Shown: piece after piece, positions 1 to 64,000 of the stretch | Layout of the letters: every line of letters begins with the position of its first letter | Position numbering within the stretch: the stretch's first letter is position 1 | DNA from: Promineifilum sp. | GTDB lineage: Bacteria > Chloroflexota > Anaerolineae > Promineifilales > Promineifilaceae | DNA length: 64,000 bases | Assembly (NCBI GenBank): GCA_018058545.1 | Contig: JAGOZU010000003.1 | Span: 1 to 64,000 of the forward strand | Direction of reading: 5' to 3' | Notes under the pieces: generated by a model | Databases searched by the model: none | The model's input: only the letters and a program-made list of their open reading frames with translations | Told to the model about the DNA's origin: nothing | Translations under genes and position numbers: made by a program

Positions 1-170
1 GACCTCGACCGCGCCCTCGACCTCGCCCGCGCCCTCGACCTCGACCGCGACCTCGCCCTCGACCTCGACCGCGCCCTCGACCTCGACCTCGACCGCGACC
101 TCGCCCTCGACCGCGACCTCGCCCTCGACCTCGCCCGCGACCTCGCCCGCGACCTCGCCCTCGCCCGCCA
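1..170 (+). repeat. hexanucleotide tandem repeat inside a coding frame
   Basis: About 28 units of the six-base pattern G(A/C)CC(T/G)C, mostly GACCTC, GCCCTC, GACCGC and GCCCGC, in exact register with reading frame 1. Units differ only at positions 2 and 5, so every unit encodes (Asp/Ala)-(Leu/Arg). The left boundary lies outside the window. A repeat in multiples of three bases can change length without breaking the frame. Confidence 0.9.
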
Positions 171-597
171 TCCTTTTCCTCGGCCGGCGCGTGACGCGAC
201 GCTGGTGAACGCCTATCTGACTCTGGCGATCACCGAAACCATTTATAATAAGCACGAGGTATTTCCGGATTGGTTGGCAGCGAGCAGAGAGCTGGTTGAG
301 AGTGCGGCGACCCTGACGGAGAGATTGGGAGAAACAGATCTGGCGGCTGAACTATCGACGCTTGCCGAACGGATTGTCACACGAAAAGATGCGGCGAGCC
401 TGTCCGACGACTCGAAGACTCTGGAGAACGTCCTGGCCCGTTGCGACCTGATTTTCCCGAAGCTGGATGGTGAGGACCGGGTATGTTTGAACAGTTATTT
501 GGCTGGTAACCGGTTCTTACTCGAATGCTTAAAGCAGGCAGCGGTGGCCGACCGGGAGGCGATTAAGGAGCGGCTGTTGTTGTTGCCGGAGGGGTAG
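1..597 (+). CDS. C-terminal part of a repeat protein (5' end outside window)
   Basis: Frame 1 is open from the first base to the TAG at 595-597, so the visible 198 residues are the end of a larger protein. The apparent GTG at 205 is internal to this frame and is probably not the start. Residues 1-56 are a two-residue repeat in which Asp or Ala alternates with Leu or Arg (DLDRALDLARAL and so on). Residues 57-198 are a non-repetitive, mostly helical, acidic-to-neutral domain. Low-complexity (D/A)-(L/R) runs of this kind occur, as I remember, near the C-termini of large NACHT/STAND-type NTPases of Chloroflexota and cyanobacteria, but no NTPase motif is visible here, so that assignment is only an inference. 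Function is not determined. Confidence 0.75.
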   Translation, partial: DLDRALDLARALDLDRDLALDLDRALDLDLDRDLALDRDLALDLARDLARDLALARHPFPRPARDATLVNAYLTLAITETIYNKHEVFPDWLAASRELVESAATLTERLGETDLAAELSTLAERIVTRKDAASLSDDSKTLENVLARCDLIFPKLDGEDRVCLNSYLAGNRFLLECLKQAAVADREAIKERLLLLPEG

Positions 598-600
598 CGG

Positions 601-670
601 GAGCGGGGGAGAAGGGGAGCGGGGGAGAAGGGGAGCGGAGGAGAAGAGGAGCGGAGGAGAAGAGGAGCAG
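601..670. repeat. 16-bp purine-rich tandem repeat
   Basis: Starts three bases after the stop codon of the first gene. The word GAGC recurs at 601, 617, 633, 649 and 665, an exact 16-bp period. The unit is GAGCGGRGGAGAAGRG, slightly over four copies, almost all purine on the plus strand. The rest of 598-1146 (549 bp without a gene) holds the hairpin element at 871-1078 and the -10 box at 1109. I see nothing in 671-870. Confidence 0.85.
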
Positions 671-870
671 TGGCGTAGTGGCGGGACATCCGGGGCTATG
701 GTTTATGCCTGGCGGGATGCGTTGGCCACCGGGGGACTGTCCTAAATTGTGTGTAAACAGTTGTTCTCGATGGCAAGCCCATCATAGCTCAACCCGTCCC
801 TCAATCCAGCAACCGGTCGATTGGAGCAGGGCAATCGCATACTCCGCTGCTGCTGATGGATGTTGCAGGT

Positions 871-1078
871 AAACAAATTAATGCGCTATAGGGGTAGGGG
901 CGAGGCAGCTGCGAAATTATCACCGTTTGGCAGAACCAACCGCATTCGCAGCTGCCTCGCCCTCTTCGCAGAAGGGTCAGGCAACCGGGAGAAGAGTCAG
1001 CTGCGGGTTTGGAACCCGCACGCATGGGGCGATATGCCAATCTGAACCGAGTATGCGGTTGCCCTGGGTGCATACGGG
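871..1078 (-). repeat. dispersed hairpin element, copy 1 (decayed, inverted)
   Basis: Starts with AAACAAATTAAT, a variant of the family terminal repeat. It has the longest hairpin of the family: 898-915 (GGGCGAGGCAGC then TGCGAA) pairs perfectly over 18 bp with 945-962. It continues with the shared words CTCTTCG and GGTCAGGCAACCGGG at about 963-985. Compared with copy 3 at 38423-38615 it is in reverse orientation. The second half is degraded: the right arm of the GTCAGGCAACCGGG hairpin survives only as GCGGTTGCC near 1056, and no terminal repeat is left. A small extra hairpin TGCGGGTT/AACCCGCA lies near 1003-1021. Confidence 0.75.
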
Positions 1079-1108
1079 GGCGAATAGTCACTGACAGAAA
1101 TCGCGTGG

Positions 1109-1114
1109 TATAAT
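1109..1114 (+). promoter_or_regulatory. -10 box TATAAT before the RHH/HNH pair
   Basis: A perfect TATAAT 33 bases before the ATG at 1147. No good -35 hexamer lies at 16-18 bp spacing (CTGACA at 1091 is too close), so only the -10 is supported. Confidence 0.45.
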
Positions 1115-1146
1115 CAGGTTGGCGACAAACAGAAAGGAGATGCACC

Positions 1147-1554
1147 ATGCAGTCGGTGACCGTTCAGCTACCTGATAGCCTCTACCAGCGCATGCGCCGG
1201 CTGGCGCGCGAGCGAAATAGCTCGATCGAGGAAGAGGTTGCGCAAGCGGTGGAGCAGGCTCTTGCCGACAACATGTCTCCCACCACGGCCGAATTGTTGG
1301 CCCAACTTCCCCATCTGTCTGACCCCGACTTGTGGCAAGCTGCCCGGATGTTCGTCGCGGCCGACAAGGCTGAGCGGATGCAGGCCCTTGTATGGAAAGA
1401 GCAAGCCGAAGGGCTGACGACCGCCGAACAGGATGAAGCGGCACAACTCCAGAGCTACGCACAGCGATGTATGCTGCTGCGCGGCGAGGCGGCGGCGCTC
1501 CTGGCCGAGCGCGGATACAACGTTGACGAGTTGATCGTTCCGACCGGCGAATGA
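1147..1554 (+). CDS. ribbon-helix-helix antitoxin-like protein
   Basis: 135 residues. The start is an ATG preceded by AAAGGAGATGCACC, a strong ribosome binding site. The N-terminus (SVTVQLPDSLYQRMRRLARE, residues 3-22) has the short strand plus amphipathic helix of CopG/Arc-type ribbon-helix-helix DNA-binding proteins. A second helix follows, SIEEEVAQAVEQALA. The remaining 90 residues are helical and acidic and I do not recognise them. The stop overlaps the start of the HNH nuclease gene as ATGA, so the two are translationally coupled. The arrangement resembles a toxin-antitoxin operon with the DNA-binding partner first. A purely regulatory or structural role is equally possible. Confidence 0.75.
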   Translation: MQSVTVQLPDSLYQRMRRLARERNSSIEEEVAQAVEQALADNMSPTTAELLAQLPHLSDPDLWQAARMFVAADKAERMQALVWKEQAEGLTTAEQDEAAQLQSYAQRCMLLRGEAAALLAERGYNVDELIVPTGE

Positions 1555-1985
1555 CTTCCCCAATCAGCGCCGCGCTTCGCCTCGAGGTGGCCCGTCGTGC
1601 CGGATATCGTTGCAGCTATTGTCGCAGTCGCGAGGAGATCGTCGGCGCGGCGTTCACCGTCGACCATATTATCCCCCAGGCCCTTGGCGGCCGTGATGAT
1701 ATTGACAACCTGTGCCTGGCTTGTTGGGATTGCAACCGGCTCAAACAGACACATGTAACGGGCATCGACCCGCAATCGGGCGAACGGGTGGCGCTATTCG
1801 ATCCAAACCATCAATCGTGGGCGGATCATTTTGCCTGGGTGGAAGGCGGCCAAACGATCCTCGGGCTAACGGCGGCGGGACGCGCCACTGTGGATCGATT
1901 GCAACTCAATCGGCCGATTCTGGTTCGGGCGCGAAGTCAATGGATACGCGCCGGATGGCATCCGCCGGCAAGCGACAGGCCATGA
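1551..1985 (+). CDS. HNH endonuclease
   Basis: 144 residues, starting in the ATGA overlap with the preceding RHH-like gene. Contains a complete HNH core: a zinc-type CSYC at residues 21-24, the metal/catalytic VDHIIP around D38-H39, the central N53 and a second Cys pair (CLACWDC, C58 and C61) in a NLCLACWDCNRLK motif. About 60 residues follow the nuclease core, with an aromatic stretch (HQSWADHFAW) often seen in small stand-alone HNH proteins of Chloroflexota and cyanobacteria. Expected activity is metal-dependent DNA nicking or cleavage; the specificity is unknown. Coupling to an RHH protein suggests that protein represses it or holds it inactive. Confidence 0.85.
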   Translation: MTSPISAALRLEVARRAGYRCSYCRSREEIVGAAFTVDHIIPQALGGRDDIDNLCLACWDCNRLKQTHVTGIDPQSGERVALFDPNHQSWADHFAWVEGGQTILGLTAAGRATVDRLQLNRPILVRARSQWIRAGWHPPASDRP

Positions 1986-2040
1986 ACCGAAGATGATGGC
2001 CCCGGGCCGCTGCCTGACGGCCATTTTGTGGAGAAACACC

Positions 2041-2304
2041 ATGCTTGAACTCCTCATCGAACTCGCCGGCTGGCTCGGCACGGCCGCCCTTCTGCTGGCC
2101 TACAGCCTCGTCTCCACCCGCCGCCTGGCCGGGGACAGCGTCCCCTATCAGACGCTCAACCTCGTCGGCGGGGCGCTGGTGCTGATCAACTCCTTCTACC
2201 ACGGCGCGATGCCCTCGGTGGCGGTCAACGTCTTCTGGATCGCCATCGGCGTGTTCGCCCTGAGTCGCGCGTTCCTGGGGCGAAGACCCGCCGGCCGCGA
2301 GTGA
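2041..2304 (+). CDS. small membrane protein, CBU_0592-like
   Basis: 87 residues from the ATG at 2041; the frame extends upstream to 1993 but the extension (MAPGRCLTAI...) looks non-coding. Three hydrophobic helices: about residues 4-22 (LLIELAGWLGTAALLLAYS), 37-53 and 56-74. A polar loop STRRLAGDSVPYQTLN sits between helices one and two, followed by GGALVLINSFYHGAMPS. This pattern matches small uncharacterised three-helix inner-membrane proteins of the CBU_0592 type. Function is unknown. It lies downstream of the HNH gene on the same strand with a 55-bp gap, so co-transcription is possible. Confidence 0.65.
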   Translation: MLELLIELAGWLGTAALLLAYSLVSTRRLAGDSVPYQTLNLVGGALVLINSFYHGAMPSVAVNVFWIAIGVFALSRAFLGRRPAGRE

Positions 2305-2310
2305 TGCCGC

Positions 2311-3195
2311 TTACGGCAATGACAGCCCGCCCCGCACCGCTCGCGCCAACACCTCATCCACCCCCCACAGCGTCACCGGCAGCAGGACCTCGGCCCGGCT
2401 CAGGTCCATCGTGCAATCCAGAGGCCAGCGGCCGCTCTCGTCCGGCGCCGGCGACAACGTCGCCCGCTCGACCACGCCCCACCACTCCAGCATCCGCAGC
2501 CCGAACTCGGCCCGCGCCATCACTTGCCGCCCGGCCACGTTGAGAATCCCGCGATAGTCGCTCGCCGGAGAAGCCGAGCGCTGCGCCAGCGCCAGACAGG
2601 CCGCGCCGAGCGTCTCCACCCACACCGGATTGCGCCGCTGGTTGGTGAAGAGCGTCACCGGCCGCCCCTCGCGCAGCGCCGCCGCCATCCACGCCGTGCC
2701 TTTGTCCATCTCCTCCAGCCCGTAGATGAGCGACGTGCGCACGATGACCACGTCGGGGTGGGCGGCGACGATCGTCTCGGCCGCCGCCTTGGCCCGCCCG
2801 TACTCGTTGAGCGGCGCGGGCACGGCCGTCTCGTCATAGGGCGCGTGCGCCCCGTCGAACACGGAATCGGTCGAGAGATGCACCAGCCGCGCCCCCACGG
2901 CCGCGGCGGCGGCGACCACATGGCGCGTCCCCTCCACGATGACGGCGGCCATGTCGGGCGTGGTGTTGGAGCCGGCGGTGTGGATGACGGCGTCGGGGGC
3001 GAAGTCAGTCACGAAGCGGGCCACGGCCGCGCCGTCGCGCAGGTCGAGCGCCGCTCCTTGCGCCGCGCCTTGCGGCAGGCCCAGCGGGTCGGTCGAGAAG
3101 GTGGTATAGGCAAAGGAACCGGGGTATTCGGCGGCTGCTCGCCGAACCAGATGCCGCCCCAGGTAGCCGCTGCCGCCGGTGATGAGCAGTCTCAT
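2311..3195 (-). CDS. NAD-dependent sugar reductase, RmlD-like (extended SDR)
   Basis: 294 residues. The Rossmann motif GGSGYLG is at residues 7-13, the RmlD-type segment LSTDSVFDG follows near residue 108, and the catalytic YGRAK (YxxxK) lies near residue 132. These mark the dTDP-4-dehydrorhamnose reductase / extended short-chain dehydrogenase family. The enzyme would reduce a nucleotide-linked keto-sugar in the cytoplasm. No rmlABC genes are nearby, so the substrate cannot be named; other NAD-dependent epimerases/reductases are possible. It is the last gene of the minus-strand run moaC to rnc, 27 bp after rnc. Confidence 0.8.
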   Translation of the reverse strand: MRLLITGGSGYLGRHLVRRAAAEYPGSFAYTTFSTDPLGLPQGAAQGAALDLRDGAAVARFVTDFAPDAVIHTAGSNTTPDMAAVIVEGTRHVVAAAAAVGARLVHLSTDSVFDGAHAPYDETAVPAPLNEYGRAKAAAETIVAAHPDVVIVRTSLIYGLEEMDKGTAWMAAALREGRPVTLFTNQRRNPVWVETLGAACLALAQRSASPASDYRGILNVAGRQVMARAEFGLRMLEWWGVVERATLSPAPDESGRWPLDCTMDLSRAEVLLPVTLWGVDEVLARAVRGGLSLP

Positions 3196-3222
3196 GGGCA
3201 GGTTATGATAACGCCAACTCCA

Positions 3223-3918
3223 CTATTCTTCCGTCTCCGTCCGCGCCAGCGCCTGAGCCGCGGCGGCCTGGGCGGCGGCCTGCTTGCTGTGGCCGCTTCC
3301 CTCGCCCCATGATTCATCGCCCACCAGCACCTGCACGGTGAACGTCTTGTCGTGGTCCGGCCCCTCGCTGCCCGTCACCTGATAGCGGGGCGTCCTGTTG
3401 AAGCGCGCCTGCGCCCACATCTGGAACTCGCTCTTGGCATCCTTGTGCAGCGCCCCGGCCTGGACCTGCGCCAGCATCGGCTGAATGAAGCGTTCGACAA
3501 TGGGGCGCGCGGCGGGCATGCCCCGGTCGAGATAGACCGCCCCCATGACGGCCTCGAACGAGGCGCACAGCAGGGGGATTCGCCGGCGGCCGCCGCTCTC
3601 CTCCTCGCCATAGCCCAACCGCAGATAGCGGCCGAGGTCGATCTCCCGCGCGAATTGGGCCAGCGTCTCCGCGCGAACCAGTGCCGCCCGCAGCGCCGTC
3701 AGCTCCCCCTCGTCCACCTCCGGGAAGCGGTGATAGAGATAGCCGGCGACGATGAAATCGATCACCGAATCGCCCAAAAACTCCAGCCGTTCGTTGTCTT
3801 CCAGCGCGGAGTCGGGGTTTTCGTTCAGATAGGAGCGATGTGTCAGGGCGCGGGACAGGAGGGAGTGATCCGTGAAGGTCACGCCCAGCCGCTCACTCAG
3901 CTCCAGCAACTCATCCAT
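3223..3918 (-). CDS. rnc: ribonuclease III
   Basis: 231 residues, the usual length. The N-terminal endonuclease domain carries the signature NERLEFLGDS (residues 42-51; E43, E46, D50). The C-terminal double-stranded-RNA-binding domain covers about residues 163-228 (DAKSEFQMWAQ ... GEGSGHSKQAAAQAAA). RNase III cleaves dsRNA in rRNA precursors and in mRNA turnover. Odd point: the second catalytic cluster reads LLCASFEAVMGA, with Ala119 where E. coli has Asp114 (normally D-x-F/V-E); Glu122, equivalent to E117, is kept. The start codon overlaps the fabF stop as ATGA, so it is coupled to fabF; fabF-rnc pairing is common in bacteria. Confidence 0.93.
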   Translation of the reverse strand: MDELLELSERLGVTFTDHSLLSRALTHRSYLNENPDSALEDNERLEFLGDSVIDFIVAGYLYHRFPEVDEGELTALRAALVRAETLAQFAREIDLGRYLRLGYGEEESGGRRRIPLLCASFEAVMGAVYLDRGMPAARPIVERFIQPMLAQVQAGALHKDAKSEFQMWAQARFNRTPRYQVTGSEGPDHDKTFTVQVLVGDESWGEGSGHSKQAAAQAAAAQALARTETEE

Positions 3919-5186
3919 CAGGCGTCGAACCGGCGAATGACGGTGACGGCGTTGTGGCCGCCGAAGCCGAACGCATGATTAAGGCAGACGCGCACGCGGC
4001 CGGGGCGGGCGACGTTGGGCACATAGTCGAGATCGCACGCGGGGTCGGGCGTGGCGTAGTTGATCGTCGGCGGAAGCATCTGGTCGCGGATGGCCAGCGC
4101 GCAGAAGATGGCCTCGATCGCGCCGGTCGCGCCCATGATGTGGCCGGTCATCGACTTGGTGGAGCTGACGGCCAGTTTGTAGGCGTGTTCGCCCAGCGCG
4201 GTTTTGATGGCCGCCGTCTCGGCCGCGTCGTTGAGCGGTGTGGCCGTGCCGTGGGCGCTGATATAGTCCACATCTTCCGGCCGCAATCCGGCGTCGGCCA
4301 GCGCCTTGCGAATGGCCCGCGCCGCCCCGGAACCGTCGTCCGGCGGCGCGGTGATATGCCAGGCGTCGGTCGTCTGCCCGTAGCCGGCGATCTCGGCCAG
4401 GATGACCGCGCCGCGGGCCTGGGCATGCTCCAGGCTCTCCAGTACCAGAGCGCCCGCCCCCTCGCCGACGACCAGCCCGTCGCGATTGGCGTCGAACGGT
4501 TGCGGCGTGTTGGTCGAACGGGTAGACGTCGCGCCCGCCCGCTCGAAGCCGCCGATGGCCACGGAGGTCATGATGCTTTCCGTGCCGCCGGTCAGGACGG
4601 CATCTAGCTCGCCGTAGCGAATGGCGCGATAGGCGTGGCCCAGAGCATCGTTGCCGGCGGCGCAGGCGGTGGTGATGGTCGTCGACGGGCCGCGGATGCC
4701 GTAATCGATGGCCAGCATCCCGGCCGCGCCGTTGGGCATGATCATGGTGATGGCGAACGGGCTGATCCGGCGCACGCCACCGCTGTGGAGGATGGCCTCT
4801 TGCTCGACGATGGTGCGTATCCCGCCCACGCCCGTGCCGAAGGTGATGCCGACGCGATCGCGGTTCTCATCGGTGATCGTCAGACCCGACATGCGCATGG
4901 CTTCGCCCACCGCGGCCGTCGCCAGCTGCTGGCAGCGATCGCGCCGTCGGGCGTCCTTGCGATCCATGTACTGCTCCGGATCAAACCCCTTGACCTCGCA
5001 CAGACCGCCGATCGAATGTTTGGAACCATCGACCAGCGTGATAGGGCCGATGCCGGACGTGCCGGCCAGAATCGCCGCCCAGGTGTCGGGCACGTTGTGG
5101 CCCAGGGGGGTGACCGCTCCGACTCCTGTAACTACCACTCTGGAAAAAGCCGACGCTCGCTCTTGCGCTTTATCTTCATGATTCAT
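3918..5186 (-). CDS. fabF: beta-ketoacyl-ACP synthase II
   Basis: 422 residues. Condensing enzyme of type II fatty-acid synthesis, extending acyl-ACP with malonyl-ACP. The thiolase-fold motifs are complete: nucleophile C175 in TACAAGND, H312 in AHGTATPLND, K344 in STKSMTGH and H404 in LNHAFGFGGHN. About 14 residues precede the usual N-terminal RVVVTG strand. The ATG follows GGAGTCCGTTAT, a good ribosome binding site. It lies 15 bp after the moaD-moaE gene and overlaps rnc. No acpP precedes it here, unlike in many bacteria. Confidence 0.95.
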   Translation of the reverse strand: MNHEDKAQERASAFSRVVVTGVGAVTPLGHNVPDTWAAILAGTSGIGPITLVDGSKHSIGGLCEVKGFDPEQYMDRKDARRRDRCQQLATAAVGEAMRMSGLTITDENRDRVGITFGTGVGGIRTIVEQEAILHSGGVRRISPFAITMIMPNGAAGMLAIDYGIRGPSTTITTACAAGNDALGHAYRAIRYGELDAVLTGGTESIMTSVAIGGFERAGATSTRSTNTPQPFDANRDGLVVGEGAGALVLESLEHAQARGAVILAEIAGYGQTTDAWHITAPPDDGSGAARAIRKALADAGLRPEDVDYISAHGTATPLNDAAETAAIKTALGEHAYKLAVSSTKSMTGHIMGATGAIEAIFCALAIRDQMLPPTINYATPDPACDLDYVPNVARPGRVRVCLNHAFGFGGHNAVTVIRRFDA

Positions 5187-5201
5187 ATAACGGACTCCGT
5201 G

Positions 5202-5918
5202 TCATTCATTGGCTGCCGGATGGTAATGCCCCTCGATCCACAGGCTCCGGCCGGCGCCCACCTCTTTTTTCCAGACCGGCACGATCTCTTTCAGCCGGTC
5301 GATGCCGTAACGCGCGGCCTCGAACACGCCCACGTCGCGATGTGCCCCGGCGCAAGCCACCAGGGTGGTGTTGCCACCGATGTCGACGCGGCCGAGACGC
5401 TGCACCAGCGCCACCCCCCGCACCTCCGGCCAGCGCGCCCAAATCTCGCGCGCGATCTGGGCCATCTTTTCCTCGGCCATGGTCTCATAGGCCTCGTAGT
5501 CCAGATAGAGCGTCTCCTCCGGCAGGCCGTCGCGCTGCGTTCGGCCGCGCACAAAGCCGGTGAAGATGACCACCGCGCCGATCTCCGGGCCGGTCAGGCG
5601 GGCATGGATGGCCTCGATGTCGAACGGCTCGAAGGTGACGGCGAAATAGGTCGGGTGCGGCGACTGCTCGTTGCCCCCACTGACCGGCGGGAAGATGGCC
5701 ACCTCGTCGCCCGCGGCCACGGGCGTATCCGGCCCGGCAAAGGCGCGATTGACGGCCACCAGGCTGGAGCGCAGGGCCGGGGCGAGCGCCGGATAATCCG
5801 CGCCCACCGCGTCCAGGAGGGTGGCCACGGTCGAGGGGTCTGACGGCAGGCTAACCTTGATGTATTCGCTCTGAACCCGATCCTTCAGGGTGGCGAAGAG
5901 GCGGATGGTTATCTCCAT
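5202..5918 (-). CDS. MoaD-MoaE fusion, molybdopterin synthase
   Basis: 238 residues. Residues 1-82 are a MoaD ubiquitin-like domain (EITIRLFATLKD ... DEVAIFPPVSGG). Residues about 88-235 are MoaE, with the FTGFVRGRT and PVWKKEVGAGRSLW segments and the conserved lysine pair. Together they form molybdopterin synthase, which inserts two sulfurs into precursor Z (cPMP). In separate MoaD the C-terminal Gly-Gly must be free to be adenylated and thiocarboxylated. Here G81-G82 is internal, followed directly by NEQSPHP, so either proteolysis after GG (as known for mycobacterial MoaX) or a different sulfur route is needed. It lies 91 bp downstream of moaC. Confidence 0.92.
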   Translation of the reverse strand: MEITIRLFATLKDRVQSEYIKVSLPSDPSTVATLLDAVGADYPALAPALRSSLVAVNRAFAGPDTPVAAGDEVAIFPPVSGGNEQSPHPTYFAVTFEPFDIEAIHARLTGPEIGAVVIFTGFVRGRTQRDGLPEETLYLDYEAYETMAEEKMAQIAREIWARWPEVRGVALVQRLGRVDIGGNTTLVACAGAHRDVGVFEAARYGIDRLKEIVPVWKKEVGAGRSLWIEGHYHPAANE

Positions 5919-6009
5919 AAGCGGCTGTGATGCTGTCCTTGTCGATTATCTAAACAATAACCCTCAATTGCCGGAGGGGATGCGGCACGACCTTCCGGAT
6001 CGCCTGAAC

Positions 6010-6498
6010 CTAAATCCCATCGGGGGCGTGCCAGTCACCGCTGCGGCCGCCGGATTTGCTGACAAGGCGCACGTCGGTCAGGCGCATGCCGCGGTCGACG
6101 GCCTTGGCCATGTCGTAGATGGCCAGCCCGGCGACGGTGACGGCCGTCAGCGCCTCCATCTCCACGCCCGTCACCCCCGACACGCGCACCACAGCCTCGA
6201 TGTCGACGCAATCGTCGTCGGGGTTGGGCGTGCAGGTGACGTCGACCTTGTTCAGCAGCAGCGGATGGCAGAGGGGGATGAGGTCGCTGGTGCGCTTGGC
6301 GGCCATGATGCCGGCCACCTGGGCCACGGTCAGCACGTCGCCTTTCTTCATATTGCCTTCGATGATGAGGCGCAGCGTCTCCGGCTGCATGACGACGCGG
6401 CCGCGAGCCACGGCCACGCGCTCGGTCACGGCCTTCTTGCCGACATCGACCATGGCGGCGCGGCCGGTCTCGTCGAGATGAGTCAGGCGCTTGGTCAT
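6010..6498 (-). CDS. moaC: cyclic pyranopterin monophosphate synthase
   Basis: 162 residues, usual length. Catalyses the second step of molybdenum-cofactor synthesis, forming cPMP from the MoaA product. Characteristic segments are [13 protein letters not shown], the active-site strand [28 protein letters not shown] and the terminal KSGGRSGDW; all are present. It leads the minus-strand run moaC, moaD-moaE, fabF, rnc, reductase. No moaA is in the window, so the pathway's other genes lie elsewhere. The 110 bp between this gene and the divergent PIG-L gene at 6611 must hold its promoter. Confidence 0.95.
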
Positions 6499-6610
6499 GA
6501 TTATGGTATTATACTCATTGTGGCCGCCGCGACCTAACCGGCCACCCCAGCTACGCGGCGTTCACGATCAATCTATAGAAGCCGGAGCTTGGCGAATCAC
6601 GCGATCAATC

Positions 6611-7465
6611 ATGAGTCATCTGCACGCCTTTTACGATCATCTCTATATCTCGCCCCACTTCGATGACGTGGCGCTATCCTGCGGTGGCCAGGTGTTTCGC
6701 CACACGGCCGTCGGCGACACCGTCCTCGTGGTCACTGTGGCCGCCGAAGAGCCGTCCGGCCCCCTGTCGGAGACGGCCGAATCGATCCACCGACGCTGGG
6801 CCGACAGCCTGGGCGAAACGCCTCCGGCCTTCGTTGCCCGGCGACGCGCCGAGGACCGCGAGGCGTTCGCTCTGCTGCGCGCTGATGTCCTCCACCTGCA
6901 TTTCCTCGATGGCATCTATCGCCCCGGGCCGGACGGCGTATTGCTCTATCCCGGTCCGGTGGATATGTTCGGGACGGTCAACCCGGCCGATGAGGGCTTC
7001 CTCGACGCGCTGGTGAAGGCCTTTGCCGCCCTGCCGGAGGCCGGCGCATATTACCTGCCGCTGGGTGTGGGCGAGCATGTCGACCATCAGCTGGCGCGCC
7101 AGGCGGGAGAGCGGGCCTTCGAGGACGTGGGTTATTACGAGGATTATCCCTACACCATGAAGCCGGGCGCGCTTGAGGTCGTTTTGCCGCCGGTCGAACG
7201 AGGCAACTGGACGGCCGAGACGACGTGGCTGACCGAGACGGCCATGGCGGCCAAATTCGCGGCCATTGGTGAATACCGCTCGCAGTTCAGCTCGTTCTTC
7301 ATCGACCTTGCCGATCTGGAGGCGAAGGTTCGCGCAGAAGGATCCCGCGTGACGGCCGAGGCGCAACAGGACGGGGCCACTCCGCCGGACTGGGCTTGCG
7401 GGGCCGAGCGGACCTGGCGCAAGCGCTCCGCTTTCACGCTTTCTTCATTTGAAGGATCGGACTGA
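6611..7465 (+). CDS. PIG-L / LmbE-family deacetylase
   Basis: 284 residues from the ATG at 6611. The open frame runs back to 6491, but the extra residues overlap the moaC start and look non-coding. The zinc site is SPHFDDVALSCGG (residues 14-26; H16, D18, D19), a variant of the family PHPDDE signature, plus the GEHVDH motif near residue 155. The family removes acetyl groups from N-acetylglucosaminyl conjugates (mycothiol, bacillithiol and GPI pathways, or antibiotics). The substrate cannot be told here. It has no signal peptide, so it is probably cytoplasmic. Divergent from moaC, and probably not in the kinase operon that follows after 118 bp. Confidence 0.85.
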   Translation: MSHLHAFYDHLYISPHFDDVALSCGGQVFRHTAVGDTVLVVTVAAEEPSGPLSETAESIHRRWADSLGETPPAFVARRRAEDREAFALLRADVLHLHFLDGIYRPGPDGVLLYPGPVDMFGTVNPADEGFLDALVKAFAALPEAGAYYLPLGVGEHVDHQLARQAGERAFEDVGYYEDYPYTMKPGALEVVLPPVERGNWTAETTWLTETAMAAKFAAIGEYRSQFSSFFIDLADLEAKVRAEGSRVTAEAQQDGATPPDWACGAERTWRKRSAFTLSSFEGSD

Positions 7466-7478
7466 CAGGTTCTATAAT
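7449..7478 (+). promoter_or_regulatory. candidate sigma70-type promoter of the kinase operon
   Basis: TTGAAG at 7449-7454 and TATAAT at 7473-7478 with 18 bp between them, about 105 bases before the kinase ATG. The -35 overlaps the end of the preceding coding region. Confidence 0.45.
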
Positions 7479-7583
7479 AATCTGACGCAAGCCACCGGCC
7501 GTCATCGTGTGATCGTTGTCCAGTCCCGGCTCATCGCGTGAGTTACGGCCATATCAGTAATCGAACGTTCTTCAGGCGACCAT

Positions 7584-9566
7584 ATGGAATTCGGCACAAG
7601 AGAAATGCCACCCGTCGGGCGGGAAAGCGAAAGCAAACCACTGACCCATCCCTTGGGCAGCGGGCTGCAATCCGGCACGGTGCTCCAGGGGCGCTACATG
7701 ATCATGGGCGGGCTGGGAGCCGGCGGCTTCAGCTCGGTCTATCGGGCGCGCGACCTGCGATTCCCCTCGGTCACTCGCCTTTGCGCGGTGAAGGAGATGC
7801 ACATCGGCACGGCCGATCCGGAGATGCGCGAACTGACGATCAAGTCGTTTGAGCGCGAGGCCAGCATGCTGGCCATGCTCAACCACCCGGCCATCCCCGA
7901 CATCTTCGACTATTTCACGGACGGCAACCGCAGCTACCTGATCCTGGAGTTCGTCCCCGGCCAGAACCTGCAGCAGTGGCTGGATGAGACGGACGAGTAC
8001 CTCGACGAGCCGAAGGCGCTCGACTGGGCGCTCCAGATCTGCGACGCGCTGGCCTATCTGCACAGCCAGAAACCCCAGCCCATCGTCTTCCGCGACCTGA
8101 AGCCGGGGAACATCATGCTCGACACCGGCTCCGGCCGGGGCGCTCCCATTCGCCTCATCGACTTCGGCATCGCCAAGTTGTTCGAGGTCGGCGAGGACAA
8201 GGGCACGATGATCGGCACGGCCGGTTATACCCCGCCGGAGCAATATCGCGGCGAAGCGACGCCGGCCGCGGATGTCTACGGGTTGGGGGCGACGCTCCAC
8301 CACCTGTTGACGCGGCAAGACCCCCGCCAGGAGACGCCCTTCACCTTCAGCGAGCGGCCGATTCGTGCCGCCAACCCGTCCATCTCCCGCGCCTTCGAGG
8401 CCATCATCATGCGTTGCCTGGCCTACGATCCCAAGGATCGTTACCCCGACGCGATGGCGCTGCGCGAGGCGTTGCTGGTTCTGTCGCAGAGCGGCGTCGA
8501 TGAGGCCGACATCGAGCAACGGCTGGGCCTCACGGATAGCGGCCGTCTCATCGACAGGACGGACGGAGCCAGCGCGCCGGCGGCCTCGCTCAAGGCCGGT
8601 GTTAGCCAGATCAAACCGTTGTGGGTCTTTCGCTGCGAGGATGAGATACGCACCCGCCCGGCCGTGGCCAAGGGCATCGTCTTCGCCGGGGCGTATGACC
8701 ATAACCTCTACGCCCTGACCGCCGACAAGGGCGAATTTCTCTGGAAATATCCCACCGGCGGCGGGATCGGCAGCTCGCCCATCGTCCATGAGGACGCAGT
8801 GCTGATCGGCTCCGCGGATCATTCGCTCTATTCGCTGCAATTGCGCAAGGGGCGGCTCAACTGGCAGTTCAATGCCGAGGGAGCGATCTACTCCACGCCG
8901 GCGGCGCGTTTCGACCATGCCTTCTTCGGGGCTGACGACGGCTTTTTCTATGTCGTCAATCTGATGCGCGGTCACCTATACTGGAAGACCAATGTCTACA
9001 GCCCCGTTCGCTCCACGCCCTACGTCTCCGACGAGATGGTCTATTTCGGCACCGAGGCCGGGCTGATATTGGGGCTGGAAATGTCCGCCGGCAAGCAGAA
9101 ATGGCAGGCCACGGCCAAGCGGGCCGTCACCTCGTCCCCCAAGATAGCCGACGACATCCTCTATGTCGGTTCCTCGGACGGCATGGTGTACGCGATGGAT
9201 GCCGGGTCGGGCTGGCCCATCTGGCGGTTCCAATGTCAGGGGCCGGTCATCTCCACGCCGGTCATCTTCGAAGATACGCTCTATGTCGGTTCGGCCGACG
9301 GCCATCTGTACGCCATCGACACCGCGCGCGGTCGCCGCCTTTGGGCCTATCCGACCAACGGCCAGATAGTCTCCGCGCCGACGATCTGGGGCAACACGGT
9401 CTATTTTGGCTCAACCGACGGCAGCGTATACGGAGTAAGCGCGCGACGCGGCGAGCTTCAATGGCGATTTGACACCGGCAGCCCCATCATCGGCGCGCCA
9501 ACCATCACCAACAACGTCCTCTACATCGGAGCCATCGACCATTGCCTCTACGCCCTGCCGCTATAG
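7584..9566 (+). CDS. Ser/Thr protein kinase with C-terminal PQQ-type beta-propeller
   Basis: 660 residues. Kinase domain at about residues 38-305: glycine loop GGLGAGGFSSV (42-52), Lys70 in CAVK, catalytic loop FRDLKPGN (169-176, D171 and N176), IDFG at 192-195, and TAGYTPPEQ in the activation segment. The usual HRD histidine is Phe, a change seen in active bacterial kinases, so I do not call it inactive. Residues about 345-660 hold roughly seven repeats such as ILYVGSSDGMVYAMD and TLYVGSADGHLYAID, a PQQ/WD-like propeller that would serve as ligand or partner sensor. No membrane segment, so cytoplasmic. First gene of a signalling operon; PP2C follows after 4 bp. Confidence 0.93.
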   Translation: MEFGTREMPPVGRESESKPLTHPLGSGLQSGTVLQGRYMIMGGLGAGGFSSVYRARDLRFPSVTRLCAVKEMHIGTADPEMRELTIKSFEREASMLAMLNHPAIPDIFDYFTDGNRSYLILEFVPGQNLQQWLDETDEYLDEPKALDWALQICDALAYLHSQKPQPIVFRDLKPGNIMLDTGSGRGAPIRLIDFGIAKLFEVGEDKGTMIGTAGYTPPEQYRGEATPAADVYGLGATLHHLLTRQDPRQETPFTFSERPIRAANPSISRAFEAIIMRCLAYDPKDRYPDAMALREALLVLSQSGVDEADIEQRLGLTDSGRLIDRTDGASAPAASLKAGVSQIKPLWVFRCEDEIRTRPAVAKGIVFAGAYDHNLYALTADKGEFLWKYPTGGGIGSSPIVHEDAVLIGSADHSLYSLQLRKGRLNWQFNAEGAIYSTPAARFDHAFFGADDGFFYVVNLMRGHLYWKTNVYSPVRSTPYVSDEMVYFGTEAGLILGLEMSAGKQKWQATAKRAVTSSPKIADDILYVGSSDGMVYAMDAGSGWPIWRFQCQGPVISTPVIFEDTLYVGSADGHLYAIDTARGRRLWAYPTNGQIVSAPTIWGNTVYFGSTDGSVYGVSARRGELQWRFDTGSPIIGAPTITNNVLYIGAIDHCLYALPL

Positions 9567-9570
9567 CGAC

Positions 9571-10374
9571 ATGATGAATATCAACGGCGTCATAGAGATC
9601 GACAGCGGCTTCCGATGCGAGCGGGGCGCGGTGCGCGAGCGCAATGAGGATTCGTGCCTGGCTTTCACGGCCGTCTATGGCGGCCACTTTTCGCTTAATC
9701 CCTTCGGCCTCTACGTCGTCGCCGACGGCATGGGGGGCGAACGCGAGGGCCATGTGGCCAGCAATACCGCCACCCGCGCCTTCGCCGATTTCGTCCTGTC
9801 GGGCCTCTATCTGCCGTTGCTAAGGCAACGGCCGGAGCCACAGGAGAGGAATATACTCGATCTCATCGAGCGAGGTGTTTTTGCCGCCCATGAGGCGGTT
9901 GTCGGCCCTGATTCGGCCGAGCCGGGATCGAACGGTGGCACCACCCTGACCGCGGGATTGGTCTTCGGCCGTCGCCTGTACATCGCCCACGTCGGCGATT
10001 CGCGCGCCTACCTGTACACTGGCGGCCAGCTCCAGTTGCTGACGGAGGATCACTCGCTGGTCAGACGCCTGCAAGAGACCGGCCGGCTCTCGATAGAAGA
10101 CGCGCAGCATTTTCAGTACCGCAACGTCCTGCTGCAGGCATTGGGCCAGAACGGGTCGCTGACGGCCGACACCTTTTCCCTCGACTTGCCCGCCCGGGGC
10201 AAGCTGCTGTTGTGCAGCGACGGCCTGTGCGGCATCCTTTCCCCGGCGCAAATGGCCGGTATCCTCGGCGGCGACGGCCAGGCCCAGGAAATGGCCGACC
10301 GGTTCTATGCCGCGGCGATGAGAGGCGGCGGTTACGATAACATAACCGCCGTGGTCGTTGATATTGCGCTCTAG
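9571..10374 (+). CDS. PP2C-family protein phosphatase
   Basis: 267 residues, from the ATG at 9571, four bases after the kinase stop. The metal-binding motifs of PPM phosphatases are present: VRERNEDS near residues 21-28, VADGMGG at 50-56, HVGDSRAYL, SDGL and the final DNITAVVVDI with the metal-ligand Asp. It should reverse the phosphorylation made by the upstream kinase, dephosphorylating Ser/Thr on the kinase itself and on partners such as the FHA-recognised target. The short gap implies co-translation. Length is typical of a single-domain bacterial phosphatase. Confidence 0.93.
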   Translation: MMNINGVIEIDSGFRCERGAVRERNEDSCLAFTAVYGGHFSLNPFGLYVVADGMGGEREGHVASNTATRAFADFVLSGLYLPLLRQRPEPQERNILDLIERGVFAAHEAVVGPDSAEPGSNGGTTLTAGLVFGRRLYIAHVGDSRAYLYTGGQLQLLTEDHSLVRRLQETGRLSIEDAQHFQYRNVLLQALGQNGSLTADTFSLDLPARGKLLLCSDGLCGILSPAQMAGILGGDGQAQEMADRFYAAAMRGGGYDNITAVVVDIAL

Positions 10375-10439
10375 GCGGCCGTCTCGCGGGCGCCGGCTTC
10401 GTCCCTTTCCGGCCGGCGTTGTTAAACCGGCAGTAAGTC

Positions 10440-11930
10440 ATGGATCAGAAACCAATCGACCTTTATACCGTCCTCGGCATCGACCGCGCCGCCCGGCCGG
10501 AGGAGATCGAGGCGGCCTTCGCGGCATGGAAGGCGCGCAGCGGTTCGTCCGGGCCGATCGATGACGAGGCATGGCAGCGCGTCCGGTATGCCTACGAGGT
10601 CTTGATCAGCCCGCAACGCCGAAAAACCTATGATTCGCTGGTTGTCGAGGCCGCCGGTCCGGCGCTGGAACTCGACATAACCTTGAGCGCCGAGAGCATC
10701 CCTCTGCTGGACACGCCCCATATCCTGTACGCCCTGCTGACGCTGCGGCCGCGGGACGATCGACCTGCTATAAGCGGAGATCCCCGGCCGCTTAACCTCG
10801 GTCTGGTGATTGATCGTTCCACATCGATGCGTGGCGAGCGACTGGAGAAGGTGACGGCGGCCGTCGGGCTGCTGCTCGACAAGCTGGGGCCGGGAGACAG
10901 GCTGTCGCTGGTCAGCTTTAGCGATCGGGCCGAGGTCGTTTTGCCCGCGGCGACGATCGACACGGCCGCCGCCAGTCCCGATCCGGAGACGGCCGCGGCC
11001 TGGCGCGACCCCCGACGGCGAATTGAGGCCATCGTCGCCTCCGGCGGCACCGAGATTTATCAGGGGCTGCAAGCCGGGCTGGCTCAGGTGGCGCGACCGG
11101 CAGCCAAGGGGCATATCAGCCATCTCATCCTGCTGACCGACGGCCATACCTATGGCGACGCGGCCGATTGCCTGCGCCTGGCCGAGAAAGCGGCAACTCA
11201 CGGGGTTGGCATCACCGCCTTTGGCCTGGGCGCGGATTGGAATGATGCCTTTCTGGATGCGCTGGTGGCCTCGTCCGGGGGCCAATCGCACTATATCGAA
11301 CGGCCTGATGATGTGTTGGCTCATCTCGAAAGCCGGTTGCAAGGGCTGGGGGCCATCCACGCCCGTAACCTTGCCCTGGCCCAATCGTGGCCGGATTCAT
11401 TCACATTGCGCAGCGCCTTCAAGCTGGCGCCGTCTCCCCAGCCCTTGCCCTCTGATTCGCGCCCCGTCCCGATGGGCGATCTGGAAGGGCGGTCGCCGAT
11501 GACTGTGCTGCTGGAGTTCCTGGTGGCCCCGCAGTCCGTTGCGGCGCGGTTTCGCCTGCCGTTCGAAGTCCGGTTTACGGCGGCCAACGGGATCGCCCAG
11601 TTGGCGGAGCGCAGCGCGCGGCTGGTCGCCGGCGACGTTCAAGCCGGCGATGGCCAAACCCCACAGGCGATCATCGAGGCGGCGCGATGGCTCAACCTCT
11701 ATCGGATGCAGGACAAGGCCTGGGAGGAGGCCCAATTGGGCAAACCGGACACGGCCGCGGCGCGCATGCGGAAGCTGACCGACCGCTATATGGAGACGGG
11801 CGATCTGCGGCTGGCGCGGCAAGCCCAACTGGAAGCGCAGCAACTGGCTCAACAGGGCGCGATGTCGCCCGAAGGCCGCAAGGTGCTGAAATACGGGACG
11901 CGCTCCCTGATGAGGTCGGACAAGTCATGA
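10440..11930 (+). CDS. J-like domain plus von Willebrand factor A domain protein
   Basis: 496 residues. The N-terminus (residues 6-68, DLYTVLGIDRAARPEEIEAA ... ISPQRRKTYDSL) has the helix pattern of a DnaJ J-domain. The HPD tripeptide that stimulates DnaK ATPase is absent: the loop reads AWKARSGSSG. Residues about 118-310 are a VWA domain with an intact metal site: DRSTSM (D125, S127, S129), the Thr of GGTEIYQGL and the LLTDGHTYGD Asp. The C-terminal 180 residues are a beta region followed by helices rich in Arg/Gln. This is likely a metal-dependent protein-protein scaffold in the kinase/phosphatase pathway. It overlaps the FHA gene as ATGA. Confidence 0.88.
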   Translation: MDQKPIDLYTVLGIDRAARPEEIEAAFAAWKARSGSSGPIDDEAWQRVRYAYEVLISPQRRKTYDSLVVEAAGPALELDITLSAESIPLLDTPHILYALLTLRPRDDRPAISGDPRPLNLGLVIDRSTSMRGERLEKVTAAVGLLLDKLGPGDRLSLVSFSDRAEVVLPAATIDTAAASPDPETAAAWRDPRRRIEAIVASGGTEIYQGLQAGLAQVARPAAKGHISHLILLTDGHTYGDAADCLRLAEKAATHGVGITAFGLGADWNDAFLDALVASSGGQSHYIERPDDVLAHLESRLQGLGAIHARNLALAQSWPDSFTLRSAFKLAPSPQPLPSDSRPVPMGDLEGRSPMTVLLEFLVAPQSVAARFRLPFEVRFTAANGIAQLAERSARLVAGDVQAGDGQTPQAIIEAARWLNLYRMQDKAWEEAQLGKPDTAAARMRKLTDRYMETGDLRLARQAQLEAQQLAQQGAMSPEGRKVLKYGTRSLMRSDKS

Positions 11931-12484
11931 TAGCCTGCCCTGAATGTGGCGCGCAGCACTATCCGGGGACGTTATTTTGTGACGGCTGCGGCGCGGCCGT
12001 CCACCCGGAAGCGCGGGCCTATCTGGAGGCGAGCCAGGCGGCCGCCGGCCGCCAATCGTCCATCAGGAAGATTAGCACGAGCCATCGGGAATCATCGCCC
12101 GCCTCAACCGAAGCGACGGGCGGAGATGCCCCAACGCCACCGGCCACGCCGCCGTCGCCGCCGACCTTGCGCGTTCGGGTCATCCAATATGAGTCCGACC
12201 TGATCCTGCGCGGGACGCAGTTCAACATCGGCCGGACCGATCCTTTCTCGGACTTTGTGCCCGAGTTTGACGTGACCCGTTTTGAAGGCCAGGAGCGGGG
12301 TGTCTCGCGCCGGCACGCGACCATCCGGTGGGACGGTGGCGGGTTCGTCATCCGCGACAATGACAGCAGCAACGGCACGTGGCTCAACGGCGAGCGGCTG
12401 GAGCCGGGACGCGAGTACCCGTTGCCGGCTACGGCGGGCGTTCGCTTCGGGGGTTTACTGGTACAACTCACGATCGCGGATTAA
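11927..12484 (+). CDS. zinc-ribbon and FHA-domain protein
   Basis: 185 residues from the ATG that overlaps the VWA stop. Residues 4-23 form a zinc ribbon (CPEC ... FCDGCG). A Ser/Thr/Pro-rich linker follows at about residues 40-80 (SSPASTEATGGDAP, PTPPATPPSPPTL), a plausible phosphorylation target. The C-terminal FHA domain has the conserved FNIGRTDPFSDF, GVSRRHATI and DSSNGTWLNGERL motifs. FHA domains bind phosphothreonine peptides, so this is the natural reader of the kinase's output. The zinc ribbon may contact the VWA protein or nucleic acid. Length and layout resemble FHA adaptors in other bacterial kinase-VWA clusters. Confidence 0.9.
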   Translation: MIACPECGAQHYPGTLFCDGCGAAVHPEARAYLEASQAAAGRQSSIRKISTSHRESSPASTEATGGDAPTPPATPPSPPTLRVRVIQYESDLILRGTQFNIGRTDPFSDFVPEFDVTRFEGQERGVSRRHATIRWDGGGFVIRDNDSSNGTWLNGERLEPGREYPLPATAGVRFGGLLVQLTIAD

Positions 12485-12607
12485 ACTACAGGGAGAAAGC
12501 GTCCGCAGCTTTCACAGACTTTCAGAGTATCGGCAGATGCGGCAAGCGGACGGGTGTTTAGAGATGAGTCTCCGGCTCGCAACCTGCGTCCCGCGCAAGA
12601 GATAGCT

Positions 12608-12853
12608 ATGATGCGACTATCGGCCGTCATTCAATTGATAGGCGAGGACCCGATCATCGGGGAGCTGGAAGGCATGCCCGATCCGGCCTCGCAGTTCGTC
12701 ACTGTTTACGCGCCGCGCCGCCGCGACGGCCGCGCCGTGGGATACCTTGACGGCAATGCCGAGAAGGTCCTCTTCGCCTGGCATCGCATCAGCCATATCC
12801 AGATCTTGCCGGCCGTCGATCTGGAGAAAGCCATCGGCTTCGTGCGAGAATAG
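12608..12853 (+). CDS. small conserved-looking protein of unknown function
   Basis: 81 residues from the ATG at 12608 (preceded by AAGAGATAGCT, a modest ribosome binding site). The frame is open back to 12554, but that extension has no start signal. It looks like a compact beta-rich domain: [20 protein letters not shown], then [20 protein letters not shown], then [17 protein letters not shown] do not recognise the family. It sits 7 bp before the OmpR-type regulator and reads in the same direction, so it is probably co-transcribed with it. The 123 bp between the FHA gene and this gene hold nothing I can name. Confidence 0.6.
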
Positions 12854-12860
12854 GAATATC

Positions 12861-13592
12861 ATGGTCGAAAAAGTCCCCGAAAACCTGGAACCAACCGCCC
12901 CGCAGATCGTGCTGATCGTCGATGACGAATTGCGCATGCGCCGTTTCATCCGCATGAACCTGGAGCTGGAGGGCTATCAGGTCATCGAGGCCGAGAACGG
13001 CATCCAGGCTCTGGATCGCGTGCGCCAGTTCACCCCCGATCTGGTGATCATGGATGTGATGATGCCGGAACTGGACGGCTTCGAGACCCTGAAGATGCTG
13101 CGAGAGATATCCACCGTGCCGGTCATTTTGCTGACCGTTCGCAGCGATGAGGAGGATATCACCCGCGGGTTGGGGCTGGGGGCCGACGACTACATCACCA
13201 AGCCGTTTAGCCCGCGCGTGCTGACCAGCCGGGCGGGGGCTGTGCTGCGACGGGCGCAATGGCCCGCGCCACCGCCACGCACGGTTCTGAAGATCGATGA
13301 TCGACTGTCGATCGATTTCAATCGTCATCAGGTCATCGTCAACGGCGAGCGAATCGACCTGCGGCCGACGGAGTATCGCCTGCTGAATCACCTCATCCAG
13401 AACGCCGGGTGGGTCGTGCCCCATGACACGCTGCTGGCCAAAGTGTGGGGATATGAGTACCGCGATGAGACCCATTACCTGCGCCTCTACATCAACTATC
13501 TTCGCAAGAAAATCGAGGAAGATCCGGCCAATCCCAAATATATTCTGACGGAGCGCGGCGTCGGCTATCGCTTTGTCGATTTCAGGAAATAG
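12861..13592 (+). CDS. OmpR/PhoB-family response regulator (orphan)
   Basis: 243 residues from the ATG at 12861; the frame extends to 12747 only by overlapping the small gene before it. Receiver domain at residues 16-130 with the acidic pair D21-D22, phospho-acceptor D65 in IMDVMMP, T92 and K114 (YITKPF). The C-terminal winged helix (about residues 145-240) has the [11 protein letters not shown] and GVGYRF segments of OmpR/PhoB DNA-binding domains. No histidine kinase is adjacent; the neighbours are a Ser/Thr kinase system. It may be paired with a distant kinase or be modified by the Ser/Thr kinase. It presumably regulates transcription in the cytoplasm. Confidence 0.92.
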
Positions 13593-13671
13593 CCTGTCCC
13601 CAGGGCGAATTTTGGCCTCATTTCTCATGTGAATTCGGCGCGATCTGCTAGGAGATCGCCGCGGTTCAGGG

Positions 13672-13677
13672 TATAAT
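13672..13677 (+). promoter_or_regulatory. -10 box TATAAT before the RSH gene
   Basis: Perfect TATAAT 82 bases before the ATG at 13759, with no clear -35. Just upstream, GCGATCT (13640-13646) and AGATCGC (13653-13659) form an inverted repeat with a 6-bp centre, a possible operator. A weak hairpin GCCCG/CGGGC lies between the box and the gene. Confidence 0.45.
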
Positions 13678-13758
13678 GAGGGGATATACCTATAGATATT
13701 GCTACCTGCCCGTCCCACTCGGGCATCTTTAGGCGGTCTGGTGGGTATCCATTTTCAT

Positions 13759-16014
13759 ATGATCGAGAGCGAACCCTTAATTGCCGACGCCGAGCGATTA
13801 TTTACGCTTATTGATGATTATTTAAGTACGACCGATCGCCTTCAGGTCATGAAAGCGTTCGAATTCGCTCGCCGGGAACATGGCGTCCAACGCCGGAAGT
13901 CCGGCGAGCTTTTTTTTAATCACCCGTTGGAGGTGGCCATCTACCTGGCGGAATACAGGCTGGACGCGGAGGCTCTCTCGGCCGCCCTCCTGCACGATAT
14001 CGCCGAGGACACGCTTATACCCATTGAGCGAATCAGCGATGAATTCGGCCCGCAAGTGGCCAAACTGGTGGATGGCGTCACCAAGTTGAAGGAAGTGACG
14101 CGCGGTGTGGCCCAGGGGAGCCGCAGATTGTCGCCGGAGGAGATTCAGCAGGCGACGCTGCAAAAGCTGCTCAAAGCCATGACGGCCGACGTGCGCACGG
14201 TCATCATCAAGCTCTTCGACCGCCTGCACAATATGCGCACCATCCACGCCTTGCCGCCCCACAGGCAGAAAGCCAAGGCGGAAGAGACCCTGTCGGTCTT
14301 TGCGCCACTGGCCTACCGGCTGGGCATGTGGGTCGTGAAGAGTGAGCTGGAGAGCCTGTCGCTAAACGTCATCAATCCCCACGCCTACGAAACCATCCAT
14401 GCCGAGCTGGAGCGACTTCACCGGGCGCAACAGCCGCTCTTCGAGATCGTTCGGCGGCAGATCATAGACTGTCTGACGGTCAACGGCCTGCCGGTTCATG
14501 ACGTCAAAATGGCTCCCGAGAACATCTACACCGTCTATAAGGACCTGGAAAGGCAAGACGCAAGCTATCGGGATATGGACCGGATGTTGCGCATCACCGT
14601 TCTGCTGGAGGACAGGATCCACTGCTACACGGCTCTGGGTCATATCCACCATCTGTGGTCGGTCGTGCCCAACCGTTTTGATGATTACATCTCCGTCGGC
14701 CGCGAAAACCTCTACCAATCCCTCCACACCACCCTCGTCCATTCCGAAGGCCAACCCCTGAAAGTCCGATTGCGCACAGTCGATATGGAGCGCATCGCCC
14801 AGATCGGCGTGCTGGCCAAGTGGTACTATTCGGGGACTCCGCTGTGGTCGGTCGGCTTGGCCGAGCGGATCGATGAGTTCTTCGCCAGCATATCCAAGAG
14901 CATCAATGTCGCGCCACAGGACGCCATGCTGGCCGTGCGCAGTGCGATGACCGACGTGCTGGGCGAGCAGATCCGCGTCTACTCCAAGGACGGAGAGCCG
15001 TTTGAACTGCCGCGCGGCAGCACGCCCCTTGATTTTGCCTATCAAATCCACACTGAATTGGGCAATCGCTGTCGCGACGTGCTGGTTAATGAATTGCAGT
15101 TTCCATTGAACAAGCCGCTGAAAGACGGCGATCAGGTGCGCATCATCAATGATCCGCGCGCCCAACCGAGGCGGGCCTGGCTGGATGAAGACCTGGGCTA
15201 TCTCACGACGACCTATGCCCGGTTTTATGCCCGCCGTTGGTTCCGCAGACTGAGCGATCCGGAGGCGATCCGGCAGGGACACGAGATTCTCCTGCGCGAA
15301 CTGGAGATGCTGGGGCTGCCCCAGCTGGCGCATGAGGATATCGCCGAGCTGTTCGGCTACGATGGCGCAACGGAACTGTATTACAACATCGGGCGGGCTG
15401 AATTGCTGCCGACGGTGCTCTCGACGCGCATCATGGCCGAGCGGTGGGCCGACGGCCGCTGCCTGCCGCTGGGCAATGCTGTCGCCGCGGCTGACGGCTC
15501 GACGTATGTCATTACCAACGCCGGCAAGAACAAACTGCACCTGTGCGGCACCTGTGCCCCGCGGCCGCGCGACGCGATCGTCGGGTTCCTGCGGCAGGAC
15601 GGCACCCTCACGGTCCATCGCGAGGGTTGTCGCACGCTCAATGCCGCCCGTGGCCGCCCCGAAGTCGACTCGCGACTGCTCAAGCTGGGCTGGGGCGAGA
15701 CGGCGCCGCGGGAGATGCGGATCGTCCCGCTCTACGTTGATGTCTACGATCGGTCGGGTCTGTTGCATGAGATGACCCAACTGATGGTGGAGAAGGACAT
15801 CAATATCCGCAATATCTGCACCATCCCCAACAAGAAAGACGGGGAACTGGGGATCGCTATGGAGCTTGAAGTGATTGGCCCCCGTCAATTGGTGCGCATC
15901 CTGCATCAGATCGAGGCCCTGGTGAACGTTAAATCCGTGCGCTGCATGGCCGAAGGAACCAGGTACCCGGCCATGATGGGCAAGAATTCATCCGTGTTTT
16001 ATAAGCCGGAATAA
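13759..16014 (+). CDS. RelA/SpoT-homologue, probably a (p)ppGpp hydrolase
   Basis: 751 residues from the ATG at 13759 (MIESEPL); GTG at 13741 is an alternative. Domain order is HD hydrolase (about 30-190), synthetase (240-360), TGS (about 405-470) and ACT at the C-terminus (about 655-740). The hydrolase site is complete: H55, H79-D80 (LLHDIAED) and D154 in KLFDRLHNMR. The synthetase half is altered. The EIQIRT motif reads LKVRLRT, with Lys335 at the catalytic Glu. NGYQSLH reads ENLYQSLH, KDYI reads DDYI, and the conserved Asp before the central strand aligns with Arg275. Alarmone breakdown is therefore likely, synthesis unlikely. Confidence 0.9.
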   Translation: MIESEPLIADAERLFTLIDDYLSTTDRLQVMKAFEFARREHGVQRRKSGELFFNHPLEVAIYLAEYRLDAEALSAALLHDIAEDTLIPIERISDEFGPQVAKLVDGVTKLKEVTRGVAQGSRRLSPEEIQQATLQKLLKAMTADVRTVIIKLFDRLHNMRTIHALPPHRQKAKAEETLSVFAPLAYRLGMWVVKSELESLSLNVINPHAYETIHAELERLHRAQQPLFEIVRRQIIDCLTVNGLPVHDVKMAPENIYTVYKDLERQDASYRDMDRMLRITVLLEDRIHCYTALGHIHHLWSVVPNRFDDYISVGRENLYQSLHTTLVHSEGQPLKVRLRTVDMERIAQIGVLAKWYYSGTPLWSVGLAERIDEFFASISKSINVAPQDAMLAVRSAMTDVLGEQIRVYSKDGEPFELPRGSTPLDFAYQIHTELGNRCRDVLVNELQFPLNKPLKDGDQVRIINDPRAQPRRAWLDEDLGYLTTTYARFYARRWFRRLSDPEAIRQGHEILLRELEMLGLPQLAHEDIAELFGYDGATELYYNIGRAELLPTVLSTRIMAERWADGRCLPLGNAVAAADGSTYVITNAGKNKLHLCGTCAPRPRDAIVGFLRQDGTLTVHREGCRTLNAARGRPEVDSRLLKLGWGETAPREMRIVPLYVDVYDRSGLLHEMTQLMVEKDINIRNICTIPNKKDGELGIAMELEVIGPRQLVRILHQIEALVNVKSVRCMAEGTRYPAMMGKNSSVFYKPE

Positions 16015-16030
16015 TGAACTGCCGTCTCCT

Positions 16031-16066
16031 CGGGCGGGCGATCGGCCGATCGCCCGCCCGAATTTG
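16031..16066 (+). terminator. hairpin after the RSH gene
   Basis: Bases 16031-16060 form a perfect 30-bp palindrome (CGGGCGGGCGATCGG and its complement), followed by AATTTGT. Very stable stem, but only a short T-run. Confidence 0.65.
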
Positions 16067-16120
16067 TGATAATTAGCTGAGAGAATAACGGTAAACGTTG
16101 TGCTCCCTTCACCTGACATA

Positions 16121-16148
16121 TTGACAGCGCACCCCCTATTCTTATAAT
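16121..16148 (+). promoter_or_regulatory. near-consensus sigma70 promoter
   Basis: TTGACA at 16121-16126 and TATAAT at 16143-16148, both perfect, spaced by 16 bp. The expected start is near 16155, leaving a leader of about 85 bases before the ATG at 16240. The best promoter in the window, serving the small CBM48-like and cupin genes. Confidence 0.8.
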
Positions 16149-16239
16149 CAAATCGGCATTCCACGGAAAGCCGGTCCAATTCCCGACGTTTTTCCAAATT
16201 TATTACGGAAATTTACTACCTGTAAGAGGAGATTTTGCG

Positions 16240-16533
16240 ATGTTGAAAAAGAAGTACATCAAGACGAAAGACGAGTATGAAGTGACCTTCGAGCTGCCGA
16301 CCGAGGCGGGCGAGGTTACGCTGGTTTGCGAAGCCAACGGCTGGGAGCCGGTGGCGATGAAGAAGGGCAAGGGCAAGTTTGCGGCCAAGCTGCGTCTGCC
16401 GGCCAACGGCAGCTATCAGTATCGCTATCTGGTCGACAACTCCGTGTGGGTCAATGACGAGGCGGCCGACAGCTACGTCCCCAACGAGCACGGCACGACC
16501 AACGGCGTCGTCGAGACTTACAGCGTTAACTAA
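16240..16533 (+). CDS. small stand-alone CBM48-like (isoamylase N-terminal / AMPK-type) domain protein
   Basis: 97 residues, preceded by AAGAGGAGATTTTGCG, a strong ribosome binding site. The sequence is one immunoglobulin-like beta domain. It has TFELPTEAGEVTLVCEANGW, then EPVAMKKGKGKFAAKLRLPA, then GSYQYRYLVDNSVWVNDEAADSY. The pattern ('G.W....M......F...L.L..G.Y.YRY.VDG..W..D') is that of glycogen-binding CBM48/early-set domains. There is no catalytic part. It probably binds alpha-glucan or acts as an abundant accessory protein; the strong promoter suggests high expression. The cupin follows after 14 bp. Confidence 0.82.
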   Translation: MLKKKYIKTKDEYEVTFELPTEAGEVTLVCEANGWEPVAMKKGKGKFAAKLRLPANGSYQYRYLVDNSVWVNDEAADSYVPNEHGTTNGVVETYSVN

Positions 16534-16547
16534 TCGAAATAACGGCC

Positions 16548-16859
16548 GTGTCTGATATTAAGTATTTCCCTGATTGGGAATCACTGGTCGCTTTTGTGCC
16601 CGATGGCCCCAAGCCCAATTTCGTGGTGGAGAATGACAAGGTCAGGATCATCATGGCTGGGCTGGAGGCGGGACAGAAGATCCCCGAGCACCCGGAAAAG
16701 ATGGCCGTCTATCATTTCCTGACGGGTAACGGCTGGATGATCGTCAACGGCGAGCGCATGGCTGTCTCCGCCGGGTCGACCATCTACATGCCCGAAGGCG
16801 CCGTCCGCGGGATGGAAGCCGAGACAAAGATGGCCTTTATGGCTGTGCGCGTCGCCTGA
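16548..16859 (+). CDS. small cupin-domain protein
   Basis: 103 residues, GTG start at 16548. A single cupin barrel: HPEKMAVYHFLTGNGWMIVNGERMAVSAGSTIYMPEGAVRG follows the two-motif plan, with His in the first motif (EHPEKM, YHF). The second motif has MPEGAVRG where a metal-binding histidine would usually stand. Metal binding is therefore uncertain and the function is unknown; small cupins may be isomerases, dioxygenases or sensors. Second gene of the short transcript from the promoter at 16121, ended by the terminator at 16893. Confidence 0.82.
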   Translation: MSDIKYFPDWESLVAFVPDGPKPNFVVENDKVRIIMAGLEAGQKIPEHPEKMAVYHFLTGNGWMIVNGERMAVSAGSTIYMPEGAVRGMEAETKMAFMAVRVA

Positions 16860-16892
16860 TAGCGATTGACGTCGTACCGCCTGAAAAACATG

Positions 16893-16946
16893 GGCCGGCG
16901 CATGACGAACCTGTCTGATGACAGGTTCCATGCGCCGGCCTTTTTT
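16893..16946 (+). terminator. strong Rho-independent terminator
   Basis: GGCCGGCGCATG (16893-16904) pairs with CATGCGCCGGCC (16929-16940). A second nested stem GAACCTGTC/GACAGGTTC sits inside, and TTTTTT follows at 16941-16946. Confidence 0.9.
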
Positions 16947-16981
16947 GATCCGACGGCTGAATCCGGGGATTGGGCGACCGG

Positions 16982-18925
16982 TCAGACGCTCAGGTTTTCG
17001 ATAGCCACCGGCTCGATATCCCCCGCCGGCTCAAAGCCGAAGACACGGCCGTAGAAGTATAGCTCCGCTTCCATCGCGCGCTTGATGTTTTTCGCCTGCC
17101 GGAAGCCGTGACCCTCGCCCTCGAAGGCGACGTAGGCCACCGGCAACTTCCGCCGTCGCACCGCGGCATACATCCGCTCGGATTGATTGGGCGGCACGAC
17201 CTCGTCGTCCAGGCCCTGGAACAGAATCAGCGCCGCCGTGCAGCGGTCGGCAACGTGGATGGGCGAGCGTTTCATGTAGATATCCCGGCTCGCGGGATAG
17301 GGGCCGATGAGATTATCCAGATAGCGCGACTCAAACTTGTGCGTTTCCTGGGCCAACGCTTCGGCATCGCTGACGCCGTAATGGCTGGCGGCGGCCTTGA
17401 ACACGTCGCGGTTGGTGATGGCGCATAGCGTGGTGTAGCCGCCTGCGCTGCCGCCGCGAATGATGAGCCGGTCGCCGTCGGCCAGCCCTTGCTCCACCAG
17501 ATAGCGCGCCCCGTTGGCGCAGTCATCGACATCGACGATGCCCCAGTTGCCGTTGAGCCGTTGGCGATAGGCGCGGCCATAGCCGGTGCTGCCGCCATAG
17601 TTAACATCCAGCAGGGCGAACCCCCGGCTTGTCCAGTATTGGCGCGCCAGGCTGAAGTCGGCCGTGGTGGCCGACGTCGGCCCGCCATGGCTTAGCACAA
17701 CCAGCGGCGGCCGTTCGCCATTGGGGGCGGTGTACTCCCGATTGCGCGGCGGGTAGTAATAGCCATGGGCCGTCAGGCCGCCCTCGGTAGGGAACTCGAT
17801 CGGCTGGGCGATGGAGATATAGCCTTCGTCGATCGCCAGATCGGTCGAGCGTTTCAGGACTTCCGACGCGCCCGTCGCCAAATCATAGCGGACGACGGAT
17901 TGCGGCTGGGTGGGCGAGGCGGCGATGTAGACGACAAAGCCGTCCCCGGCGACGATGCGCGAGTGGGAGGGATAGAGCAGCGTGCCGGATACATCCAGCG
18001 ACGACAGGGCTTTCGTCGTCGTGTCGAGATGGGCCATGAAGCTGTGGCCGTCCTGCGTATAGGAGCATATCAACTCGGCCGGTGATGTGAAGATATAGGT
18101 CCCCAGCCCGAAGACCCACTGCACCATCCCAAAATCGGCTTCCATAGGGGCGAGTGCCTCGGCCGCGTCGCCGTTCAGGCGATAGAGGTTCCACCAGCCC
18201 GTGCGGTCGGATATGAAGTAGAGGACTCCGTCGGGCGACCAGGCGGGCTGGAAGACGGACTCGGTCGGACCGCCGGCCACCAGCCGCTTGTTGCCGATGG
18301 AGCCGTCCCCGGCCACGTCGGCCAGCCACAGCTGCGTGCCGTCCCAGGGCATGTTGGGGTGATCCCACGTCAGCCAGGCCAGACGATGGCCGTCGGGGCT
18401 GAGGCGCGGCGTGGCGTAGAAGTCGTGGCCCTCGGCCAACACCGTTTGCTCGCCGCCGGTTGTTGGAATGGCCACCAGGGTATTGATCGCCTCGCGGCCC
18501 TCCGTCCGGTGGTCTTCGCGGACGCAGATGAGGCGATTGCGGGCCGGGTCGAAGATGGCGTCGGCATAGCGCAGCGATACGGCGGGGGTGATGGCTTCGG
18601 GCGCGCCGCCTATGGGTTGACGATAGAGCCTCTGGTCGGCGAAATTGGAGAAATAGATGACGCCGTCATGGACGGTGTAATCGCCGCCGCCGTATTCGTG
18701 GACGCGCGTGCGGGCATTGAACCCGGCTGGGGTCACGTCCTCTTGTCGCCCGCTCGCCAGGCGGACGATGACGTTGCGGCCGCCTTCGCTGGGGCGTCCT
18801 TCGACCCAGTAGATTGCGTCACCATCGACCCAGGGTTGAGACAGGGAGATGGTCCCGCCCACGAGCAGGTCACTAGTGATGGGTGAATTCCAGGAGCCGT
18901 AGGGAGCGATAGCTGGTTTTGACAT
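16982..18925 (-). CDS. S9-family prolyl oligopeptidase / acylaminoacyl-peptidase
   Basis: 647 residues from the ATG at 18925 (MSKPAIAPYG). The frame stays open to 19381, but that part lies inside the cyclase gene and is a shadow. The N-terminal 350 residues are a beta-propeller with WD/PD40-like repeats (LSPDGHRLAWLTWD, AWSPDGVLYFISD). The C-terminal alpha/beta-hydrolase has nucleophile Ser in GGSAGGYTTL, Asp in GLDDEVVPPNQ and His in GEGHGFRQ, a complete triad. The enzyme cleaves short peptides or acyl-amino acids. No signal peptide, so cytoplasmic. Its promoter must lie within or just before the end of the cyclase gene 37 bp upstream, so the two may be co-transcribed. Confidence 0.92.
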   Translation of the reverse strand: MSKPAIAPYGSWNSPITSDLLVGGTISLSQPWVDGDAIYWVEGRPSEGGRNVIVRLASGRQEDVTPAGFNARTRVHEYGGGDYTVHDGVIYFSNFADQRLYRQPIGGAPEAITPAVSLRYADAIFDPARNRLICVREDHRTEGREAINTLVAIPTTGGEQTVLAEGHDFYATPRLSPDGHRLAWLTWDHPNMPWDGTQLWLADVAGDGSIGNKRLVAGGPTESVFQPAWSPDGVLYFISDRTGWWNLYRLNGDAAEALAPMEADFGMVQWVFGLGTYIFTSPAELICSYTQDGHSFMAHLDTTTKALSSLDVSGTLLYPSHSRIVAGDGFVVYIAASPTQPQSVVRYDLATGASEVLKRSTDLAIDEGYISIAQPIEFPTEGGLTAHGYYYPPRNREYTAPNGERPPLVVLSHGGPTSATTADFSLARQYWTSRGFALLDVNYGGSTGYGRAYRQRLNGNWGIVDVDDCANGARYLVEQGLADGDRLIIRGGSAGGYTTLCAITNRDVFKAAASHYGVSDAEALAQETHKFESRYLDNLIGPYPASRDIYMKRSPIHVADRCTAALILFQGLDDEVVPPNQSERMYAAVRRRKLPVAYVAFEGEGHGFRQAKNIKRAMEAELYFYGRVFGFEPAGDIEPVAIENLSV

Positions 18926-18962
18926 GGGCCAATGATAATCGCCTTTGGCGGCAACGCCAAAG

Positions 18963-21900
18963 TCAGCGACCGGTGCGCTCCGCCCACAATGACAGGATCT
19001 CCCGGTTCCAGGAGATGTTCCCGAGATAGGACTGGCGCGAGTCGTCGTCGAGAGTTCCGGCCGATGTTTGCAGCTCGTCATGGGCACGCGCCAGAACGGC
19101 CGGCGCGCGTGGATCTCCCGCTTCGTCCAGGACCCGATAAATCGCCAGCAGCATCCGTAATAGCTCCTCAGTCTCCTCCATCCGGCCATCCACCAGAAAG
19201 GCCAGGACGGCGTCGGCTTCGGCCACTGCCGCGCCGAGGTTGCCCTCGGCCGCCAGGGCTTGAGCCAGAAAGGCGCGACTCTCGGCCACCAGATGGGGTT
19301 GGCCGAGTTCAAGGCGCAGCGCGATGGCCTGTCGCAATAGAACAATGGCTTCTCGCGACCGGCCGCTCCACAGCAAGGCAACGCCGATACCGTTCAGGAG
19401 GAAACCCTCCAGTGGTCGGTAACCGGTCGCCCTCGCCCCGCGCAGCCCCTCCTCAAAAAGCTTGAGGGCTTCGTCGCTTTGATTCAGACAGATCATGACC
19501 CCGCCCAGGTTGAGCAGATTGATGTCTACTCCGGCCTGGTCGTTGATGTCACGAGCGACCTTGATGGACTCCTCAAACAGGCCCCGGGCGAGGTCGTATT
19601 TGCCCAGCAGGTTGGCCTGGACGCCCATGTTTCCCAGGACGACTCCCTCGCCCGCGCGATCGCCGATGGCTCGAGCGATGATAAGGGAATCGGCGAAATA
19701 TTGCGCGCTGGCCTTAAAATCGCAGCGGGCTTGCGTGGCCACGCCGAGGCTGTTGAGGGCGCGTCGCTCGCCCAGACGGTCGCCCAGCTCCCGAGCGATG
19801 TCCAACGCCTGGTGATAGCGGTATTGCTGGGTGGAAAAATCGCCTTGCTCCTCGGCTATGACGCCCAGCGCCCGCACGGCTTCCATCTGGACGCGACGGG
19901 CCTGAACCGAATCCGCCAGCTCCAGAGCTTGCTCCAGATATCCGCGGGCCTCGTCGAAATCGCCCAGAAACATGGTTGCGTTGCCTCGATGCAACAAAGC
20001 CTGGGCCTGCAAGGGGATATCGCCCGCTTCCTCGGCCAGTTTCAGGCCCTCGGCACTGAGTGACGCGGCTTGTTCATAGGCGCCGGTGATATGAAAGGTG
20101 TGAACGCACTCGATGGTCACCTCCGCCCGACGATATAAATCGCCCGACGATTTGGCTATCTGCTCCATCTCGGCCAGATCGGCCATTTCCGGCTCGCGCT
20201 CGCCCAACAGGTGATAAGTCTGCCGGCGAAGTTTGAGCAATTCATACCGTTCGGGATCGTCCTTGGCGATTAGCTCCAGGGCGCGGCTGAGGGCGCGAAT
20301 CGCTTCCGGGGCGGCATGGCGAACCACGGCCCCGCGCCCCGCTCGCGCTTGCCATTGGGCCTCGTTGCGGGCGTCCTCGGCCAAGGCGAAATGGGCGGCG
20401 ATCTGACCGGCATATTCATCGACCCGAGAGCCGCCGGCCCTGATCAGCCATTCGGCAGCGAGACGATGATAATCGCGTCGCAAAAGCCGCAGGATGCTTT
20501 CATAGGTGACGTCCCGCAGGAGGGCGTGCTGGAAGACGAACTCGTTCGTGCCCTCGAAGGCCGTCTCTTCCCGCCGGTAGACCAGCTCGCGTTGCCTCAA
20601 GGTGGGCCACAGCGCGGCGAAGGTCTCCTCGACGTCCGACGCCTGGTCGATGTAGTCCACGGCCGCATCCCAGAAATGCCGGCCGATGACCGAGGCGTGC
20701 TGCAGGGCGGCCCGTTCGGCCGTGGGCAGGCTATCCAGGCGAGCCTGGAGCACGCCTGTCAACGTCGCCGGCACATGAACGGCGGTGAGTTTCCCCGACC
20801 GAATGGCCCAGTGTTCATCAACGACAACGATGACGCCTTCGTCAAAGAGCATCTTGATCAGCTCCTCGACGTAGTAGGGGTTGCCTTCGGCGCGGCCGGT
20901 GATCATCTCCCGAAGCTGGTCGGGAACGCGCTCCGCCTTTTGCAGAATTTCGGCCACCAGTTCGTCGCTGGCCCGGGCGTCGAGAAAGGACAGGTCGATT
21001 CGCCGGTGATAGGGGCGGTCACTCATCCAGTCGGGATGGCGTTCGAAGAGGGTGGGGCGCGCCGTGCCCAGGAACATCGCCGGCCGCTCGGCAAGGGCCG
21101 TGGACAGCGAGGCGATGGCGTCGAGAGAGCTGGTATCGGCCCAATGCAGATCTTCCAGAAGAAGTAAAACGGGACTGCGGTCGGCCGCGGCTTTGAAAAA
21201 GGCCGACATATAGAATAACGCCTGGTTGTGCAACTGGTGGATATCATCGGTGAGAGACCGAACCGATGCGTCGTCGCTGAAATCATAACCCAGCAAGTGG
21301 CCGACGATATGGGCCTTGCGGGTCGTTTCCTCATCGTGGCCCAGCACGCCATGGAAGACGGCGACCAGCTTGTCGCGTACAACCTGGGCCGGGTCGTCGT
21401 CGAGGATGCCGGCGCGGAAGACAAAGATGCTGCGCAACAAGCCATAGGGCAGGTTTTGCGTCTCCAGCCAGGCGCGGCCGCGGAACAACTGGGTCGAGGC
21501 AGGGTCCAGGTCGACCCAGTGTTCGAACTCGAAGAGCAGGCGAGACTTGCCCAGCCCCGCCTCGCCGACGATGATGGCCGACACCCGGTCGCGCTTGTCG
21601 AGCATCTGCTGAAACAGCCCCTGGAGCACAGCCAGTTCAGCGTCGCGGCCGATCATCCGCGTATCGACTCCCTCCACGCCGCGGCGCCGGGTGCGGAAGG
21701 AACGCGCTTTGCGACGCAGTACGCGATAGACCGGCACGGGTTCGGCGAAGCCCTTGGCCTGAATCGGGTCAAGCGGCTGGAAGTCAAACACGCCGCGAAT
21801 GTGCCGGTAGGTATGGTGGGAGATGAGGATCGTGCCCGGTTTGGCGGCGCTCTCCAGGCGGGCGGCCAGGTTGACCGGCAAACCGGTCACGGCGTCCTCG

Positions 21901-22403
21901 CCCTCCGTGCCGCCGCCGATCAGCACCACGCCGGTATCGATGCCGACGCGAACCTGAAACCCGGGCAGGCCTCGCTCGGTTTCCAGTTCGGCGGCGATGA
22001 CGGCGGCCGTTTCCAGGATTTCCAGCGCCGCCAGCACCGCGTGGTCGGGATCGTGTTCCTGGGCCACGGGCAGACCGAAAATGGCCTTGTAGCCGTCGCC
22101 CTGATAGCGGACGATGCGGCCGCCGCACCGTTCGACAGGCGCGGCCAGTCGCTTCAAAGCCCCGTCGATGAGGTCCATGATCTCTTCCGGGTCGCGACCC
22201 TGGATCAGGGTCGTGTGGTTGGCCAGATCGATGAAGAGGAGAGTGGCCTGGGCGCGGCGGGATTCGGGGGCGGTCGGGGGAGTCAGCGTGGCCAATTGAG
22301 CGCGCAAGGCGGCTATCGTGGCGTCGATGATGGCGTCGTCAATGGTTCCGCGCAAGCTTTCCTGCACGGCGATAGCCTGTTCAAGTTGCGTTCGGTCGAC
22401 CAT
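18963..22403 (-). CDS. class III nucleotidyl cyclase, AAA ATPase and TPR regulatory protein
   Basis: 1146 residues from the ATG at 22403 (a GTG at 22409 is also in frame). Residues about 50-215 are a class III cyclase domain with metal-binding Asp in LLFIDLANHTTL and in RYQGDGYKAIFG. A large ATPase module follows, with Walker A GEAGLGKSRL near residue 283 and Walker-B-like LLLLEDLHWAD. The C-terminal 450 residues are TPR-like helical repeats (for example QAQALLHRGNATMFLGDFDE). The architecture is that of cyclase-ATPase-TPR sensor regulators common in Chloroflexota and actinobacteria. The product could be cAMP; whether the cyclase is active cannot be told. It has no membrane segment. Confidence 0.9.
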   Translation of the reverse strand: MVDRTQLEQAIAVQESLRGTIDDAIIDATIAALRAQLATLTPPTAPESRRAQATLLFIDLANHTTLIQGRDPEEIMDLIDGALKRLAAPVERCGGRIVRYQGDGYKAIFGLPVAQEHDPDHAVLAALEILETAAVIAAELETERGLPGFQVRVGIDTGVVLIGGGTEGEDAVTGLPVNLAARLESAAKPGTILISHHTYRHIRGVFDFQPLDPIQAKGFAEPVPVYRVLRRKARSFRTRRRGVEGVDTRMIGRDAELAVLQGLFQQMLDKRDRVSAIIVGEAGLGKSRLLFEFEHWVDLDPASTQLFRGRAWLETQNLPYGLLRSIFVFRAGILDDDPAQVVRDKLVAVFHGVLGHDEETTRKAHIVGHLLGYDFSDDASVRSLTDDIHQLHNQALFYMSAFFKAAADRSPVLLLLEDLHWADTSSLDAIASLSTALAERPAMFLGTARPTLFERHPDWMSDRPYHRRIDLSFLDARASDELVAEILQKAERVPDQLREMITGRAEGNPYYVEELIKMLFDEGVIVVVDEHWAIRSGKLTAVHVPATLTGVLQARLDSLPTAERAALQHASVIGRHFWDAAVDYIDQASDVEETFAALWPTLRQRELVYRREETAFEGTNEFVFQHALLRDVTYESILRLLRRDYHRLAAEWLIRAGGSRVDEYAGQIAAHFALAEDARNEAQWQARAGRGAVVRHAAPEAIRALSRALELIAKDDPERYELLKLRRQTYHLLGEREPEMADLAEMEQIAKSSGDLYRRAEVTIECVHTFHITGAYEQAASLSAEGLKLAEEAGDIPLQAQALLHRGNATMFLGDFDEARGYLEQALELADSVQARRVQMEAVRALGVIAEEQGDFSTQQYRYHQALDIARELGDRLGERRALNSLGVATQARCDFKASAQYFADSLIIARAIGDRAGEGVVLGNMGVQANLLGKYDLARGLFEESIKVARDINDQAGVDINLLNLGGVMICLNQSDEALKLFEEGLRGARATGYRPLEGFLLNGIGVALLWSGRSREAIVLLRQAIALRLELGQPHLVAESRAFLAQALAAEGNLGAAVAEADAVLAFLVDGRMEETEELLRMLLAIYRVLDEAGDPRAPAVLARAHDELQTSAGTLDDDSRQSYLGNISWNREILSLWAERTGR

Positions 22404-22503
22404 GTACACCCCGTATGTCTCTGCGGATTGCGGGGAGATGATACCACAGGTCGTGCGCCCGGATTAGTGTCGATCAAGGATCGGCGGGCGGGCTATTGCA
22501 TAT

Positions 22504-22629
22504 TTACAAATCAATCAAGGATGTGCCGTAGGGGTCAGGCAACCGGGCAATTATCTGCATGGAAACGCGCGACCTCCAAACCCGGTTGCCTGACCCTTCT
22601 GAGAAGCCCTATACCGCATTAATTTGTAA
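22504..22629 (+). repeat. dispersed hairpin element, copy 2 (short form)
   Basis: 126 bp with terminal inverted repeats TTACAAATCAAT (22504-22515) and ATTAATTTGTAA (ending 22629), one mismatch. Inside, GGGTCAGGCAACCGGG (22532-22547) pairs perfectly over 16 bp with 22581-22596. It shares the flanking words CAAGGATGTGCCGTA and CCGCATTAATTTGTA with copy 3 but lacks the second hairpin. There is no open reading frame of note. It fills most of the 319-bp gap between the cyclase and dehydrogenase genes; the rest holds only the terminator at 22686. Confidence 0.85.
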
Positions 22630-22685
22630 CAGTCCAAAAGCCTCATGGCCGTTGGGGAACGGCCGCGTGGCGATGGTTTGTTAAC

Positions 22686-22714
22686 CCGGGGGCGGGTTTG
22701 AGGCCCGCCCCCGG
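22686..22714 (-). terminator. GC-rich hairpin after the glutamate dehydrogenase gene
   Basis: CCGGGGGCGGG (22686-22696) pairs with CCCGCCCCCGG (22704-22714), 8 bp past the stop codon on the minus strand. Weak or no T-run. Confidence 0.5.
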
Positions 22715-22722
22715 CATAATCA

Positions 22723-23973
22723 TTAGACCCAACCGCGGGCGCGGACGGCCTCGGCCACGCGATTGACGGCCACCAGGTAGGCGGCCATGCGCGTCTCGAC
22801 GCCCCGCTCCTCGGCCATGTTGTGCACGGCGTGGAAGGCGGTGGTCATCTTCTGGTCCAGGCGCTCCTGCACCAGCTCCTCGGTCCAGTAGTAGCCGTAG
22901 GAGTTCTGCACCATCTCGAAGTAGGAGACGGAGACGCCGCCGGCGTTGCACAGGAAGTCGGGGATGATGTAGATACCCTTTTCCTTCATAATCCGGTCGG
23001 CTTCCGGCGTCGTCGGGCCGTTGGCCAGCTCGGCCACGATCTTGGCCTGGATGCGGTCGGCGTTGGCGCCGGTGAGCTGGTTCTCGATGGCGGCGGGGAT
23101 GAGGATATCGACCGGCATCTCCAGCAATTGGGCGTTGCTGATCTCTTCGCTGCCCGGTGTGCCGCCGACCTTGCCGGTGCGACGCATCTGGGCGCTGACG
23201 ACGGCCGGGTCGAAGCCGTCGGGATTATAGATGGCTCCGAATTCGTCGCTGAGGGCGATGACCTTCAGGCCGAACAGGTCGTGGGCCAGCTTGTGGGCGA
23301 AACTGCCGACATTGCCGTAACCCTGGATGGCCGCCGTGGCCCCTTTCAGGTTCATGCCGAGGAGCTTGGCGGCCTCGCGGATGGTCACCATGCCGCCCAT
23401 GGCCGTCGCCGGGGTGCGCCCGGCCGAGCCGCCGAGCAGGATCGGCTTGCCGGTGATGACGCCCGGCTCGTGGATGCCGTGGATGGTCTCGTACTCGTCC
23501 AGCATCCAGGACATGATCTGCGGGTTGGAGCCTACGTCGGGGGCGGGCACGTCCTGCTTCAATCCGACGAAGCGGGCCACACCGCGCATGTAGCCGCGGC
23601 TCAGGCGCTCCAGTTCACCGGCCGACAGGTTGCGCGGATTGCAGACCACGCCGCCTTTGCCGCCGCCCAAGGGCACGTCGCAAACGGCCGTCTTCCATGT
23701 CATCCAGGCGGCCAGGGCGCGGACGGTGTCGATGGTTTCGTCGGGATGGAAGCGGATGCCGCCCTTGGCCGGGCCGCGAGCGTCGTTGTACTGCACGCGG
23801 AAAGCCCTGAACGTTTCCGTGTGGCCGTCATCCATGCGCACGGGGATGCTGAAGTGAAACTCGCGCATCGGCTCGCGCAGGAATGCGTGCATGTCGGCAT
23901 CGAGTTGAAGGATGCCGGCCGCCTTGTCCAATTGGGCTTGGGCAATTGCAAACGGATTCAAATTTTCAGACAT
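22723..23973 (-). CDS. gdhA: glutamate dehydrogenase
   Basis: 416 residues from the ATG at 23973 (MSENLNP), preceded by CAGGAGATTTGAACCAATC, a good ribosome binding site; the frame runs further to 24033 without a better signal. The catalytic segments of hexameric Glu/Leu/Phe/Val dehydrogenases are complete: GPAKGGIRFHP, PLGGGKGG with the active-site Lys, VPAPDVGSN with the catalytic Asp, and the Rossmann motif GYGNVGS. It interconverts glutamate with 2-oxoglutarate and ammonium in the cytoplasm. The length and the KQDVPAPDVG form fit the bacterial/archaeal GDH group of about 415 residues. Cofactor specificity is not clear from sequence alone. Confidence 0.93.
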   Translation of the reverse strand: MSENLNPFAIAQAQLDKAAGILQLDADMHAFLREPMREFHFSIPVRMDDGHTETFRAFRVQYNDARGPAKGGIRFHPDETIDTVRALAAWMTWKTAVCDVPLGGGKGGVVCNPRNLSAGELERLSRGYMRGVARFVGLKQDVPAPDVGSNPQIMSWMLDEYETIHGIHEPGVITGKPILLGGSAGRTPATAMGGMVTIREAAKLLGMNLKGATAAIQGYGNVGSFAHKLAHDLFGLKVIALSDEFGAIYNPDGFDPAVVSAQMRRTGKVGGTPGSEEISNAQLLEMPVDILIPAAIENQLTGANADRIQAKIVAELANGPTTPEADRIMKEKGIYIIPDFLCNAGGVSVSYFEMVQNSYGYYWTEELVQERLDQKMTTAFHAVHNMAEERGVETRMAAYLVAVNRVAEAVRARGWV

Positions 23974-24113
23974 GATTGGTTCAAATCTCCTGTAGGAAAT
24001 AGTGGTGGTTTCTTGTTTCAACAGACACTGCAACTAAAATCGCCAGACACCGACGGTCCCTGGCGATAATCCATTCAGATCGTAATGTGCGCGGCACGGC
24101 CGACCATGCCGGA

Positions 24114-25631
24114 TCAGCGAACGGCGAAAAAGTGACGTCCCCACGGGGCCAGCTCGACAAACAGGCCCATGTTCAATACTTCGTCGCCGTTCCATTCGTA
24201 GGTTGTGTCGTCCATGACATCGACGAACAACCAGTTCTGCCCGGCCAGATCGGGCCACGGCAGCTGCACTCGCGCCTGGGATGTGGTGGACGACAGATTG
24301 ACTACGATCACACGGCGCTCGTCGCCCGCCTGCCAGCACCACGCCACCAGATTATTATAGCTCTTATTATCGGGCCAACCATTTAATGCGCACAGCAACC
24401 ACCGCCCTTCGCGAAGCGCCGGGCTTTGGATCTCGTTGGTCAGCCGGCGATAGAAGGCCAGCAGGGCGCGGTCGGGCGGTTCGTCGGGGCGGCGGGTCAG
24501 AAAGACGGGGATCTGGGTTTTGTAGCCCTCAAATTGACCCTGATAGAACAGCTTGGCGCCGGGCAGAGTATAGGCGGCGATGGCTGCCGCCAGCGCTCGC
24601 CCGGCCCGGAATACGGCCGCGGCGCGAGGTTCGTCGTGGTTTTCGATGAACCGCACCAGCCGTTGCTGATAGGATACGTCGGCCAGCAGATGTCCGCGCA
24701 CCGCGGCGGCCGTCTCATGGGCCAGCCGGTCGTAGAGTCGCTTGTCGTAGCAGAAGTCGAACCCTTGCTGCTGCATCTCCCATTCCATATCCCAGTAGAC
24801 TTCGGCGATGAAGCGAAAGTCGGGATAGCGCTCATGCACGGCGGGGATGATCTCGCGCCAATACTCCTCTTCCGGCGGCGAACCGGCGCGCGCGCCCCAG
24901 GTCTTGCCGAATGTGGCCGTGGTCATCAGCATGGCCATGTCGCAGCGCACGCCGTCGGCCTGGTCGGCTATCTCGCGCAGCGTGTCCACAGCCGCGCTGC
25001 GCAAGCCGGGATGAAAGCCGTTGAGCTGGGCCACATCGGGCCAGGCCGCGAGGTTTGGATCGCGGCCGTTGGCAATGACCTGCCCATTGGCCTCGAAGAA
25101 CTCTTTAGGCGCGGTGGCCAGGTCGTCGGCCGTCCCGTGGATGAAGTACTCGGGGTGACTGTCCAGCCAGGGGTGGTCGGGGGCGACGTGGTTGGGCACG
25201 AAGTCGAGGATGAGGCCCATGCCGCGCTCGGCCAGTTTGGCCCGCGCCCGGGCCAGTCCCTTGCGGCCGCCGAGCGCCTTGTCGACCTTGTAGTTGCGGA
25301 TGCAATAGGGCGAACCGGCGATATCTTCCGGTTTGGCATCGGGCAGGGTGGAGAGGATCGCTTGCTTGCGCCCCTCATCTTCCAGAGCCATCGCCAACCC
25401 GACGGGGCTGAGTTCCCAGACGCCCATCAGCCAGACAGCGTCGAAGCGGAAACCGGCCATGGTATCCCAGACGTCATCGGGGACGTTGGCCAGGGTGATC
25501 GGTCGGGCGTATTGTCGGGTCAATTCACGGAGCCAGAGCCGGGTGTTGATCTCGTAGATCATCGGTCGTGGCGACAAGGCGATGCCAATCGCCTTACGAT
25601 CTGCATTCGCGGGCTGAGCGGTTGGCGACAT
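24114..25631 (-). CDS. GH13 alpha-amylase-family glycosidase
   Basis: 505 residues. The ATG follows GAGGAGCGCCCATC, a good ribosome binding site. The (beta/alpha)8 barrel motifs are present: LDFVPNHVAPDHP (region I), GVRCDMAML with the nucleophile Asp (region II), FIAEVYW with the acid Glu (region III) and FIENHDEPR with the third carboxylate (region IV). There is no signal peptide, so it probably acts on internal alpha-glucan or maltodextrin. The N-terminal PRPMIYEINTRLWLREL is typical of a subgroup of uncharacterised Chloroflexota and actinobacterial enzymes. The exact reaction (hydrolase, transferase or sucrose/trehalose-type) cannot be chosen from sequence. Confidence 0.9.
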   Translation of the reverse strand: MSPTAQPANADRKAIGIALSPRPMIYEINTRLWLRELTRQYARPITLANVPDDVWDTMAGFRFDAVWLMGVWELSPVGLAMALEDEGRKQAILSTLPDAKPEDIAGSPYCIRNYKVDKALGGRKGLARARAKLAERGMGLILDFVPNHVAPDHPWLDSHPEYFIHGTADDLATAPKEFFEANGQVIANGRDPNLAAWPDVAQLNGFHPGLRSAAVDTLREIADQADGVRCDMAMLMTTATFGKTWGARAGSPPEEEYWREIIPAVHERYPDFRFIAEVYWDMEWEMQQQGFDFCYDKRLYDRLAHETAAAVRGHLLADVSYQQRLVRFIENHDEPRAAAVFRAGRALAAAIAAYTLPGAKLFYQGQFEGYKTQIPVFLTRRPDEPPDRALLAFYRRLTNEIQSPALREGRWLLCALNGWPDNKSYNNLVAWCWQAGDERRVIVVNLSSTTSQARVQLPWPDLAGQNWLFVDVMDDTTYEWNGDEVLNMGLFVELAPWGRHFFAVR

Positions 25632-25714
25632 GATGGGCGCTCCTCATGAATACTGTTAATTTTGGCTCATGAGCGATGATAATGCAACCCCGCAGGGTTT
25701 TCAGCGGGGCGATG

Positions 25715-25743
25715 AAAAAGCCCGCGTCACGAATGGCGCGGGC
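25715..25743 (-). terminator. Rho-independent terminator of the minus-strand gene at 25752
   Basis: On the minus strand GCCCGCG pairs with CGCGGGC around a 10-base loop, followed by TTTTTC (plus-strand A-run at 25715-25719). Eight bp past the stop codon. Confidence 0.8.
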
Positions 25744-25751
25744 CAGGCGAG

Positions 25752-28451
25752 CTAAGGCAAAAACCCCAGGCTTTCGAGCAGCATCCTGAGCAGCACGTCG
25801 GAGGCGGGAGTTATATTGCGCAACAAGGCCCCGCCACCGAGGAGCAGGCCGCCATAGAGCAGGGGCAGCGCCAGAGAGCGACGGCCGCGAAAGCCGTGGG
25901 CTTCGGCCACCGCCAGCCAGGTGATGATGATCGACAACAGGACGGTGATGGCGGTGACCATGGGGTCGAGCGCCGGAACCAGCCTCAGTAATCTCAACAA
26001 GCCGGCTGTCTGGGCGAAGCCCATCGCGCGAAAGGTGTGGGTGAACGTCCCCTTGCCGCGCAATACATGAGCCACGCCATGCATGATGAGAACGGCGACG
26101 AGCCACAGGCCGTAATAGCCGGCGAAACGCATCAGGAACCCGCTCCCGGCGGCGGGTGACGCAGCTGTCCTCATATGGACGAAGGTCGTTGCCGCCACGC
26201 CGGCCAGGCTGAGCGCGACGGCCGGGCCGGTCATCAGGCCCGAGGCGGCTACGGCGCGATAGGTCGCACGGTCGAGGAACAGCGTGTTGGCCGCCAAGGC
26301 CGTCCATTCTCGCACCTTGCGCAGCCCGGCGATGAGATTGCCCGGCGCCCAGTCATCGCGGAAATGGGTGGGGACGGCGGCTTCCCCGGCCATTGTCGTC
26401 CGCTCCCGCCGCGCGTTCAATAGCGGGAAGAGGTCGATGGCATTGCGCGTCGGCGGGACTTCCAGGCCGGACGGATGCAGGAGAAACGAGTCGGTCTGCT
26501 CTCCGCCCAGGCCGCCATGATTGCCGATTAATTCCTCCATCGCGGCGACGGTGCCGTCGGGGTAGAGCGTGCTGATGATGAGGAGGTCGCCGGCGCTGGG
26601 GAAATCGGCCACGCGCCGCACCTGCCAGTTCCTTAATTCAGGGTCGCCATAGGGAAGCAGCGGGTCCTCGCCGCTCACCTCACCGCTGTGAAGGTTGCGC
26701 GCGCCGCTTTTGCCGAACACGACGGGCGCCCCGTCACCGCCGGCGGCGACGACAAACCCCACTCCCTCGTGGGCGATGACGGCCTCGACCATGCCGGGAT
26801 AGGCGGCGTTTAGCTCCCCCAGCGACGCCCGATGCCCGAAGGCGTGGAAATATACCTGGGCCAGGTTGCCGCTGCCGCAGAAGGTGACGTCGGCCGTGGC
26901 GCCATCCGCCGGCGATTCAACCAGTTCGGCCTCCAGGACGCCGCGCTCGGCCGCCTTCTGCAATTGCCTGACGGTGGCTTGCCCGATGCGGCCACCCATG
27001 CGTTGCGCCTGGATATTGCCCAACTCGGCCACGGTTGAGGTGACGGCCAGCGACCCGTCGTCGCCACCGGCCGTCTGGACCATGATCGTGCCTTCGGGCA
27101 TGAGGCCCTGGATGTAATCCTTCAGCGAGTAACCGTAGCGCATCTTGAAGGTCGGGCCGAACGATTGACCATGATCGGACAGGAGGATTAGCTCATAGGG
27201 TCGCGGCGCTTTGGCGGCGATGATCTCCCGCACCGAGCCGATCAGGCGGTCGAAGCCGCGCAACGTGCCGAAGGCGTAATCCGACCACGGGCCGGAATGA
27301 TGGGCCACCTCGTCATAGCCGGGCCAGGTGGTATAGATGGCCGGTTCGCCGCGCATGATCTGCATGATCGTCAGAAAGCCCGACACCTCACGCATGAAGA
27401 CGGTCGTGGCCGAGCGCACGAACGGGTAAAACTTGTTCAGCCGGTTCAGGCGGGGTTGGACGCCGCGGGCGACGTCGCGGATGTATTGCCACACCTCCAG
27501 AAGGACCTCGCCCAGGTAGAGGCCGATGACGCGCATGAAGAAGTTGGGATTCAGCAGGAGCAGGTAGACGTCGCCGGCGCGGGCGCGTTTTTGTTCGTCG
27601 GTGCCGCCGAGCAGGTCCGCGGCCGTCAGCAACGATATGACGGCGTCTCCGTTGACCATGTTGTTGATGCTGGCCCCGCCGCGCAACAGGCCATGACCCT
27701 CGGCGTAGCGGGCGTTGATCTCGGCCGCGTCGCTGCCGGATACAAACAGTTTGCCGCGGCCCTTGTCGTACCAGCGGAAGGCGGGGATGTCGTAATTGTC
27801 GCCGAACAGGATACCGGCCTGGCAGGCCGACGTCTGGGAAGGCAGGCCGCAGTCGGTGCGTGACAGCACGTACCCGTCGCGCTCGATCATGGCCCTGACG
27901 TTGGGCATGTAGCCGTCGTCAATGGCCTTGCGGATATGATGGTAGCTCAGCCCGTCGATCTCCAGCATGATCAGCCCGTTGGTATGCTCGCCCTTGGGGA
28001 TCGTCCGTTGCTGTGAGAGACGCCGCTCGATGACGCCCTCGTAAAAGGAGCCGGTATCATCGATTCTCAGCAGGGCGCTGAACAGGGAGATGACCATCGA
28101 CAGCGCGATGCCGCCGATGAACGCCGGTATCCAGCCGTCGATCTCCAGCCCGCCGGGCATCAGCCTGGCGGTGATCAGCAGCATGATCGAGTTGACGAAG
28201 AGGCCGACGATGAAAAGGGCGATGAAACCCAGGGGGATGGCCACCATGAGGATGACGGGCCGGATGAGCAGATTGGCCACGCCCAGGATGAAGGCGGCTA
28301 ACGTGGCAACGACGGCCACAGACCAGCCGGCTGTCGGGCCCAGATGGAAGCCCGGTATCAGCCAGGCGGTGATGACCAGCGAGACGGCGCCGACCAGCCA
28401 GATCACGACGAACTGGATCAGCATTCGGAGCAGGGAACGAACTGTTTGCAT
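25752..28451 (-). CDS. membrane holin-like / alkaline-phosphatase-superfamily fusion protein
   Basis: 899 residues from the ATG at 28451 (MQTVRSLL). Residues about 5-125 are four transmembrane helices resembling the mycobacterial-type four-TM holin family. About residues 155-600 form an alkaline-phosphatase-fold domain of the type I phosphodiesterase kind: the metal-site LIMLEIDGLSYHHI, the nucleophile region TDCGLPSQTSACQAGI, YDEVAHHSGP and LLSDHGQSFGP. The last 200 residues have about five further helices, Yip1-like. The enzyme domain is therefore anchored at both ends. It probably hydrolyses phosphodiester or phosphonate bonds of lipid or envelope polymers; the side of the membrane is unclear. 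Confidence 0.85.
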   Translation of the reverse strand: MQTVRSLLRMLIQFVVIWLVGAVSLVITAWLIPGFHLGPTAGWSVAVVATLAAFILGVANLLIRPVILMVAIPLGFIALFIVGLFVNSIMLLITARLMPGGLEIDGWIPAFIGGIALSMVISLFSALLRIDDTGSFYEGVIERRLSQQRTIPKGEHTNGLIMLEIDGLSYHHIRKAIDDGYMPNVRAMIERDGYVLSRTDCGLPSQTSACQAGILFGDNYDIPAFRWYDKGRGKLFVSGSDAAEINARYAEGHGLLRGGASINNMVNGDAVISLLTAADLLGGTDEQKRARAGDVYLLLLNPNFFMRVIGLYLGEVLLEVWQYIRDVARGVQPRLNRLNKFYPFVRSATTVFMREVSGFLTIMQIMRGEPAIYTTWPGYDEVAHHSGPWSDYAFGTLRGFDRLIGSVREIIAAKAPRPYELILLSDHGQSFGPTFKMRYGYSLKDYIQGLMPEGTIMVQTAGGDDGSLAVTSTVAELGNIQAQRMGGRIGQATVRQLQKAAERGVLEAELVESPADGATADVTFCGSGNLAQVYFHAFGHRASLGELNAAYPGMVEAVIAHEGVGFVVAAGGDGAPVVFGKSGARNLHSGEVSGEDPLLPYGDPELRNWQVRRVADFPSAGDLLIISTLYPDGTVAAMEELIGNHGGLGGEQTDSFLLHPSGLEVPPTRNAIDLFPLLNARRERTTMAGEAAVPTHFRDDWAPGNLIAGLRKVREWTALAANTLFLDRATYRAVAASGLMTGPAVALSLAGVAATTFVHMRTAASPAAGSGFLMRFAGYYGLWLVAVLIMHGVAHVLRGKGTFTHTFRAMGFAQTAGLLRLLRLVPALDPMVTAITVLLSIIITWLAVAEAHGFRGRRSLALPLLYGGLLLGGGALLRNITPASDVLLRMLLESLGFLP

Positions 28452-28692
28452 GGGAACCAATGCCTGCCCTGGGCATGAACAAGGTCAAGCGCCATTATGC
28501 CCAAACGGCGCGGCGGCGTCAAAATGGGGGGGCATGCCGTAGCTCTCAGTTTTACATAAAGATATTGAAATATCTACCAAATCTTTGGATTTCCCCGCGT
28601 CCCGTTTCCTTCCTGCCCGATCGGTGTTAGAACTGGTGTGGATAGCGACTTCGGTCCGATCCGCAGATCCTGTTTGAGGAGATCGTCTCAGA

Positions 28693-29349
28693 ATGGAGCC
28701 ATTTCCTGTCGATGATACACTGGTTGAAACGGTTCTGCCCGAGCTGGGGACGGCCATTCCCCGGCGGGGCAACCGTCTGTCACGCGGGTTCTGGAGCCTG
28801 GTCATGCGCCTGTTTGGCTGGCGCGTCATCGGCCAGGTGCCCGACCTGCCCCGCTTCGTGCTCGTCGGAGCGCCCCATACGTCCAACCTCGATTTCTTCA
28901 TGACCGCCTTGACGATGGCCTCGCTGGGCATCGATATCCATTTCGTGATGAAACATACCCCCTTTGTCGGGCCTGTCGGCTGGTTCCTGCGCTGGTTTGG
29001 CGGCATCCCGCTGGACCGATCGCGATCGCGTGACTTCGTATCGCAGATGGTCGATGAGTTTACGGCGCGCGAGCGTTTCCTGCTGGCCATCATGCCGGAA
29101 GGAACGCGGGGCAAGGATGTGGACAGCTCGACCAAGGGCTGGCGCAGCGGGTTCTACTATATCGCCCAAGGCGCGGACGTGCCTCTGGTGATGGTGGTGT
29201 TCGATTATGCCGCCAGGCGCATGCGCGTCGGCCCGACCGTCTGGCCCGGCGAAAGCTACGCCGCCGACCTGCCCCGCATCCAGTCGCTCTTCGCCGGCGT
29301 CACGGGCAAGAACCCGAAGCGGATGTTGCAGCTGGAGAAGGCGACGTAG
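28693..29349 (+). CDS. 1-acyl-glycerol-3-phosphate acyltransferase family protein
   Basis: 218 residues. The PlsC-type motifs are visible: HTSNLD (HxxxxD, catalytic His-Asp, near residue 62), the substrate-binding GGIPLDRSRS and EGTRG near residue 136. It transfers an acyl chain to lysophosphatidate or a related lysolipid at the membrane. Start is an ATG following GAGGAGATCGTCTCAGA. Divergent from the holin-phosphodiesterase gene; the 241 bp between them contain AGATATT/AATATCT at 28560-28575, a possible operator, and nothing else I can name. The assignment to lysophosphatidate rather than another lysolipid is by family only. Confidence 0.85.
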   Translation: MEPFPVDDTLVETVLPELGTAIPRRGNRLSRGFWSLVMRLFGWRVIGQVPDLPRFVLVGAPHTSNLDFFMTALTMASLGIDIHFVMKHTPFVGPVGWFLRWFGGIPLDRSRSRDFVSQMVDEFTARERFLLAIMPEGTRGKDVDSSTKGWRSGFYYIAQGADVPLVMVVFDYAARRMRVGPTVWPGESYAADLPRIQSLFAGVTGKNPKRMLQLEKAT

Positions 29350-29394
29350 AAGGTTGTCCGGGTTGGCGCATATCGCTGCGCGGCCCGTCCGCCA

Positions 29395-29709
29395 TCAAGG
29401 ATCTGAACTTCCAACATCGCCCGGCAGTTGTTGCAAAACATGGCACATCCGCAGAATGTGAAGCTCTTCGTAGGGAACTGTTTCCTGAAGCGCTTCATAG
29501 ATTAGCCGGAGTCGCTCCACCCCCAGATCGTCGAAGGTGCTGAAGGCGGCTTGCCTTTCATCGGCCGACAGGCGGGATAAGGCCAGCAGGGCCGGGCCGT
29601 CCAGCCTGACGCCATCCAGCACGCTTTGCCAGAGATATAACATCACTGAGTTCCACTGGATGTTCAGGTTTTGGGCGATACTCGCCGGGTCTTCGCCCTG
29701 CATATACAT
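29395..29709 (-). CDS. detached HTH domain of RecQ (in frame after a stop codon)
   Basis: 104 residues. MQGEDPASIAQNLNIQWNSV then LDGPALLALSRLSADERQAA then EALQETVPYEELHILRMCHV fits the helix-turn-helix domain ('HTH_40' type) that ends many RecQ helicases. It lies in the same reading frame as recQ. After the recQ TAA (29722-29724) come the sense codons for Gln-Val-Thr-Glu and then this ATG, with no further stop. So one TAA separates the two parts. It may be translated alone (AGG and GAG precede the ATG, weak site), by readthrough, or not at all. Confidence 0.6.
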   Translation of the reverse strand: MYMQGEDPASIAQNLNIQWNSVMLYLWQSVLDGVRLDGPALLALSRLSADERQAAFSTFDDLGVERLRLIYEALQETVPYEELHILRMCHVLQQLPGDVGSSDP

Positions 29710-29721
29710 CTCTGTAACCTG

Positions 29722-32253
29722 TTAACGACGGGGACGGCCGCCGGTTGGAACCCGCGCCGGTCGGGCGGGTGCTTCCGGCTTCGGCCGCTCCGTGATACCC
29801 TGTTCCCGACAATAGGTCTGAATCACCGCCAGAAACGTATCTCCAAATCGCTCCAGCTTGGTTGCGTTAATACCCGTTATTTGGGCCAAAGAATCGCGCG
29901 ATTGGGGATAATAAATCGCTATCTCGCGCAACGTGCTGTCGTGGGAGATTATGTAGGCCGGTACATCCTCTTGGCGGGCCAATTCAAGGCGAACGGCGCG
30001 CAATCGGTCGAACAGCGCTTCATCGTAGTCGTGAGCGGTGGCGCGGCCGACTGCCCGCTCGGCCGTGAGAGGCGTGCCCATGAAGACCTCTCCTCTCAGC
30101 ACGGCGCGTCCCTGCTCGGTCACCTTCAGGCTGCCATGGTCCATATCCCGCCGCAGCAAGCCATGACCGACCAGTTGGCGGGCCAGTTGTTGCCACTGCT
30201 TGCGACTGAACTCCCGGCCGACGCCGTAGGTTGATAGCTGGTTGTGATGTTGTTCCAGGATCTCTTTGCGCCGCGAACCGCGCAGGATGTTGGCGATATA
30301 AGCCGCGCCGAATATCTGGTCGGTGCGAACGACGCACGACAGGAACTTCTGGGCGGGGATGGTCAGATCGATCTGTTTGGCCGTGCCCGCCAGGCAATTA
30401 TCACAGCGGCCGCAGGTCTCGGGGGTCTCGTCCTCGCCGAAGTAGGCCAGCAAAGGGCGACGGCGGCAACCGGCGGTTTCGGCGAAAGCGATCATCGTCT
30501 GCAACCGGGCTGCAGCCGGTGCGCGCTGAGAGGGATCGTCCCGGTCAGACAGGAAGCTATGGGTTAGGGCATCCCCCGGGTTGAACAACAGCAGGCAATC
30601 GGCCGGCAATCCATCCCGCCCGGCGCGGCCGATCTGCTGGTAATAACTTTCCAAATCCTTGGGCAGGTCGTAATGAATGACGAAGCGCACGTTGGACTTG
30701 TTGATGCCCATGCCGAAGGCGATGGTGGCGACGATGATCGGCGTTTCGTCGCGGGTGAAGCGCCGCTGGTTTTTCTGGCGGTCGGCGTAGTCCAGCCCGG
30801 CATGGTAGGGCAGGGCCGCCTGGCCGTTGGCGACGAGTTGCGCGGTCAGCTCATCGACCTGATTGCGGGTGTGGCAATAGATGATCCCCGATTCACCGCG
30901 ATGTTTGTCCAGAAACTCCAGCGTCTGGGCCAGACCGTCGTCGCGAGGGGCCACGCCCAGGAACAGGTTCTCGCGGTCGAAGGAAGATACAAACTCGTCA
31001 GCGTCATTGATCGTCAGATTGTGCTTGATGTCCTGGCGAACACGGTCGGTGGCCGTGGCCGTGACGGCCAGACAGACGGCGTGGGGCAGCCGCCGGCGCA
31101 CCTGGGCCAATTGGCGGTATTCGGGCCGGAAGTCGTGACCCCATTCGGAAATGCAATGGGCTTCGTCGATGGTCAGGCAATCGACGCGGCACTCGTCAAG
31201 CATGGCCAGCGTCTCCGGCCGCAACAGGGTCTCGGGCGACGTATAGAGCAATTTGGTGTGCCCGGCCTTGATGCTTCGGGTGATGGCGACGTAGCCGTCA
31301 TAGGGCAATGTGCTGTTGAGACAGGCGGCGGGCACGCCCAACTGCCGCAGCTGCATGACCTGATCTTCCATGAGCGAGATGAGCGGCGAGACGACGACCG
31401 TCAGACCGGGAAACAGAATGGCCGGCAGCTGAAAGCATAGCGACTTGCCGCTGCCGGTGGGCATGACGGCCAGGCTGTCGCGGCCGGCCAGCATGTTTTC
31501 GATGATGTCGGCTTGCAGCGGCCGAAAGTCATCGTAGCCGAAGACGCGCTTGAGGGCGCGCTGGGCGTCCTCGAACGTCACCGCAGCGGCCTCCGTGTCC
31601 TGTTCATCGGGCCAAAGTTCGGCCTGATCCGGCACGGCGATGGGCGTGATCCAGCCCGATAGCTGGACATAGCATCGCAGTTCGGTCGCCGGGTCTTCGG
31701 CAGGGTGCCACCAATGGGCCATTGAAACGCGCAGCAATGTCCCGGCCGGGATGATGGCCGGTGGCTCCTGATAGCCGACGAAGACGAACGTGCTGTCGTC
31801 GCCTTCGCCCGGGTAGTTGTAGCGGATGCGCTTGCCGTCCGTGTTGCGCGTCAGCGAACGGTCGGGCCGCCAGAATTGGGTGCTATAGGAGGGCACGCCG
31901 GTTCGCTCGGCGACGAAGAGGGCGCCGCTCCGCGCTGTCTGGAGCAGGCCGCCGTAAAGAACGTCCGGGCCGCCGATCGCCGGGGGCATGTGACGTTCGA
32001 TCAAGGCAGACAGATCGTCGGCCGTGCCCAGCCGCTTCTTGCGGCGGACGAGGATGTTCTCGGTGTGGGGTGGGGTGATGACGTCGGGGCCGGGAGCGAT
32101 CTCCCAGACATCGCCGACGCTGTATTCCTGATTGAACTGTTCGTTATAGGCGGCATCGGGAGCTATAAGGCGAACGGAGCGGCCGTCCTCGGCGATCCCG
32201 CCGATACAGGCCCCTCGACCCATCCGTGTTTTGGCGACGATTGTAACGATCAT
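29722..32253 (-). CDS. recQ: RecQ-family DNA helicase with extra N-terminal domain
   Basis: 843 residues; ATG preceded by CAGGAGGGGCTC. Residues 1-220 precede the helicase and are not part of standard RecQ. They start MIVTIVAKTRMGRGACIGGI and look like a beta-rich, OB-type nucleic-acid-binding region; I suspect a 'dual OB' domain but cannot verify it. The helicase follows: FRPLQ at about 243, Walker A PTGSGKS (265-271), DEAH (363-366), GMGINKSNVRFVIHYD and QQIGRAGRDG. Next come the zinc-binding CGRCDNC, the winged-helix region and an HRDC domain (about 745-815). It ends in a Pro/Arg tail, RARVPTGGRPRR-like, then TAA. It unwinds DNA in repair. Third gene of the DUF488 operon. Confidence 0.93.
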   Translation of the reverse strand: MIVTIVAKTRMGRGACIGGIAEDGRSVRLIAPDAAYNEQFNQEYSVGDVWEIAPGPDVITPPHTENILVRRKKRLGTADDLSALIERHMPPAIGGPDVLYGGLLQTARSGALFVAERTGVPSYSTQFWRPDRSLTRNTDGKRIRYNYPGEGDDSTFVFVGYQEPPAIIPAGTLLRVSMAHWWHPAEDPATELRCYVQLSGWITPIAVPDQAELWPDEQDTEAAAVTFEDAQRALKRVFGYDDFRPLQADIIENMLAGRDSLAVMPTGSGKSLCFQLPAILFPGLTVVVSPLISLMEDQVMQLRQLGVPAACLNSTLPYDGYVAITRSIKAGHTKLLYTSPETLLRPETLAMLDECRVDCLTIDEAHCISEWGHDFRPEYRQLAQVRRRLPHAVCLAVTATATDRVRQDIKHNLTINDADEFVSSFDRENLFLGVAPRDDGLAQTLEFLDKHRGESGIIYCHTRNQVDELTAQLVANGQAALPYHAGLDYADRQKNQRRFTRDETPIIVATIAFGMGINKSNVRFVIHYDLPKDLESYYQQIGRAGRDGLPADCLLLFNPGDALTHSFLSDRDDPSQRAPAAARLQTMIAFAETAGCRRRPLLAYFGEDETPETCGRCDNCLAGTAKQIDLTIPAQKFLSCVVRTDQIFGAAYIANILRGSRRKEILEQHHNQLSTYGVGREFSRKQWQQLARQLVGHGLLRRDMDHGSLKVTEQGRAVLRGEVFMGTPLTAERAVGRATAHDYDEALFDRLRAVRLELARQEDVPAYIISHDSTLREIAIYYPQSRDSLAQITGINATKLERFGDTFLAVIQTYCREQGITERPKPEAPARPARVPTGGRPRR

Positions 32254-32265
32254 GAGCCCCTCCTG

Positions 32266-32751
32266 TCAGGGTATCAAATGCTCGACCTCCACGTCCCATT
32301 CCCGGCCTAAACGCTCGGCCAGCAGCGACCGATGGCAGGCCGAGGGCAACCGCTCGACGCACAGCAGGGCGATCACCGTCGCGTCGTCGGGCAACTCATC
32401 CCGCAGCGACCGGGGATCAAAATTGCCCAACACTTCCCGCTCGTAGGCTTCCACAAAAAGAGGGCTTATTGCCACGCGCTGCCGCTTGGCCACTCCGGCC
32501 GCCTTGTCCGCATCGGTTTGCCGCCGGCGAATGTCGGCCGGGGGCGCGAGGTCAAGCCGGTGGAGGTAGCGGATACCTCGCTCGGTCAAGCCCGCTTGCA
32601 GGCGTTGGCTATTGGCGAAGGCATAATCCCGACCGCGCACCGCCCGGCGTCGCCGGACATCCACCAGCGTATCCACACCGGCCGCTTGCAGGGCGGCGAA
32701 GAACGTCTCGGCCGAATAGCCGATCGCGCCGATGGTGACGACCTTATTCAT
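32266..32751 (-). CDS. DUF488-family protein (second copy)
   Basis: 161 residues from the ATG at 32751, which overlaps the end of the upstream DUF488 gene by 8 bp; 12 bp before recQ. It begins MNKVVTIGAIGYSAETFFAA, the DUF488 opening. It contains DVRRRRAVRGRDYAFANS and the family's C-terminal motif CVERLPSACHRSLLAERL (C...E...CHR). The Cys and His residues suggest a metal or redox-active site, but no activity is established for the family. It is shorter and diverged compared with the first copy. Tight coupling with recQ implies a shared role in DNA metabolism or defence. Confidence 0.85.
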   Translation of the reverse strand: MNKVVTIGAIGYSAETFFAALQAAGVDTLVDVRRRRAVRGRDYAFANSQRLQAGLTERGIRYLHRLDLAPPADIRRRQTDADKAAGVAKRQRVAISPLFVEAYEREVLGNFDPRSLRDELPDDATVIALLCVERLPSACHRSLLAERLGREWDVEVEHLIP

Positions 32752-33367
32752 ATTCCTCGTCCGCCTCGTATGATTCATCGCGACCCTGCAAGTCGTCGCG
32801 ACTTCGCGAATTTTCGCGGCCATATCTTTTGCGCGAGGTGCCCGGCATCGTCTCGTCGCCAAACAACGAAAGCTGGCCCCCCGTGCGGCGCAGCAACACC
32901 TCTTCCTGAGTCACCGGCTTGTCGTTTTCATCGATATGGATCACCGGCAGGCTTCGCTGCGCCAAGGTGCGGCCGATCAGCTTCGTCCGGTGGCACATCT
33001 CCGGCTTGCCCTCGCTGCACATCAGGCAAATCGTCAGCCCCTGTGCGTGCGCGTCGGCCAGTCGCTCGATGCCCGCCCGATAGAAATCCCGCTCGGCCAC
33101 GCGCTCATACACCACCCGATCCGCGTCGTCGTAGCAGGTGCGGTCGGCCGGCTGCCCGCCCAGGCTATCGCCCATGTAGACATAACGTATACCGACTTGC
33201 CGCAGATGTTCTTCCAGGGCTTCCCGCGAAAAGTCGGGCTTGTAGCGCGAGTACGGCCGCGAGCGTACGTCGATGAGGAAACTCACCCCGTTGCTGCGCA
33301 GCGTGGCGATAAACCCCTCGATATCGCGCGCGCCATAGCCGATTGTCAGGATAGGTGGGTGGTTCAC
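32744..33367 (-). CDS. DUF488-family protein (first copy)
   Basis: 207 residues if the GTG at 33367 is used (VNHPPILTIGYG, matching the family's usual start). A TTG at 33424 would add 19 residues; neither has a clear ribosome binding site. Characteristic segments are ILTIGYGARDIEGFIATL, FLIDVRSRPYSRYKPDF and ICLMCSEGKPEMCHRTKLIG, the CxE...CHR motif. The C-terminal 45 residues are charged and disordered-looking (Arg/Glu-rich) and include QLSLFGDE, which resembles a beta-clamp-binding peptide (QLSLF). That suggests recruitment to the replication clamp. It leads the operon DUF488-DUF488-recQ. Confidence 0.85.
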   Translation of the reverse strand: MNHPPILTIGYGARDIEGFIATLRSNGVSFLIDVRSRPYSRYKPDFSREALEEHLRQVGIRYVYMGDSLGGQPADRTCYDDADRVVYERVAERDFYRAGIERLADAHAQGLTICLMCSEGKPEMCHRTKLIGRTLAQRSLPVIHIDENDKPVTQEEVLLRRTGGQLSLFGDETMPGTSRKRYGRENSRSRDDLQGRDESYEADEEYE

Positions 33368-33450
33368 GATGGGGGCGATTTTAGGGGATACCGACCCCGC
33401 CGGCAAACAAGCGCATTGCCACAAAATCGATGTGTCGTGGTGATATGGTC

Positions 33451-33456
33451 ATTATA
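33451..33456 (-). promoter_or_regulatory. -10 box of the DUF488-recQ operon
   Basis: Minus-strand TATAAT (plus ATTATA), 84 bp before the GTG at 33367. A weak -35 (TTTCGA) lies 16 bp upstream. Confidence 0.45.
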
Positions 33457-33570
33457 ATACGTGGTTGCCTTCTCGAAAGTAAGGTAACGAGCGAAGTTTT
33501 CACCCAATGATTTATCAATGCTTACATCAATATCGCGGGTGACAAACGGGGGGTATGCGCTCTTCTTTTT

Positions 33571-33618
33571 GTGACGTGACGTTCGTCACTTGACACCCGG
33601 AGAGACAAGCGTTACGGT
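33571..33618 (+). promoter_or_regulatory. promoter with flush inverted repeat, upstream of the lipoprotein gene
   Basis: TTGACA at 33590-33595 and TACGGT at 33613-33618 with 17 bp between. Immediately before the -35, GTGACG (33571-33576) and CGTCAC (33584-33589) form an inverted repeat with a 7-bp centre, placed as an activator or repressor site. The remaining bases between 33368 and 33663 hold only this and the divergent -10 at 33451. Confidence 0.5.
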
Positions 33619-33663
33619 GTCGGTATCACAATGCCTCTTGGTAAGGATAAGGAGATAGGTCTC

Positions 33664-34485
33664 ATGAAACTATCAAAATACTCCTTAACCACCTGGCTGC
33701 TCGCTATGTGGTTAATCGGCAGCGTTGCCTGCACCACTCCAAACTCTGCCCTGGTTGACTCGGAACTCGTCCCGAACGCGACAGACACCCCGATTTCAAC
33801 GGCCGCGGCCGTGACGACAGAAGAAGCACCGCCTCCGGTTGCGCCCACCCCGACGCCTACTCTGAATTTGCAGATTCCGCCACCCCAGTCAGAACCGACG
33901 GCAACGGCTGTGCCGCCATCACCGACGCCACGCGCGACCGTGCCAACACCCACACCTGTACCCACGTCGGATGTCGTGGCCGGATGGCTGACTTATGAGA
34001 ACACCTATTTTGGCTATCGGTTCGCCTACCCGCCCGATGCGAGAATCCGCATTCAAGGTGTGACCGGGTTTTCGATAGAGGAATTGCCCGAAAACATGAC
34101 GGTTGAAGCGTATCTGGAACAATTACAGGAGTTGTACCCGGACGATCTCTGCGTCACGGTGCTGTATGAAGAGGGTTTCGTCGTGTTCGTCCCGGTTTAT
34201 GATAAGGAAGGGAAATATACCGTGCCCTGCGGCGTCACCGGTGTCGGCGACTACGACGTGGTCGACGTGAGTGAAATAGTCGTTATCGATGGCGTGCCTT
34301 ATACCGCTTCCGGCTGGAAGTTGTATGAGCGAGGAACCGATACATGGCACGGAGAGTTCTATTTTCTGGAAGTGAGCGACACCACCACCATCCACTATGG
34401 TCTGACCAGCGGCACCCACGAGGTGTACCTCCGCGCGCAACAGGACATGATGCAAATTGTTATGTCTTTTCGCCGGATTGAGTAG
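33664..34485 (+). CDS. secreted lipoprotein with Thr/Pro-rich linker, unknown function
   Basis: 273 residues from the ATG at 33664, with AAGGAGATAGGTCTC before it; the frame extends to 33631 but lacks a signal. N-terminus: KLSK, hydrophobic core TWLLAMWLIGSVAC with a lipoprotein-type Cys at about residue 24. Residues about 48-105 are a disordered linker of Thr, Pro, Ala and Ser (TPTPTLNLQIPPPQ, SPTPRATVPTPTP). The C-terminal 165 residues are a compact acidic beta domain (GYRFAYPPDARIRIQGVTGF ... MQIVMSFRRIE), similar in style to surface lipoproteins of Chloroflexota. Function is unknown. Confidence 0.85.
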   Translation: MKLSKYSLTTWLLAMWLIGSVACTTPNSALVDSELVPNATDTPISTAAAVTTEEAPPPVAPTPTPTLNLQIPPPQSEPTATAVPPSPTPRATVPTPTPVPTSDVVAGWLTYENTYFGYRFAYPPDARIRIQGVTGFSIEELPENMTVEAYLEQLQELYPDDLCVTVLYEEGFVVFVPVYDKEGKYTVPCGVTGVGDYDVVDVSEIVVIDGVPYTASGWKLYERGTDTWHGEFYFLEVSDTTTIHYGLTSGTHEVYLRAQQDMMQIVMSFRRIE

Positions 34486-34510
34486 CCCCGGTCAGGACTG
34501 CGATGCCCTT

Positions 34511-34852
34511 TTAAAACGGTCCTTGTTTGCTGAGTTGATAGATAAAGACATCAATGGCGCTTCCGTCAATGAGATGAGCCGTAGTCAGTCTGCGCTCGTA
34601 GTCCTCGCCCTCGAACTCATCAAGCCTGGGCCAATTCTCCGCTAGGTATTCCGAAGTGAAAACAAAGCCTTGTATTTCATCTCCAGATTGATCCGGAACG
34701 ATACCGGGATACCCTGCCGCCGCTCCCCAGCCCTTTGATACCAGCCGTCCCCTGACAGTTGCAGGCTGCCAGGAGCCAGGAATATCACGAAGTATATGCT
34801 CGTTGGGCCGGCCGGGCGCAAGCGTACCATAGACAAACAACCGGTTAATCAT
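34511..34852 (-). CDS. gamma-glutamylcyclotransferase-like (AIG2/GGCT fold) protein
   Basis: 113 residues, ATG after AGGAGAGATA. It begins INRLFVYGTLAPGRPNEH, the family's VYGTL substrate-binding motif. It has the conserved acidic residue near the C-terminus in RLDEFEGEDYERRL, where the catalytic Glu is expected. Members convert gamma-glutamyl-amino acids or dipeptides into 5-oxoproline, or act on glutathione-like compounds; the true substrate is unknown. It is 90 bp downstream of groEL on the same strand, past a terminator. Confidence 0.8.
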   Translation of the reverse strand: MINRLFVYGTLAPGRPNEHILRDIPGSWQPATVRGRLVSKGWGAAAGYPGIVPDQSGDEIQGFVFTSEYLAENWPRLDEFEGEDYERRLTTAHLIDGSAIDVFIYQLSKQGPF

Positions 34853-34886
34853 TATCTCTCCTGGACAACTAACAAAGCATATAACG

Positions 34887-34910
34887 AAAAGACCCCTCGC
34901 GCGAGGGGCC
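34887..34910 (-). terminator. terminator of the groESL operon
   Basis: Perfect palindrome CCCCTCGC/GCGAGGGG at 34893-34908, followed on the minus strand by TCTTTTCG. 36 bp past the groEL stop. Confidence 0.85.
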
Positions 34911-34943
34911 TTCGTATTCCACTATTCAATATCCGGTGCCGGA

Positions 34944-36599
34944 CTAGAAGTCCATATCACCCATGCCCATGCCGCCACCGGGGGGCATGGCCGGGCCCTT
35001 GCTGGTTTCCGGGATGTCGGTCACCAGCGCCTCGGTGGTCAGGATCATGGCGGCGATGCTGGCCGCATTCTCCAGCGCGCCGCGGGTCACCTTGGCCGGG
35101 TCGATGATGCCGGCCTTGACCATGTTCGGGTACTCGCCGGTCATGACATTGTAGCCCAGCTTCGGATCCTTCTTCTCTTCCTGCAGGCGGCGGACGTTCT
35201 GGATGATGACGTCGCCGTTCAGGCCGGCGTTCTCGGCGATCTTGCGCATCGGGGCTTCGAGGGCCACGCGCAGGATGTTGACGCCGGTGTTGATGTCGCC
35301 GGCCGGGGCCGAGACATTGTCGAGCGCGGGCAGGGCGTTGAGCAGGGCCACGCCGCCGCCGGGCACGATGCCCTCTTCCACGGCCGCGCGCGTCGCGCTC
35401 AGAGCGTCCTCAACGCGATGCTTCTTCTCTTTCAACTCGACCTCGGTCGCCGCGCCCACGCGAATGATGGCCACGCCACCGGCCAGCTTGGCCAGTCGTT
35501 CCTGCAACTTCTCGCGGTCGTAATCGGAGGTGCTGTTGTTGATTTCGACCTTGATCTGGTCCACGCGACCGTTGATGGCCGCCTCGTCGCCCTTGCCGTC
35601 GACGACGGTGGTGTCATCCTTGGTGCTGACGACCTTGCCGGCGCGACCCAGATCGGTGATCTGCACGCTGTCCAGCTTGCGGCCGACTTCCTCGGTGATG
35701 ACCTGACCGCCGGTCAGGGTAGCGATGTCCTGCAGCATGGCCTTGCGACGGTCGCCAAAGCCGGGGGCCTTGATGGCCAGGGCGTTGATCATGCCGCGCA
35801 GCTTGTTGAGGATCAGGGTGGCCAGCGCCTCGCCGTCGACGTCTTCGGCGATGATGACCAGGTTCTTGCGACCCAGCTGCACCAGCTTCTCCAGCACCGG
35901 CAGGATGTCCTGGGCGGAGCTGATCTTCTTGTCGTGGATGAGGATGTAGGCATCTTCGATGACCGCTTCCATGTGCTCGGCGTCGGTCACGAAATAGGGG
36001 CTGATGTAGCCGCGGTCGAACTGCATGCCCTCGACGTACTCGGTCTCGAACTCCAGCAGCTTCGACTCTTCGACGGTGATGACGCCGTCCTTGCCGACCT
36101 TGTCCATGACCGTGGCGATCAGCTTGCCGATCTCCGGGTCCTGGGCCGAGATGGAGGCCACGGAGGCGATCTCATCGAAGCTGTCGATGGAGATGGCCAT
36201 GTCGCGGATCTTGGCGGCCAGCGCCTGGGTGCCCAGCTCGATGCCCTGCTTCAGCAGCATGGGGTTCGCACCGGCGGCCACGTTCTTCAGACCCTCGTGC
36301 ACCATGTGCTGGGCCAGAACGGTGGCGGTGGTGGTGCCGTCGCCGGCGATGTCGTTGGTTTTGATCGCCGCTTCCTTGAACAACTGGGCGCCCATGTTCT
36401 CATAGGGGTCTTCCAGTTCGATTTCCTTGGCCACGGTCACGCCGTCGTGGGTGATGGTCGGCGCGCCGAACTTCTTGTCGATGGCCACGTTGCGCCCCTT
36501 GGGGCCGAGGGTGGTGGAAACGGCCGTGGCGACCGTGTCAATGCCGCGCTTCAGCTTGCGGCGAGCGTCTTCCGAAAAAATGAGTTGCTTAGCAGTCAT
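34944..36599 (-). CDS. groEL: 60-kDa chaperonin GroEL
   Basis: 551 residues, canonical length. Motifs: [33 protein letters not shown] with the ATPase Asp, [10 protein letters not shown], and the Gly-Met-rich tail [11 protein letters not shown]. It forms the tetradecameric ATP-driven folding chamber with GroES. It begins 27 bp after the groES stop, with ACGGAGACAAGTTATC before the ATG. Regulation by the two CIRCE elements upstream of groES is expected (HrcA). Nothing unusual in the sequence. Confidence 0.98.
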
Positions 36600-36626
36600 G
36601 ATAACTTGTCTCCGTTAATCAATGTC

Positions 36627-36920
36627 TTAGCCGACGATCGCCAGAACGTCAGATTCCTTGAGGATCAACAGCTTCTTGTCGTCGATCTTGACTTCCGTGC
36701 CGCCATACTTGGCGTAGAGCACGACGTCGCCGACTTTCACATCCATCTCGATGCGCTTGCCGTCATCATCGCGACGGCCGGGGCCGACAGCGATCACTTC
36801 GCCTTCCTGCGGTTTTTCTTTGGCCGTCTCCGGCAGTACGAGACCGGATGCGGTCATGGATTCGCGCTCGCGCGGTTCGACAACCAGGCGATCGCCAAGC
36901 GGCTTGAGTTTCATAGCCAT
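36627..36920 (-). CDS. groES: 10-kDa co-chaperonin GroES
   Basis: 97 residues, ATG after AAAAGGAGATAGTGAC. The typical start [17 protein letters not shown], the mobile-loop region [20 protein letters not shown] and the end [15 protein letters not shown] are all present. It caps the GroEL cavity. First gene of the groESL operon, driven by the promoter at 37026-37053. Confidence 0.98.
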
Positions 36921-36987
36921 GTCACTATCTCCTTTTCAACGATAGATTATAGATTTGCCAGGTTCCAGGCGTTGGGGAGTTAAATCC

Positions 36988-37014
36988 TTAGCACTCGGTA
37001 GATGGGAGTGCCAA
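36988..37014 (-). promoter_or_regulatory. CIRCE element 1 (HrcA operator)
   Basis: TTAGCACTC (36988-36996), 9-bp spacer, GAGTGCCAA (37006-37014). One mismatch to the consensus TTAGCACTC-N9-GAGTGCTAA. Lies 11 bp downstream of the -10 box. Confidence 0.92.
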
Positions 37015-37025
37015 ACACCACGAGG

Positions 37026-37053
37026 ATTCTAACACAGGCAGGGGGAATGTCAA
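37026..37053 (-). promoter_or_regulatory. groESL promoter
   Basis: On the minus strand TTGACA (37048-37053) and TAGAAT (37026-37031) with a 16-bp spacer. Placed exactly between the two CIRCE elements. Confidence 0.8.
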
Positions 37054-37060
37054 GAGTATT

Positions 37061-37087
37061 TTAGCAATCCCAAGCGCGGAGTGCCAA
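37061..37087 (-). promoter_or_regulatory. CIRCE-like element 2 upstream of the -35
   Basis: TTAGCAATC (37061-37069), 9-bp spacer, GAGTGCCAA (37079-37087). Two mismatches to consensus, the same right half as element 1, and 73 bp from it (about seven helical turns). Confidence 0.8.
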
Positions 37088-37098
37088 TTTGGTCGGCT

Positions 37099-38319
37099 CT
37101 ACGGCTCTGTGCCCAACGACGCCCGGCGACACTCGATCAGACCCTCGTTGGCCGCCGCCACCAGCAACTCGTTCGTGGTCGCGCCCAGCACCTGCTCGAA
37201 CAGCGGCGTCGCCAGCGCGCAGTTGTTCAGATCGTCGCGAATATAGGCCGAGGCCAGCATGTTGAAAAATCGCGCGTTGAGATTCGTCGCCCGGCCGTAG
37301 AGCGTCACCGCTTTCTCCAGCGCCTTAATCGCATCCTGGTAGTTGTTTTGTTGAAAGTAGGCCTCGCCTAACCGGCCCTGGGCGCGGGCCATCTCGGGAT
37401 TCAGCCGGGTGGCCTCCAGCGCGTTTTGTTCGGCCAGTGGCACGTCGCCCAGCTGCAGGTACATATAGGCGCGGCCGTCGAACGCTTCGGCGTTGTTGGG
37501 ATCCACGTTGATGGCATCCTCGAAGCTCAGCAGCGCGTCGGGGATGCTGCCCGTGCCATAGTAGTTATAGGCGATCCCGTTGTGGAGATCGGGATTGCCG
37601 GGGTCCATCTCCAGCCCGCGCTGATACTGTTCCAGCGCCTCCGAGTAGCGTCCCTGATAGGTGAAGACCGTCGCCATGTAGAAGCGGGCGATGGGATTGT
37701 CCGGCTCGATGCGCACGGCATCGTCGGCGAGGAGTTGGGCCTGCTCGTACTTCTCGGGATCACCCTGCAAAACGGTGCCGCCGGCAGCATAGGCCAGGGC
37801 GGTCGCGTTGTCGGGGTTGATGTTGATGGCCTGGCGGGCGGCCTGGGCGGCGTTGGCGTACTGCAAGTTGGCCGCGTTGGGGTCGCCGCGGTCGCTCAGC
37901 CGGCCACCCTCGGCCAGATAGGCGGCCGCGGCCGCCGTCCACACGGCGTCGTTGCCCGGCTCCAGGATGGTGGCTTGCTGGGCTCGCTCCACAGCGCGCT
38001 GGGACATGCTTTGGCGCACCAGCAAATCGATCTCGCGAATGTAGAACTCGACATTCTGCGTGTCCTGTTCTATTGCCAGGTCGTAAAATCTGATGGCTTC
38101 CTCAAAGGAACCGTCAGCCCGGCTGCGTTCGGCCAGAATGGCGAGTTCGGTCGACGAGCGGGTCGGCTCATACGTCGGGGTCGGCATGATCGCCTCGCGC
38201 ACCTCTTCAGCGTTCTGGATGATGTAGAGGCTGACGGCGATGCCGAAGATGACGAACAGGACGAGCAGGCAAGACGGTCCCCGGCGCGGATAGCGGGGTG
38301 GCTGGCGATTAATTATCAT
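37099..38319 (-). CDS. membrane-anchored TPR-repeat protein
   Basis: 406 residues from the ATG at 38319 (MIINRQPPRY). Residues about 14-32 are a transmembrane helix (LLVLFVIFGIAVSLYII), after a basic N-terminus, so the rest faces outside. A short Pro/Thr linker PTPTYEPTRSS follows. About 350 residues of TPR pairs come next, such as ADGSFEEAIRFYDLAIEQDT and RYSEALEQYQRGLEMDPGNP. It is a probable scaffold for envelope complexes. The stop lies 12 bp before the second CIRCE, so transcription of this gene runs into the groESL regulatory region. Confidence 0.88.
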   Translation of the reverse strand: MIINRQPPRYPRRGPSCLLVLFVIFGIAVSLYIIQNAEEVREAIMPTPTYEPTRSSTELAILAERSRADGSFEEAIRFYDLAIEQDTQNVEFYIREIDLLVRQSMSQRAVERAQQATILEPGNDAVWTAAAAAYLAEGGRLSDRGDPNAANLQYANAAQAARQAININPDNATALAYAAGGTVLQGDPEKYEQAQLLADDAVRIEPDNPIARFYMATVFTYQGRYSEALEQYQRGLEMDPGNPDLHNGIAYNYYGTGSIPDALLSFEDAINVDPNNAEAFDGRAYMYLQLGDVPLAEQNALEATRLNPEMARAQGRLGEAYFQQNNYQDAIKALEKAVTLYGRATNLNARFFNMLASAYIRDDLNNCALATPLFEQVLGATTNELLVAAANEGLIECRRASLGTEP

Positions 38320-38422
38320 ACAGATCAACCTGCATCATAGCAATGGCCGGATGCACAGGCAAACCTGCTCACTGGCGATTAAGCCCGGAGGCGACGCGCG
38401 GCCGCGAAAATGACATAACCTT

Positions 38423-38615
38423 TTACAAATTAATCAAGGATGTGCCGTATGGGTTAGACAACCGGGAAATCATCTCCGTGGAAACGGGCGACGTCGCTTC
38501 CCGGTTGCCTGACCTTTCTTCGAAGAGGGCGAGGCAGCGGGGAATTAGGGTGGTTCTGCGAAACGATGATGATTTCGCCGCTGCCTCGCCCCTACCGCTT
38601 CCGCATTAATTTGTA
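38423..38615 (+). repeat. dispersed hairpin element, copy 3 (full two-hairpin form)
   Basis: 193 bp with inner terminal repeat TTACAAATTAAT (38423-38434) and ATTAATTTGTA (to 38615). Hairpin A: GGTTAGACAACCGGG (38452-38466) against CCCGGTTGCCTGACC (38500-38514), 2 mismatches. Hairpin B: GGGCGAGGCAGCGG (38527-38540) against 38578-38591, 14 bp perfect. An outer inverted repeat TGACATAA (38411-38418) / TTATGTCA (38627-38634) may extend it. The 327-bp gap between the TPR and glycosyltransferase genes holds nothing else I can name. Confidence 0.9.
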
Positions 38616-38646
38616 TACCTGAAAAATTATGTCAATTCGAGCTGCG

Positions 38647-39600
38647 TCAATCCCGGTTGCGAAATCGCCATAGCACGCCGGCCGGATAGCCGGCCATTTT
38701 GGCTATGTCGCCGATCAGGCGGATGATGAGGACGAGGCCAAGGGCGCGCAACCGCTCCGGCGGCCGCCAGCCGCGTGTGCCGGTCCATAGACGCTCGGCC
38801 GGTCGTCGGGTGTAGGCTCCCACGCCCAGCGCCATGAGCGCCCATCCGATCCATTTCTCACGCCAGATCCAGCGCAGGATGAGCGGGATACCGATCAGAT
38901 AGGTGACGTAACGGATCGCGTGACGCTTGATCCACAGATTGGCCTTCCCGTCGCCGCGAGCATAGGCGTAATATTGCCGGTAGAAGGAGCGCAAATCGGA
39001 TCGCGGCCGGAAGTAGGCCACCGCGCCGGGCACGAAGGGGAACGGGCCGTACCGCTCACGCAGGGCCATATCAAAGACGAGGTCCTCGCTATGCTCCAGC
39101 CATTCGGGATAACCGCCCACGGTCGCCCAGGCGCTCTTGCGATAGGCCACCGAACGGCTGGACGGCAAAAAGGTCTGCGGGTCGATGTCGTCCAGCGTGG
39201 GCAGCACGGTCGAACCCATGACAACTTCAAAATCGGTGTAGGGGTCGGCCTCGAACCAGCCGCTGACGACCTGCACCGATTCATCGGCGAAGGGGGCGAC
39301 GATCTCCTCCAGCCAGGTGGGAGACAGCACGACGCCGGCATCGGTCCCGGCGATGATGTCGCCGGTGGCCGCGGCTATGGCGACATTGCGCCCGCGACTG
39401 ATGTTGCTCCCCGGCTCCTCCACAACCCGCAAGGGCAGCCATTGGCGGTATTCATTGAGGACCGCCAGGGTGCGATCGGTCGAGCCGCCATCGCAGATGA
39501 CGACCTCGTCGGGTTGGCGTGTCTGGTCGTAGATCGAGTCGAGCAGCGGCCGGAGCGCCTCGCCTTCGTTCTTGACGGTGGCGATAATCGATACCTTCAT
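38647..39600 (-). CDS. family 2 glycosyltransferase with C-terminal membrane helices
   Basis: 317 residues from the ATG at 39600 (MKVSIIATVKNEGEALRPLL). The GT-A motifs are present: VICDGGSTDRTLAVL, the GTDAGVVLS metal site (DxD-like) and the acceptor region WLEHSEDLVFDMAL. Two or three hydrophobic helices near the C-terminus (YVTYLIGIPLILRWIW, LGLVLIIRLIGDIAKMAG) tether it to the membrane. It transfers a sugar from a nucleotide donor to a lipid or polymer precursor; the sugar is unknown. The frame extends to 39630 but the shorter start matches the family. Confidence 0.9.
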   Translation of the reverse strand: MKVSIIATVKNEGEALRPLLDSIYDQTRQPDEVVICDGGSTDRTLAVLNEYRQWLPLRVVEEPGSNISRGRNVAIAAATGDIIAGTDAGVVLSPTWLEEIVAPFADESVQVVSGWFEADPYTDFEVVMGSTVLPTLDDIDPQTFLPSSRSVAYRKSAWATVGGYPEWLEHSEDLVFDMALRERYGPFPFVPGAVAYFRPRSDLRSFYRQYYAYARGDGKANLWIKRHAIRYVTYLIGIPLILRWIWREKWIGWALMALGVGAYTRRPAERLWTGTRGWRPPERLRALGLVLIIRLIGDIAKMAGYPAGVLWRFRNRD

Positions 39601-39695
39601 GTTACTATCTAGCAGTATGGAACACTGCATGGGGCGTTTCGTTGCTAGGCGCGGTCGTTTTCCCGCGGTTCATGACAGACAGGGGGCGAGCTTCG

Positions 39696-40259
39696 ATGGA
39701 TGCTGACCGGATCATCGAATTGCTGCTGCACGGCAACCAGCTGAAGCGGACGACGCGCACGGGTTGGGCCCAGCGGGGCGTGCCCTCGCCGGAGAGCGTG
39801 GCCGCCCACAGCTTCGGCGTCGTGTACGCCGCCTTGCTGTTGTGCGAACTGGTGGAGGAGCCGGTCGATCTGACGGCCGTCCTGGCCATGGCCGCGCTGC
39901 ATGACCTGCCGGAAGGGCTGACGACCGACATCCCCAAACCCGCCTGGCGCTTTCTGCCGGAGGGGGCCAAGGCCGCGGCCGAACGCAAGGCCATGGAGCA
40001 GATCGTCGGCGAATCGCCGGTCCGCGCGCGCTGGCTGGTGTGGTGGGAGCAGCTAAACCGCAACGATACGGCCGAGGCGCGGCTTGTCCACGACGCCGAC
40101 AAACTGGACCAGTTCCTGCAGGCCTATATCTATGAGTTGCAGACGGGCAATCGACGGCTGGCGGAGTTCTGGAGCGTGCCCCACGTCTTTCATTTCGCCC
40201 CTGCGCAGGCGGTTTACGATGCATTGCGCCGGCGGCGAGACGGCTCTGGCGCGCCGTAG
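39696..40259 (+). CDS. HD-domain phosphohydrolase, YfbR/5'-nucleotidase-like
   Basis: 187 residues from the ATG at 39696, which follows AGGGGGCGAGCTTCG; MTDRG at 39672 is an alternative. HD motifs are visible: HS of AAHSFGVVYAALLL (metal His), ALHDLPEGLTTDI (HD), and VHDADKLDQFLQA (final Asp). The pattern is that of the YfbR/HDDC2 type acting on deoxynucleoside monophosphates. It would be cytoplasmic. A second HD protein with the same fold but little sequence resemblance occurs at 53133-53741. Divergent from the glycosyltransferase gene. Confidence 0.82.
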   Translation: MDADRIIELLLHGNQLKRTTRTGWAQRGVPSPESVAAHSFGVVYAALLLCELVEEPVDLTAVLAMAALHDLPEGLTTDIPKPAWRFLPEGAKAAAERKAMEQIVGESPVRARWLVWWEQLNRNDTAEARLVHDADKLDQFLQAYIYELQTGNRRLAEFWSVPHVFHFAPAQAVYDALRRRRDGSGAP

Positions 40260-40346
40260 AACCGTTAAGGGCGCGCCTGATTACCTCTTCCTGAGATAGA
40301 ATTGCCGGCCCGGCCCGTATTGGGCAGAATACGAGATGGTTTAGTT

Positions 40347-41837
40347 ATGCCGATCCGACGACATTCACTCGCTTTTGCGCTCATCCTGCTGGGGGTTACG
40401 CTGTTGGCGCTGCCCATCCGGCTAATGGCCCAGACGGCCGAGCCGCTGCCCACTCCGACCCTGGCGGCCCCGCCACCGGCCGCCCCGACCGGGACCGACC
40501 CGTCCGCGCCCCTTATCCCGCAGGTCCACACCGTTCAGGACGGTGAGAACATGACTATCATCGCCGCCCAGTATGGCGTCACGGTCGAAGATATTCTGGC
40601 CGTCAATAATCTGGCCAACGGCGATTTACTGCAGGTGGGGCAGGAGTTGATCATCCCCGGCGGCACGGGCGAGGCGGTGGCCACGTCCTATACGATCGTG
40701 CCCGGCGACACCGTGGCGGCCGTCGCCGCCCTGTTCAATACGACTCTGGCCGAGGTCGTCGCCACCAACCGGCTGATCATCGCCAACCCCCCGCTGCTCA
40801 GCGGTCAGGCCATCCCGGTCATCAGCCGCACCGGCTCGGCCGCCGCCCAACCGGTCACCGGGCTGCCCTATCTGGTCGCGCCGGGCGACACCCTGCTGCT
40901 GGTGGCCCTGAGCCATAACATCACCCCGGCAGAACTGGCCCAGGCCAACGGCCTGACCGTTGACTCGCGCATCTTCCCCGACCAGCGGCTGCGCATCCCC
41001 GATGGGTCGGCCGTCTATCACGACCTGCCCGAGGGCTGGCTCGATCTGCGGGTCAACCAGCCGTCACTGGCCCAGGGATCGACGCTGTCGATCTTCGTAC
41101 GCAACATGCTGCCCGGCACACCGGCCGGCCGCTTCGGCGACATACCGCTCCATTTTGCGCCCTTTGAGGACGGCTATCTGGCCCTTGTCGGCATCGATGC
41201 CTTCACCGAACCGGGCGTCTACGAGCTGGAACTGTCGGGTGGTGACGAGCGCGATCTGTGGCAGCCATTACGCGCCCTGATGACGGTAGCGGATGGCGGC
41301 TATGGCACGCAATACATCGAGATCGGCGACGAGTTGAGCGGCCTGCTGGATCCGGCCGTGCGCGCCGCCGATGATGCCTTTCTGGAGGGCATCTACGCCG
41401 TTTTCAGCGGCGAGAAACATTGGAGCGACGTGTTCCAGGCGCCCCTGACGACGACGATCATCTCGGCCGACTACGGCGGGCGACGATCCTACAACGGCGG
41501 CCCGATTGAAATCTATCATACCGGCATTGACTATGCCTCCGCCACGGGAACCGACGTGCTGGCCCCGGCGGCGGGTGTGGTCGTGTTTGACGATGTGACC
41601 GAACTGCGCGGCAATGTGATCATCATCGATCACGGCCTGGGGGTCATGACCGGTTATTACCACCTGTCGGAGTCGCTGGTCGACGTGGGGCAGGTCGTCG
41701 CCACGGGCGAGGTCATCGGCCGCGTCGGCTCGACCGGTCTGTCCAGCGGGTCGCACCTGCATTGGGACCTGCGGATCATGAACGTCCCGGTGAACCCGGC
41801 CATGTGGCTGCAGGCGGCCATCCCCGGCCCCCGCTAG
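40347..41837 (+). CDS. secreted LysM / M23 peptidase
   Basis: 496 residues from the ATG at 40347. N-terminal signal segment SLAFALILLGVTLLALPIRL, then a Pro/Thr linker. Three LysM-like domains (about 60-105, 112-160, 174-220; VQDGENMTIIAAQYGV, VPGDTVAAVAALFNT, VAPGDTLLLVALSHN) bind peptidoglycan. A beta-rich middle segment (about 230-360) follows. The C-terminal M23 domain has HxxxD (YHTGIDYA) and HxH (SHLHWDL) zinc motifs. It cleaves peptide cross-bridges in the wall outside the cell. The frame extends to 40302 but is not needed. Confidence 0.92.
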   Translation: MPIRRHSLAFALILLGVTLLALPIRLMAQTAEPLPTPTLAAPPPAAPTGTDPSAPLIPQVHTVQDGENMTIIAAQYGVTVEDILAVNNLANGDLLQVGQELIIPGGTGEAVATSYTIVPGDTVAAVAALFNTTLAEVVATNRLIIANPPLLSGQAIPVISRTGSAAAQPVTGLPYLVAPGDTLLLVALSHNITPAELAQANGLTVDSRIFPDQRLRIPDGSAVYHDLPEGWLDLRVNQPSLAQGSTLSIFVRNMLPGTPAGRFGDIPLHFAPFEDGYLALVGIDAFTEPGVYELELSGGDERDLWQPLRALMTVADGGYGTQYIEIGDELSGLLDPAVRAADDAFLEGIYAVFSGEKHWSDVFQAPLTTTIISADYGGRRSYNGGPIEIYHTGIDYASATGTDVLAPAAGVVVFDDVTELRGNVIIIDHGLGVMTGYYHLSESLVDVGQVVATGEVIGRVGSTGLSSGSHLHWDLRIMNVPVNPAMWLQAAIPGPR

Positions 41838-41904
41838 GGGCGAGCTTCGGGCACGCACCGGCGACCCTCGACCGTGTGATCCCCGCGACATCATTTCCTT
41901 AACA

Positions 41905-41933
41905 TTGGCAAGCGACCGCCCGATGGGTATAAT
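41905..41933 (+). promoter_or_regulatory. promoter of the unknown gene pair
   Basis: TTGGCA (41905-41910) and TATAAT (41928-41933), 17-bp spacing; about 52 bases before the GTG at 41986. Confidence 0.75.
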
Positions 41934-41985
41934 CAGATGGTTCTAATGAACCCCGGAAGGCTTAGCCCCGGTACAGGAGCGATCG

Positions 41986-43557
41986 GTGAATCAGACTCAA
42001 ATACAGACGGCGGAGTATTGGGAATCCCAATTCTCGCTCTCCGATTCCGACCTTGAGCAAATCTACAACTACTTTCTTGAAACGGGAAAACCCCAGGCCT
42101 CGGCCGGTTTGGCTGAGTTGATCATTCAACATCGGGTGCAAGAGCGCGAGAGGGAGCTGCGGCGCGTCATGACCGGCCGCACCGTTTACCAACCGCAGCG
42201 CACCTATGAAGTCGGGGAGGAGCTGATCTTCCCGGCGCTCAAGCTGGCCCAGGGCGTGGTGACCGGCGTGCGCGAGGGGTTCAACCCCGATTACGGCCAG
42301 TTCAACGTCATCGAGGTCGAGATCAAGGGCAAGTCGCGTGAATTTGCGGCCGACTTCAAGGAACAGCATCTGCTGAATATCGACAACGGCGACGACGAAC
42401 TGACCGCCCGGATGATCGGCGATGCCCAGGATATTCAGGCGGCTTATGGCCCTGTCGTGGCCAAGAAGATCGGCAAATCCCTGCAAGGGCGAGAGGACTT
42501 CATCAGCGTCGGCAATCGCTGGTTCTTGAAGTCGCTCCTGGCCGACATCAACATCGGCCATCTTCACCTGACCGAGGCCATCCTGGAAGTGGCCGACGGC
42601 GGCCCTCTGACCACGGCCGAGATCCTCCCACAGCTGGAGCTTGACCCCGACATCGATTCCTCCGTGCAGGATTTCTCCCTGACGCAGCAAATGTTGCTCG
42701 ACGGCCGTTTCGATGAGGTGTCGCCATATGGGGCGCCAACGTGGTTCCTGCGACGCATGGAGCCGGAGGGCGTCCAGACTATCCCGGAACGGCTCGCCTA
42801 CCAGCCGGTCACTTACGATCGCGGCGTGCTGAGTCCGCAACAACTCTTGCTGGAGCAGGAACTGGATGATGAGTGGTCCGATCTGCCTCCAGTCGAGACG
42901 GCCGGCCCCACCCAAATCACCCTGTCCTACCCGCATCGATGGGCCGGAACGCTGCCCATCAACTCAAAGACGCGCGCTTTGTTCAATCCCGACCGGTCGC
43001 CGCGCCAGCGGATCATCCTGATGGATGATCAGACCGGCGAGCGCATCCCGGCCTGGGTGGTGGCGGAAGGGCGCTATGTCTACGGCCTGTCCCAATGGTA
43101 TCGCGATAACCAGATACCGGTCAGCGGATTCATTCATCTGCAGCCCGGCTCCGAACCCGGAGTCATCATGCTGGGTTTCGACCGCCGTCGCCCGCAACGC
43201 GAATGGGTGCGCCTGGCCGTGGTGAAAGACAACCGGATTCAGTTTGAACTGAATCGTCGCTCTGTCCCCTGCGGCTATGACGATCTGCTGATCGTCGGCA
43301 CGGACGTGGTGACGGCCATCGACGCCCACGCGCGCCGGGCCTCATCGCCCTCCACATCGGTGGCAGGTTTGCTGACCGAGGTATTTCCGACTCTGGCCGG
43401 ATTGACGCCGCAAAACACCGTCCATGCCAAGACGCTCTACAGCGCCGTCAACATGCTGCGACGGTTGCCGCCGGGTCCGATCTTCGCCGAACTGGTGCGC
43501 AATCCCGCGTTCAAACCCGTGGGCGACCATTACTGGCAATATGCAGGCGCGGCCTAG
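41986..43557 (+). CDS. protein of unknown function
   Basis: 523 residues, GTG start, following the promoter at 41905. I do not recognise the family. Residues 1-70 are helical (DSDLEQIYNYFLETGKPQAS, ELIIQHRVQERERELRR). Residues about 75-130 form a small beta domain (TYEVGEELIFPALKLAQGVV ... VIEVEIKG) with an SH3/Tudor look. A middle helical stretch with winged-helix-like segments follows (LTEAILEVADGGPLTTAEIL). The C-terminal half is beta-rich with basic patches (RRRPQREWVRLAVVKDNRIQ). No signal peptide. The paired 149-residue gene follows 29 bp later and repeats the 'PLTAAEIA' winged-helix motif, so both may be DNA- or RNA-binding partners. Confidence 0.7.
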   Translation: MNQTQIQTAEYWESQFSLSDSDLEQIYNYFLETGKPQASAGLAELIIQHRVQERERELRRVMTGRTVYQPQRTYEVGEELIFPALKLAQGVVTGVREGFNPDYGQFNVIEVEIKGKSREFAADFKEQHLLNIDNGDDELTARMIGDAQDIQAAYGPVVAKKIGKSLQGREDFISVGNRWFLKSLLADINIGHLHLTEAILEVADGGPLTTAEILPQLELDPDIDSSVQDFSLTQQMLLDGRFDEVSPYGAPTWFLRRMEPEGVQTIPERLAYQPVTYDRGVLSPQQLLLEQELDDEWSDLPPVETAGPTQITLSYPHRWAGTLPINSKTRALFNPDRSPRQRIILMDDQTGERIPAWVVAEGRYVYGLSQWYRDNQIPVSGFIHLQPGSEPGVIMLGFDRRRPQREWVRLAVVKDNRIQFELNRRSVPCGYDDLLIVGTDVVTAIDAHARRASSPSTSVAGLLTEVFPTLAGLTPQNTVHAKTLYSAVNMLRRLPPGPIFAELVRNPAFKPVGDHYWQYAGAA

Positions 43558-43586
43558 CGCCGGCAGCTGACGAGGAGACGTTATCT

Positions 43587-44036
43587 TTGTCCAAAAATCC
43601 GCGGCCAATGATTAAAACGGCAAACCTGCGCCGTGTGACATCCGATACCAGGTTCTATATCGACTATTCCTGGTGGGATGAGAGCCATCTCGATCTGAAG
43701 ACCTACCTGTTGACCCGGCTGTCGCTGGGCGGCGAGGCCGGGCAGGAGATAGCCGCCGATCAGGTCGATCTGATCGATTCAAAAACCGGCGAGGTGCGCC
43801 AGGTCGATTCCTTCCAGTATCTCGTGCGCAGCTACTTCAACCGGCATGGCAACGACCTGGCGACGCAAAGCTCCCTGGTGGATGCCGTGTTCAGCGTGCT
43901 GCTGGCCAACGGAAACGAACCGCTGACCGCGGCCGAGATCGCCGAGCGGGTGCAAAGACAGCCCGACCTCATCGCCAAGACCTTCGGCGGCCCGCAGATC
44001 TACCACGGCATCCGGCCGCTGTTCGACGAAGATTAG
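43587..44036 (+). CDS. protein of unknown function, partner of the preceding gene
   Basis: 149 residues with a TTG start after GAGGAGACGTTATC; an ATG at 43608 is an alternative. Residues about 20-60 (DTRFYIDYSWWDESHLDLKT) are conserved-looking and aromatic. The C-terminal region (NEPLTAAEIAERVQRQPDLI) suggests a winged-helix, similar to PLTTAEILPQLE in the upstream protein. No known family recognised. It is co-transcribed (29-bp gap). The shared motif hints that the two form a complex acting on nucleic acid; this is inference. Confidence 0.7.
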   Translation: MSKNPRPMIKTANLRRVTSDTRFYIDYSWWDESHLDLKTYLLTRLSLGGEAGQEIAADQVDLIDSKTGEVRQVDSFQYLVRSYFNRHGNDLATQSSLVDAVFSVLLANGNEPLTAAEIAERVQRQPDLIAKTFGGPQIYHGIRPLFDED

Positions 44037-44148
44037 TTCCGTCACCGGATGGCCGATGCCGGCGCACAAACCAGTACCCCGGACCCTCGCCCGGCAGCGG
44101 CCCCATCAGTCGGAAAACCGGTGACATAAACGGCCGCTCCCGCCGGGC

Positions 44149-44210
44149 GGCGTTGACGCCCAAGCGGCGTTGACGCCCAAGCGGCGTTGACGCCCAAGCG
44201 GCGTTGACGC
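44149..44210. repeat. 17-bp tandem repeat before tRNA-Arg
   Basis: Three perfect units GGCGTTGACGCCCAAGC (44149-44165, 44166-44182, 44183-44199) and 11 bases of a fourth. Each unit contains GGCGT-TG-ACGCC, an inverted repeat. 32 bp before the tRNA. Confidence 0.9.
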
Positions 44211-44242
44211 GGCAATCCCCACCCATTACAATTGGATTGATC

Positions 44243-44316
44243 GCCTCCGTAGCTCAATTGGACAGAGCGTCGGCCTTCTAAGCCGAAAGTTGCAGGTTCG
44301 AGCCCTGCCGGGGGCA
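44243..44316 (+). tRNA. tRNA-Arg (anticodon TCT)
   Basis: Acceptor stem GCCTCCG (44243-44249) pairs with CGGGGGC (44309-44315), discriminator A at 44316. D-arm TAGCTCAATTGGACAGAGC, anticodon stem TCGGC/GCCGA with loop CTTCTAA (anticodon TCT, reads AGA), T-arm GCAGG-TTCGAGC-CCTGC. The 3' CCA is not encoded. Confidence 0.95.
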
Positions 44317-44350
44317 CACTTCGCGAACGCCACCGACGGTCAAAACTCCC

Positions 44351-45994
44351 ATGACAATCAAACTGTTCACAGTCGACGAGATGCGAGCCGCGGAGAAAGC
44401 GGCCGATGCCGCCGGCCACTCCTACGCCCAATTGATGGAGACGGCCGGTTGGCGCGTGGCCGAGGCCATTGAGCAACGCCATGACGTGGGCAACCGGCAG
44501 GTGCTCGTGCTCGTGGGGCCGGGCAACAACGGCGGCGACGGACTGGTGGCCGGGCGCTACCTGGCCGAGGCGGGCGCGAATGTCGCCTTCTATCTTCTGA
44601 AGCCGAGGGCGGCCACCGAAGACGACAACATGGCGCGGGTCGAGGCGATGGGGCTGGGGGTTCTGTCGGCCGACCATGATCCGCGCTTTCGAGCCTTGCG
44701 CCATCGCCTGCAGACGGCCGATATCCTCATCGACGCGCTGCTGGGAACGGGCGTGTCGCGGCCTATCGAGGGCTTGCCGGCCGAACTGCTGCGGCAGGTT
44801 CATCAGACCGTGGCCGAAAGACGGGGGGCGACGAACAACAGGCCCGCTCTGATCAGCGTGGCCGCGCTGCCGGTGGCCCCGGAGGATGCGGCCGCGGAGC
44901 AGTCGTGGCCGGTGGTCGTGGCCGTCGATTGCCCCAGCGGGTTGAACTGTGACACCGGCGAGCTGGACCCGCTGGCCATCCCGGCGGACCTGACAGTCAC
45001 CTTCGCCGGTCCAAAGCGCGGCCACTTCAAGTTTCCCGGCGCGGCCGCCTGTGGCGAACTGGTGGTGGCCGATATCGGCATCGACTCCGAGCTGCCGGTC
45101 GTGGTCGCCGTGCCCGTCGAGCTGGCAACGAGCGAGCTGGCCCGGCGCACGCTGCCCAGACGGCCGCCGGACGGGCACAAGGGCACATTCGGCACCGCGC
45201 TCATCGCCGCCGGGAGCATTCGCTATTGGGGCGCGCCCGCCCTTGCCGCGCGCGGCGCCTTTCGCAGCGGCGTGGGTCTGGTCACCCTGGCCGTGCCGCA
45301 ACGGTTGCGCCCCGCGCTGGCCGGGCAATTCCCCGAGGCTACCTACCCGGCCGTGACCGACACCGATTTGCTGGGGGTCTCGACCGCCAACCTGCTCCTG
45401 GGTTCGCTCAAGGAATACAAGGCGATCCTGATCGGGCCGGGGCTGGGGGAGGCCGGGTCCTTTCTGGGGGCCATGCTCGACGGCTTGCGCGAGTTGGGCG
45501 AGGGGCAGGCTCCGCCGCTGGTGGTCGATGCCGATGGGCTGAACCAGCTGGCGGGGATGGATGATTGGCCGAAACGGCTGCCGCCCAACACTGTCCTGAC
45601 GCCGCATCCGGGCGAGATGGCGCGGCTGACCGGCCGCCCCCTCAGCGCCTTGCTTGACGAAGACCGGATCGATCTGGCGCGAGAGAAAGCGGCCGAGTGG
45701 GGTCATGTCATCGTCCTGAAGGGGGCCTATACGGTCATCGCCGCGCCCGACGGTCGCGCTACGCTCCTGCCGTTTGCCAACCCGATCCTGGCCGTGGGCG
45801 GCAGCGGGGACGTGCTGGCCGGTATCCTCGTCGGCCTGCTGGCCCAGGGGCTTGAGCCTTACAAGGCGGCCGTGCTGGCCGGCTATCTCCACGGTGCGGC
45901 CGGAGAGCTGGCCCGCACCTACTGGGGAGATTCCGGTTTGCTGGCCGGTGAACTGGCCGATTGGGTCTCCCACGTGCGACGCGCGCTGAGCTGA
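44351..45994 (+). CDS. bifunctional NAD(P)HX epimerase / ADP-dependent dehydratase
   Basis: 547 residues. The N-terminal YjeF_N epimerase (residues about 1-240) has GPGNNGGDGLVAGRYLA and DALLGTGVSRPIEG. The C-terminal ADP-dependent (S)-NAD(P)H-hydrate dehydratase (about 260-540) has GPGLGEAGSFLG, VDADGLNQL, LTPHPGEMARLTG and AVGGSGDVLAGIL. Together they repair hydrated NADH and NADPH. It starts 34 bp after tRNA-Arg, so it may be read from the tRNA transcript or its own promoter. The fused form (NnrD with NnrE) is the usual bacterial arrangement. Confidence 0.95.
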   Translation: MTIKLFTVDEMRAAEKAADAAGHSYAQLMETAGWRVAEAIEQRHDVGNRQVLVLVGPGNNGGDGLVAGRYLAEAGANVAFYLLKPRAATEDDNMARVEAMGLGVLSADHDPRFRALRHRLQTADILIDALLGTGVSRPIEGLPAELLRQVHQTVAERRGATNNRPALISVAALPVAPEDAAAEQSWPVVVAVDCPSGLNCDTGELDPLAIPADLTVTFAGPKRGHFKFPGAAACGELVVADIGIDSELPVVVAVPVELATSELARRTLPRRPPDGHKGTFGTALIAAGSIRYWGAPALAARGAFRSGVGLVTLAVPQRLRPALAGQFPEATYPAVTDTDLLGVSTANLLLGSLKEYKAILIGPGLGEAGSFLGAMLDGLRELGEGQAPPLVVDADGLNQLAGMDDWPKRLPPNTVLTPHPGEMARLTGRPLSALLDEDRIDLAREKAAEWGHVIVLKGAYTVIAAPDGRATLLPFANPILAVGGSGDVLAGILVGLLAQGLEPYKAAVLAGYLHGAAGELARTYWGDSGLLAGELADWVSHVRRALS

Positions 45995-46022
45995 TTGCCG
46001 CGGGTGGCTTAAAATGTATAAT
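45995..46022 (+). promoter_or_regulatory. candidate promoter of the methyltransferase gene
   Basis: TTGCCG (45995-46000) and TATAAT (46017-46022), 16-bp spacer, 30 bp before the ATG at 46053. Confidence 0.6.
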
Positions 46023-46052
46023 GGGCTTCTATTTCATCGCACTGGAGATCAC

Positions 46053-46880
46053 ATGACACAACAGAGAGATCAGGAGTCCGACTGGATCCCGCAAGGCGTC
46101 GATCTTGACCGGCCGTCGGTGGCTCGCGTCTATGATTATGTACTGGGCGGACACCACAATTTCGAGATCGACCGACTTGCGGGGGACCGGTTCGCGAAGT
46201 TGGTCCCCGATCTGGAGCTGACGGCCCAGGCCAATCGCGCTTTTTTGCGCCGTGCCGCGTCGTTCATCAGCCAACAAGGGGTCGATCAGTTCCTCGATTT
46301 AGGCTCCGGCATCCCCACCGCGGGCAACGTGCATGAGATCGTTCGGCGCTATATCCCGGACGCCCGTGTTGTCTATGTCGATATCGAGCCGGTGGCCATC
46401 GCCCATGCCAACGCCTTGCTGGCTGATGATCCGGGCGCGGCCGCCATTCTGGCCGATGTGCGCGATACGGATACCATCCTGAACCACCCCGTCGTCAGGG
46501 AACTGATCGACTTTTCCCGGCCGGTGGGCCTGATCGCCGTGGCGTTTATCCACTATATTGTGGATGATGACGAAGCCGTTCGGATGATGCAGGCCTTTAA
46601 GGACAGGCTGTCGCCGGGCAGCTATCTGGCGATCAGCGTCTGGACCTTTGACGATGCGCCGCCCGATGTGCTGGCCAGGTATGAGCAACTGGCCCTTGAG
46701 CTGCCGATGCCCGGCGCACCTCGTCCCTATCGCACCGTGCTGGGCTTCTTTGACGGGTTTGAACTCCTCGAGCCGGGCCTGGTGCACGGTCCAAGCTGGC
46801 GCCCTGACGATCCCGATGATTCGCTCTTCGACAACCCGGAGCGTAGTGTGGGCTGGACGGGGGTGGCGCGCAAACCTTAA
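46053..46880 (+). CDS. SAM-dependent methyltransferase of the DUF574 / PF04672 type
   Basis: 275 residues from the ATG at 46053 (GGAGATCAC before it). Family markers are VDLDRPSVARVYDYVLGGHHNFEID near the start, the SAM-binding FLDLGSGIPTAGNVH, VYVDIEPVAIAHA and VGLIAVAFIHYIVDD. This group is common in actinobacteria and Chloroflexota; the substrate is unknown, and the genes often neighbour sensor proteins. The histidine kinase follows 28 bp later, so a common transcript is likely. Confidence 0.88.
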   Translation: MTQQRDQESDWIPQGVDLDRPSVARVYDYVLGGHHNFEIDRLAGDRFAKLVPDLELTAQANRAFLRRAASFISQQGVDQFLDLGSGIPTAGNVHEIVRRYIPDARVVYVDIEPVAIAHANALLADDPGAAAILADVRDTDTILNHPVVRELIDFSRPVGLIAVAFIHYIVDDDEAVRMMQAFKDRLSPGSYLAISVWTFDDAPPDVLARYEQLALELPMPGAPRPYRTVLGFFDGFELLEPGLVHGPSWRPDDPDDSLFDNPERSVGWTGVARKP

Positions 46881-46908
46881 ATGGTTTCCTCGGAAGAAGG
46901 ATGACCGA

Positions 46909-49548
46909 ATGACGGGAGATCAAGCCCGTGATAGGCCGGTTGAGATCGCCGTCGCCTGGCAGGCGGCCATCGTTGGTATCGCCTATATCCCCCTGGCAGT
47001 CAATGATCTGCGGAAGCGCCTGGAGCGATTGGCGGCCGACGCGGCCGACGCGCTGGCAGACGGTCGATCGTCCGTGGGAGTCACACAGACCGGCCGGGCC
47101 ATCGGCCGCGAACTCGTGGGATTGAACATCCGTAAGCCGCAGGCTCTGGAAAAGACGCTGGCCTGCCTGAGCGTGGAATTTGGCGCGCATGAGCCGATGC
47201 GGCTGGGGCAGTTGCTGGCGGGTATAGCCGGCGGCTTTGCCGAAGCGGCCGAAGTGGATTTATTGCAGCAGCAGGAGAAGCTAAGCCGCTCGGCCACATC
47301 TGCCTTGCGGCAGGCCCAATCGGAACTGCAAACCTCGCGCGACGAACTGGCGAAGAGCAATCGTGACTTATCCGCCCAAATCAACGAGCGAATCCGCGCC
47401 GAACAAACGCAGCGCGAATATGCCGAGCGCCTGTGGCGGTTGCACGAGATCGACCTGGCGATGCTGTCGGCCGAATCGTTGTCGGCTATCGTCGATATCT
47501 CCATCAATCACATCCAACATATCATCCCGGCGCTATCCATCTCGATCGCCCTCATCGAACCTGCCAATAACCGCCTGGTCATCCTGAAAAGCACTAATCC
47601 CATCTACCCGGCCGGACGAATGTTGCCGATCACGATGCTGGACGCCTTGAGGCACCTGGACCAGGGTCAGGATTTTTATATCCCGGATATAAGGGAGATA
47701 CGAGGGACTTCGCCGGGCGTGGATGAACTTGTCGAGCGAGGCGGCCGATCGTTATTGACCGTGCCGCTCCGCTATCGGGATGAGTTGATCGGCGGGCTTA
47801 TTATCGTGCTCAACGAAGTACGCCGGTTGTCCGGGGAGGAAATCGCCGTCTCCCACGAGATCGCCGATTCGGTGACCGTCGCCATCCAGAATCGGCGGCT
47901 GCTTGAGGCGGAGCGAGAGGCGTACCGTCGCGAATTGACCCTGCGAGAGGTGTCCGCCCATCTGACATTGGGCCTGACACCGGCCGAACTCTCGCGCCGA
48001 ATTCTGGGCATGCTCGAGAGAGTCCTCTCGTTCCGGAGCGCGGCCATCATTTTGCTGGAAGACGATGCCCTGAAGATGACCGCGCGTCACGGTGACCCGA
48101 TCCTTCCCGAGCAAACCGAGTTCATGATGGCCCAGCGCCCGAACTCGATCATGTCCGTGATCCGCACCCGGCGGCCGGTGATCATCAACGATACCGGAGC
48201 ATCGCCCGACTGGGTGCCGCTCGCGGGGTTTGAGTTTATTCGGGCCTGGATGGGCGTCCCCTTGCTGGTCAAGGGTGAATGTATTGGGATATTGGCCATC
48301 GACCGTGATGAACTCGACGCGTTTAGCGAAAGCGAAAGCGATCTGGCCTTCGCTTTTGCCAATCAGGCGGCCATCGCCATCGAAAACGGCCGCCTCTTTG
48401 CCGGGCAGCAAGCCGCCGCGGCCGAATTGGCCAGGCGCTACCGCGAGCGCGGGCGCGAACTCGATGTGCTCTATGATTTCACCGTGACGGCCGTCAGCAA
48501 GGTCGATCTGGAAAGCCTGCTGGAGCGATCGCTGGAACTGGCGGTCGATTCCTTCGGCTGCACGGCGGCGGCCGTCTTTCTGGCCGAAGGCGACGATAGT
48601 GAGTTGAAATTGTCGGCCATTATCGACCTGCAACCGTCGATCGCCGGAGCGATGCAGGAATTCCTGTATGGCAATCCCGTTCTGTGGCCCCGACCGGTCA
48701 ATGCGCTCTATATCTGGACCGAAGCGGATTTGCCGGCCGGCTGGCCTCATGAAACGGATTCGACCCTGGCCGTGCTGCCGTTGCGCTCCAGTGGTTCCGA
48801 TCTGGGGCTGTTCTGTCTGGTGTGCGACTCGGCCGGCAGGCTGACGGACGAGGACATGCCCCTGTTGGTGACAGTGGTCGATCAGATCGCCGCGGCCATC
48901 GAAAACATCCGCCTGCGGCAAGTCGCTCGCCAGGCGGCGATCATCGAGGAACGCGAGCGACTGGCCCAGGAAATCCACGACTCGGTGACGCAATCCATCT
49001 ATAGCGTCGCCTTGTTTGCCGGGGCGGCCCAGGGAGCGATTGAGGCGAACGATACCGCCAAGGCCCAGGAGCGCATCCGGTTGATCCTGAATGTGACCGA
49101 CCTGTCCTTGCGCGAGTTGCGCCTGCTGCTGTTCGAACTTCGCACGGAATCGTTGGCCCGTCTGGGGTTGGTGGAAGGATTGAGAGAACGACTGCGCATT
49201 GTCGAGCATCGGGCGGGCGTCCAGGGCGAAGTGCATGTGGGGAGCATCAGCGATCTGCCGATCGCTATCGAGGAGGCTTTCTATCGTGTTGCTCTGGAAG
49301 CGCTCAATAATTCCTTGCGCCATGCCCAGGCTCGTCAGGTTGCGATCAGCCTGATGGAGGAGGATGGCTACCTGTCGATGACAATCGCCGATGACGGTGC
49401 CGGTTTCGATGAAACAACCATCGCCGGCGGAGGCGGAATGGGGCTGGGGAGCATGCAAAAACGCGCCGATAAGGTGGGGGGCGTCCTGACCCTGACGTCG
49501 CGGGTCGGCGAGGGGACGAAAGTGCTTGTTCGCGCGCCTTTACGCTAA
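46909..49548 (+). CDS. GAF-domain histidine kinase (NarX-like output)
   Basis: 879 residues from the ATG at 46909; the frame runs upstream to 46648 only as a shadow of the methyltransferase gene. Order: N-terminal helical domain (1-115), coiled coil (about 116-165, RQAQSELQTSRDELAKSNRD), then three GAF-type sensor domains (about 185-330, 350-500, 520-665). These are followed by a HisKA_3 dimerisation helix with phospho-acceptor H690 in AQEIHDSVTQSIYSVAL, and a HATPase with EALNNSLRHAQ and DDGAGFD. No membrane segment, so it senses soluble ligands or redox. The regulator encoded downstream is its likely partner. Confidence 0.93.
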   Translation: MTGDQARDRPVEIAVAWQAAIVGIAYIPLAVNDLRKRLERLAADAADALADGRSSVGVTQTGRAIGRELVGLNIRKPQALEKTLACLSVEFGAHEPMRLGQLLAGIAGGFAEAAEVDLLQQQEKLSRSATSALRQAQSELQTSRDELAKSNRDLSAQINERIRAEQTQREYAERLWRLHEIDLAMLSAESLSAIVDISINHIQHIIPALSISIALIEPANNRLVILKSTNPIYPAGRMLPITMLDALRHLDQGQDFYIPDIREIRGTSPGVDELVERGGRSLLTVPLRYRDELIGGLIIVLNEVRRLSGEEIAVSHEIADSVTVAIQNRRLLEAEREAYRRELTLREVSAHLTLGLTPAELSRRILGMLERVLSFRSAAIILLEDDALKMTARHGDPILPEQTEFMMAQRPNSIMSVIRTRRPVIINDTGASPDWVPLAGFEFIRAWMGVPLLVKGECIGILAIDRDELDAFSESESDLAFAFANQAAIAIENGRLFAGQQAAAAELARRYRERGRELDVLYDFTVTAVSKVDLESLLERSLELAVDSFGCTAAAVFLAEGDDSELKLSAIIDLQPSIAGAMQEFLYGNPVLWPRPVNALYIWTEADLPAGWPHETDSTLAVLPLRSSGSDLGLFCLVCDSAGRLTDEDMPLLVTVVDQIAAAIENIRLRQVARQAAIIEERERLAQEIHDSVTQSIYSVALFAGAAQGAIEANDTAKAQERIRLILNVTDLSLRELRLLLFELRTESLARLGLVEGLRERLRIVEHRAGVQGEVHVGSISDLPIAIEEAFYRVALEALNNSLRHAQARQVAISLMEEDGYLSMTIADDGAGFDETTIAGGGGMGLGSMQKRADKVGGVLTLTSRVGEGTKVLVRAPLR

Positions 49549-49634
49549 GTTCTCTTCTACGTTATGTATAGTGAGGTTCTTGCATTGCCGGAGAGAGGAT
49601 TGGGACGGCCTTATCCAGGGAGAGGGATAAACGG

Positions 49635-50291
49635 ATGAATGAAAAAATACGGCTACTGATCGCGGACGACCATGCAATCGTGCGCCAGGGGTTAATCGCC
49701 TTGCTGGAGACCCACCCGGGAATTCAGGTGATTGGCGAGGCAGCCGACGGAGTAGAGGCGGTGACAATGGCTCTCTCGCTGAAACCCGACGTGATCCTGA
49801 TGGATATAAGAATGCCGCGAAAGGACGGCATCGGCGCCATCCGCGACATCATCAAACAGCAGCCCGAGGCGCGAATCCTCGTCCTGTCCAGTTTCGCCGA
49901 GGACGTTCAAATCATGGAATCGATGAGCGCCGGCGCGTTGGGGTACCTGCTAAAAGACACGAAATTGGACGGATTGGTCGACGGTATCCACGACGTTTAC
50001 GCGCGAAAGATGCCGCTCGATCCGGTCGTCGCTCGCCAATTGTTGCAAAACCTGGGCCATTCGCAGGCCGAACCGCGCCTGGCTGACGACCTGACTGCCC
50101 GTGAATTGGAGATATTACCCCTCATCGCGAGCGGGATGGGCAATAAGGAGATAGGGAATCGCCTGGGTATTACCACCCGAACGGTGGGGACGCATATCGG
50201 CAATATGATACGCAAGGCGGAGGTGGACAACCGCGTGCAGCTGAGCATGATGGCGCTCCGCCAGGGCCTGGCGTCGAATCAACCTGATTAA
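49635..50291 (+). CDS. NarL/FixJ-family response regulator
   Basis: 218 residues. The receiver has the acidic pair D11-D12 and phospho-acceptor D57 (ILMDIRMPRKDG). The C-terminal LuxR-type helix-turn-helix (about 148-210) reads LTARELEILPLIASGMGNKE then RLGITTRTVGTHIGNMIRKA. Binds DNA after phosphorylation by the HisKA_3 kinase encoded 86 bp upstream. Pairing of a HisKA_3 kinase and a NarL regulator is the rule. Confidence 0.95.
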   Translation: MNEKIRLLIADDHAIVRQGLIALLETHPGIQVIGEAADGVEAVTMALSLKPDVILMDIRMPRKDGIGAIRDIIKQQPEARILVLSSFAEDVQIMESMSAGALGYLLKDTKLDGLVDGIHDVYARKMPLDPVVARQLLQNLGHSQAEPRLADDLTARELEILPLIASGMGNKEIGNRLGITTRTVGTHIGNMIRKAEVDNRVQLSMMALRQGLASNQPD

Positions 50292-50330
50292 CAGGCGTGG
50301 CGTCAGGCCCCGGAACGAATCGGCCGCCGG

Positions 50331-51185
50331 TTAGTCCTCGGTGTAATACCCCATGCCCACCACGCCGGGACCGACGTTGGCCCCGATGACGGGGGTGAGT
50401 TCGTTGACGATTAGATCATCCACAGTCACCTCCGACCGAATCTTGTCGGCGATGGCTTGCGCTTCCTCGATGGCGCTGGCGTGAATGACCCCGGCATGGA
50501 TGTGCTTCTTGCCTTTCATCGACTCCAGAACGGTGTCGATCATGTGCTGAATGGCTTTCTTTTTGGTGCGAATGGAGGCCAGCGGCTCGATCTTGCCGCC
50601 TTCCAGATGCAGGACGGGCTTGATGGACAGCATGGAGCCGACCAGGCGCTTGGCCCCGCCGATGCGGCCGCCCTTGTGGAGGTATTCCAGCGTGTCGACG
50701 ACGAAGATGACCCGCATGCGCGGCACCAGTCCCCGAACGTATTCGGCGACTTCCTTGTAATCATATCCTTCGGCGGCCCGACGCGACGCCGCCATCGCCA
50801 GCAACCCCAGCCCCAACGACGCGGAACGCGAATCGACGATCTCGATGGGGTAATCGTCCATCGCCTCCGCCCCCAAGTGGGCCGACTGGATCGTGCCGCT
50901 CAGAAGCTCCGATACAAAAATGGCCACGATGCTGTCGGCGCCCTCGGCCACCTTCTGGAAATGCTCGGTAAATTGCCCCGGCGCGGGCTGCGAAGTCTTG
51001 GGCAGGTCCTTTGACAGCGGCAGGCGCTCGTAAAACTCGGCCGTCGTGATGTCGATCTGATCCAGCAGACTGGTGCCTTCCCAGTTCAGGATTTGGGGGA
51101 TGACATAGATGTTGTATTCTTTTATAATGTCAACCGGCAGGTTGGCGGTACTGTCCGTGATAATGGCAACTTTAGCTTTGGCCAT
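50331..51185 (-). CDS. DegV-family fatty-acid-binding protein
   Basis: 284 residues. Motifs: AIITDSTANLPVDIIKEYNI, TSQPAPGQFTEHFQK, FVSELLSGTIQSA, VDTLEYLHKGGRIGGAKRLV and the end VGPGVVGMGYY. DegV proteins bind a fatty acid that becomes acyl-phosphate through FakA; no fakA is in the window. No signal peptide. ATG at 51185 preceded by GAAGGAGAAATGGTCAC. Convergent with the NarL gene. Confidence 0.93.
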   Translation of the reverse strand: MAKAKVAIITDSTANLPVDIIKEYNIYVIPQILNWEGTSLLDQIDITTAEFYERLPLSKDLPKTSQPAPGQFTEHFQKVAEGADSIVAIFVSELLSGTIQSAHLGAEAMDDYPIEIVDSRSASLGLGLLAMAASRRAAEGYDYKEVAEYVRGLVPRMRVIFVVDTLEYLHKGGRIGGAKRLVGSMLSIKPVLHLEGGKIEPLASIRTKKKAIQHMIDTVLESMKGKKHIHAGVIHASAIEEAQAIADKIRSEVTVDDLIVNELTPVIGANVGPGVVGMGYYTED

Positions 51186-51402
51186 GTGACCATTTCTCCT
51201 TCAAATGATTTGGATGGTGAATTCTACTTGCGGAAAAGGTTAGCGGGAAGATTGTATGAGAGCGCGGTATAATCGTCAAACACAGAGCAATTCAGGGTTA
51301 TCCCCCTCAGCTATCTAAACAAAATACGTAGAAAAAGATCGATATACTGCCTATTGTGGGTAATTTGAGAGATGATATTCTTACCATCATTAGGAGGGTG
51401 CT

Positions 51403-51429
51403 ATGCATGGGGTGAATCCAGTCACATAA
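51403..51429 (+). CDS. candidate 8-residue leader peptide or small ORF
   Basis: AGGAGGG (51392-51398) then, four bases on, an ATG and eight codons for MHGVNPVT ending TAA at 51427-51429, which touches the terminator stem. It has the layout of a leader peptide/attenuator, or is simply a small RNA with a chance SD. The 354-bp gap from 51186 to 51539 also holds TATAAT-like boxes at 51268 and 51343; no other gene is visible. Confidence 0.35.
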   Translation: MHGVNPVT

Positions 51430-51463
51430 AACCTGGCGACGGGGAATCGCCAGGTTTTTGTTT
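51429..51463 (+). terminator. strong Rho-independent terminator
   Basis: AAACCTGGCGA (51429-51439) pairs with TCGCCAGGTTT (51447-51457), 7-base loop, followed by TTTTTGTTT. No ordinary gene lies before it on this strand, so it must end a short transcript starting within about 51240-51390 or act as an attenuator for 51540. Confidence 0.85.
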
Positions 51464-51539
51464 GGATCGCCGGCGGCCGCAGATAATAGTCACCTGAAGC
51501 CAGTTGGGTGATTCCGGTTTTTTTGTCATAATCGGCCGT

Positions 51540-52325
51540 GTGAATCAAGTTACCTATGTCGGCCACGCCACCCTGCTCATCGAGCTGGACGGCGCGAACC
51601 TGTTAACCGACCCGCTACTGACCCTTCGCGTGGGCCACCTCCTGCGTACATCACAGGTTCCCGCGCTGAGTTCGCTACCGCTGGACGCGGTACTCCTCTC
51701 CCATCTCCACGCCGATCATGTGCATCTCCGCTCCCTGCGTCGGCTGGGCAAGGATCAACTGTTGATCGCGCCGCGTGGCTCGGCGGGCTATCTGGCACGA
51801 CATGGCTTTCATCGGGTGGTGGAGATGGAAGTGGGCGACAGCTTGCGCGTCAAGGACGTCACTATCGAGGCGGCGCCATCGGACCATGCCGGACGATCGA
51901 TTCCCGGCCGACCCCGCACCGACTGCCTGGGCTATATCATCCGCGGCAGCCGTAGCATCTATTTCTCCGGCGATACCGATCTGTTCGCGGGGATGGCAGA
52001 CATCGGCCCGGCGCTTGACGTGGCCCTTTTGCCGGTATGGGGTTGGGGACCGACGCTTGGCCCAGGCCACATGGACCCCTATCGCGCGGCCAAATCGCTG
52101 GAGATGTTGCGGCCGACGCTGGCCATCCCCATCCATTGGGGGACGTATTTCCCGGCGGGATTGCGGCCGTTCATGCCCACCCTGACCAGCCGGCCGCCTC
52201 ATGAATTCGCCCGGTATGCCGGCAAAATCGCTCCCGAGGTGCAGGTGTGCGTGCTCGATCCCGGCGACGCGCTGGGCCTGTCGGGTTTACATACCCCGAT
52301 GGGCGGCGCGGGATCGGTTTACTGA
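51540..52325 (+). CDS. metallo-beta-lactamase-fold hydrolase
   Basis: 261 residues if started at the GTG at 51540 (VNQVTYVGHATLLIEL); a TTG at 51504 also fits. The zinc motif HLHADHVH (HxHxDH) lies near residue 60. It has the UlaG/L-ascorbate-6-P-lactonase or NAPE-PLD style TYVGHATLLIELDGANLLTD and DTDLFAGMADIGP, so metal-dependent hydrolysis of a phosphoester or lactone is likely. Overlaps the end of the convergent TrpC-like gene by 7 bp. Confidence 0.88.
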   Translation: MNQVTYVGHATLLIELDGANLLTDPLLTLRVGHLLRTSQVPALSSLPLDAVLLSHLHADHVHLRSLRRLGKDQLLIAPRGSAGYLARHGFHRVVEMEVGDSLRVKDVTIEAAPSDHAGRSIPGRPRTDCLGYIIRGSRSIYFSGDTDLFAGMADIGPALDVALLPVWGWGPTLGPGHMDPYRAAKSLEMLRPTLAIPIHWGTYFPAGLRPFMPTLTSRPPHEFARYAGKIAPEVQVCVLDPGDALGLSGLHTPMGGAGSVY

Positions 52326-53128
52326 CCGGCTACCAGCGTTCTCACTTTCCCGGCGATATCCTTCGCCCGTGCCAGCGCCTCACCCACCAGGACGGCATCG
52401 ACCGCGGCCGCGCGCATCATCGTCATATCCTCAGCCGACGCGATCCCATTCTCGCTCATCACGGCGATCTCCGACGGGATGAGCGGCCGCAGGCGTGCGG
52501 TCGTGTCGAGGTCGATCTCGAAGGTCTGCCAATTGCGGTTGTTGATGCTGATGATGCTCGGCTGCAGCGGTAGCGCGCGGGCCACTTCTTCGGCCGAATG
52601 CACCTCGATCACGGCCGTCATGCCCAATTTGCGCACCAATGCCGACAGGTCGCGCATTTCTGCGTCGCTCAGCACGGTGGCGATGAGCAACACGGCGTCC
52701 GCCCCGGCCAGGCGAGACTCATAGATCTGATAGGGGTGGAAGATAAAGTCATGGCGCAGCACCGGCACGCGCACTGCCTCGCGTACGTCGCGCAGATGCT
52801 CCAGCGCGCCCTGAAAGTGACGGCCGTCGGTCAGGACGGAGACGGCCCGCGCGCCCGCTTTCTCGCACAGACGCGCCAGCCGGACGGCATCGTAGTTGGG
52901 AATCAGCAGCCCTTTGTCGGGCGACGCCTTGCCGCACTCGGCGACGAGCGAGACGCCCGGAGCGCGAACGGCGGCCTCGAAGTTGCGCGGCCGCGGGGCG
53001 ACGGCGGTCATCGCCCGCAGATCCTCGAACGGCACGGCGGCCATCGTCTTGGGCAGGTTCTCGCGATGATGGGCCATGATCTCGTCCAGCATTTGGCCGC
53101 GACGTCGAGCCAGATTGGTGACACTCAT
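52319..53128 (-). CDS. TrpC-like (indole-3-glycerol phosphate synthase fold) protein, catalytic lysines lost
   Basis: 269 residues from the ATG at 53128 (MSVTNLARRRG). The barrel is recognisably TrpC: LVAECGKASPDKGLL, PVLRHDFIFHPYQIYESRLA, IEVHSAEEVARAL, ISINNRNWQTF and SENGIAS. Key residues differ. The EVK-ASPS lysine (K53 in Sulfolobus) aligns with Gly66, with K67 displaced by one. The general acid K110 is His126 and the ESG serine is Asn227. E64, E175, N196 and E226 stay. No other trp gene is near. It may bind a related phosphate ligand without making indole-glycerol phosphate. It follows the HD gene by 4 bp. Confidence 0.85.
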   Translation of the reverse strand: MSVTNLARRRGQMLDEIMAHHRENLPKTMAAVPFEDLRAMTAVAPRPRNFEAAVRAPGVSLVAECGKASPDKGLLIPNYDAVRLARLCEKAGARAVSVLTDGRHFQGALEHLRDVREAVRVPVLRHDFIFHPYQIYESRLAGADAVLLIATVLSDAEMRDLSALVRKLGMTAVIEVHSAEEVARALPLQPSIISINNRNWQTFEIDLDTTARLRPLIPSEIAVMSENGIASAEDMTMMRAAAVDAVLVGEALARAKDIAGKVRTLVAGQ

Positions 53129-53132
53129 CGGT

Positions 53133-53741
53133 TCAGACCTCCGGCTCTCGCCTGATGTAGCCCCGCTCCAGGCAGTCGGCCAGGAGCGACTCGACGAAAC
53201 GGCCGAGTTCGGCCGAGCTTTCGACGATGGGGGCAATGCGACGGCGCACCTGGGCGATGCCGATCCCCTTTTCGACCCAGGCGCCGCCGTTGTTTAGATA
53301 GTTGTGCAGAAACGGCATGAGCCGGTCCATGGCGTTGGCGAACCGGGCTTCGGTCGTGGCCCGCGCCTCGAACTCGTCCCACAAGGCGCGGAATTCGGCC
53401 GCCTGCTCATCGGGCAGCAGCCCAAACAGCCGGTCGGCGGCACGTTGCTCGCGCCGAGCTTTATCCAGATAACCCGTGGCGTCGTAGGCGAAGGTGTCTC
53501 CGGCGTCAATCTCGATGATGTCGTGTACCAGCAACAGGCGCACGACGTGGTTCACATCCAGGGCTTCGCCGGCATATTCGTTGAGCACCAGAGCCATCAT
53601 CGCCAGATGCCAGCTGTGCTCGGCCGAATTTTCACGCCGCGAGCCGTCGACCAATGGCGCGTGGCGCACAATGCTTTTCAGCCGATCGATCTCGATGATG
53701 AAGTTCAGCTGTCGGGCCAATCTGTCGTTGTTGGTGAGCAT
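53133..53741 (-). CDS. HD-domain phosphohydrolase (HDDC2/YfbR-like)
   Basis: 202 residues. Metal motifs: ENSAEHSWHLAMMAL (metal His), LLLVHDIIEIDAGDTFAYD (HD), and AMDRLMPFLHNYLNNGG with the final Asp. It fits deoxynucleoside-5'-monophosphate phosphohydrolases of the YfbR/HDDC2 group. Only 4 bp separate its stop from the TrpC-like gene, so the two share a transcript; the pairing may point to a common nucleotide or sugar-phosphate pathway. Start ATG at 53741. Confidence 0.88.
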   Translation of the reverse strand: MLTNNDRLARQLNFIIEIDRLKSIVRHAPLVDGSRRENSAEHSWHLAMMALVLNEYAGEALDVNHVVRLLLVHDIIEIDAGDTFAYDATGYLDKARREQRAADRLFGLLPDEQAAEFRALWDEFEARATTEARFANAMDRLMPFLHNYLNNGGAWVEKGIGIAQVRRRIAPIVESSAELGRFVESLLADCLERGYIRREPEV

Positions 53742-53868
53742 TTGCTAAAAATCGTCCCTTCGTGTGTCCGCAAGAGGGTTGTTCTCGGCGGCTGTGGGAT
53801 TATACTTCGGCCCGGCCGCGACTCAAGCGATATACGGCGTTGCGGCCCTTGTTACTCATGGAGGTAGT

Positions 53869-54639
53869 ATGAAGAACATGAGCAACTTTTTACACGTCAG
53901 GTTGGGCTGGTGGGCGGCGCTCCTGTTGGTGCTCGTCGCCGCGGGCGTCGCTTATGCCGAGACCGATGGGCAAAGCAAACGCCTGTTTATGCCGGCCATC
54001 CTCATTGGCCCGGCGATGGATTGCAACGTCCCCGGTGCGTCCTTCACCTCGCTCAGCATCAAAGGCGAGCCTCTCACGGTGAACCCCGAGACCAACCGCG
54101 ATGTGAATCTGGGCGCACGCGGCTACAAGCGGGTCAACGCGCCGTTGAAATTGGTGGCGCTGGGGTCGGTGCATGACCGGAAAGCGCCCCAACTTCCCGG
54201 CATGTTCGGCGATCGGCGAACGCCGGCCTTCACCAGCGCCTACGACGCCGACCTCGGCCCCCACCAGCAATGGGATGTGACGTTGCTGGGGATGGGCACG
54301 GCAAAGGGTGAGGTTATCTATACGCCGGACTCGGGCTATGATATCGGGGGAGGGTATGAGTATCTGGTGATGTATGCGTCCGAGACGCGCGTCACGCTCC
54401 ATATCGGCCGCGAGGATGAGTTCTTTGGCTACGTGCTCCATATCGAGGATGTGTGCGTCGATCCCGATCTGCTGGCGCTCTACCGGCAAATGCATGCCGC
54501 CGGACGACGCTCGCTGCCGGCGCTGCGCGGCCACGATCCATTCGGCCGAGCGATGGGCGTCGAAGTGAAGGCCGCCGTGCGGGATTCGGGCAGTTTCATG
54601 GACCCGCGCTCGCGCAACGACTGGTGGCAGGGCAGGTGA
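53869..54639 (+). CDS. secreted protein of unknown function
   Basis: 256 residues from the ATG at 53869, with GGAGGTAGT just before. Signal peptide of about 30 residues (WWAALLLVLVAAGVAYAETD, cleavage after AYA). The mature N-terminus has KRLFMPAILIG, the hydrophobic FxPxI word seen in secreted proteins of Chloroflexota. The rest is beta-rich (GEVIYTPDSGYDIGGGYEYL, HIGREDEFFGYVLHIEDV), with two Cys. No family recognised. Confidence 0.8.
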   Translation: MKNMSNFLHVRLGWWAALLLVLVAAGVAYAETDGQSKRLFMPAILIGPAMDCNVPGASFTSLSIKGEPLTVNPETNRDVNLGARGYKRVNAPLKLVALGSVHDRKAPQLPGMFGDRRTPAFTSAYDADLGPHQQWDVTLLGMGTAKGEVIYTPDSGYDIGGGYEYLVMYASETRVTLHIGREDEFFGYVLHIEDVCVDPDLLALYRQMHAAGRRSLPALRGHDPFGRAMGVEVKAAVRDSGSFMDPRSRNDWWQGR

Positions 54640-54653
54640 TTGCCGGCGGCAGT

Positions 54654-55451
54654 TCAGTGTGTCGAGCCTGAATCCGTGAACCGGGCGGATTCCCGCTGTC
54701 GCGCGGCCTCGAACAACAGGACGCCCGCCGCCAGCGCCGCATTTAGCGATTCGGTCGCGTCGCGCATCGGGATGGTCACCCGCCCTGTGGCGACCTGCCC
54801 GGCGGCCGTTCCCGCCCCATGGGCCTCGCCGCCGATCAGGATGGCCGCCGGCCGACGCCAGTCGACGGCCGAGTAAGCCGTTCCGTCCCGCGCGGTCGCC
54901 AGCCATACGTCCAGCCCTCTGACCAGAGCGGCGATCTCCTCCCATGCGGCCGCGCGCACCGGCAGCCGCAAGATAGCCCCCATGCTGCCGCGCACGACCT
55001 TGGGGTTATATGGGTCCACGCAGCCTGGCCCCAACAGCACGCCATCCGCTCCCGCGGCGGCCGCCGCTCGCAGGATCGTGCCCATATTGCCGGGGTTGGC
55101 CACGGCGTCCAGGATGACCAGCAGCGATGGCGCGTCGGGCCACGGCCGCGGCTCCATAGCCACCACCGCCAGCGCTCCCGGCGCGGTCTCCGTGTCGCTC
55201 ATGGCGGCCATCACCCCGTCGCTGACCGGCGTCGCCGCCACGCCAAGCTCGGGCAAAAGGGCGCGGCCGTCGTCGCTTTCCGCCCAGTCGGCCGTGACAT
55301 AGAGCGCCCGCGGCCGGATCGACCCCGCGGCCAGTTCCCGTATCCAGCGCGTGCCCTCGACCACAAACGCCCCTTCGGCATAGCGGAAGCGCCGGTCGGA
55401 CAGCAGGCGACGCACTGTTTTGACTTGCGGGTTGGTTCGGCTGGTGATCAC
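54654..55451 (-). CDS. TrmH/SpoU-family RNA 2'-O-methyltransferase
   Basis: 265 residues, GTG start at 55451. The SPOUT knot motifs are complete: motif 1 VANPGNMGTILRAAAAAGA, motif 2 LIGGEAHG and motif 3 IPMRDATESLNAALAAGVLL. An N-terminal substrate-binding segment (TSRTNPQVKTVRRLLSDRRF) resembles RlmB/TsnR types. It methylates a ribose in rRNA or tRNA; the exact site is unknown. Opposite strand to the secreted protein, whose stop is 15 bp away. Confidence 0.92.
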   Translation of the reverse strand: MITSRTNPQVKTVRRLLSDRRFRYAEGAFVVEGTRWIRELAAGSIRPRALYVTADWAESDDGRALLPELGVAATPVSDGVMAAMSDTETAPGALAVVAMEPRPWPDAPSLLVILDAVANPGNMGTILRAAAAAGADGVLLGPGCVDPYNPKVVRGSMGAILRLPVRAAAWEEIAALVRGLDVWLATARDGTAYSAVDWRRPAAILIGGEAHGAGTAAGQVATGRVTIPMRDATESLNAALAAGVLLFEAARQRESARFTDSGSTH

Positions 55452-55483
55452 AGACCCAAGTATACTGCAGACCGGCCCGATCG

Positions 55484-56752
55484 CTATTGGCCGGCGATCA
55501 TGGGGATGAAACCGCGCCTGTCGAGCGCGAGCGGTTCCGTCGGCGTGCCGATAGTGAACTCATGCGTGTAGGTTCGGCCGTTGAACGTCGCATCAAATCG
55601 CCACGTTCCCGTCTTCGTCCCGGCGGGGAAATCATACGACCACCACCACCAGGACAGGGTGTAATGCGCCTTGGCCGCGCGCTGCTCCCATTGGGCGAAG
55701 ATCGCCCCGTCCGGCGCGACGATCCGGTATTGCGTCGGCAAGCTGCTGAGCTGGTCGCGGTAGAAGGCGGTGAACGTGACGCGATCGCCGGGCTGGAACC
55801 GGGTCGCCTCGTTGGTGATGTCAGGGTTGGGGCATGACCCCCAGGCGAAGGGCGCGGTGCCGGTCATCAGCTTGTTGATCCCCGAATCGTAATAGTTCGG
55901 TTGGGAGGCCCACCACGAGCCACCGTCCAGCGGGTTGCAACTCCCGGCGTAGGGATCGACCAGCCGCCCCCCGGCGTATAGCTCGAAATGCAGGTGCGGC
56001 CCCGTAGAATTGCCTGAACTACCCACCAGGCCCAGATACTCCCCGGCAGCGACCGTGGCGCCGATGCCCTTCGACGTCAATGAGCCGCGCTTCATATGCC
56101 CGTACCAGGCGACGGAACCGTCGTCGTGGCGCACATAGACGGCATTCCAGCGGTTGCTGTTGAACGAGCAGCTTTGGTCGGGATGGCCATCATCGCGCCC
56201 CACGATGACGCCGCCGGCCGCGGCGACGATGGTGATATCGCCCGCCGCCATTTTGTTCCAGGCAAACGGCCACAGATAGAAGTCCGTCCCCTGGTGGTTA
56301 TAGCCGGAGGAGGTATCGTAGGTGCGGCCGCCGCAGGCGTAGTCGCTCACTTGGTTGGGGAAAGCCGGCTGGTGGTCGACGAAGCCTGTCACGGCGTGAT
56401 AGCCAGGATCGCCGAACCCCGACCGGCCCGCCAGCGGCCAACCCAGCGTCAGACGGTCGGCCGACCGCGTCCCCGGCAATTGCCCTTCGGCCGCCAGCCG
56501 CGCGGTGTTGGCGGCGATCATCGACTCGATGCGGGCGCGTTCGCCGTCGTCCAGCCGGTCGTCGGACGGTGCGAGGTACTCGCCGCCGCCCGTCGCCACC
56601 GGTTGCGTCGGAGGTGTTTGTGAAGCGGCCAATCCGGCCGGCAAAATCAGGGCGAGCGCGCAGGCCAGCCCGAATAAAACCATCGCCCGGCGCGGGTGGC
56701 CCTTCGGCGATGGCCGGTCTGCATGTTGATTGGGTTGAATCATCGAGGCCAT
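55484..56752 (-). CDS. secreted M23-family metallopeptidase
   Basis: 422 residues. Signal peptide in MVLFGLACALALILPAGLAA. The M23 zinc site is NHQGTDFY (HxxxD) with PHLHFEL (HxH), and YGHMKRG between them. A beta-sandwich follows at about 300-400 (RFQPGDRVTFTAFYRDQLSS). The protein ends RRGFIPMIAGQ, another FxPxI word. Peptidoglycan-cleaving, extracellular. A cluster of Cys (C139 region, SCSF, GSCNP) may form disulfides. Confidence 0.9.
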   Translation of the reverse strand: MASMIQPNQHADRPSPKGHPRRAMVLFGLACALALILPAGLAASQTPPTQPVATGGGEYLAPSDDRLDDGERARIESMIAANTARLAAEGQLPGTRSADRLTLGWPLAGRSGFGDPGYHAVTGFVDHQPAFPNQVSDYACGGRTYDTSSGYNHQGTDFYLWPFAWNKMAAGDITIVAAAGGVIVGRDDGHPDQSCSFNSNRWNAVYVRHDDGSVAWYGHMKRGSLTSKGIGATVAAGEYLGLVGSSGNSTGPHLHFELYAGGRLVDPYAGSCNPLDGGSWWASQPNYYDSGINKLMTGTAPFAWGSCPNPDITNEATRFQPGDRVTFTAFYRDQLSSLPTQYRIVAPDGAIFAQWEQRAAKAHYTLSWWWWSYDFPAGTKTGTWRFDATFNGRTYTHEFTIGTPTEPLALDRRGFIPMIAGQ

Positions 56753-56857
56753 TCTAGCCGATCGCCGGGCGATGCTCCGTGCCCGAAGCGTGAAAGCCGC
56801 GTATAATATGCGTTGGCGGCTCCGGCCGGCACATTACCCTGCGACCACCCGCATCTT

Positions 56858-57724
56858 ATGATCGATGAACAGAAGGTCTGGGACGACATCTGGCCCGTCG
56901 TCGAGCAGCTCATCGCCGCCACCGTGGCCGAAGATCCTCAGACTATCCAACAACTGCTGCTGCCCGGCGGTCAGGCGGCCGACGCCCTTGACCTCTACGG
57001 CTTCGTCGTCTTCGACATTTTGCTCAAGACGGTCCTCGGCCGCGAGCGGCTGGGCCTGACCAGAGCCATCGAGGGCGACGGCGGGCAATCGGCATTCATT
57101 GAGTTCGCCTGGCCCGATCCGGCGGCAACCGGCCGCGGCTATACGGCCGTCGATGTGGTGGCGGTGCGGCTGGAACAGGTCGATGGCCGCTGGCTCGTGA
57201 GCGAGATCAACCCGGCCAGCGCCGATCTGCCGCTCAACAACCTGCGGGCCACCAGCATCCTGGCCGGCACGCAGGTCATGAGCGATGATGGCTCGCTGCC
57301 GTCGGAGCCGTGGGTCTTGCCTGTGGCGCTCCATGCCGGGTTGCTGCAATTGCCATTGCAGCCCGGGGCGACAGCCGATCCGGTTGAGTCGCTGCTCTTG
57401 CCCGGCCTGCAAGCGCGCCAGTTCGGCTTTTTGCCGCTGATCTACGGTCGGAGGCTTTGGCGCGATTTCGCGCGCGATTTCACCGCCGCGGGCACAGCGG
57501 ACATCGCCGACCGGCCGGAAGCGTGGGCCGCGGCCGTTGAGGTGATCCTGGGCGAGCAGTCCAATCATGGCGAAACCCAGGCCGCCGTCGGCCGCCATTA
57601 TCGCGCCTCGCTGGGGGCCGTGTCGTCGCGCGCCAAGCAGATCCGCCGCGCGCTCGACATCCAGCCCTTCGACGAGCGCTACACCGATTTAAAAACGACA
57701 GAGATTGTTTACAAGGAGCTATAA
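56858..57724 (+). CDS. protein of unknown function upstream of pgk
   Basis: 288 residues from the ATG at 56858 (frame open to 56813). N-terminal 120 residues resemble an NTF2-like/SnoaL fold: VEQLIAATVAEDPQTIQQLL, LYGFVVFDILLKTVLGRERL, and VDGRWLVSEINPASADLPLN. The C-terminal part has a possible helix-turn-helix (ETQAAVGRHYRASLGAVSSR). Not a recognised family. It touches pgk (stop at 57724, ATG at 57725), so they are translated together; a role linked to glycolysis is only inference. Confidence 0.75.
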   Translation: MIDEQKVWDDIWPVVEQLIAATVAEDPQTIQQLLLPGGQAADALDLYGFVVFDILLKTVLGRERLGLTRAIEGDGGQSAFIEFAWPDPAATGRGYTAVDVVAVRLEQVDGRWLVSEINPASADLPLNNLRATSILAGTQVMSDDGSLPSEPWVLPVALHAGLLQLPLQPGATADPVESLLLPGLQARQFGFLPLIYGRRLWRDFARDFTAAGTADIADRPEAWAAAVEVILGEQSNHGETQAAVGRHYRASLGAVSSRAKQIRRALDIQPFDERYTDLKTTEIVYKEL

Positions 57725-58939
57725 ATGAACAAGAAAACCGTCACCGATATCGACGTCAACGGCAAGCGAGTCTTTGTCCGGGTCGATTTCAACGTTCCCC
57801 TCAGCAGCAAGGATCCCAAAGATCACATCACCGTCACCGATGACACCCGCATCCGCGCCGCCCTGCCCACGCTCAACTACCTGCTTGACCACGGCGCGTC
57901 GCTCATCCTGGCTTCGCATCTCGGCCGCCCCAAGACAGCCGACGACGTGCAGTTCGCCATGAAGCCGGTGGCCGCCAAGCTCCAGGAGCTGATCGGCCGT
58001 CCTGTCCAGTATGTGCCCGCGGTGATGAGCCCCGAGGTGAAAGCCGCCGCCGCGGCTCTGAAGCCCGGCGATGTCCTGCTGCTGGAGAACACCCGCTTCC
58101 ACCCCGGCGAGAAGAAAAACGACCCCGCGCTGGCGGCCGATTTCGCCTCGCTGGCCGATGTTTACGTGGATGACGCTTTTGGCTCGGCTCACCGGCCGGA
58201 CGCCAGTGTCGACGGCGCGGCCTACGCCATGCGCGCCAAGGGCGGGGCGGCCGTCTCCGGCTTCCTGATGAACGCGGAGATATCGGCCCTCGGCGAGGCG
58301 GTCGAGAACCCGCCGCATCCCTACGTCGCCATCATGGGCGGGGCGAAGATCTCCGACAAGATCAAGCTCATCGAGAACCTGCTCGACAAGGCCGACAAGA
58401 TCCTCATTGGCGGGGGCATGGCCAACACCTTCCTCAAAGCCCAGGGCCACAACATGGGCAAGTCACTGGTGGAGGAGGAGGCGCTGCCGGAAGCCAGGCG
58501 GCTGCTGGAGACGGCCGCCGACCGGCTGATCCTGCCCGTGGACGTGGTGACGGCCACCGAGGTCTCCCCGGACGCGCCGTCCGAGGTGGAGATGATCTGG
58601 GCCCTGTCGCCGGAGAAGATGGCCCTCGACATCGGCCCGGCCACGCTGGAGCGGTTCAATGCCGAGCTGCAGGGGGCGCAACTGGTGATCTGGAACGGCC
58701 CGATGGGGGTGTTCGAGGTGGCGCAATTCGCCAACGGAACCAACCAGCTGGCGCAACTGCTGGCCGGGATGGTCGACCACGGCGCGAAGGTGATCATCGG
58801 CGGCGGCGATTCGGCCGCGGCCGTGCGCAAGGCGGGCTTGACCGACAAGATGACCCACGTCAGCACCGGCGGCGGGGCCAGCCTGGAACTGCTGGAGGGA
58901 CGGCAGCTGCCGGGTGTGGTGGCGCTGGATGAGAAGTAG
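57725..58939 (+). CDS. pgk: phosphoglycerate kinase
   Basis: 404 residues, complete. Substrate-binding [27 protein letters not shown], the hinge/nucleotide segments [29 protein letters not shown] and [13 protein letters not shown] are present. Transfers phosphate from 1,3-bisphosphoglycerate to ADP in glycolysis. AAGGAGCTATAA precedes the ATG, inside the end of the upstream gene. No gapA or tpiA neighbour in the window. Confidence 0.98.
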
Positions 58940-58982
58940 AACGACGGGACGCTGATCGCGTCTAACCGTATAGAGCGGCCGC

Positions 58983-59018
58983 GCTACCGCAATCGAACCA
59001 GGTGGCGGTAGCACTTTA
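58983..59018 (+). terminator. hairpin after pgk
   Basis: GCTACCGC (58983-58990) and GCGGTAGC (59005-59012), 14-base loop, then ACTTTATTT. Moderate terminator. Confidence 0.6.
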
Positions 59019-59058
59019 TTTAAGGGGAGTGTTTTTCTGCAATCGGTTGTTGTAGATC

Positions 59059-59088
59059 TTGCAACACTGTATCCACTCGGATACAATA
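59059..59088 (+). promoter_or_regulatory. toxin-antitoxin promoter and operator
   Basis: TTGCAA (59059-59064), 18 bp, TACAAT (59083-59088). The inverted repeat TGTATCC (59068-59074) - ACTC - GGATACA (59079-59085) overlaps the spacer and the -10. A typical autoregulation site of HigA-type antitoxins, ten bases before the toxin ATG. Confidence 0.75.
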
Positions 59089-59097
59089 TTGAGGTAC

Positions 59098-59394
59098 ATG
59101 TACACCGTCTTTCGATCCAAAGAGTTCGATAGCTGGCTTGCGGATCTTAAAGATGCCAAGGCAAAAGCTCGCATCGTTGCACGACTTAAATCGGTTGAAT
59201 TTGGCAACCTGGGTGATGTTCGATCGGTAGGTGGAGGTATCAGCGAGATGCGAATTCATTACGGCCCAGGGTATAGAGTATATTTTACGCGAAGGGACAG
59301 GCTCCTGATATTTCTGCTGACGGCTGGAGACAAATCCTCCCAGGAACGTGACATTAGAAGGGCAAAATCATTGGCGGAAACGCTGAAGGACTAA
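59098..59394 (+). CDS. higB: HigB/RelE-type toxin (Gp49-like)
   Basis: 98 residues from the ATG at 59098 (GAGGTAC before it). MYTVFRSKEFDSWLADLKDA then ARIVARLKSVEFGNLGDV, RSVGGGISEMRIHYGPGYRV and LIFLLTAGDKSSQERDIRRA is the addiction-module killer protein pattern. Expected to cleave mRNA at the ribosome; conserved basic residues are in GPGYRVYFTRRDR. The antitoxin follows after 1 bp. Toxin-first order is the HigBA arrangement. Confidence 0.92.
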   Translation: MYTVFRSKEFDSWLADLKDAKAKARIVARLKSVEFGNLGDVRSVGGGISEMRIHYGPGYRVYFTRRDRLLIFLLTAGDKSSQERDIRRAKSLAETLKD

Positions 59395-59395
59395 G

Positions 59396-59698
59396 ATGGA
59401 CAATTTTGCAAAATTTGACGCGGCCGACTATCTGGACAGCGAAGAGGTGATCGTCGAGTATCTCACGGCCGCCCTGGAGGATGAGAACCCGGATGTGTTT
59501 CTGTCGGCTTTGGCCGATGTCGCCAAGGCGCGCGGCATGAGTGTCGTCGCGCAAAACTCGGGTCTGGGCCGCGAAAGCCTTTATAAGGCGCTTACGCCGG
59601 GGGCGAAACCGCGATATGACACGATTCTTAAGGTTCTCCACGGTTTGGGCGTCAAGCTGATCGCCACATCCGTGCCGGTTGCTGCGCACACGGAGTGA
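59396..59698 (+). CDS. higA: HigA-type XRE-family antitoxin
   Basis: 100 residues. FDAADYLDSEEVIVEYLTAA with ADVAKARGMSVVAQNSGLGR then ESLYKALTPGAKPRYDTILK, a Cro/C1-type helix-turn-helix. Expected to neutralise the toxin and repress the operator at 59068-59085. Confidence 0.92.
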   Translation: MDNFAKFDAADYLDSEEVIVEYLTAALEDENPDVFLSALADVAKARGMSVVAQNSGLGRESLYKALTPGAKPRYDTILKVLHGLGVKLIATSVPVAAHTE

Positions 59699-59756
59699 GA
59701 AGCTAACGAGCTACTATACGACCCAGTAGGCGTCGCCCGCCAAAAGGAAGAAACAT

Positions 59757-60068
59757 ATGTACGGACTGATCGGCAAGATGATCGCTGCCCCGAACGAGCG
59801 CGACGCCCTGATCGCAATCATGCTGAATGGTATCGCCGGGATGCCGGGCTGCCTCAGCTACGTCGTCGCCATAGACCCGGCCGACGAGGACGCCATCTGG
59901 ATCACCGAGGTTTGGGACAGCCAGGAAAGCCATCAGGCGTCGCTGTCACTGCCCGACGTGCGGGAAGCCATCGCCCGCGCCCGGCCGCTGATCGCCGGCT
60001 TTGGTGATTCGACAACGACGGAGCCGGTCGGCGGGCATGGCCTGGTTTCGGTTGATGGTGAACGCTGA
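59757..60068 (+). CDS. antibiotic-biosynthesis-monooxygenase (ABM) domain protein
   Basis: 103 residues. AAAAGGAAGAAACAT before the ATG. A single ferredoxin-like beta-alpha-beta domain: YGLIGKMIAAPNERDALIAI, GMPGCLSYVVAIDPADEDAI, WITEVWDSQESHQASLSLPD. Small ABM proteins oxidise or bind aromatic compounds or haem; substrate unknown. Confidence 0.88.
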   Translation: MYGLIGKMIAAPNERDALIAIMLNGIAGMPGCLSYVVAIDPADEDAIWITEVWDSQESHQASLSLPDVREAIARARPLIAGFGDSTTTEPVGGHGLVSVDGER

Positions 60069-60106
60069 AACCACGTCAAGGATATAGTCACCCTGATCGG
60101 GTATAT

Positions 60107-60256
60107 ATGGACGATAAATCTCAAGCGTACTTCTGGACGGTCGACTGGCAAGAAACCGAACGGGCCGCGCAAGCCGATATCGACGCAGGGTGGGTTCAGA
60201 CCTTCGATTCGGTTGAGAGCTTACTTGCTGATCTGGATGACGAAAACCTGGATTAA
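60107..60256 (+). CDS. candidate small antitoxin-like protein
   Basis: 49 residues, ATG at 60107, TAA at 60254-60256. DWQETERAAQADIDAGWVQT then FDSVESLLADLDDENLD resembles the C-terminal, toxin-binding tail of AbrB/MazE-type antitoxins (pattern WQ..E..A..DI..G....F.S.E..LA.LD). No DNA-binding part and no toxin adjacent. It may be a remnant or a stand-alone partner. Confidence 0.5.
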   Translation: MDDKSQAYFWTVDWQETERAAQADIDAGWVQTFDSVESLLADLDDENLD

Positions 60257-60273
60257 GTCGATTCAAGCAGCAG

Positions 60274-61449
60274 TCATCCCTCCGCCCGATTTTGAGCGGC
60301 CGCTTCCGCTTTTAACGCCGCTCGTATCTCTGTCGACGATACGTCGTTGCGGAACAGCCGCGAGGGGATGGGCTGGAACAGCTCGCTGAATCCTTCGGGT
60401 ATCGCCAAATCGCCCAGTTCCCGGAACCTGCCGTCTTCTCCTTCGCGCCCGGCGACGAGGAAGCGGTTGCCGCGGTCGCGCATCTCAGTCAGTGCGGCCA
60501 GCATGTCGGCCTCGCTGTCGTCGTAGTAGCGCGGCTGGATGATGCGCGCGGCCGTGTCGAAGCCCACCACGAACGTCGCCCCCGGATAGAGCCGCGACTT
60601 CGCGACGAACGTCGGCGCGTTCCCGGCCACGACCGGCCAACGCCCGGCGAACTGGCTCAGCCGGTCGAGCAATGGCCCCGGTTCCAGCGGCGGCTTGTCG
60701 ACGTTGACCGCGGAGACCTCGAAGGCCACGGGCACGCCCAGCAGCGCCCCGGCCACTTCGGCCAGTTCCGTATGGCCGGTGTGCAAGGGGTTGAACGAAC
60801 CTGACAGGACGGCCGCAGGCGGTGTCTCCTGGCTTAGCGCTCCGTCGGGCTGGATGCCGAACCAGTCGATCTCGCTCGCGCGGAGTTGCCCGGCGACGGC
60901 GGCGTAATCCACCTGTTCGACTGAGAGCGAATCGCCGGGGCCGGTGGGCAAGGGCGGCCGGACGGCCACGCCGCAAGCCTCCGCAAGTGCGTCGAGGATG
61001 AGGCGGCTGACGAGATCTTCCTCACCCGCGCGGTCGCGCGCCCCCTTCTCCAGATAGAGCGTGTGGGACACCAGGCAGCCGGGCGACCAGGTGGCGACGT
61101 GGGCGCGGTGCTCGCCGCGTTTGGGGCGATCGGTGACGATGGTCGCCGTGCAGGCCAGCCCGACGAGGGGATAGGTCTCAAGTTCGCGCAGGTGGTGGGC
61201 GCGAGCCAGCGACCGCCCGGCCATCATGCGTCCCGTCCCGGCCGAGACGTATTGTTCCGGCGCGCGGCTGAGAAACTCATCGAACGAGTCGGCCGCATAG
61301 GGGATGAGCGCCTCCAGCAGCGTGCGCGACGCCCCGGCCACGCCCAGCAGATCGGCCAGCGCCCGGCTGCCCGCGCCGGCGGCGACGAAGACGGTTCGCG
61401 GCGGGCTGTCGTGGATGGCTTGTATCAGTTGGCGTTGGGCTTCGTCCAT
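60274..61449 (-). CDS. CinA-fold / nucleotidyltransferase fusion (NMN adenylyltransferase-like)
   Basis: 391 residues. Residues about 1-175 follow the CinA C-terminal (PncC, NMN deamidase) fold, but the catalytic AESCTGG motif reads AAGAGSRAL, so the serine is missing. About 200-375 is a nucleotidyltransferase with GSFNPLHTGHTEL (HxGH) and DVSSTEIRAAL (the ISSTEIR motif), as in NMN/nicotinate adenylyltransferases. Predicted to act in NAD synthesis. Plants and some bacteria fuse related domains. Confidence 0.8.
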   Translation of the reverse strand: MDEAQRQLIQAIHDSPPRTVFVAAGAGSRALADLLGVAGASRTLLEALIPYAADSFDEFLSRAPEQYVSAGTGRMMAGRSLARAHHLRELETYPLVGLACTATIVTDRPKRGEHRAHVATWSPGCLVSHTLYLEKGARDRAGEEDLVSRLILDALAEACGVAVRPPLPTGPGDSLSVEQVDYAAVAGQLRASEIDWFGIQPDGALSQETPPAAVLSGSFNPLHTGHTELAEVAGALLGVPVAFEVSAVNVDKPPLEPGPLLDRLSQFAGRWPVVAGNAPTFVAKSRLYPGATFVVGFDTAARIIQPRYYDDSEADMLAALTEMRDRGNRFLVAGREGEDGRFRELGDLAIPEGFSELFQPIPSRLFRNDVSSTEIRAALKAEAAAQNRAEG

Positions 61450-61498
61450 AGCCTTATTGTAGTCAGGATAGCCCGGACACGCGAGAAGCGCCGCGGGG

Positions 61499-61526
61499 AT
61501 TCGTCATTCGTCATTCGTCATTCGTC
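61499..61526. repeat. 7-bp tandem repeat in a promoter region
   Basis: Four perfect units of ATTCGTC, ending 18 bp before the TATAAT at 61545. The last unit overlaps the place of the -35 box. Confidence 0.85.
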
Positions 61527-61544
61527 ATTTTCCCTCTCGTCCCC

Positions 61545-61550
61545 TATAAT
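61545..61550 (+). promoter_or_regulatory. -10 box of the glycosyltransferase gene
   Basis: TATAAT, 50 bp before the TTG start; -35 position falls on TCGTCA from the 7-bp repeat. Confidence 0.45.
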
Positions 61551-61599
61551 GATCGACCTGTAACCATTCGACCCAATACCATGACAAGGTCCTGAACAC

Positions 61600-63846
61600 T
61601 TGGAAACATTGCTGATCTTCGCCGCCATCGTCATCGTCGCTCTGCTGTTCAACGGGTTGCGCGTCCTGCTGGGCGACGAATGGCCGCCGATCACCCCTGA
61701 GCCGGAGCGGGCGGCCGAGCCATCTCCGGAGCCGGTAGCCGCCGAAATCGCCCAACCCGTCCATCGTGAAGTGCCGGTTACGGATATCCCGGAGGCGGCC
61801 GTCGCTGCGCCCGCGACCGCATCCGCCCTCGCCCCAATGACGGTCGCGCCGGCCGAACCCGCGCCAACGGCCCCGCCCCAAATCGAACGTGTCCCGGTTG
61901 AGCCGCTATCGGCCGCCGCGTTGCGTTCCCTGGCCTGGGCGTTGATCGGCGGCGGGGCCTTGCTGGCTTTGTTGGCCCACCTCGTCTCCCGCGTCATGCC
62001 CGACGACCAACGTTTGCCGACTTTCATGCTGGTGCTGCTGGGCGGCCTCTTTCTCATGTTCGGCCTGCGATCCCTGATGCGTGGCGCCCTGCCCGGTTGG
62101 CTGGACCGGCTGGTCGGCCGATTGGCGATTTGGCTGGGCGTCGCTCCCGTTCAGGTCGGCCTGCTCCTGATGGCCCCCGCCTTCGCCGGGCTGGCTCGTG
62201 TGGCCGCCGGCGACGGCTTGCTGGCTCGTCAGGCCGTTATCGCCACATCGGCCTGGCTGCTGGCCGTCGCTTTGGTCGTCGCCGGCAGCGTTGTTCGCGG
62301 CGACCGGCGGCCGTTGAATGTCGACCGCTGGGATATCATCCTGTCGGTGGCGCTGTTCGCCGGGGCGCTGGCGTTGCGTGCCTGGCAAATGACGGTCTAT
62401 CCCGACACCTACTCCGGCGATGAGGGCAGCGCCGGGCTGTTCGCGGTCGAACTGTTGACCGGCAAGGCCAACAACCTGTTCGGCATTGGCTGGTTCTCCT
62501 TCCCGTCGCTCTATTTCACCGTCCAGAGCGCGGCCATCGCCCTGTTCGGGCAGACGGTCGAGGCCGTTCGCCTGACGTCGGCCGTGGCCGGCGCGCTCAC
62601 CGTGTTGGCGCTCTACTGGCTCGGCCGGGTGATGTTCGGCCGCACGACGGCCATCCTGGCCGCCGCCTATCTGGCTGTCTCCCATTATCACATTCATATG
62701 AGCCGGATCGCCCTCAACAACATCTGGGACGGGCTGTTCGGCACGCTGGCCATCCTGGGGCTGTGGCACGGCTGGCAGAGCGGCCGTCGCTCGGCGTTTA
62801 TCCTGTGCGGGCTGGCGCTGGGGTTGGGCCAATACTTCTACGTCAGCATCCGGATTCTGCCGATCATGTTCCTGATCTGGGCCGCGGTCGCCTTCTGGCG
62901 GCGGCGCGAACAGTTCCGCGAGCGATTCGCCGGTCTGTCTCTGGCCGCCTTCATCGCCCTGGTGGTCTACATGCCGCTGGGCCTCTACTTCGCCGCCAAC
63001 CCCGATGAATTCCAGGCGCCGATGAACCGGGTGACGATCCTGGGCGATTGGATGGACAGCGAACTGTCGCGGGGCGAACGGACGCAATCCGAGATCCTCA
63101 TCGACCAGTTCGTCAAGGGGGTGATGGGCTTCACCCACGAACCGTTGCGCCTGCTCTACGATCCCGGCTCGCCGCTCTTGCTGACCTCCGCGGGGTTCCT
63201 CTTCCTGCTGGGGATCCTGTGGGCCTTGCTAAATTTCGATTTACGCTATCTGCTCTTGCTGATGCCTTTGGCGGGAGTCGTCGCCGCCAACACCATCAGC
63301 CAGGACCCGCCTTCCTCGCAACGCTACGTCATGGCCATGCCGATGGTGGCTATCTTTGTGGCCACGCCGCTGGCCCAGGCAATGGCCTGGTTGCAGGGGC
63401 AATATCCACGCATGCGAACGGTCGTCGCCATCGCCGGTTTCGCCTTGCTGGCGCTGGTCGCGGCCGTCGATCTGGATTATTACTTCAACCGGGTGTATGA
63501 CCATTACACCCTCGGCGGCGGCAACACCCTGACGGCAACTCAGGTCGCCTACTTCCTGCGCGACAAGGAACCGGCCGGCGAGCAAGTTTTCTTCTTCGGC
63601 TTCCCGCGCATGGGCTATTTCAGCCATGCCACCATCTCCTTTCTGGCTCCGGAGAAGCGCGGGCAGGATGTCATCGATCCCCTCACCGGCCCGCCCGATT
63701 TTGACCCCGGCCAACCGGCCCTGTTCATCTTTTTACCGGAGCGGCTGAATGACCTGACGTTCGTGCGGCAAGCCTACCCGGGGGGCAGCTATCAGGAGTT
63801 CTTCGCCGACGACGGGTCGTTGCTGTTCGCGGTCTACGAACGCTGA
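61600..63846 (+). CDS. membrane glycosyltransferase, GT39/ArnT-like
   Basis: 748 residues, TTG start. One N-terminal helix (LLIFAAIVIVALLFNGLRVL), a Pro/Ala/Glu linker (about 30-105), then about a dozen transmembrane helices. The first outer loop has YPDTYSGDEGSAGLF, the acidic DE motif of GT-C dolichyl/undecaprenyl-phosphate sugar transferases. It would transfer a sugar from a polyprenyl carrier to a protein or lipid outside the membrane. The last ~130 residues are a soluble domain (GGGNTLTATQVAYFLRDKEP). Overlaps the minus-strand gene at the window end by 13 bp. Confidence 0.88.
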   Translation: METLLIFAAIVIVALLFNGLRVLLGDEWPPITPEPERAAEPSPEPVAAEIAQPVHREVPVTDIPEAAVAAPATASALAPMTVAPAEPAPTAPPQIERVPVEPLSAAALRSLAWALIGGGALLALLAHLVSRVMPDDQRLPTFMLVLLGGLFLMFGLRSLMRGALPGWLDRLVGRLAIWLGVAPVQVGLLLMAPAFAGLARVAAGDGLLARQAVIATSAWLLAVALVVAGSVVRGDRRPLNVDRWDIILSVALFAGALALRAWQMTVYPDTYSGDEGSAGLFAVELLTGKANNLFGIGWFSFPSLYFTVQSAAIALFGQTVEAVRLTSAVAGALTVLALYWLGRVMFGRTTAILAAAYLAVSHYHIHMSRIALNNIWDGLFGTLAILGLWHGWQSGRRSAFILCGLALGLGQYFYVSIRILPIMFLIWAAVAFWRRREQFRERFAGLSLAAFIALVVYMPLGLYFAANPDEFQAPMNRVTILGDWMDSELSRGERTQSEILIDQFVKGVMGFTHEPLRLLYDPGSPLLLTSAGFLFLLGILWALLNFDLRYLLLLMPLAGVVAANTISQDPPSSQRYVMAMPMVAIFVATPLAQAMAWLQGQYPRMRTVVAIAGFALLALVAAVDLDYYFNRVYDHYTLGGGNTLTATQVAYFLRDKEPAGEQVFFFGFPRMGYFSHATISFLAPEKRGQDVIDPLTGPPDFDPGQPALFIFLPERLNDLTFVRQAYPGGSYQEFFADDGSLLFAVYER

Positions 63847-64000
63847 TCGCGATTGGCGGTAGCGGGCGGGGTTTGCGGCCGCTGCAACTGCGTGCCGAAC
63901 ATCTCGCTGCGCTTGGCCGTCCAGCTCTCCCCGCTGTTGTCGTTAGCCACGTGGTCCATAAAGCCGCCGACGCGACTGTCGAGCAGGTCGATCTGGTGCA
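63834..64000 (-). CDS. C-terminal end of an unidentified gene (partial)
   Basis: Minus-strand frame open from the window edge to TAG at 63834-63836, 54 residues. It ends hydrophilic, Pro/Gln/Thr-rich (QLQRPQTPPATANRDQRS), with DLLDSRVGGFMDHVANDNSG before it. No family recognised. Convergent with, and overlapping, the glycosyltransferase gene. Confidence 0.6.
   Translation of the reverse strand, partial: HQIDLLDSRVGGFMDHVANDNSGESWTAKRSEMFGTQLQRPQTPPATANRDQRS

Follow-up and report, generated by a model that had tools for sequence, protein, structure and literature searches.

Reciprocally degenerate domains in two long RSH proteins predict a division of (p)ppGpp synthesis and hydrolysis in an Anaerolineae order

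The alarmone (p)ppGpp signals starvation, and a cell in which a synthetase is active needs a hydrolase as well. The specialisation of long RSH proteins into RelA and SpoT is usually presented as a matter of Proteobacteria, and some members of that group were the only known cases of a complete split. In the sections of Atkinson 2011 (PMC3153485) on which we draw, the Moraxellaceae are named as the complete-split case, and the Chloroflexi are listed with Rel[HS], small hydrolases in some of them and no long-RSH duplicates. The Moraxellaceae split is described by Tamman 2022 (PMC9974481) for A. baumannii, where SpoT[Hs], a hydrolase-only long RSH that retains a dead synthetase domain, is accompanied by the synthetase-only RelA[hS]. 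In E. coli, RelA, a paralogue whose HD domain is degenerate, serves as synthetase only and stands alongside the hydrolase SpoT[HS], which according to the same paper retains weak synthetase activity. In Bacteroidetes (Rel and RshB of P. gingivalis and B. thetaiotaomicron), a lineage-specific long-RSH duplication likewise includes one synthetase-only copy, but the second copy is described with both activities (PMC6994654, PMC3153485), and so this split is one-sided as these sources present it.

The locus reported here lies in a 64,000-nucleotide stretch of a Promineifilum sp. genome, which we call the window (contig C103 of a 3.6 Mb genome in 185 contigs, 97.93% complete). Its host belongs to a group of uncultured filamentous bacteria. 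The features of the locus are collected in Table 1; an alternative upstream TTG start at 13699 would give a product of 771 aa. Pfam recognised HD_4, RelA_SpoT (71.7 bits), TGS and ACT_4 above their cut-offs, in agreement with the original prediction of a long RSH, and together with the zinc-finger Cys/His residues these domains give the long-RSH order HD-SYNTH-TGS-ZFD-ACT. NCBIfam TIGR00691 (spoT_relA) scored 497.8 bits, slightly below its cut-off of 499.2, and the closest named relatives were Promineifilum sp. BROCD045, at 80% identity, and Anaerolineae bacterium CHL10, at 70%.

Table 1. Features of the window at and around the RSH gene
Feature	Position	Strand	Remarks
Ser/Thr kinase with beta-propeller repeats, PP2C phosphatase, DnaJ-vWA and FHA/zinc-ribbon proteins	7584..12484		Upstream of the response regulator
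Small protein adjoining the response regulator	12602..12850		Without Pfam match
OmpR-family response regulator, conserved upstream neighbour	12861..13592	+	Pfam Response_reg and Trans_reg_C
Long RSH, B-type, predicted hydrolase-only	13759..16014	+	ATG at 13759, stop at 16014; 751 aa; Pfam, NCBIfam, residue alignment
HD hydrolase domain, residues 33-191	13855..14331	+	H55, H79, D80, E83, D84, D154, R155, N158 intact
Pseudo-synthetase domain, residues 255-358	14521..14832	+	ATP/Mg residues gone; N317, Y319, H323 (guanine pocket) kept
TGS domain, residues 405-463	14971..15147	+	H431 retained
Zinc-finger segment, residues 596-624	15544..15630	+	CxxC replaces the usual CC
ACT/RRM domain, residues 655-728	15721..15942	+	Pfam
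Small AMPK-type glycogen-binding-domain protein	16240..16533		Directly downstream of the RSH

In an AlphaFold model of the protein (mean pLDDT 80.4, pTM 0.62), the catalytic half matched three known structures: B. subtilis Rel 8acu with 335 residues aligned (Z 38.5, rmsd 1.8), S. aureus Rel 7oiw with 324 (Z 38.1, rmsd 2.0) and A. baumannii SpoT 7qpr with 418 (Z 32.5, rmsd 7.2). These matches establish the long-RSH fold of the catalytic half and do not speak to activity. Full-length Foldseek TMq values of 0.41-0.44 against full-length RelA/SpoT did not tell the compact and elongated states apart, and VIA-align of the model preferred neither state decisively.

Alignment to B. subtilis Rel, whose numbering is used below unless stated otherwise, placed H55, H79, D80 and D154 of the window protein, all previously read as intact, at the metal ligands H53, H77, D78 and D144. 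On the synthetase side it upheld the two catalytic losses already named, Lys335 falling at E324 (the Glu of EIQIRT) and Arg275 at the conserved D264. Two further losses in the original prediction, of the Gly of NGYQSLH and the Lys of KDYI, are present but are not diagnostic of a dead synthetase, since B. subtilis Rel itself reads NMYQSLH, and DDYI is found in E. coli RelA and in all of the 51 partner proteins and 40 outgroup Rels introduced below. Stronger losses had gone unlisted (R252A, K254E, K262D, R280T and Q337R in window numbering); judged by alignment, the decisive ones are at R241, K243, K251, D264, R269, E324 and Q326. R241 and R269 are described as sandwiching the adenine, Y308 as stacking the guanine, and D264 and E323/324 as catalytic (PMC7983052).

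The proposal that (p)ppGpp is made by another protein had come with the suggestion to look for a second RSH in the genome, and the search supports it: a second long RSH with intact synthetase residues is encoded on contig C148. The genome holds exactly three proteins with a RelA_SpoT domain (the window protein and one each on contigs C148 and C151), and only the first two of them match HD_4. The C148 protein, a long RSH of 760 aa and the best RelA_SpoT match in the genome, has every synthetase residue; its hydrolase residues E81, D82, K141, R145, N148 and T151 are replaced, with HDIFLP where HDxxED is expected and MVDSLQDLR where LADRLHNMR is expected. Because of this inventory and these residue states, synthesis in this genome is predicted to fall to the C148 protein alone and hydrolysis to the window protein alone, and an annotation calling both copies 'bifunctional' would be wrong here.

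The third protein (C151; L034:2726-6304) is an RSH-like protein of 1193 aa that keeps the TGS domain and carries a C-terminal AAA/STAND-like ATPase. Pfam recognises no HD domain in it, its synthetase motif is degenerate (Glu to Arg, by eye), and the synthetase of this fusion looks dead. A single close orthologue was found, in G001 (41% identity across 56-1192), and RSH-like parts are also present in frames of ~1100 aa in G021, G041, G034, G028, G048, G040, G032, G042, G051 and G088.

We searched 98 genomes, the window's own and its relatives, and extracted 53 orthologues of the window protein (itself included; hereafter B), 51 orthologues of the C148 protein (hereafter A) and, as an outgroup, 40 Rels from the remainder of the class. 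The order in question, an Anaerolineae order of the Chloroflexota comprising Promineifilum and relatives, is represented by 56 genomes (G000-G055). B is present in 54 of these (the 53 extracted and one, in G035, whose gene is split between two contigs) and A in 53 (the 51 extracted and two partial ones, in G029 and G039); among the same 56 genomes, B was not found in G016 (94% complete) or G055, nor A in G010, G017 or G028. The residue counts leave out the split B, the partial A proteins, a second, 504-aa A-like frame in G044 (C68) and L112 (G073:C79, no match); L111 was placed in none of the three groups, and truncated rows (e.g. L116, L141 and L157) were retained with their absent residues as gaps. 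G061 and G063 gave no match in the relatives search. When 296 genomes of the class were searched with the window protein, matches above 500 bits were counted by eye in 21 of 22 order genomes and in 0 of 274 others, such a score not amounting to a classification (the B-like L111 scores 349.5).

Strict scoring of seven hydrolase (H) and eight synthetase (S) residues gave H7/7 in 52/53 B proteins, the other one being truncated, and at most S2/8 in 53/53. All 51 A proteins scored S8/8 and none above H6/7, a value reached by one sequence, and 38 of the 40 outgroup Rels had both H7/7 and S8/8, the other two being truncated with gaps in the hydrolase part. The residue pattern of the window protein is thus not a matter of chance, since the same state recurs in 53 orthologues, one truncated N-terminus aside. 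On the hydrolase side of B, H53, H77, D78, E81 and D82 are found in 52/53 (one truncated) and D144, R145, N148, K141 and T151 in 53/53; on its synthetase side, R241, K243, H244, K251, R269, E324 and H343 are found in 0/53, D264 in 4/53, and K304 and Q326 in 1/53 each, while N306, Y308, H312, T313, R328 and M332 are kept in 53/53. A retains R241, K243, H244, S247, K251, D264, R269, K304, N306, Y308, H312, E324, Q326 and R328 in 51/51, and of its hydrolase residues E81 remains in 6/51, D82 and R145 in 3/51 each, N148 in 2/51, T151 in 1/51 and K141 in 0/51. The metal ligands are mostly retained in A (H53 47/51, H77 39/51, D78 45/51, D144 42/51), although the A proteins of family f2 have lost metal ligands as well. 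A-type proteins (e.g. L035) also have an insert following D264, the segment having a median of 39 aa vs 21 in B and the outgroup Rels.

The rates of change were compared over the same 1128 genome pairs, from 48 genomes carrying both proteins. Mean identity of the HD domain was 0.46 in A vs 0.63 in B (outgroup 0.61), and that of the SYNTH domain 0.52 in B vs 0.64 in A (outgroup 0.67), and so relaxation in each copy falls on the domain that lost its catalytic residues. B was also the less conserved copy in TGS (0.57 vs 0.71) and in the remaining C-terminal part (0.46 vs 0.54); of the four regions examined in A, HD had diverged the most. Shorter flexible loops are predicted for hydrolase-only forms in Tamman 2022 (PMC9974481). 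We sought shortened alpha6-alpha7 and Core loops in B and found neither: the alpha6-alpha7 medians were 34 in A, 33 in B and 32 in the outgroup and the Core medians 47, 48 and 47, giving no SpoT[Hs] loop-length signature in B.

From the residue states, the inventory, the order-wide conservation, the reciprocal domain rates and a conserved neighbour described below, we infer the enzymatic activities and consider it very probable that the (p)ppGpp system is split between two proteins here, the window gene coding for the hydrolase and its partner A for the synthetase. Two long RSHs of Anaerolineae origin would have specialised oppositely within one Anaerolineae order. A, with hydrolase residues lost and synthetase kept, would make (p)ppGpp in a RelA-like manner; B, whose synthetase has lost its ATP site and its catalytic residues while the hydrolase is kept, like the hydrolase-only SpoT of Moraxellaceae, would remove the (p)ppGpp that A produces. 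B thus combines the intact hydrolase residues and the lost synthetase catalytic residues of a SpoT[Hs] type, and the RelA-type combination of intact synthetase and degenerate HD is found in 51/51 A proteins.

It is unlikely that the split is one-sided, with A still a bifunctional Rel, though weak as a hydrolase, and B no more than an additional hydrolase. Since most A proteins retain the metal ligands, residual hydrolysis by A may occur, and the A sequence with H6/7 points the same way; however, 45, 48, 48 and 49 of the 51 A proteins have lost E81, D82, R145 and N148, respectively, the f2 proteins have lost metal ligands too, and the low conservation of HD within A also speaks against this reading. 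In A. baumannii SpoT, moreover, E82, D83, N147 and Y51 are each described as required, and single substitution of the first three, the equivalents of E81, D82 and N148, as abolishing hydrolysis (PMC9974481).

Quite unlikely, too, is that B is inactive in both of its domains, or that its altered hydrolase acts on a different substrate, such as another 3'-phosphorylated nucleotide, with (p)ppGpp removed by something else. The window protein has Phe at Y50, within the HD domain, as do all B sequences readable there (51/51), and A143F is present in 50/53, both next to catalytic residues; replacing the corresponding Tyr by Ala inactivates the hydrolase of A. baumannii SpoT (PMC9974481), which makes Y50F a caveat for hydrolase activity in B. 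HD domains of the same fold also include human MESH1, solved with NADPH according to its structure title. Nevertheless, the metal ligands and E81, D82, K141, R145, N148 and T151 of B are invariant where present, Phe at position 50 is seen in other long RSHs (3/38 readable outgroup Rels; 18/69 readable long RSHs, a set including some A-type proteins), and the window's genome is without another HD_4 hydrolase; a hydrolase is required wherever a synthetase is active.

Acquisition of A and B by horizontal transfer from proteobacterial RelA and SpoT, suggested by the identical functional split, is very unlikely: in the full-length tree both lie apart from the sampled proteobacterial sequences (a sample without Moraxellaceae, in which RelA and SpoT are not individually labelled), which gives no sign that B descends from a proteobacterial SpoT. 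In that tree A nests among Anaerolineae Rels, near L114 and L129, and B stands alone, its best matches being Anaerolineae Rels. There is a negligible chance that errors of sequencing, assembly or annotation gave rise to B, or that it is a pseudogene in decay; conservation refutes both: although most genomes are draft assemblies, the 53 frames come from different genomes and share replacements (E324K, Q326R), and B, its reading frames being open, is therefore not a pseudogene.

A and B were thus most likely both derived within Anaerolineae. When other phyla were included in the C-terminal tree, B formed one clade (100/99) and A was split in two, both falling among Anaerolineae sequences with weak deep support; without other phyla, A was one clade (99/96). 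A duplication on the stem of the order was considered and not retained as a firm origin: A and B as a single clade were not rejected in the C-terminal tree with other phyla (p-AU 0.588) but were rejected in the full-length tree (p 0.017). The full-length tree includes the two degenerate domains, and opposite constraints on the catalytic domains could have caused that rejection.

Another family of the class holds a further protein of this kind. L111 (G057:C159) is a second long RSH with an intact hydrolase and a dead synthetase, including E324K, and the same genome carries an intact bifunctional Rel, L114. In the C-terminal tree L111 joins B (97/81); its zinc finger is the ordinary CC, unlike that of B. 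A stepwise intermediate in G057 was considered, and set aside given this zinc finger, a family represented by this one genome and the rpoB tree, in which the order's neighbour is G074 and not G057; a clade of G057 and the order was not rejected (p 0.0865), and the tree holds one probably wrong row (L288, taken by the longest-frame rule, with a very long branch). L111 may represent an intermediate state, a transferred gene or an independent second case.

In the dead domain of B the ATP half of the pocket is lost and the guanine half (N306, Y308, H312) is kept throughout, and some of the replacements are conserved in their turn: E324K is found in 52/53, Q326R in 50/53 and K304R in 49/53. Free decay would not produce such a pattern. 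The catalytic D264 has often become Arg or Lys (32/53). In A. baumannii SpoT the guanine-stacking Tyr is described as replaced by Asn and GDP as not bound (PMC9974481), whereas B keeps the Tyr in 53/53. For these reasons we tentatively suggest that the guanine pocket of the pseudo-synthetase can still accommodate GDP/GTP or (p)ppGpp, and that such binding tunes the hydrolase. Similarly tentative is the wider idea of a guanine-nucleotide sensor in an eraser that, given also its CxxC zinc finger and the response regulator linked to it, would be run by nucleotides and two-component signalling, not by ribosomes.

The zinc finger of B is CxxC in 53/53 and CC in none, whereas CC is found in 49/51 A proteins and 39/40 outgroup Rels. 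Directly upstream of B, on the same strand, an OmpR-family response regulator (80-95% identical) occurs in 28 of the 29 loci with at least 900 bp of upstream sequence; none was seen in two f2 B loci with ~400 bp upstream, a third (L057) having zero upstream sequence, and none was found beside A or the outgroup Rels, where most stretches had only ~400 bp of flank. The small protein adjoining the regulator has tblastn matches in 28 B loci and the glycogen-binding-domain protein matches in 18; FHA-like matches lie near other B genes also.

B therefore differs from A. baumannii SpoT[Hs] in phylum, in its CxxC zinc finger and in lacking loop shortening, and from E. coli SpoT in holding at most two of eight scored synthetase residues. 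It shares domain order and origin with other Anaerolineae Rel[HS], which differ in having both sites intact in 38/38 complete outgroup sequences. No published report of this split in Chloroflexota was found in the literature searched, which left preprints and most subscription papers outside its scope. The sequences describe a predicted complete and reciprocal RelA/SpoT-like split outside Proteobacteria, apparently independent of the known case. Such an order-wide split in a second phylum, with intact bifunctional relatives at hand, would make RSH specialisation comparable across independent cases, and offers a natural test of why a dead synthetase domain is retained.

Follow-up and report, generated by a model that had tools for sequence, protein, structure and literature searches.

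The window, a stretch of 64,000 nucleotides from Promineifilum sp. (contig JAGOZU010000003.1, positions 1 to 64,000), carries on its minus strand three genes encoding two DUF488 proteins, here called DUF488-A and DUF488-B, and a RecQ helicase with an N-terminal DuOB domain. DUF488-A and DUF488-B overlap by 8 bp (32744-32751), and 12 bp (32265-32254) separate DUF488-B from RecQ; the coordinates, the overlap and the gap agree with the original prediction. The start given there, 29395, also takes in an HTH_40 ORF, which was left unmentioned. The features are as follows.

32744..33367, minus strand: DUF488-A, a rhodanese-phosphatase-like Rossmannoid enzyme with GTG start and clamp-motif tail (PF04343, 89.5 bits; PADLOC PDC-M45B, 158.2 bits; AF2 pLDDT 85)
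32987..33019, minus strand: DUF488-A active-site loop, C117-S-E-G-K-P-E-M-C125-H-R127 (homologue alignment and AF2 model)
32861..32875, minus strand: QLSLF, putative beta-clamp-binding motif, DUF488-A residues 165-169 (conservation, shuffled tails, consensus)
32266..32751, minus strand: DUF488-B (PF04343, 58.6 bits; PADLOC PDC-M45C, 58.8 bits)
32329..32361, minus strand: DUF488-B active-site loop, CVERLPSACHR (sequence; C-x-E-x5-CHR also in relatives)
29722..32253, minus strand: DuOB::RecQ helicase, 843 aa (TIGR01389, 726.2 bits, cut-off 640.2)
31651..32247, minus strand: DuOB dual OB-fold domain (PF22557; AF2 pLDDT 87, pTM 0.82)
30610..31524, minus strand: DEAD (aa 244-405) and Helicase_C (aa 444-548) domains, with Walker A MPTGSGKS and DEAH box (Pfam, translation)
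29821..30576, minus strand: RecQ zinc-binding (560-621), RQC (626-722) and HRDC (744-811) domains (Pfam)
29722..29724, minus strand: TAA stop between RecQ and the in-frame HTH_40 (sequence; relatives)
29395..29709, minus strand: HTH_40 ORF, 104 aa, a RecQ-associated C-terminal domain as its own ORF (PF14493, 32.5 bits, cut-off 27)

Both DUF488 proteins scored above the PF04343 cut-off of 22.2 bits, and the predicted CxE...CHR motifs are present as C-x-E-x5-C-H-R in each. In DUF488-A, the residues C117, E119, C125, H126 and R127 were invariant among 52 aligned homologues. The AF2 model places a strand at 113-117 and then a helix at 126-137, and the position of the Cys at the strand end and of the Arg at the start of the next helix fits a rhodanese- or phosphatase-like site in the predicted structure. 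Fold matches to the model were weak and included an RNA 5'-phosphatase, dual-specificity phosphatases and tetrapyrrole-type methylases; Foldseek TM-scores were low in general, at 0.3-0.45. A sequence search for solved relatives of DUF488-A returned none at E 0.01. Against the DUF488-N3a model (PF22751, cut-off 27 bits), the two window proteins scored 17.6 and 22.5 bits and thus fell below the cut-off. DUF488 proteins occur in many bacteria and archaea, and we know of no proven reaction for them. Burroughs & Aravind (2023) reportedly classified the rhodanese-phosphatase superfamily, DUF488 included, and are said to have placed relatives of DUF488 alongside enzymes whose targets are nucleotide sugars or RNA or DNA termini; the Pfam models DuOB and DUF488-N3a probably go back to that work.

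RecQ exceeds the TIGR01389 cut-off, and its DEAD, Helicase_C, zinc-binding, RQC and HRDC domains are all present with intact motifs. Residues 3-201 of its N-terminus were assigned to PF22557 DuOB (70.7 bits, cut-off 27; model positions 3-210 of 210, both OB folds included), so the region predicted to be OB-like is the Pfam domain DuOB, and the solved structures that it matches best are those of tandem OB-fold proteins. The AF2 model of DuOB is rich in beta-strands, and the top solved structures matched by the modelled segment (31594-32253) were mammalian HIN-200 DNA-sensor domains, followed by Teb1, BRCA2 and RPA. With TM-scores of 0.30-0.38, these matches to a predicted structure support a tandem OB build and do not support closer kinship. 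Searches for solved relatives of DuOB by sequence gave insignificant matches only, and the viral structure library yielded nothing below E 0.001. The HTH_40 ORF lies in frame with RecQ beyond a single TAA, and in most relatives HTH_40 is fused to RecQ. In another genome of the genus (G006), a different stop elsewhere in the same linker splits HTH_40 off; the HTH_40 ORFs of the window and of this genome are both intact.

Using DUF488-A alone as the query, we found 80 genome loci, distributed among Chloroflexota, Poribacteria, Latescibacterota, Gemmatimonadota and Limisphaerales. DUF488-A, DUF488-B, DuOB and RecQ were found together in 64 of the 80, nearly always as A-B-DuOB::RecQ, with DuOB and RecQ in separate frames at one full locus. 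The other 16 consisted of five DUF488-A::RecQ fusions, one locus with DUF488-A and then RecQ only, four with DUF488-A alone and six that are cut by contig ends before any RecQ would come into view. A sixth DUF488-A::RecQ fusion (L052) was detected in the window's family. Because some RecQ members occur without both DUF488-B and DuOB, these two are not always needed. The pairwise identities of the four parts were correlated at r 0.84-0.93 over 60 loci, compared with a permutation maximum of 0.31, and since part of this r reflects common species descent, the fusions and the recurrence are the firmer evidence. The kept order, the gene fusions and the co-divergence bear out the original claim that the genes act together and, as comparative sequence evidence, show that the DUF488-A, DUF488-B and DuOB-RecQ genes form one conserved functional unit. 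The original prediction had been made to depend on a conserved neighbourhood and on a RecQ N-terminus other than a common domain without link to DUF488; conservation of the neighbourhood was found, and while the N-terminus proved to be an already named domain, that domain is itself linked to DUF488.

The order and class contain a second form, in which A-B-DuOB is accompanied by a separately encoded TPR-RecQ (L045, L049 and L050), and another locus (L048) has an A-B-DuOB of the same type. The B protein of this variant exceeds the DUF488-N3a cut-off, at 39.9 bits. Two individual loci of the collection differ in other ways: L038 (8064-12648) is a seemingly decaying copy with DUF488-A and RecQ each in two frames, and L033 (8911-9489), in one genome, has a DJ-1/PfpI-like gene between DUF488-B and DuOB-RecQ.

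The QLSLF peptide stands after the DUF488-A core, within a loop of lower AF2 confidence that is probably flexible, judging from the model. It was originally likened to a clamp-binding peptide, and this likeness has held up: QLSLF matches the clamp-binding consensus QL[S/D]LF, which has the looser form QxxLF (PMC12309361), and a variant consensus is Q-aliphatic-x-[L/M]-[F/L] (PMC13254535). A Q..[LIMF]F motif was present in 78 of 80 DUF488-A tails, compared with a mean of 2.6 and a maximum of 9 of 80 in shuffled tails; close relatives from Poribacteria are numerous among the 80 sequences, and the count therefore overstates the independent support. Among the 52 homologues, Q165 was invariant and F169 was kept in at least 90%, with the middle residues variable. 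QxxLF-type motifs were found in none of 70 DUF488-B proteins and in none of 17 single DUF488 proteins, the latter being a small control. All four DUF488-A proteins of the TPR-RecQ type terminate in QLSLF or QLTLF, and the linker that bears the motif is a different one; those of L045, L049 and L050 end exactly in QLSLF. Judged by this conservation, QLSLF is a conserved clamp-type motif and not a chance pentapeptide; it is exposed according to the model, and is regarded here as a putative binding motif. The clamp motif also occurs in lone DUF488-A proteins at four Poribacteria loci (L122, L134, L138 and L140), whose surroundings contain neither DUF488-B nor DuOB nor RecQ; two of these loci have methylase or type I restriction-type genes in their vicinity.

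The combination of DuOB with two DUF488 proteins corresponds to PDC-M45, a phage-defence candidate in PADLOC-DB 2.0, in which component A is DuOB and components B and C are DUF488. The PDC-M45A model did not match the N-terminus of the window RecQ, though the same region is above the Pfam DuOB cut-off, and a relative with separate DuOB did match it (33.9 bits). Since the fused DuOB is missed by this model, we call the window operon a variant and not a member of PDC-M45. The literature search found neither a mention of PDC-M45 by name nor experimental support for it.

Triads without a helicase, in which the identity of DuOB was confirmed by Pfam, were found on plasmids. Type III CRISPR genes lie beside two of them: the Rhodothermus plasmid triad adjoins cas1-cas2-cas6-csm6, and the Allochromatium plasmid triad is located between cas1/csx16 and csm6. 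The triad of an Agrobacterium plasmid adjoins a CBASS cyclase-HORMA-AAA operon, and a Rhodovastum plasmid also carries a triad. On Citrobacter, Klebsiella and Acinetobacter plasmids, DUF4326 takes the place of one DUF488, with toxin-antitoxin or restriction genes near several. This gene order recurs on a Moraxella plasmid, where no toxin-antitoxin or restriction genes are annotated. In E. coli, DuOB-DUF488-DUF4326 sets (L254, L255 and L256) reside in integrative elements at icd and ffs. Of 5426 E. coli genomes, a handful carry such cassettes, and the one in the icd element sits beside e14-type genes and mcrA. On a single prophage-like contig, A-B-DuOB adjoins portal and terminase genes, and phage records contained no DuOB and only weak DUF488 matches. 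The strict clamp motif is kept in 13 of 22 helicase-free triads, plasmid and prophage ones among them; it reads QLNLF on the Rhodothermus plasmid, and two contigs of the viral collection have it as well. It was not found in the other nine or in the DUF4326-bearing triads, and the DUF4326 partners in plasmid triads likewise lack a clamp motif. These mobile-element and immune-locus contexts favour a defence role, as guilt by association among plasmid loci that were picked by best match and not randomly.

We consider it about an even call that the operon is a RecQ-armed PDC-M45 variant acting as a clamp-recruited complex for processing DNA ends or gaps, and we lean towards defence over repair as its role. 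DuOB would recognise single-stranded or otherwise unusual DNA and load RecQ, which would unwind the DNA in the 3'-5' direction. QLSLF may tether DUF488-A to the beta clamp and so locate it at replicating or newly gapped DNA, where the two thiol-type DUF488 enzymes could act on phosphate or sugar groups at exposed DNA ends. The net effect might be, as a guess, that replicating foreign DNA (phage or plasmid) is disabled; the main alternative guess is that the cell's own damaged forks are repaired. A more specific version, an as yet undescribed immune system in which a DUF488 enzyme docked on the host sliding clamp detects foreign DNA under replication, DuOB-RecQ opens this DNA and a new DUF488 reaction chemically blocks or alters its exposed ends, is doubtful at present.

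The strongest competing explanation, somewhat less probable than the complex just described, is a genome-maintenance module: RecQ would serve the cell itself as its repair helicase, the DUF488 pair on the clamp would clear blocked DNA ends where forks stall or gaps form, and foreign DNA would not be a target. In its favour, a clamp motif is a typical feature of proteins in replication and repair (PMC12309361, PMC13254535). Neither the window genome nor six of the seven other Chloroflexota genomes examined has a full RecQ besides that of the operon. Within the genus, the RecQ-form operon keeps its position near the PlsC gene, and its flanks are housekeeping-like, which does not favour defence. 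Beyond kinases and single generic matches, no defence-island signal was observed in the window or in 24 representative RecQ-type loci, the counts being made without a matched random control. On the other hand, the distribution of DuOB is patchy for a maintenance function: 23 of the 59 relatives have it, as do 33 of 301 genomes from the phylum, and many members of the window's family have no full RecQ at all. The operon RecQ of Poribacteria is a second RecQ alongside a shorter one, and the relatives without a helicase travel on mobile elements, close to immune loci. The context of the RecQ form itself is compatible with an accessory module for repair and also with a defence system that has become established in the chromosome.

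Alternatively, in a DNA-modification or sensing system, the DUF488 enzymes could make or erase a mark or a signal nucleotide, which DuOB would read. The grouping of DUF488 relatives attributed to Burroughs & Aravind would agree with this, as would the HIN-200 DNA sensors among the best DuOB fold matches, but the TM-scores of those matches are just 0.30-0.38 and the conserved unit has no methyltransferase, glycosylase or nucleotide cyclase. DUF4326, which is swapped for one DUF488 in the plasmid triads, has been proposed to remove ribose-linked phosphates in ADP-ribose products (PMC9503650), and this also points towards modification or sensing; overall we judge such a system improbable. That RecQ and the two DUF488 genes, all of common kinds, became neighbours by chance is conceivable as both families are widespread; the recurrence across phyla, the fusions and the co-divergence refute this idea, and it hardly merits credence.

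The earlier statement that no DUF488-RecQ system had been described was too strong, as DuOB with two DUF488 proteins is PDC-M45; it stands for the RecQ-fused form, which is undescribed in the literature searched. The DuOB/DUF488 pairing is already on record in PADLOC and Pfam, and is probably recorded by Burroughs & Aravind (2023) as well. In a search of the literature, the text of that study excepted, we found no DUF488 paired with RecQ, no DuOB-RecQ fusion, no DUF488-A::RecQ fusions and no conserved DUF488-A clamp motif.

Three handles on DUF488 come together here: a constant helicase partner, a domain for DNA binding and a putative docking motif for the well-studied replication clamp. They allow a prediction of the DUF488 substrate that can be tested, namely DNA ends or gaps located at the clamp. 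A defence candidate that previously existed in a database only is now linked, through a predicted motif, to the sliding clamp, and the small E. coli-borne relatives of the operon are open to laboratory study.

In comparison with known systems, PADLOC labels the window helicase DpdF, of the Dpd 7-deazaguanine DNA system. This identity was rejected: the helicase scored 188.8 against the cut-off of 550 of the curated NCBIfam DpdF model NF041063, the operon has no TGT-like (DpdA) gene, and the genome's two TGT matches are on other contigs; the label is a generic-helicase match. One TGT-family gene (G000:C3:1946-3034), with one stop in the matched frame, is present besides the ordinary tgt. With the DUF488/DUF4326 branch of the rhodanese-phosphatase superfamily, the window proteins share the DUF488 domain, the CxE-CHR active site and a nucleic-acid context. 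The window RecQ has the helicase, zinc-binding, RQC and HRDC set of E. coli-type RecQ (TIGR01389), but differs from it in its N-terminal DuOB, its obligate-looking DUF488 partners and HTH_40 as a separate ORF. PolC, DnaE and RecB, which bind the clamp in replication and repair (PMC12309361, PMC13254535), have a motif of the QL[S/D]LF type on a flexible tail, as DUF488-A does, whereas the putative clamp motif of the window sits on a DUF488 enzyme. PDC-M45 likewise unites both DUF488 types, matched here at 158.2 and 58.8 bits, with DuOB in one operon, whereas in the window DuOB is fused to RecQ.

What the first reader, a model, noticed from the sequence alone, without database searches (positions are those of the whole stretch)
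38411..38634. Undescribed non-coding dispersed element with two long hairpins and terminal repeats TTACAAATTAAT
Directly visible: 38423-38615 has inverted termini (TTACAAATTAAT / ATTAATTTGTA), a possible outer repeat TGACATAA/TTATGTCA, and two strong stems (GTCAGGCAACCGGG type and GGGCGAGGCAGC type). Two more copies exist in this window at 22504-22629 and 871-1078, all intergenic. There is no ORF, so this is a MITE- or REP-like family moved by an enzyme encoded elsewhere, or a family of structured RNAs.
Basis: seen in the sequence. Interest (0 to 1): 0.72.

Follow-up and report, generated by a model that had tools for sequence, protein, structure and literature searches.

The report
Hairpin-tip-inserting non-coding mobile element (MITE)
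A short gene-free piece of jumping DNA, present about 36 times in this uncultured bacterium, appears to land exactly at the tip of DNA hairpins without copying any target bases, and is probably moved by a branch of the IS630 transposase family, whose described members land at TA and duplicate it.

Summary
The 38411-38634 element belongs to a dispersed family (36 loci, a lower bound) with ends TTGSATATTTACAAATTAATC...GCATTAATTTGTTTACCTGCAA around one or two long hairpins. The outer repeat TGACATAA/TTATGTCA is the split target, not the element. In 19 two-ended copies the bases outside the ends are inverted repeats that differ from locus to locus (permutation p<=1e-4), with no direct duplication. 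A same-genus genome holds uninterrupted targets: sites predicted for insertion without duplication match 30, 30, 5, 2 and 2 intact copies for five of seven events; the 2-bp model matches none of seven. The same end core bounds an IS630-type transposase gene (NF033545, 153.6 bits) in same-genus genomes. Homologues across the class carry related ends and locus-specific palindromic flanks (29 of 40 positions against 18.4 expected, p=5e-5, 10 elements). Best reading: a MITE of an IS630-like clade that inserts at the exact centre of hairpins with no target duplication, carrying REPIN-like hairpins as cargo. No autonomous partner was found in this assembly, so present mobility here is unproven; nothing was tested at the bench.

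The parts
38411..38418 (+). left arm of the split target palindrome (TGACATAA)
   Evidence: complementary to 38627-38634; this class of flank is locus-specific
38419..38435 (+). left terminal inverted repeat, shortened by about 6 bases here (CCTTTTACAAATTAATC)
38447..38514 (+). hairpin 1 with GTAG-like head (GTATGGGTTAGACAACCGGG ... CCCGGTTGCCTGACC)
   Evidence: stems kept across 35 cores
38526..38595 (+). hairpin 2, inverted head CCCCTAC at its right foot (GGGCGAGGCAGCGG ... CCGCTGCCTCGCCCCTAC)
38603..38624 (+). right terminal inverted repeat (GCATTAATTTGTATACCTGAAA; outermost bases approximate)
38627..38634 (+). right arm of the split target palindrome (TTATGTCA)
22490..22495 (+). left half of the split target of the short copy (GGGCTA)
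   Evidence: predicted empty site GGGCTA|AAGCC
22496..22637 (+). short form of the element: left TIR TTGCATATTTACAAATCAATC, hairpin 1 (22528-22596), right TIR GCATTAATTTGTAACAGTCCAA; hairpin 2 absent
22638..22642 (+). right half of the split target of the short copy (AAGCC)
863..991 (-). one-ended copy on the minus strand: right TIR TTGCAGGTAAACAAATTAATGCGC (863-886), hairpin 2 (894-962), remnant of hairpin 1 (973-991)

Best explanation
A non-autonomous mobile element (MITE) of an IS630-like transposase clade. An enzyme of that clade binds the ends (TTGnA..TTwACAAAwTAAT), excises the element and joins it to the exact dyad centre of a palindromic hairpin whose tip reads T-N^N-A, without duplicating or losing target bases, so that the two target arms end up flanking the element. 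Shown here: the family, its shared ends, locus-specific inverted flanks, duplication-free junctions against intact targets in a sister genome, and full-length IS630-type elements with the same end core and junctions. Inferred: that this enzyme moves the non-coding copies, that the target is recognised as an extruded hairpin or cruciform rather than as a double-stranded palindrome, and that the GTAGGGG...CCCCTAC double hairpin is REPIN-like cargo carried inside the ends.
For: 36 loci in G000. Left flank versus reverse complement of right flank, 19 two-ended copies: identity .68/.74/.68/.53/.53/.47 at positions 12-17 against .28/.39/.41/.24/.28/.30 for mismatched pairs, p<=1e-4. Empty sites in G001: 30 for copy 583351 and 12 for copy 340168, aligned across the junction; exact 16-mers 30, 30, 5, 2, 2, 0, 0 for the duplication-free model and 0 in all seven for the 2-bp model. 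In G000 the junction of the C93 copy, GCGGGATG^AATCC, equals an intact GCGGGATGAATCC hairpin in the same locus. Three IS630-type elements in G001:C2 have ACAAATwAATC in their ends and sit at hairpin centres; Pfam DDE_3 82.4 bits, NCBIfam transpos_IS630 153.6 bits against cut-off 100. G003 and G007 also carry such ends. Class-wide: 15 of 396 genomes with homologues at E<=1e-30; 10 two-ended elements give 29 of 40 matches against 18.4, p=5e-5; G220 has 26-base arms. G228 transposase loci have ends such as TTGCAACTTAACAAAATAATCCCGATATAG, very like this MITE's right end.
Against: No autonomous partner in G000: its only DDE_3 gene (C57:4869) has unrelated ends; the assembly is in 185 contigs at 97.93% completeness, so an IS could be missing. 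No orthologous empty locus was found for about six G000 copies, and one search found no second copy of the G000 empty sites in the own sequence held. Two of seven G001 events (340168, 707102) have no exact empty 16-mer. The terminal dinucleotides TA, AT and TT/AA differ among relatives, and the G001 IS630 ends TA..TA would by themselves also fit a classical TA duplication. Two of ten class-wide elements (L239, L244) show little or no flanking palindrome. Control DDE_3 elements are not perfectly clean: 18 of 42, p=0.008 at window 6, mostly one element.
Confidence: 0.74

Rival explanations
1. REPIN/BIME: the double hairpin is a REP doublet moved by a RAYT (Y1 tyrosine transposase) acting on single-stranded hairpins; the outer ends are incidental.
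For: GTAG heads in inverted orientation on the two hairpins; core copies without the outer ends and tandem arrays in G001, G004 and G005; RAYT-like genes in G000 and 6 of 7 sister genomes.
Against: Hairpin loops of about 35 bases against 2-4 in described REPs (passages); none of the 12 RAYT loci examined has a GTAGGGG-type hairpin of this family in the flanks held, while at least three have their own REP-like repeats; G004 has many cores but no Y1 match; the outer ends are conserved and shared with IS630-type elements.
Confidence: 0.12
2. Structured RNA or regulatory hairpin family kept by selection, not mobile.
For: Stems kept: 1037 of 1050 cells are standard pairs over 30 pairs and 35 cores, 5 pairs with changes on both sides.
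Against: Copies sit at unrelated loci, break other dispersed hairpins precisely, and vary in cargo (hairpin 1 only, hairpin 2 only, swapped hairpins); no Rfam match. Palindromes may also need to stay paired for DNA-level reasons.
Confidence: 0.06
3. The flanking palindromes are variable outer parts of the element's own inverted repeats, so nothing is known of the target.
For: They are contiguous with the inverted repeats.
Against: They differ at each locus and, for five of seven G001 events, rejoin into sequences found intact elsewhere in the same contig.
Confidence: 0.05

Closest known systems
IS630/Tc1/mariner family and its MITEs
   Same: Transposase is IS630 by NCBIfam and DDE_3 by Pfam; about 1.2 kb elements with inverted ends; non-coding relatives with the same end core.
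   Different: Described members integrate strictly at TA with a 2-bp stagger (PMC5481204, passages; PMC2170065, passages). Here no duplication, and the target is a hairpin centre.
REPIN / BIME and RAYT systems
   Same: Two GTAG-headed hairpins in inverted orientation, intergenic, sometimes tandem.
   Different: Long loops, outer inverted repeats shared with IS630-type elements, no linked RAYT.
Insertion sequences that target REPs (ISRm22, IS621, IS1397, ISPpu9/10)
   Same: Insertion into REP palindromes, for ISRm22 just at the palindromy axis (PMC1525189, passages).
   Different: ISRm22 copies have direct repeats per that text; other transposase families; they recognise one REP type, whereas here arms of unrelated sequence are used.
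Double-hairpin elements of fungal mitochondria
   Same: Short mobile double hairpins (search listing only).
   Different: Organellar; compared only from the listing and recall.
Spy eukaryotic transposons without target duplication
   Same: Duplication-free insertion at a symmetric site (recalled, not read).
   Different: Eukaryotic, other superfamily (recalled).

Membership tests
IS630-family MITE | ends shared with an IS630-family element | tested here: met
   ACAAAwTAAT core in IS630-type elements of G001, G003, G007 and other families; not in G000 itself
IS630-family MITE | parent transposase falls in IS630 family | tested here: met
IS630-family MITE | TA target duplication | tested here: not met
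   MITE ends are TT..AA, and the 2-bp model finds 0 empty sites in 7 of 7 events. So it is filed as derived from an IS630-like clade, not as a classical member.
IS630-family MITE | autonomous partner in the same genome | tested here: not met
   incomplete assembly
REPIN/REP | GTAG (or GTGG) head followed by palindrome | tested here: met
REPIN/REP | palindrome interrupted by 2-4 bases only | tested here: not met
   loops about 35 bases
REPIN/REP | cognate RAYT flanked by the same repeat | tested here: not met
   12 RAYT loci
Rfam structured RNA | match to a known family | tested here: not met
Hairpin-centre insertion | recognition of extruded hairpin rather than duplex palindrome | not testable with these tools
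   needs biochemistry

The most novel reading that the evidence does not exclude
A group of IS630/Tc1/mariner-type transposases, spread over many families of this bacterial class, has abandoned the TA target and its 2-bp duplication: it inserts itself and its MITEs blunt at the tip of palindromes or hairpins of arbitrary sequence (T-N^N-A centre), apparently reading DNA shape or symmetry rather than sequence.
Probability: 0.6. Interest if true: 0.78.

Novelty: new variant of a known kind. Interest (0 to 1): 0.64.

Why it matters
TA targeting with a 2-bp stagger is described as strict for the IS630/Tc1/mariner superfamily. A natural group that integrates without duplication at hairpin centres would be a structural counter-example, a possible duplication-free and largely gene-sparing integration tool, and an explanation for how nested hairpin repeats build up between genes. 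It also makes testable whether bacterial cruciforms or lagging-strand hairpins are used as targets in living cells.

Tried and rejected
Rejected: RAYT-moved REPIN as the whole explanation; structured RNA; IS110 parent: the 1.44-kb G001 copy holds an IS110-family gene, but that is an insertion into the right foot of the core, since the MITE ends lie outside it. Direct duplications were scanned for k=5,6,8,9 at offsets 0 to 24 and nothing stood out. A looser test allowing shifts (longest common stretch) was not significant: p=0.10 at shift up to 3, 0.07 at shift up to 8, against 0.001 at shift 0, so the signal is position-locked. Empty sites for the 19 G000 copies: none spanning in the own sequence held; three short chance-level hits for one copy in G001. 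Orthologous empty loci for about six G000 copies: none. Other hairpin-centre occupants on G001:C2 were sought by listing 31 of 63 right arms without an adjacent left arm; most of the 31 look like chance matches in genes, six are occupied or broken sites. Of the 16 class-wide loci outside G001, seven (L237, L238, L241, L243, L247, L248, L249) had no two usable flanks and were left out of the test; nine plus the G007 locus L225 were used. Since elements were found through their inverted repeats, that test may lean towards longer arms. L225 is probably a recombinant of two copies. The tree does not make the hairpin-centre transposases a single clean branch (2 changes, weak backbone), so clade is used loosely. 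The reading of a flipped 30-bp middle between the two inverted G001 IS630 copies is inference, and events a and b depend on it.

Full report
What was checked. The window element is present as described: two inverted end words, two long hairpins, and an outer TGACATAA/TTATGTCA pair. The second copy (22504-22629) has both ends and only hairpin 1. The third (871-1078) is a one-ended partial copy, about 863-991, on the other strand. In the whole genome (G000, 3,595,251 bases, 185 contigs, 97.93% complete) the full element gives 42 match rows; after removing 5 reverse self-matches and joining one split locus, 36 loci remain (40 of 64 candidates were scored). ACAAATTAAT occurs 27 times against 3 for the control word. 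The two full window copies lie between genes with Pfam support: a TPR protein and a family-2 glycosyltransferase, and a cyclase/TPR protein and a glutamate-type dehydrogenase.

Anatomy. Copies laid side by side read TTGSATATTTACAAATTAATCAAGGGTACCGTAGGGG - hairpin 1 - linker - hairpin 2 - CCCCTACCCCTATACCGCATTAATTTGTTTACCTGCAA. Cargo varies inside the same ends: both hairpins, hairpin 1 alone, or hairpin 1 with a short GTAGGGGCGGGTTTGAAACCCGCCCCTAC palindrome. Across 35 cores from G000 and sister genomes, 1037 of 1050 stem cells form standard pairs and 5 of 30 pairs show changes on both sides, while loops drift. The core without the outer ends also occurs, sometimes in tandem, in sister genomes.

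Who has it. Of 40 genomes searched (G000 and 39 relatives), 5 have matches, G000 included, all of one genus. A 20-base head of hairpin 1 scanned over the genome-contig collection (84,980 species) gave 17 stretches from four MAGs titled Anaerolineae, Ardenticatenia or Chloroflexi (near records of the window may be left out there). Two of these coincide in coordinates with G004 and G005.

Flanks are split palindromes. For 19 of the 36 copies, those with both ends recognisable, anchored only on the end word, the left flank was compared with the reverse complement of the right flank. Positions 12-17 outside the anchor agree at .68.74.68.53.53.47, against .28.39.41.24.28.30 when flanks of different copies are paired; permutation p is 1e-4 or less. 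The base next to the end (position 10) does not agree. No direct duplication stands out. In the window copy the left end has lost about six bases, so its palindrome is out of register and did not help the test.

Empty sites. Contig C2 of sister genome G001 (1,004,044 bases, fetched whole) is full of dispersed hairpins such as CGGCGGGTTCAAACCCGCCG. Removing the element from the copy at 583351 gives a sequence that aligns across the junction with 30 places (best 94% over 71 columns); the copy at 340168 gives 12. For seven insertion events, exact 16-base sites predicted without duplication occur 30, 0, 30, 0, 5, 2 and 2 times; with a 2-bp duplication, 0 in every case. Loops of 48 intact hairpins of the first kind are mostly TCAA (17) and TGAA (12). 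In G000 itself the C93 copy splits GCGGGATG^AATCC next to an intact GCGGGATGAATCC hairpin, and G002 has a similar uninterrupted stretch (78.75% over 80 columns).

The enzyme. On G001:C2 three nearly identical elements of about 1.18 kb with ends TAGGACATTAACAAATwAATC sit at hairpin centres. Their gene matches Pfam DDE_3 (82.4 bits) and NCBIfam transpos_IS630 (153.6 bits, cut-off 100). One non-coding G001 copy combines these ends with a GTAGGGG hairpin (C2:200683), which links the two. G003 and G007 hold related elements with ACAAATTAAT ends. Over 396 genomes of the class, 15 have homologues at E<=1e-30. Ten elements with two usable ends show palindromic flanks: 29 of 40 positions agree against 18.4 expected, p=5e-5; seven other DDE_3 elements give 11 of 28, p=0.16, though 18 of 42, p=0.008, in a wider window, mostly through one element. 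One homologue has 26-base arms of a terminator-like hairpin. Two transposase loci in G228 carry ends very like this MITE's. A tree separates these transposases from most other DDE_3 genes but does not make them one clean branch.

Limits. G000 has one DDE_3 gene, with unrelated ends, so the partner is gone, unassembled or elsewhere. Zero duplication in G001 rests on five events with exact empty sites, two of which require undoing an inferred inversion of 30 bases. Whether the target is an extruded hairpin or a duplex palindrome cannot be told from sequence.

Against what is known. Papers were seen as passages unless noted. The IS630/Tc1/mariner family is described as integrating strictly at TA with a 2-bp stagger (PMC5481204), and IS630 and ISY100 as leaving 2-bp duplications (PMC2170065). 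Insertion at the axis of REP palindromes is known for other families, for example ISRm22 with direct repeats (PMC1525189). REPs are described with a GT(A/G)G head and 2-4 unpaired bases (PMC2817692). PMC4853749 describes MITEs with TATA ends and long hairpins, without such targeting in the passages seen. REPINs (PMC3116915) were seen only in a search listing. Searches for IS630 with palindromic or duplication-free insertion showed no such report among the titles and abstracts listed (open-licence library only; Tenzen et al. 1990 was not held). Recalled only: Shigella IS630's own preference for palindromic surroundings, and Spy transposons without duplication.

Verdict. New variant of a known kind: a MITE of an IS630-like group with duplication-free, hairpin-centred insertion, carrying REPIN-like hairpins.

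Noticed in passing
L127:13500-14780 (G001:C2:583500-584780): An IS110-family gene (Pfam Transposase_20 and DEDD_Tnp_IS110) is inserted into the right foot CCCCT^AC of one copy; its non-coding stretch holds CTCGCCCCTAGGGGTAGCTACACC, which may be the target-reading part of a bridge RNA (inference).
   Followed up: partly
L087 and L088 (G000:C110 and C156): Two RAYT-like Y1 transposase genes (214 aa each), each surrounded by its own GTAG-headed repeat (GTAGCGCAGCCATTCCTGGCTG; GTAGCTCAAGCTGTTAGCTTGAG).
   Followed up: partly
G001:C2:266511-268904: Two IS630-type copies in inverted orientation 30 bases apart; the middle looks flipped by recombination between them.
   Followed up: partly
G001:C2:336248 and 707102: A second non-coding family with ends ATGCGTTTTG..CAAAACGCAT and other hairpins inside, at the same hairpin centres.
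   Followed up: partly
G001:C2, e.g. 916061-916130: A composite dispersed repeat of two hairpins (CGGCGGGTTCAAACCCGCCG and AAACCGGCTAAAGCCGGTT) recurs many times; its origin was not studied.
   Followed up: no
G000:C57:4869-5315 (L234): Lone IS630-type gene of G000 with ends AATACWCYGTAACTTAAAWAAT, of a different branch.
   Followed up: partly
window 1147-1554: Small ORF with a sub-threshold match to a FitA-like antitoxin domain next to the partial copy.
   Followed up: no
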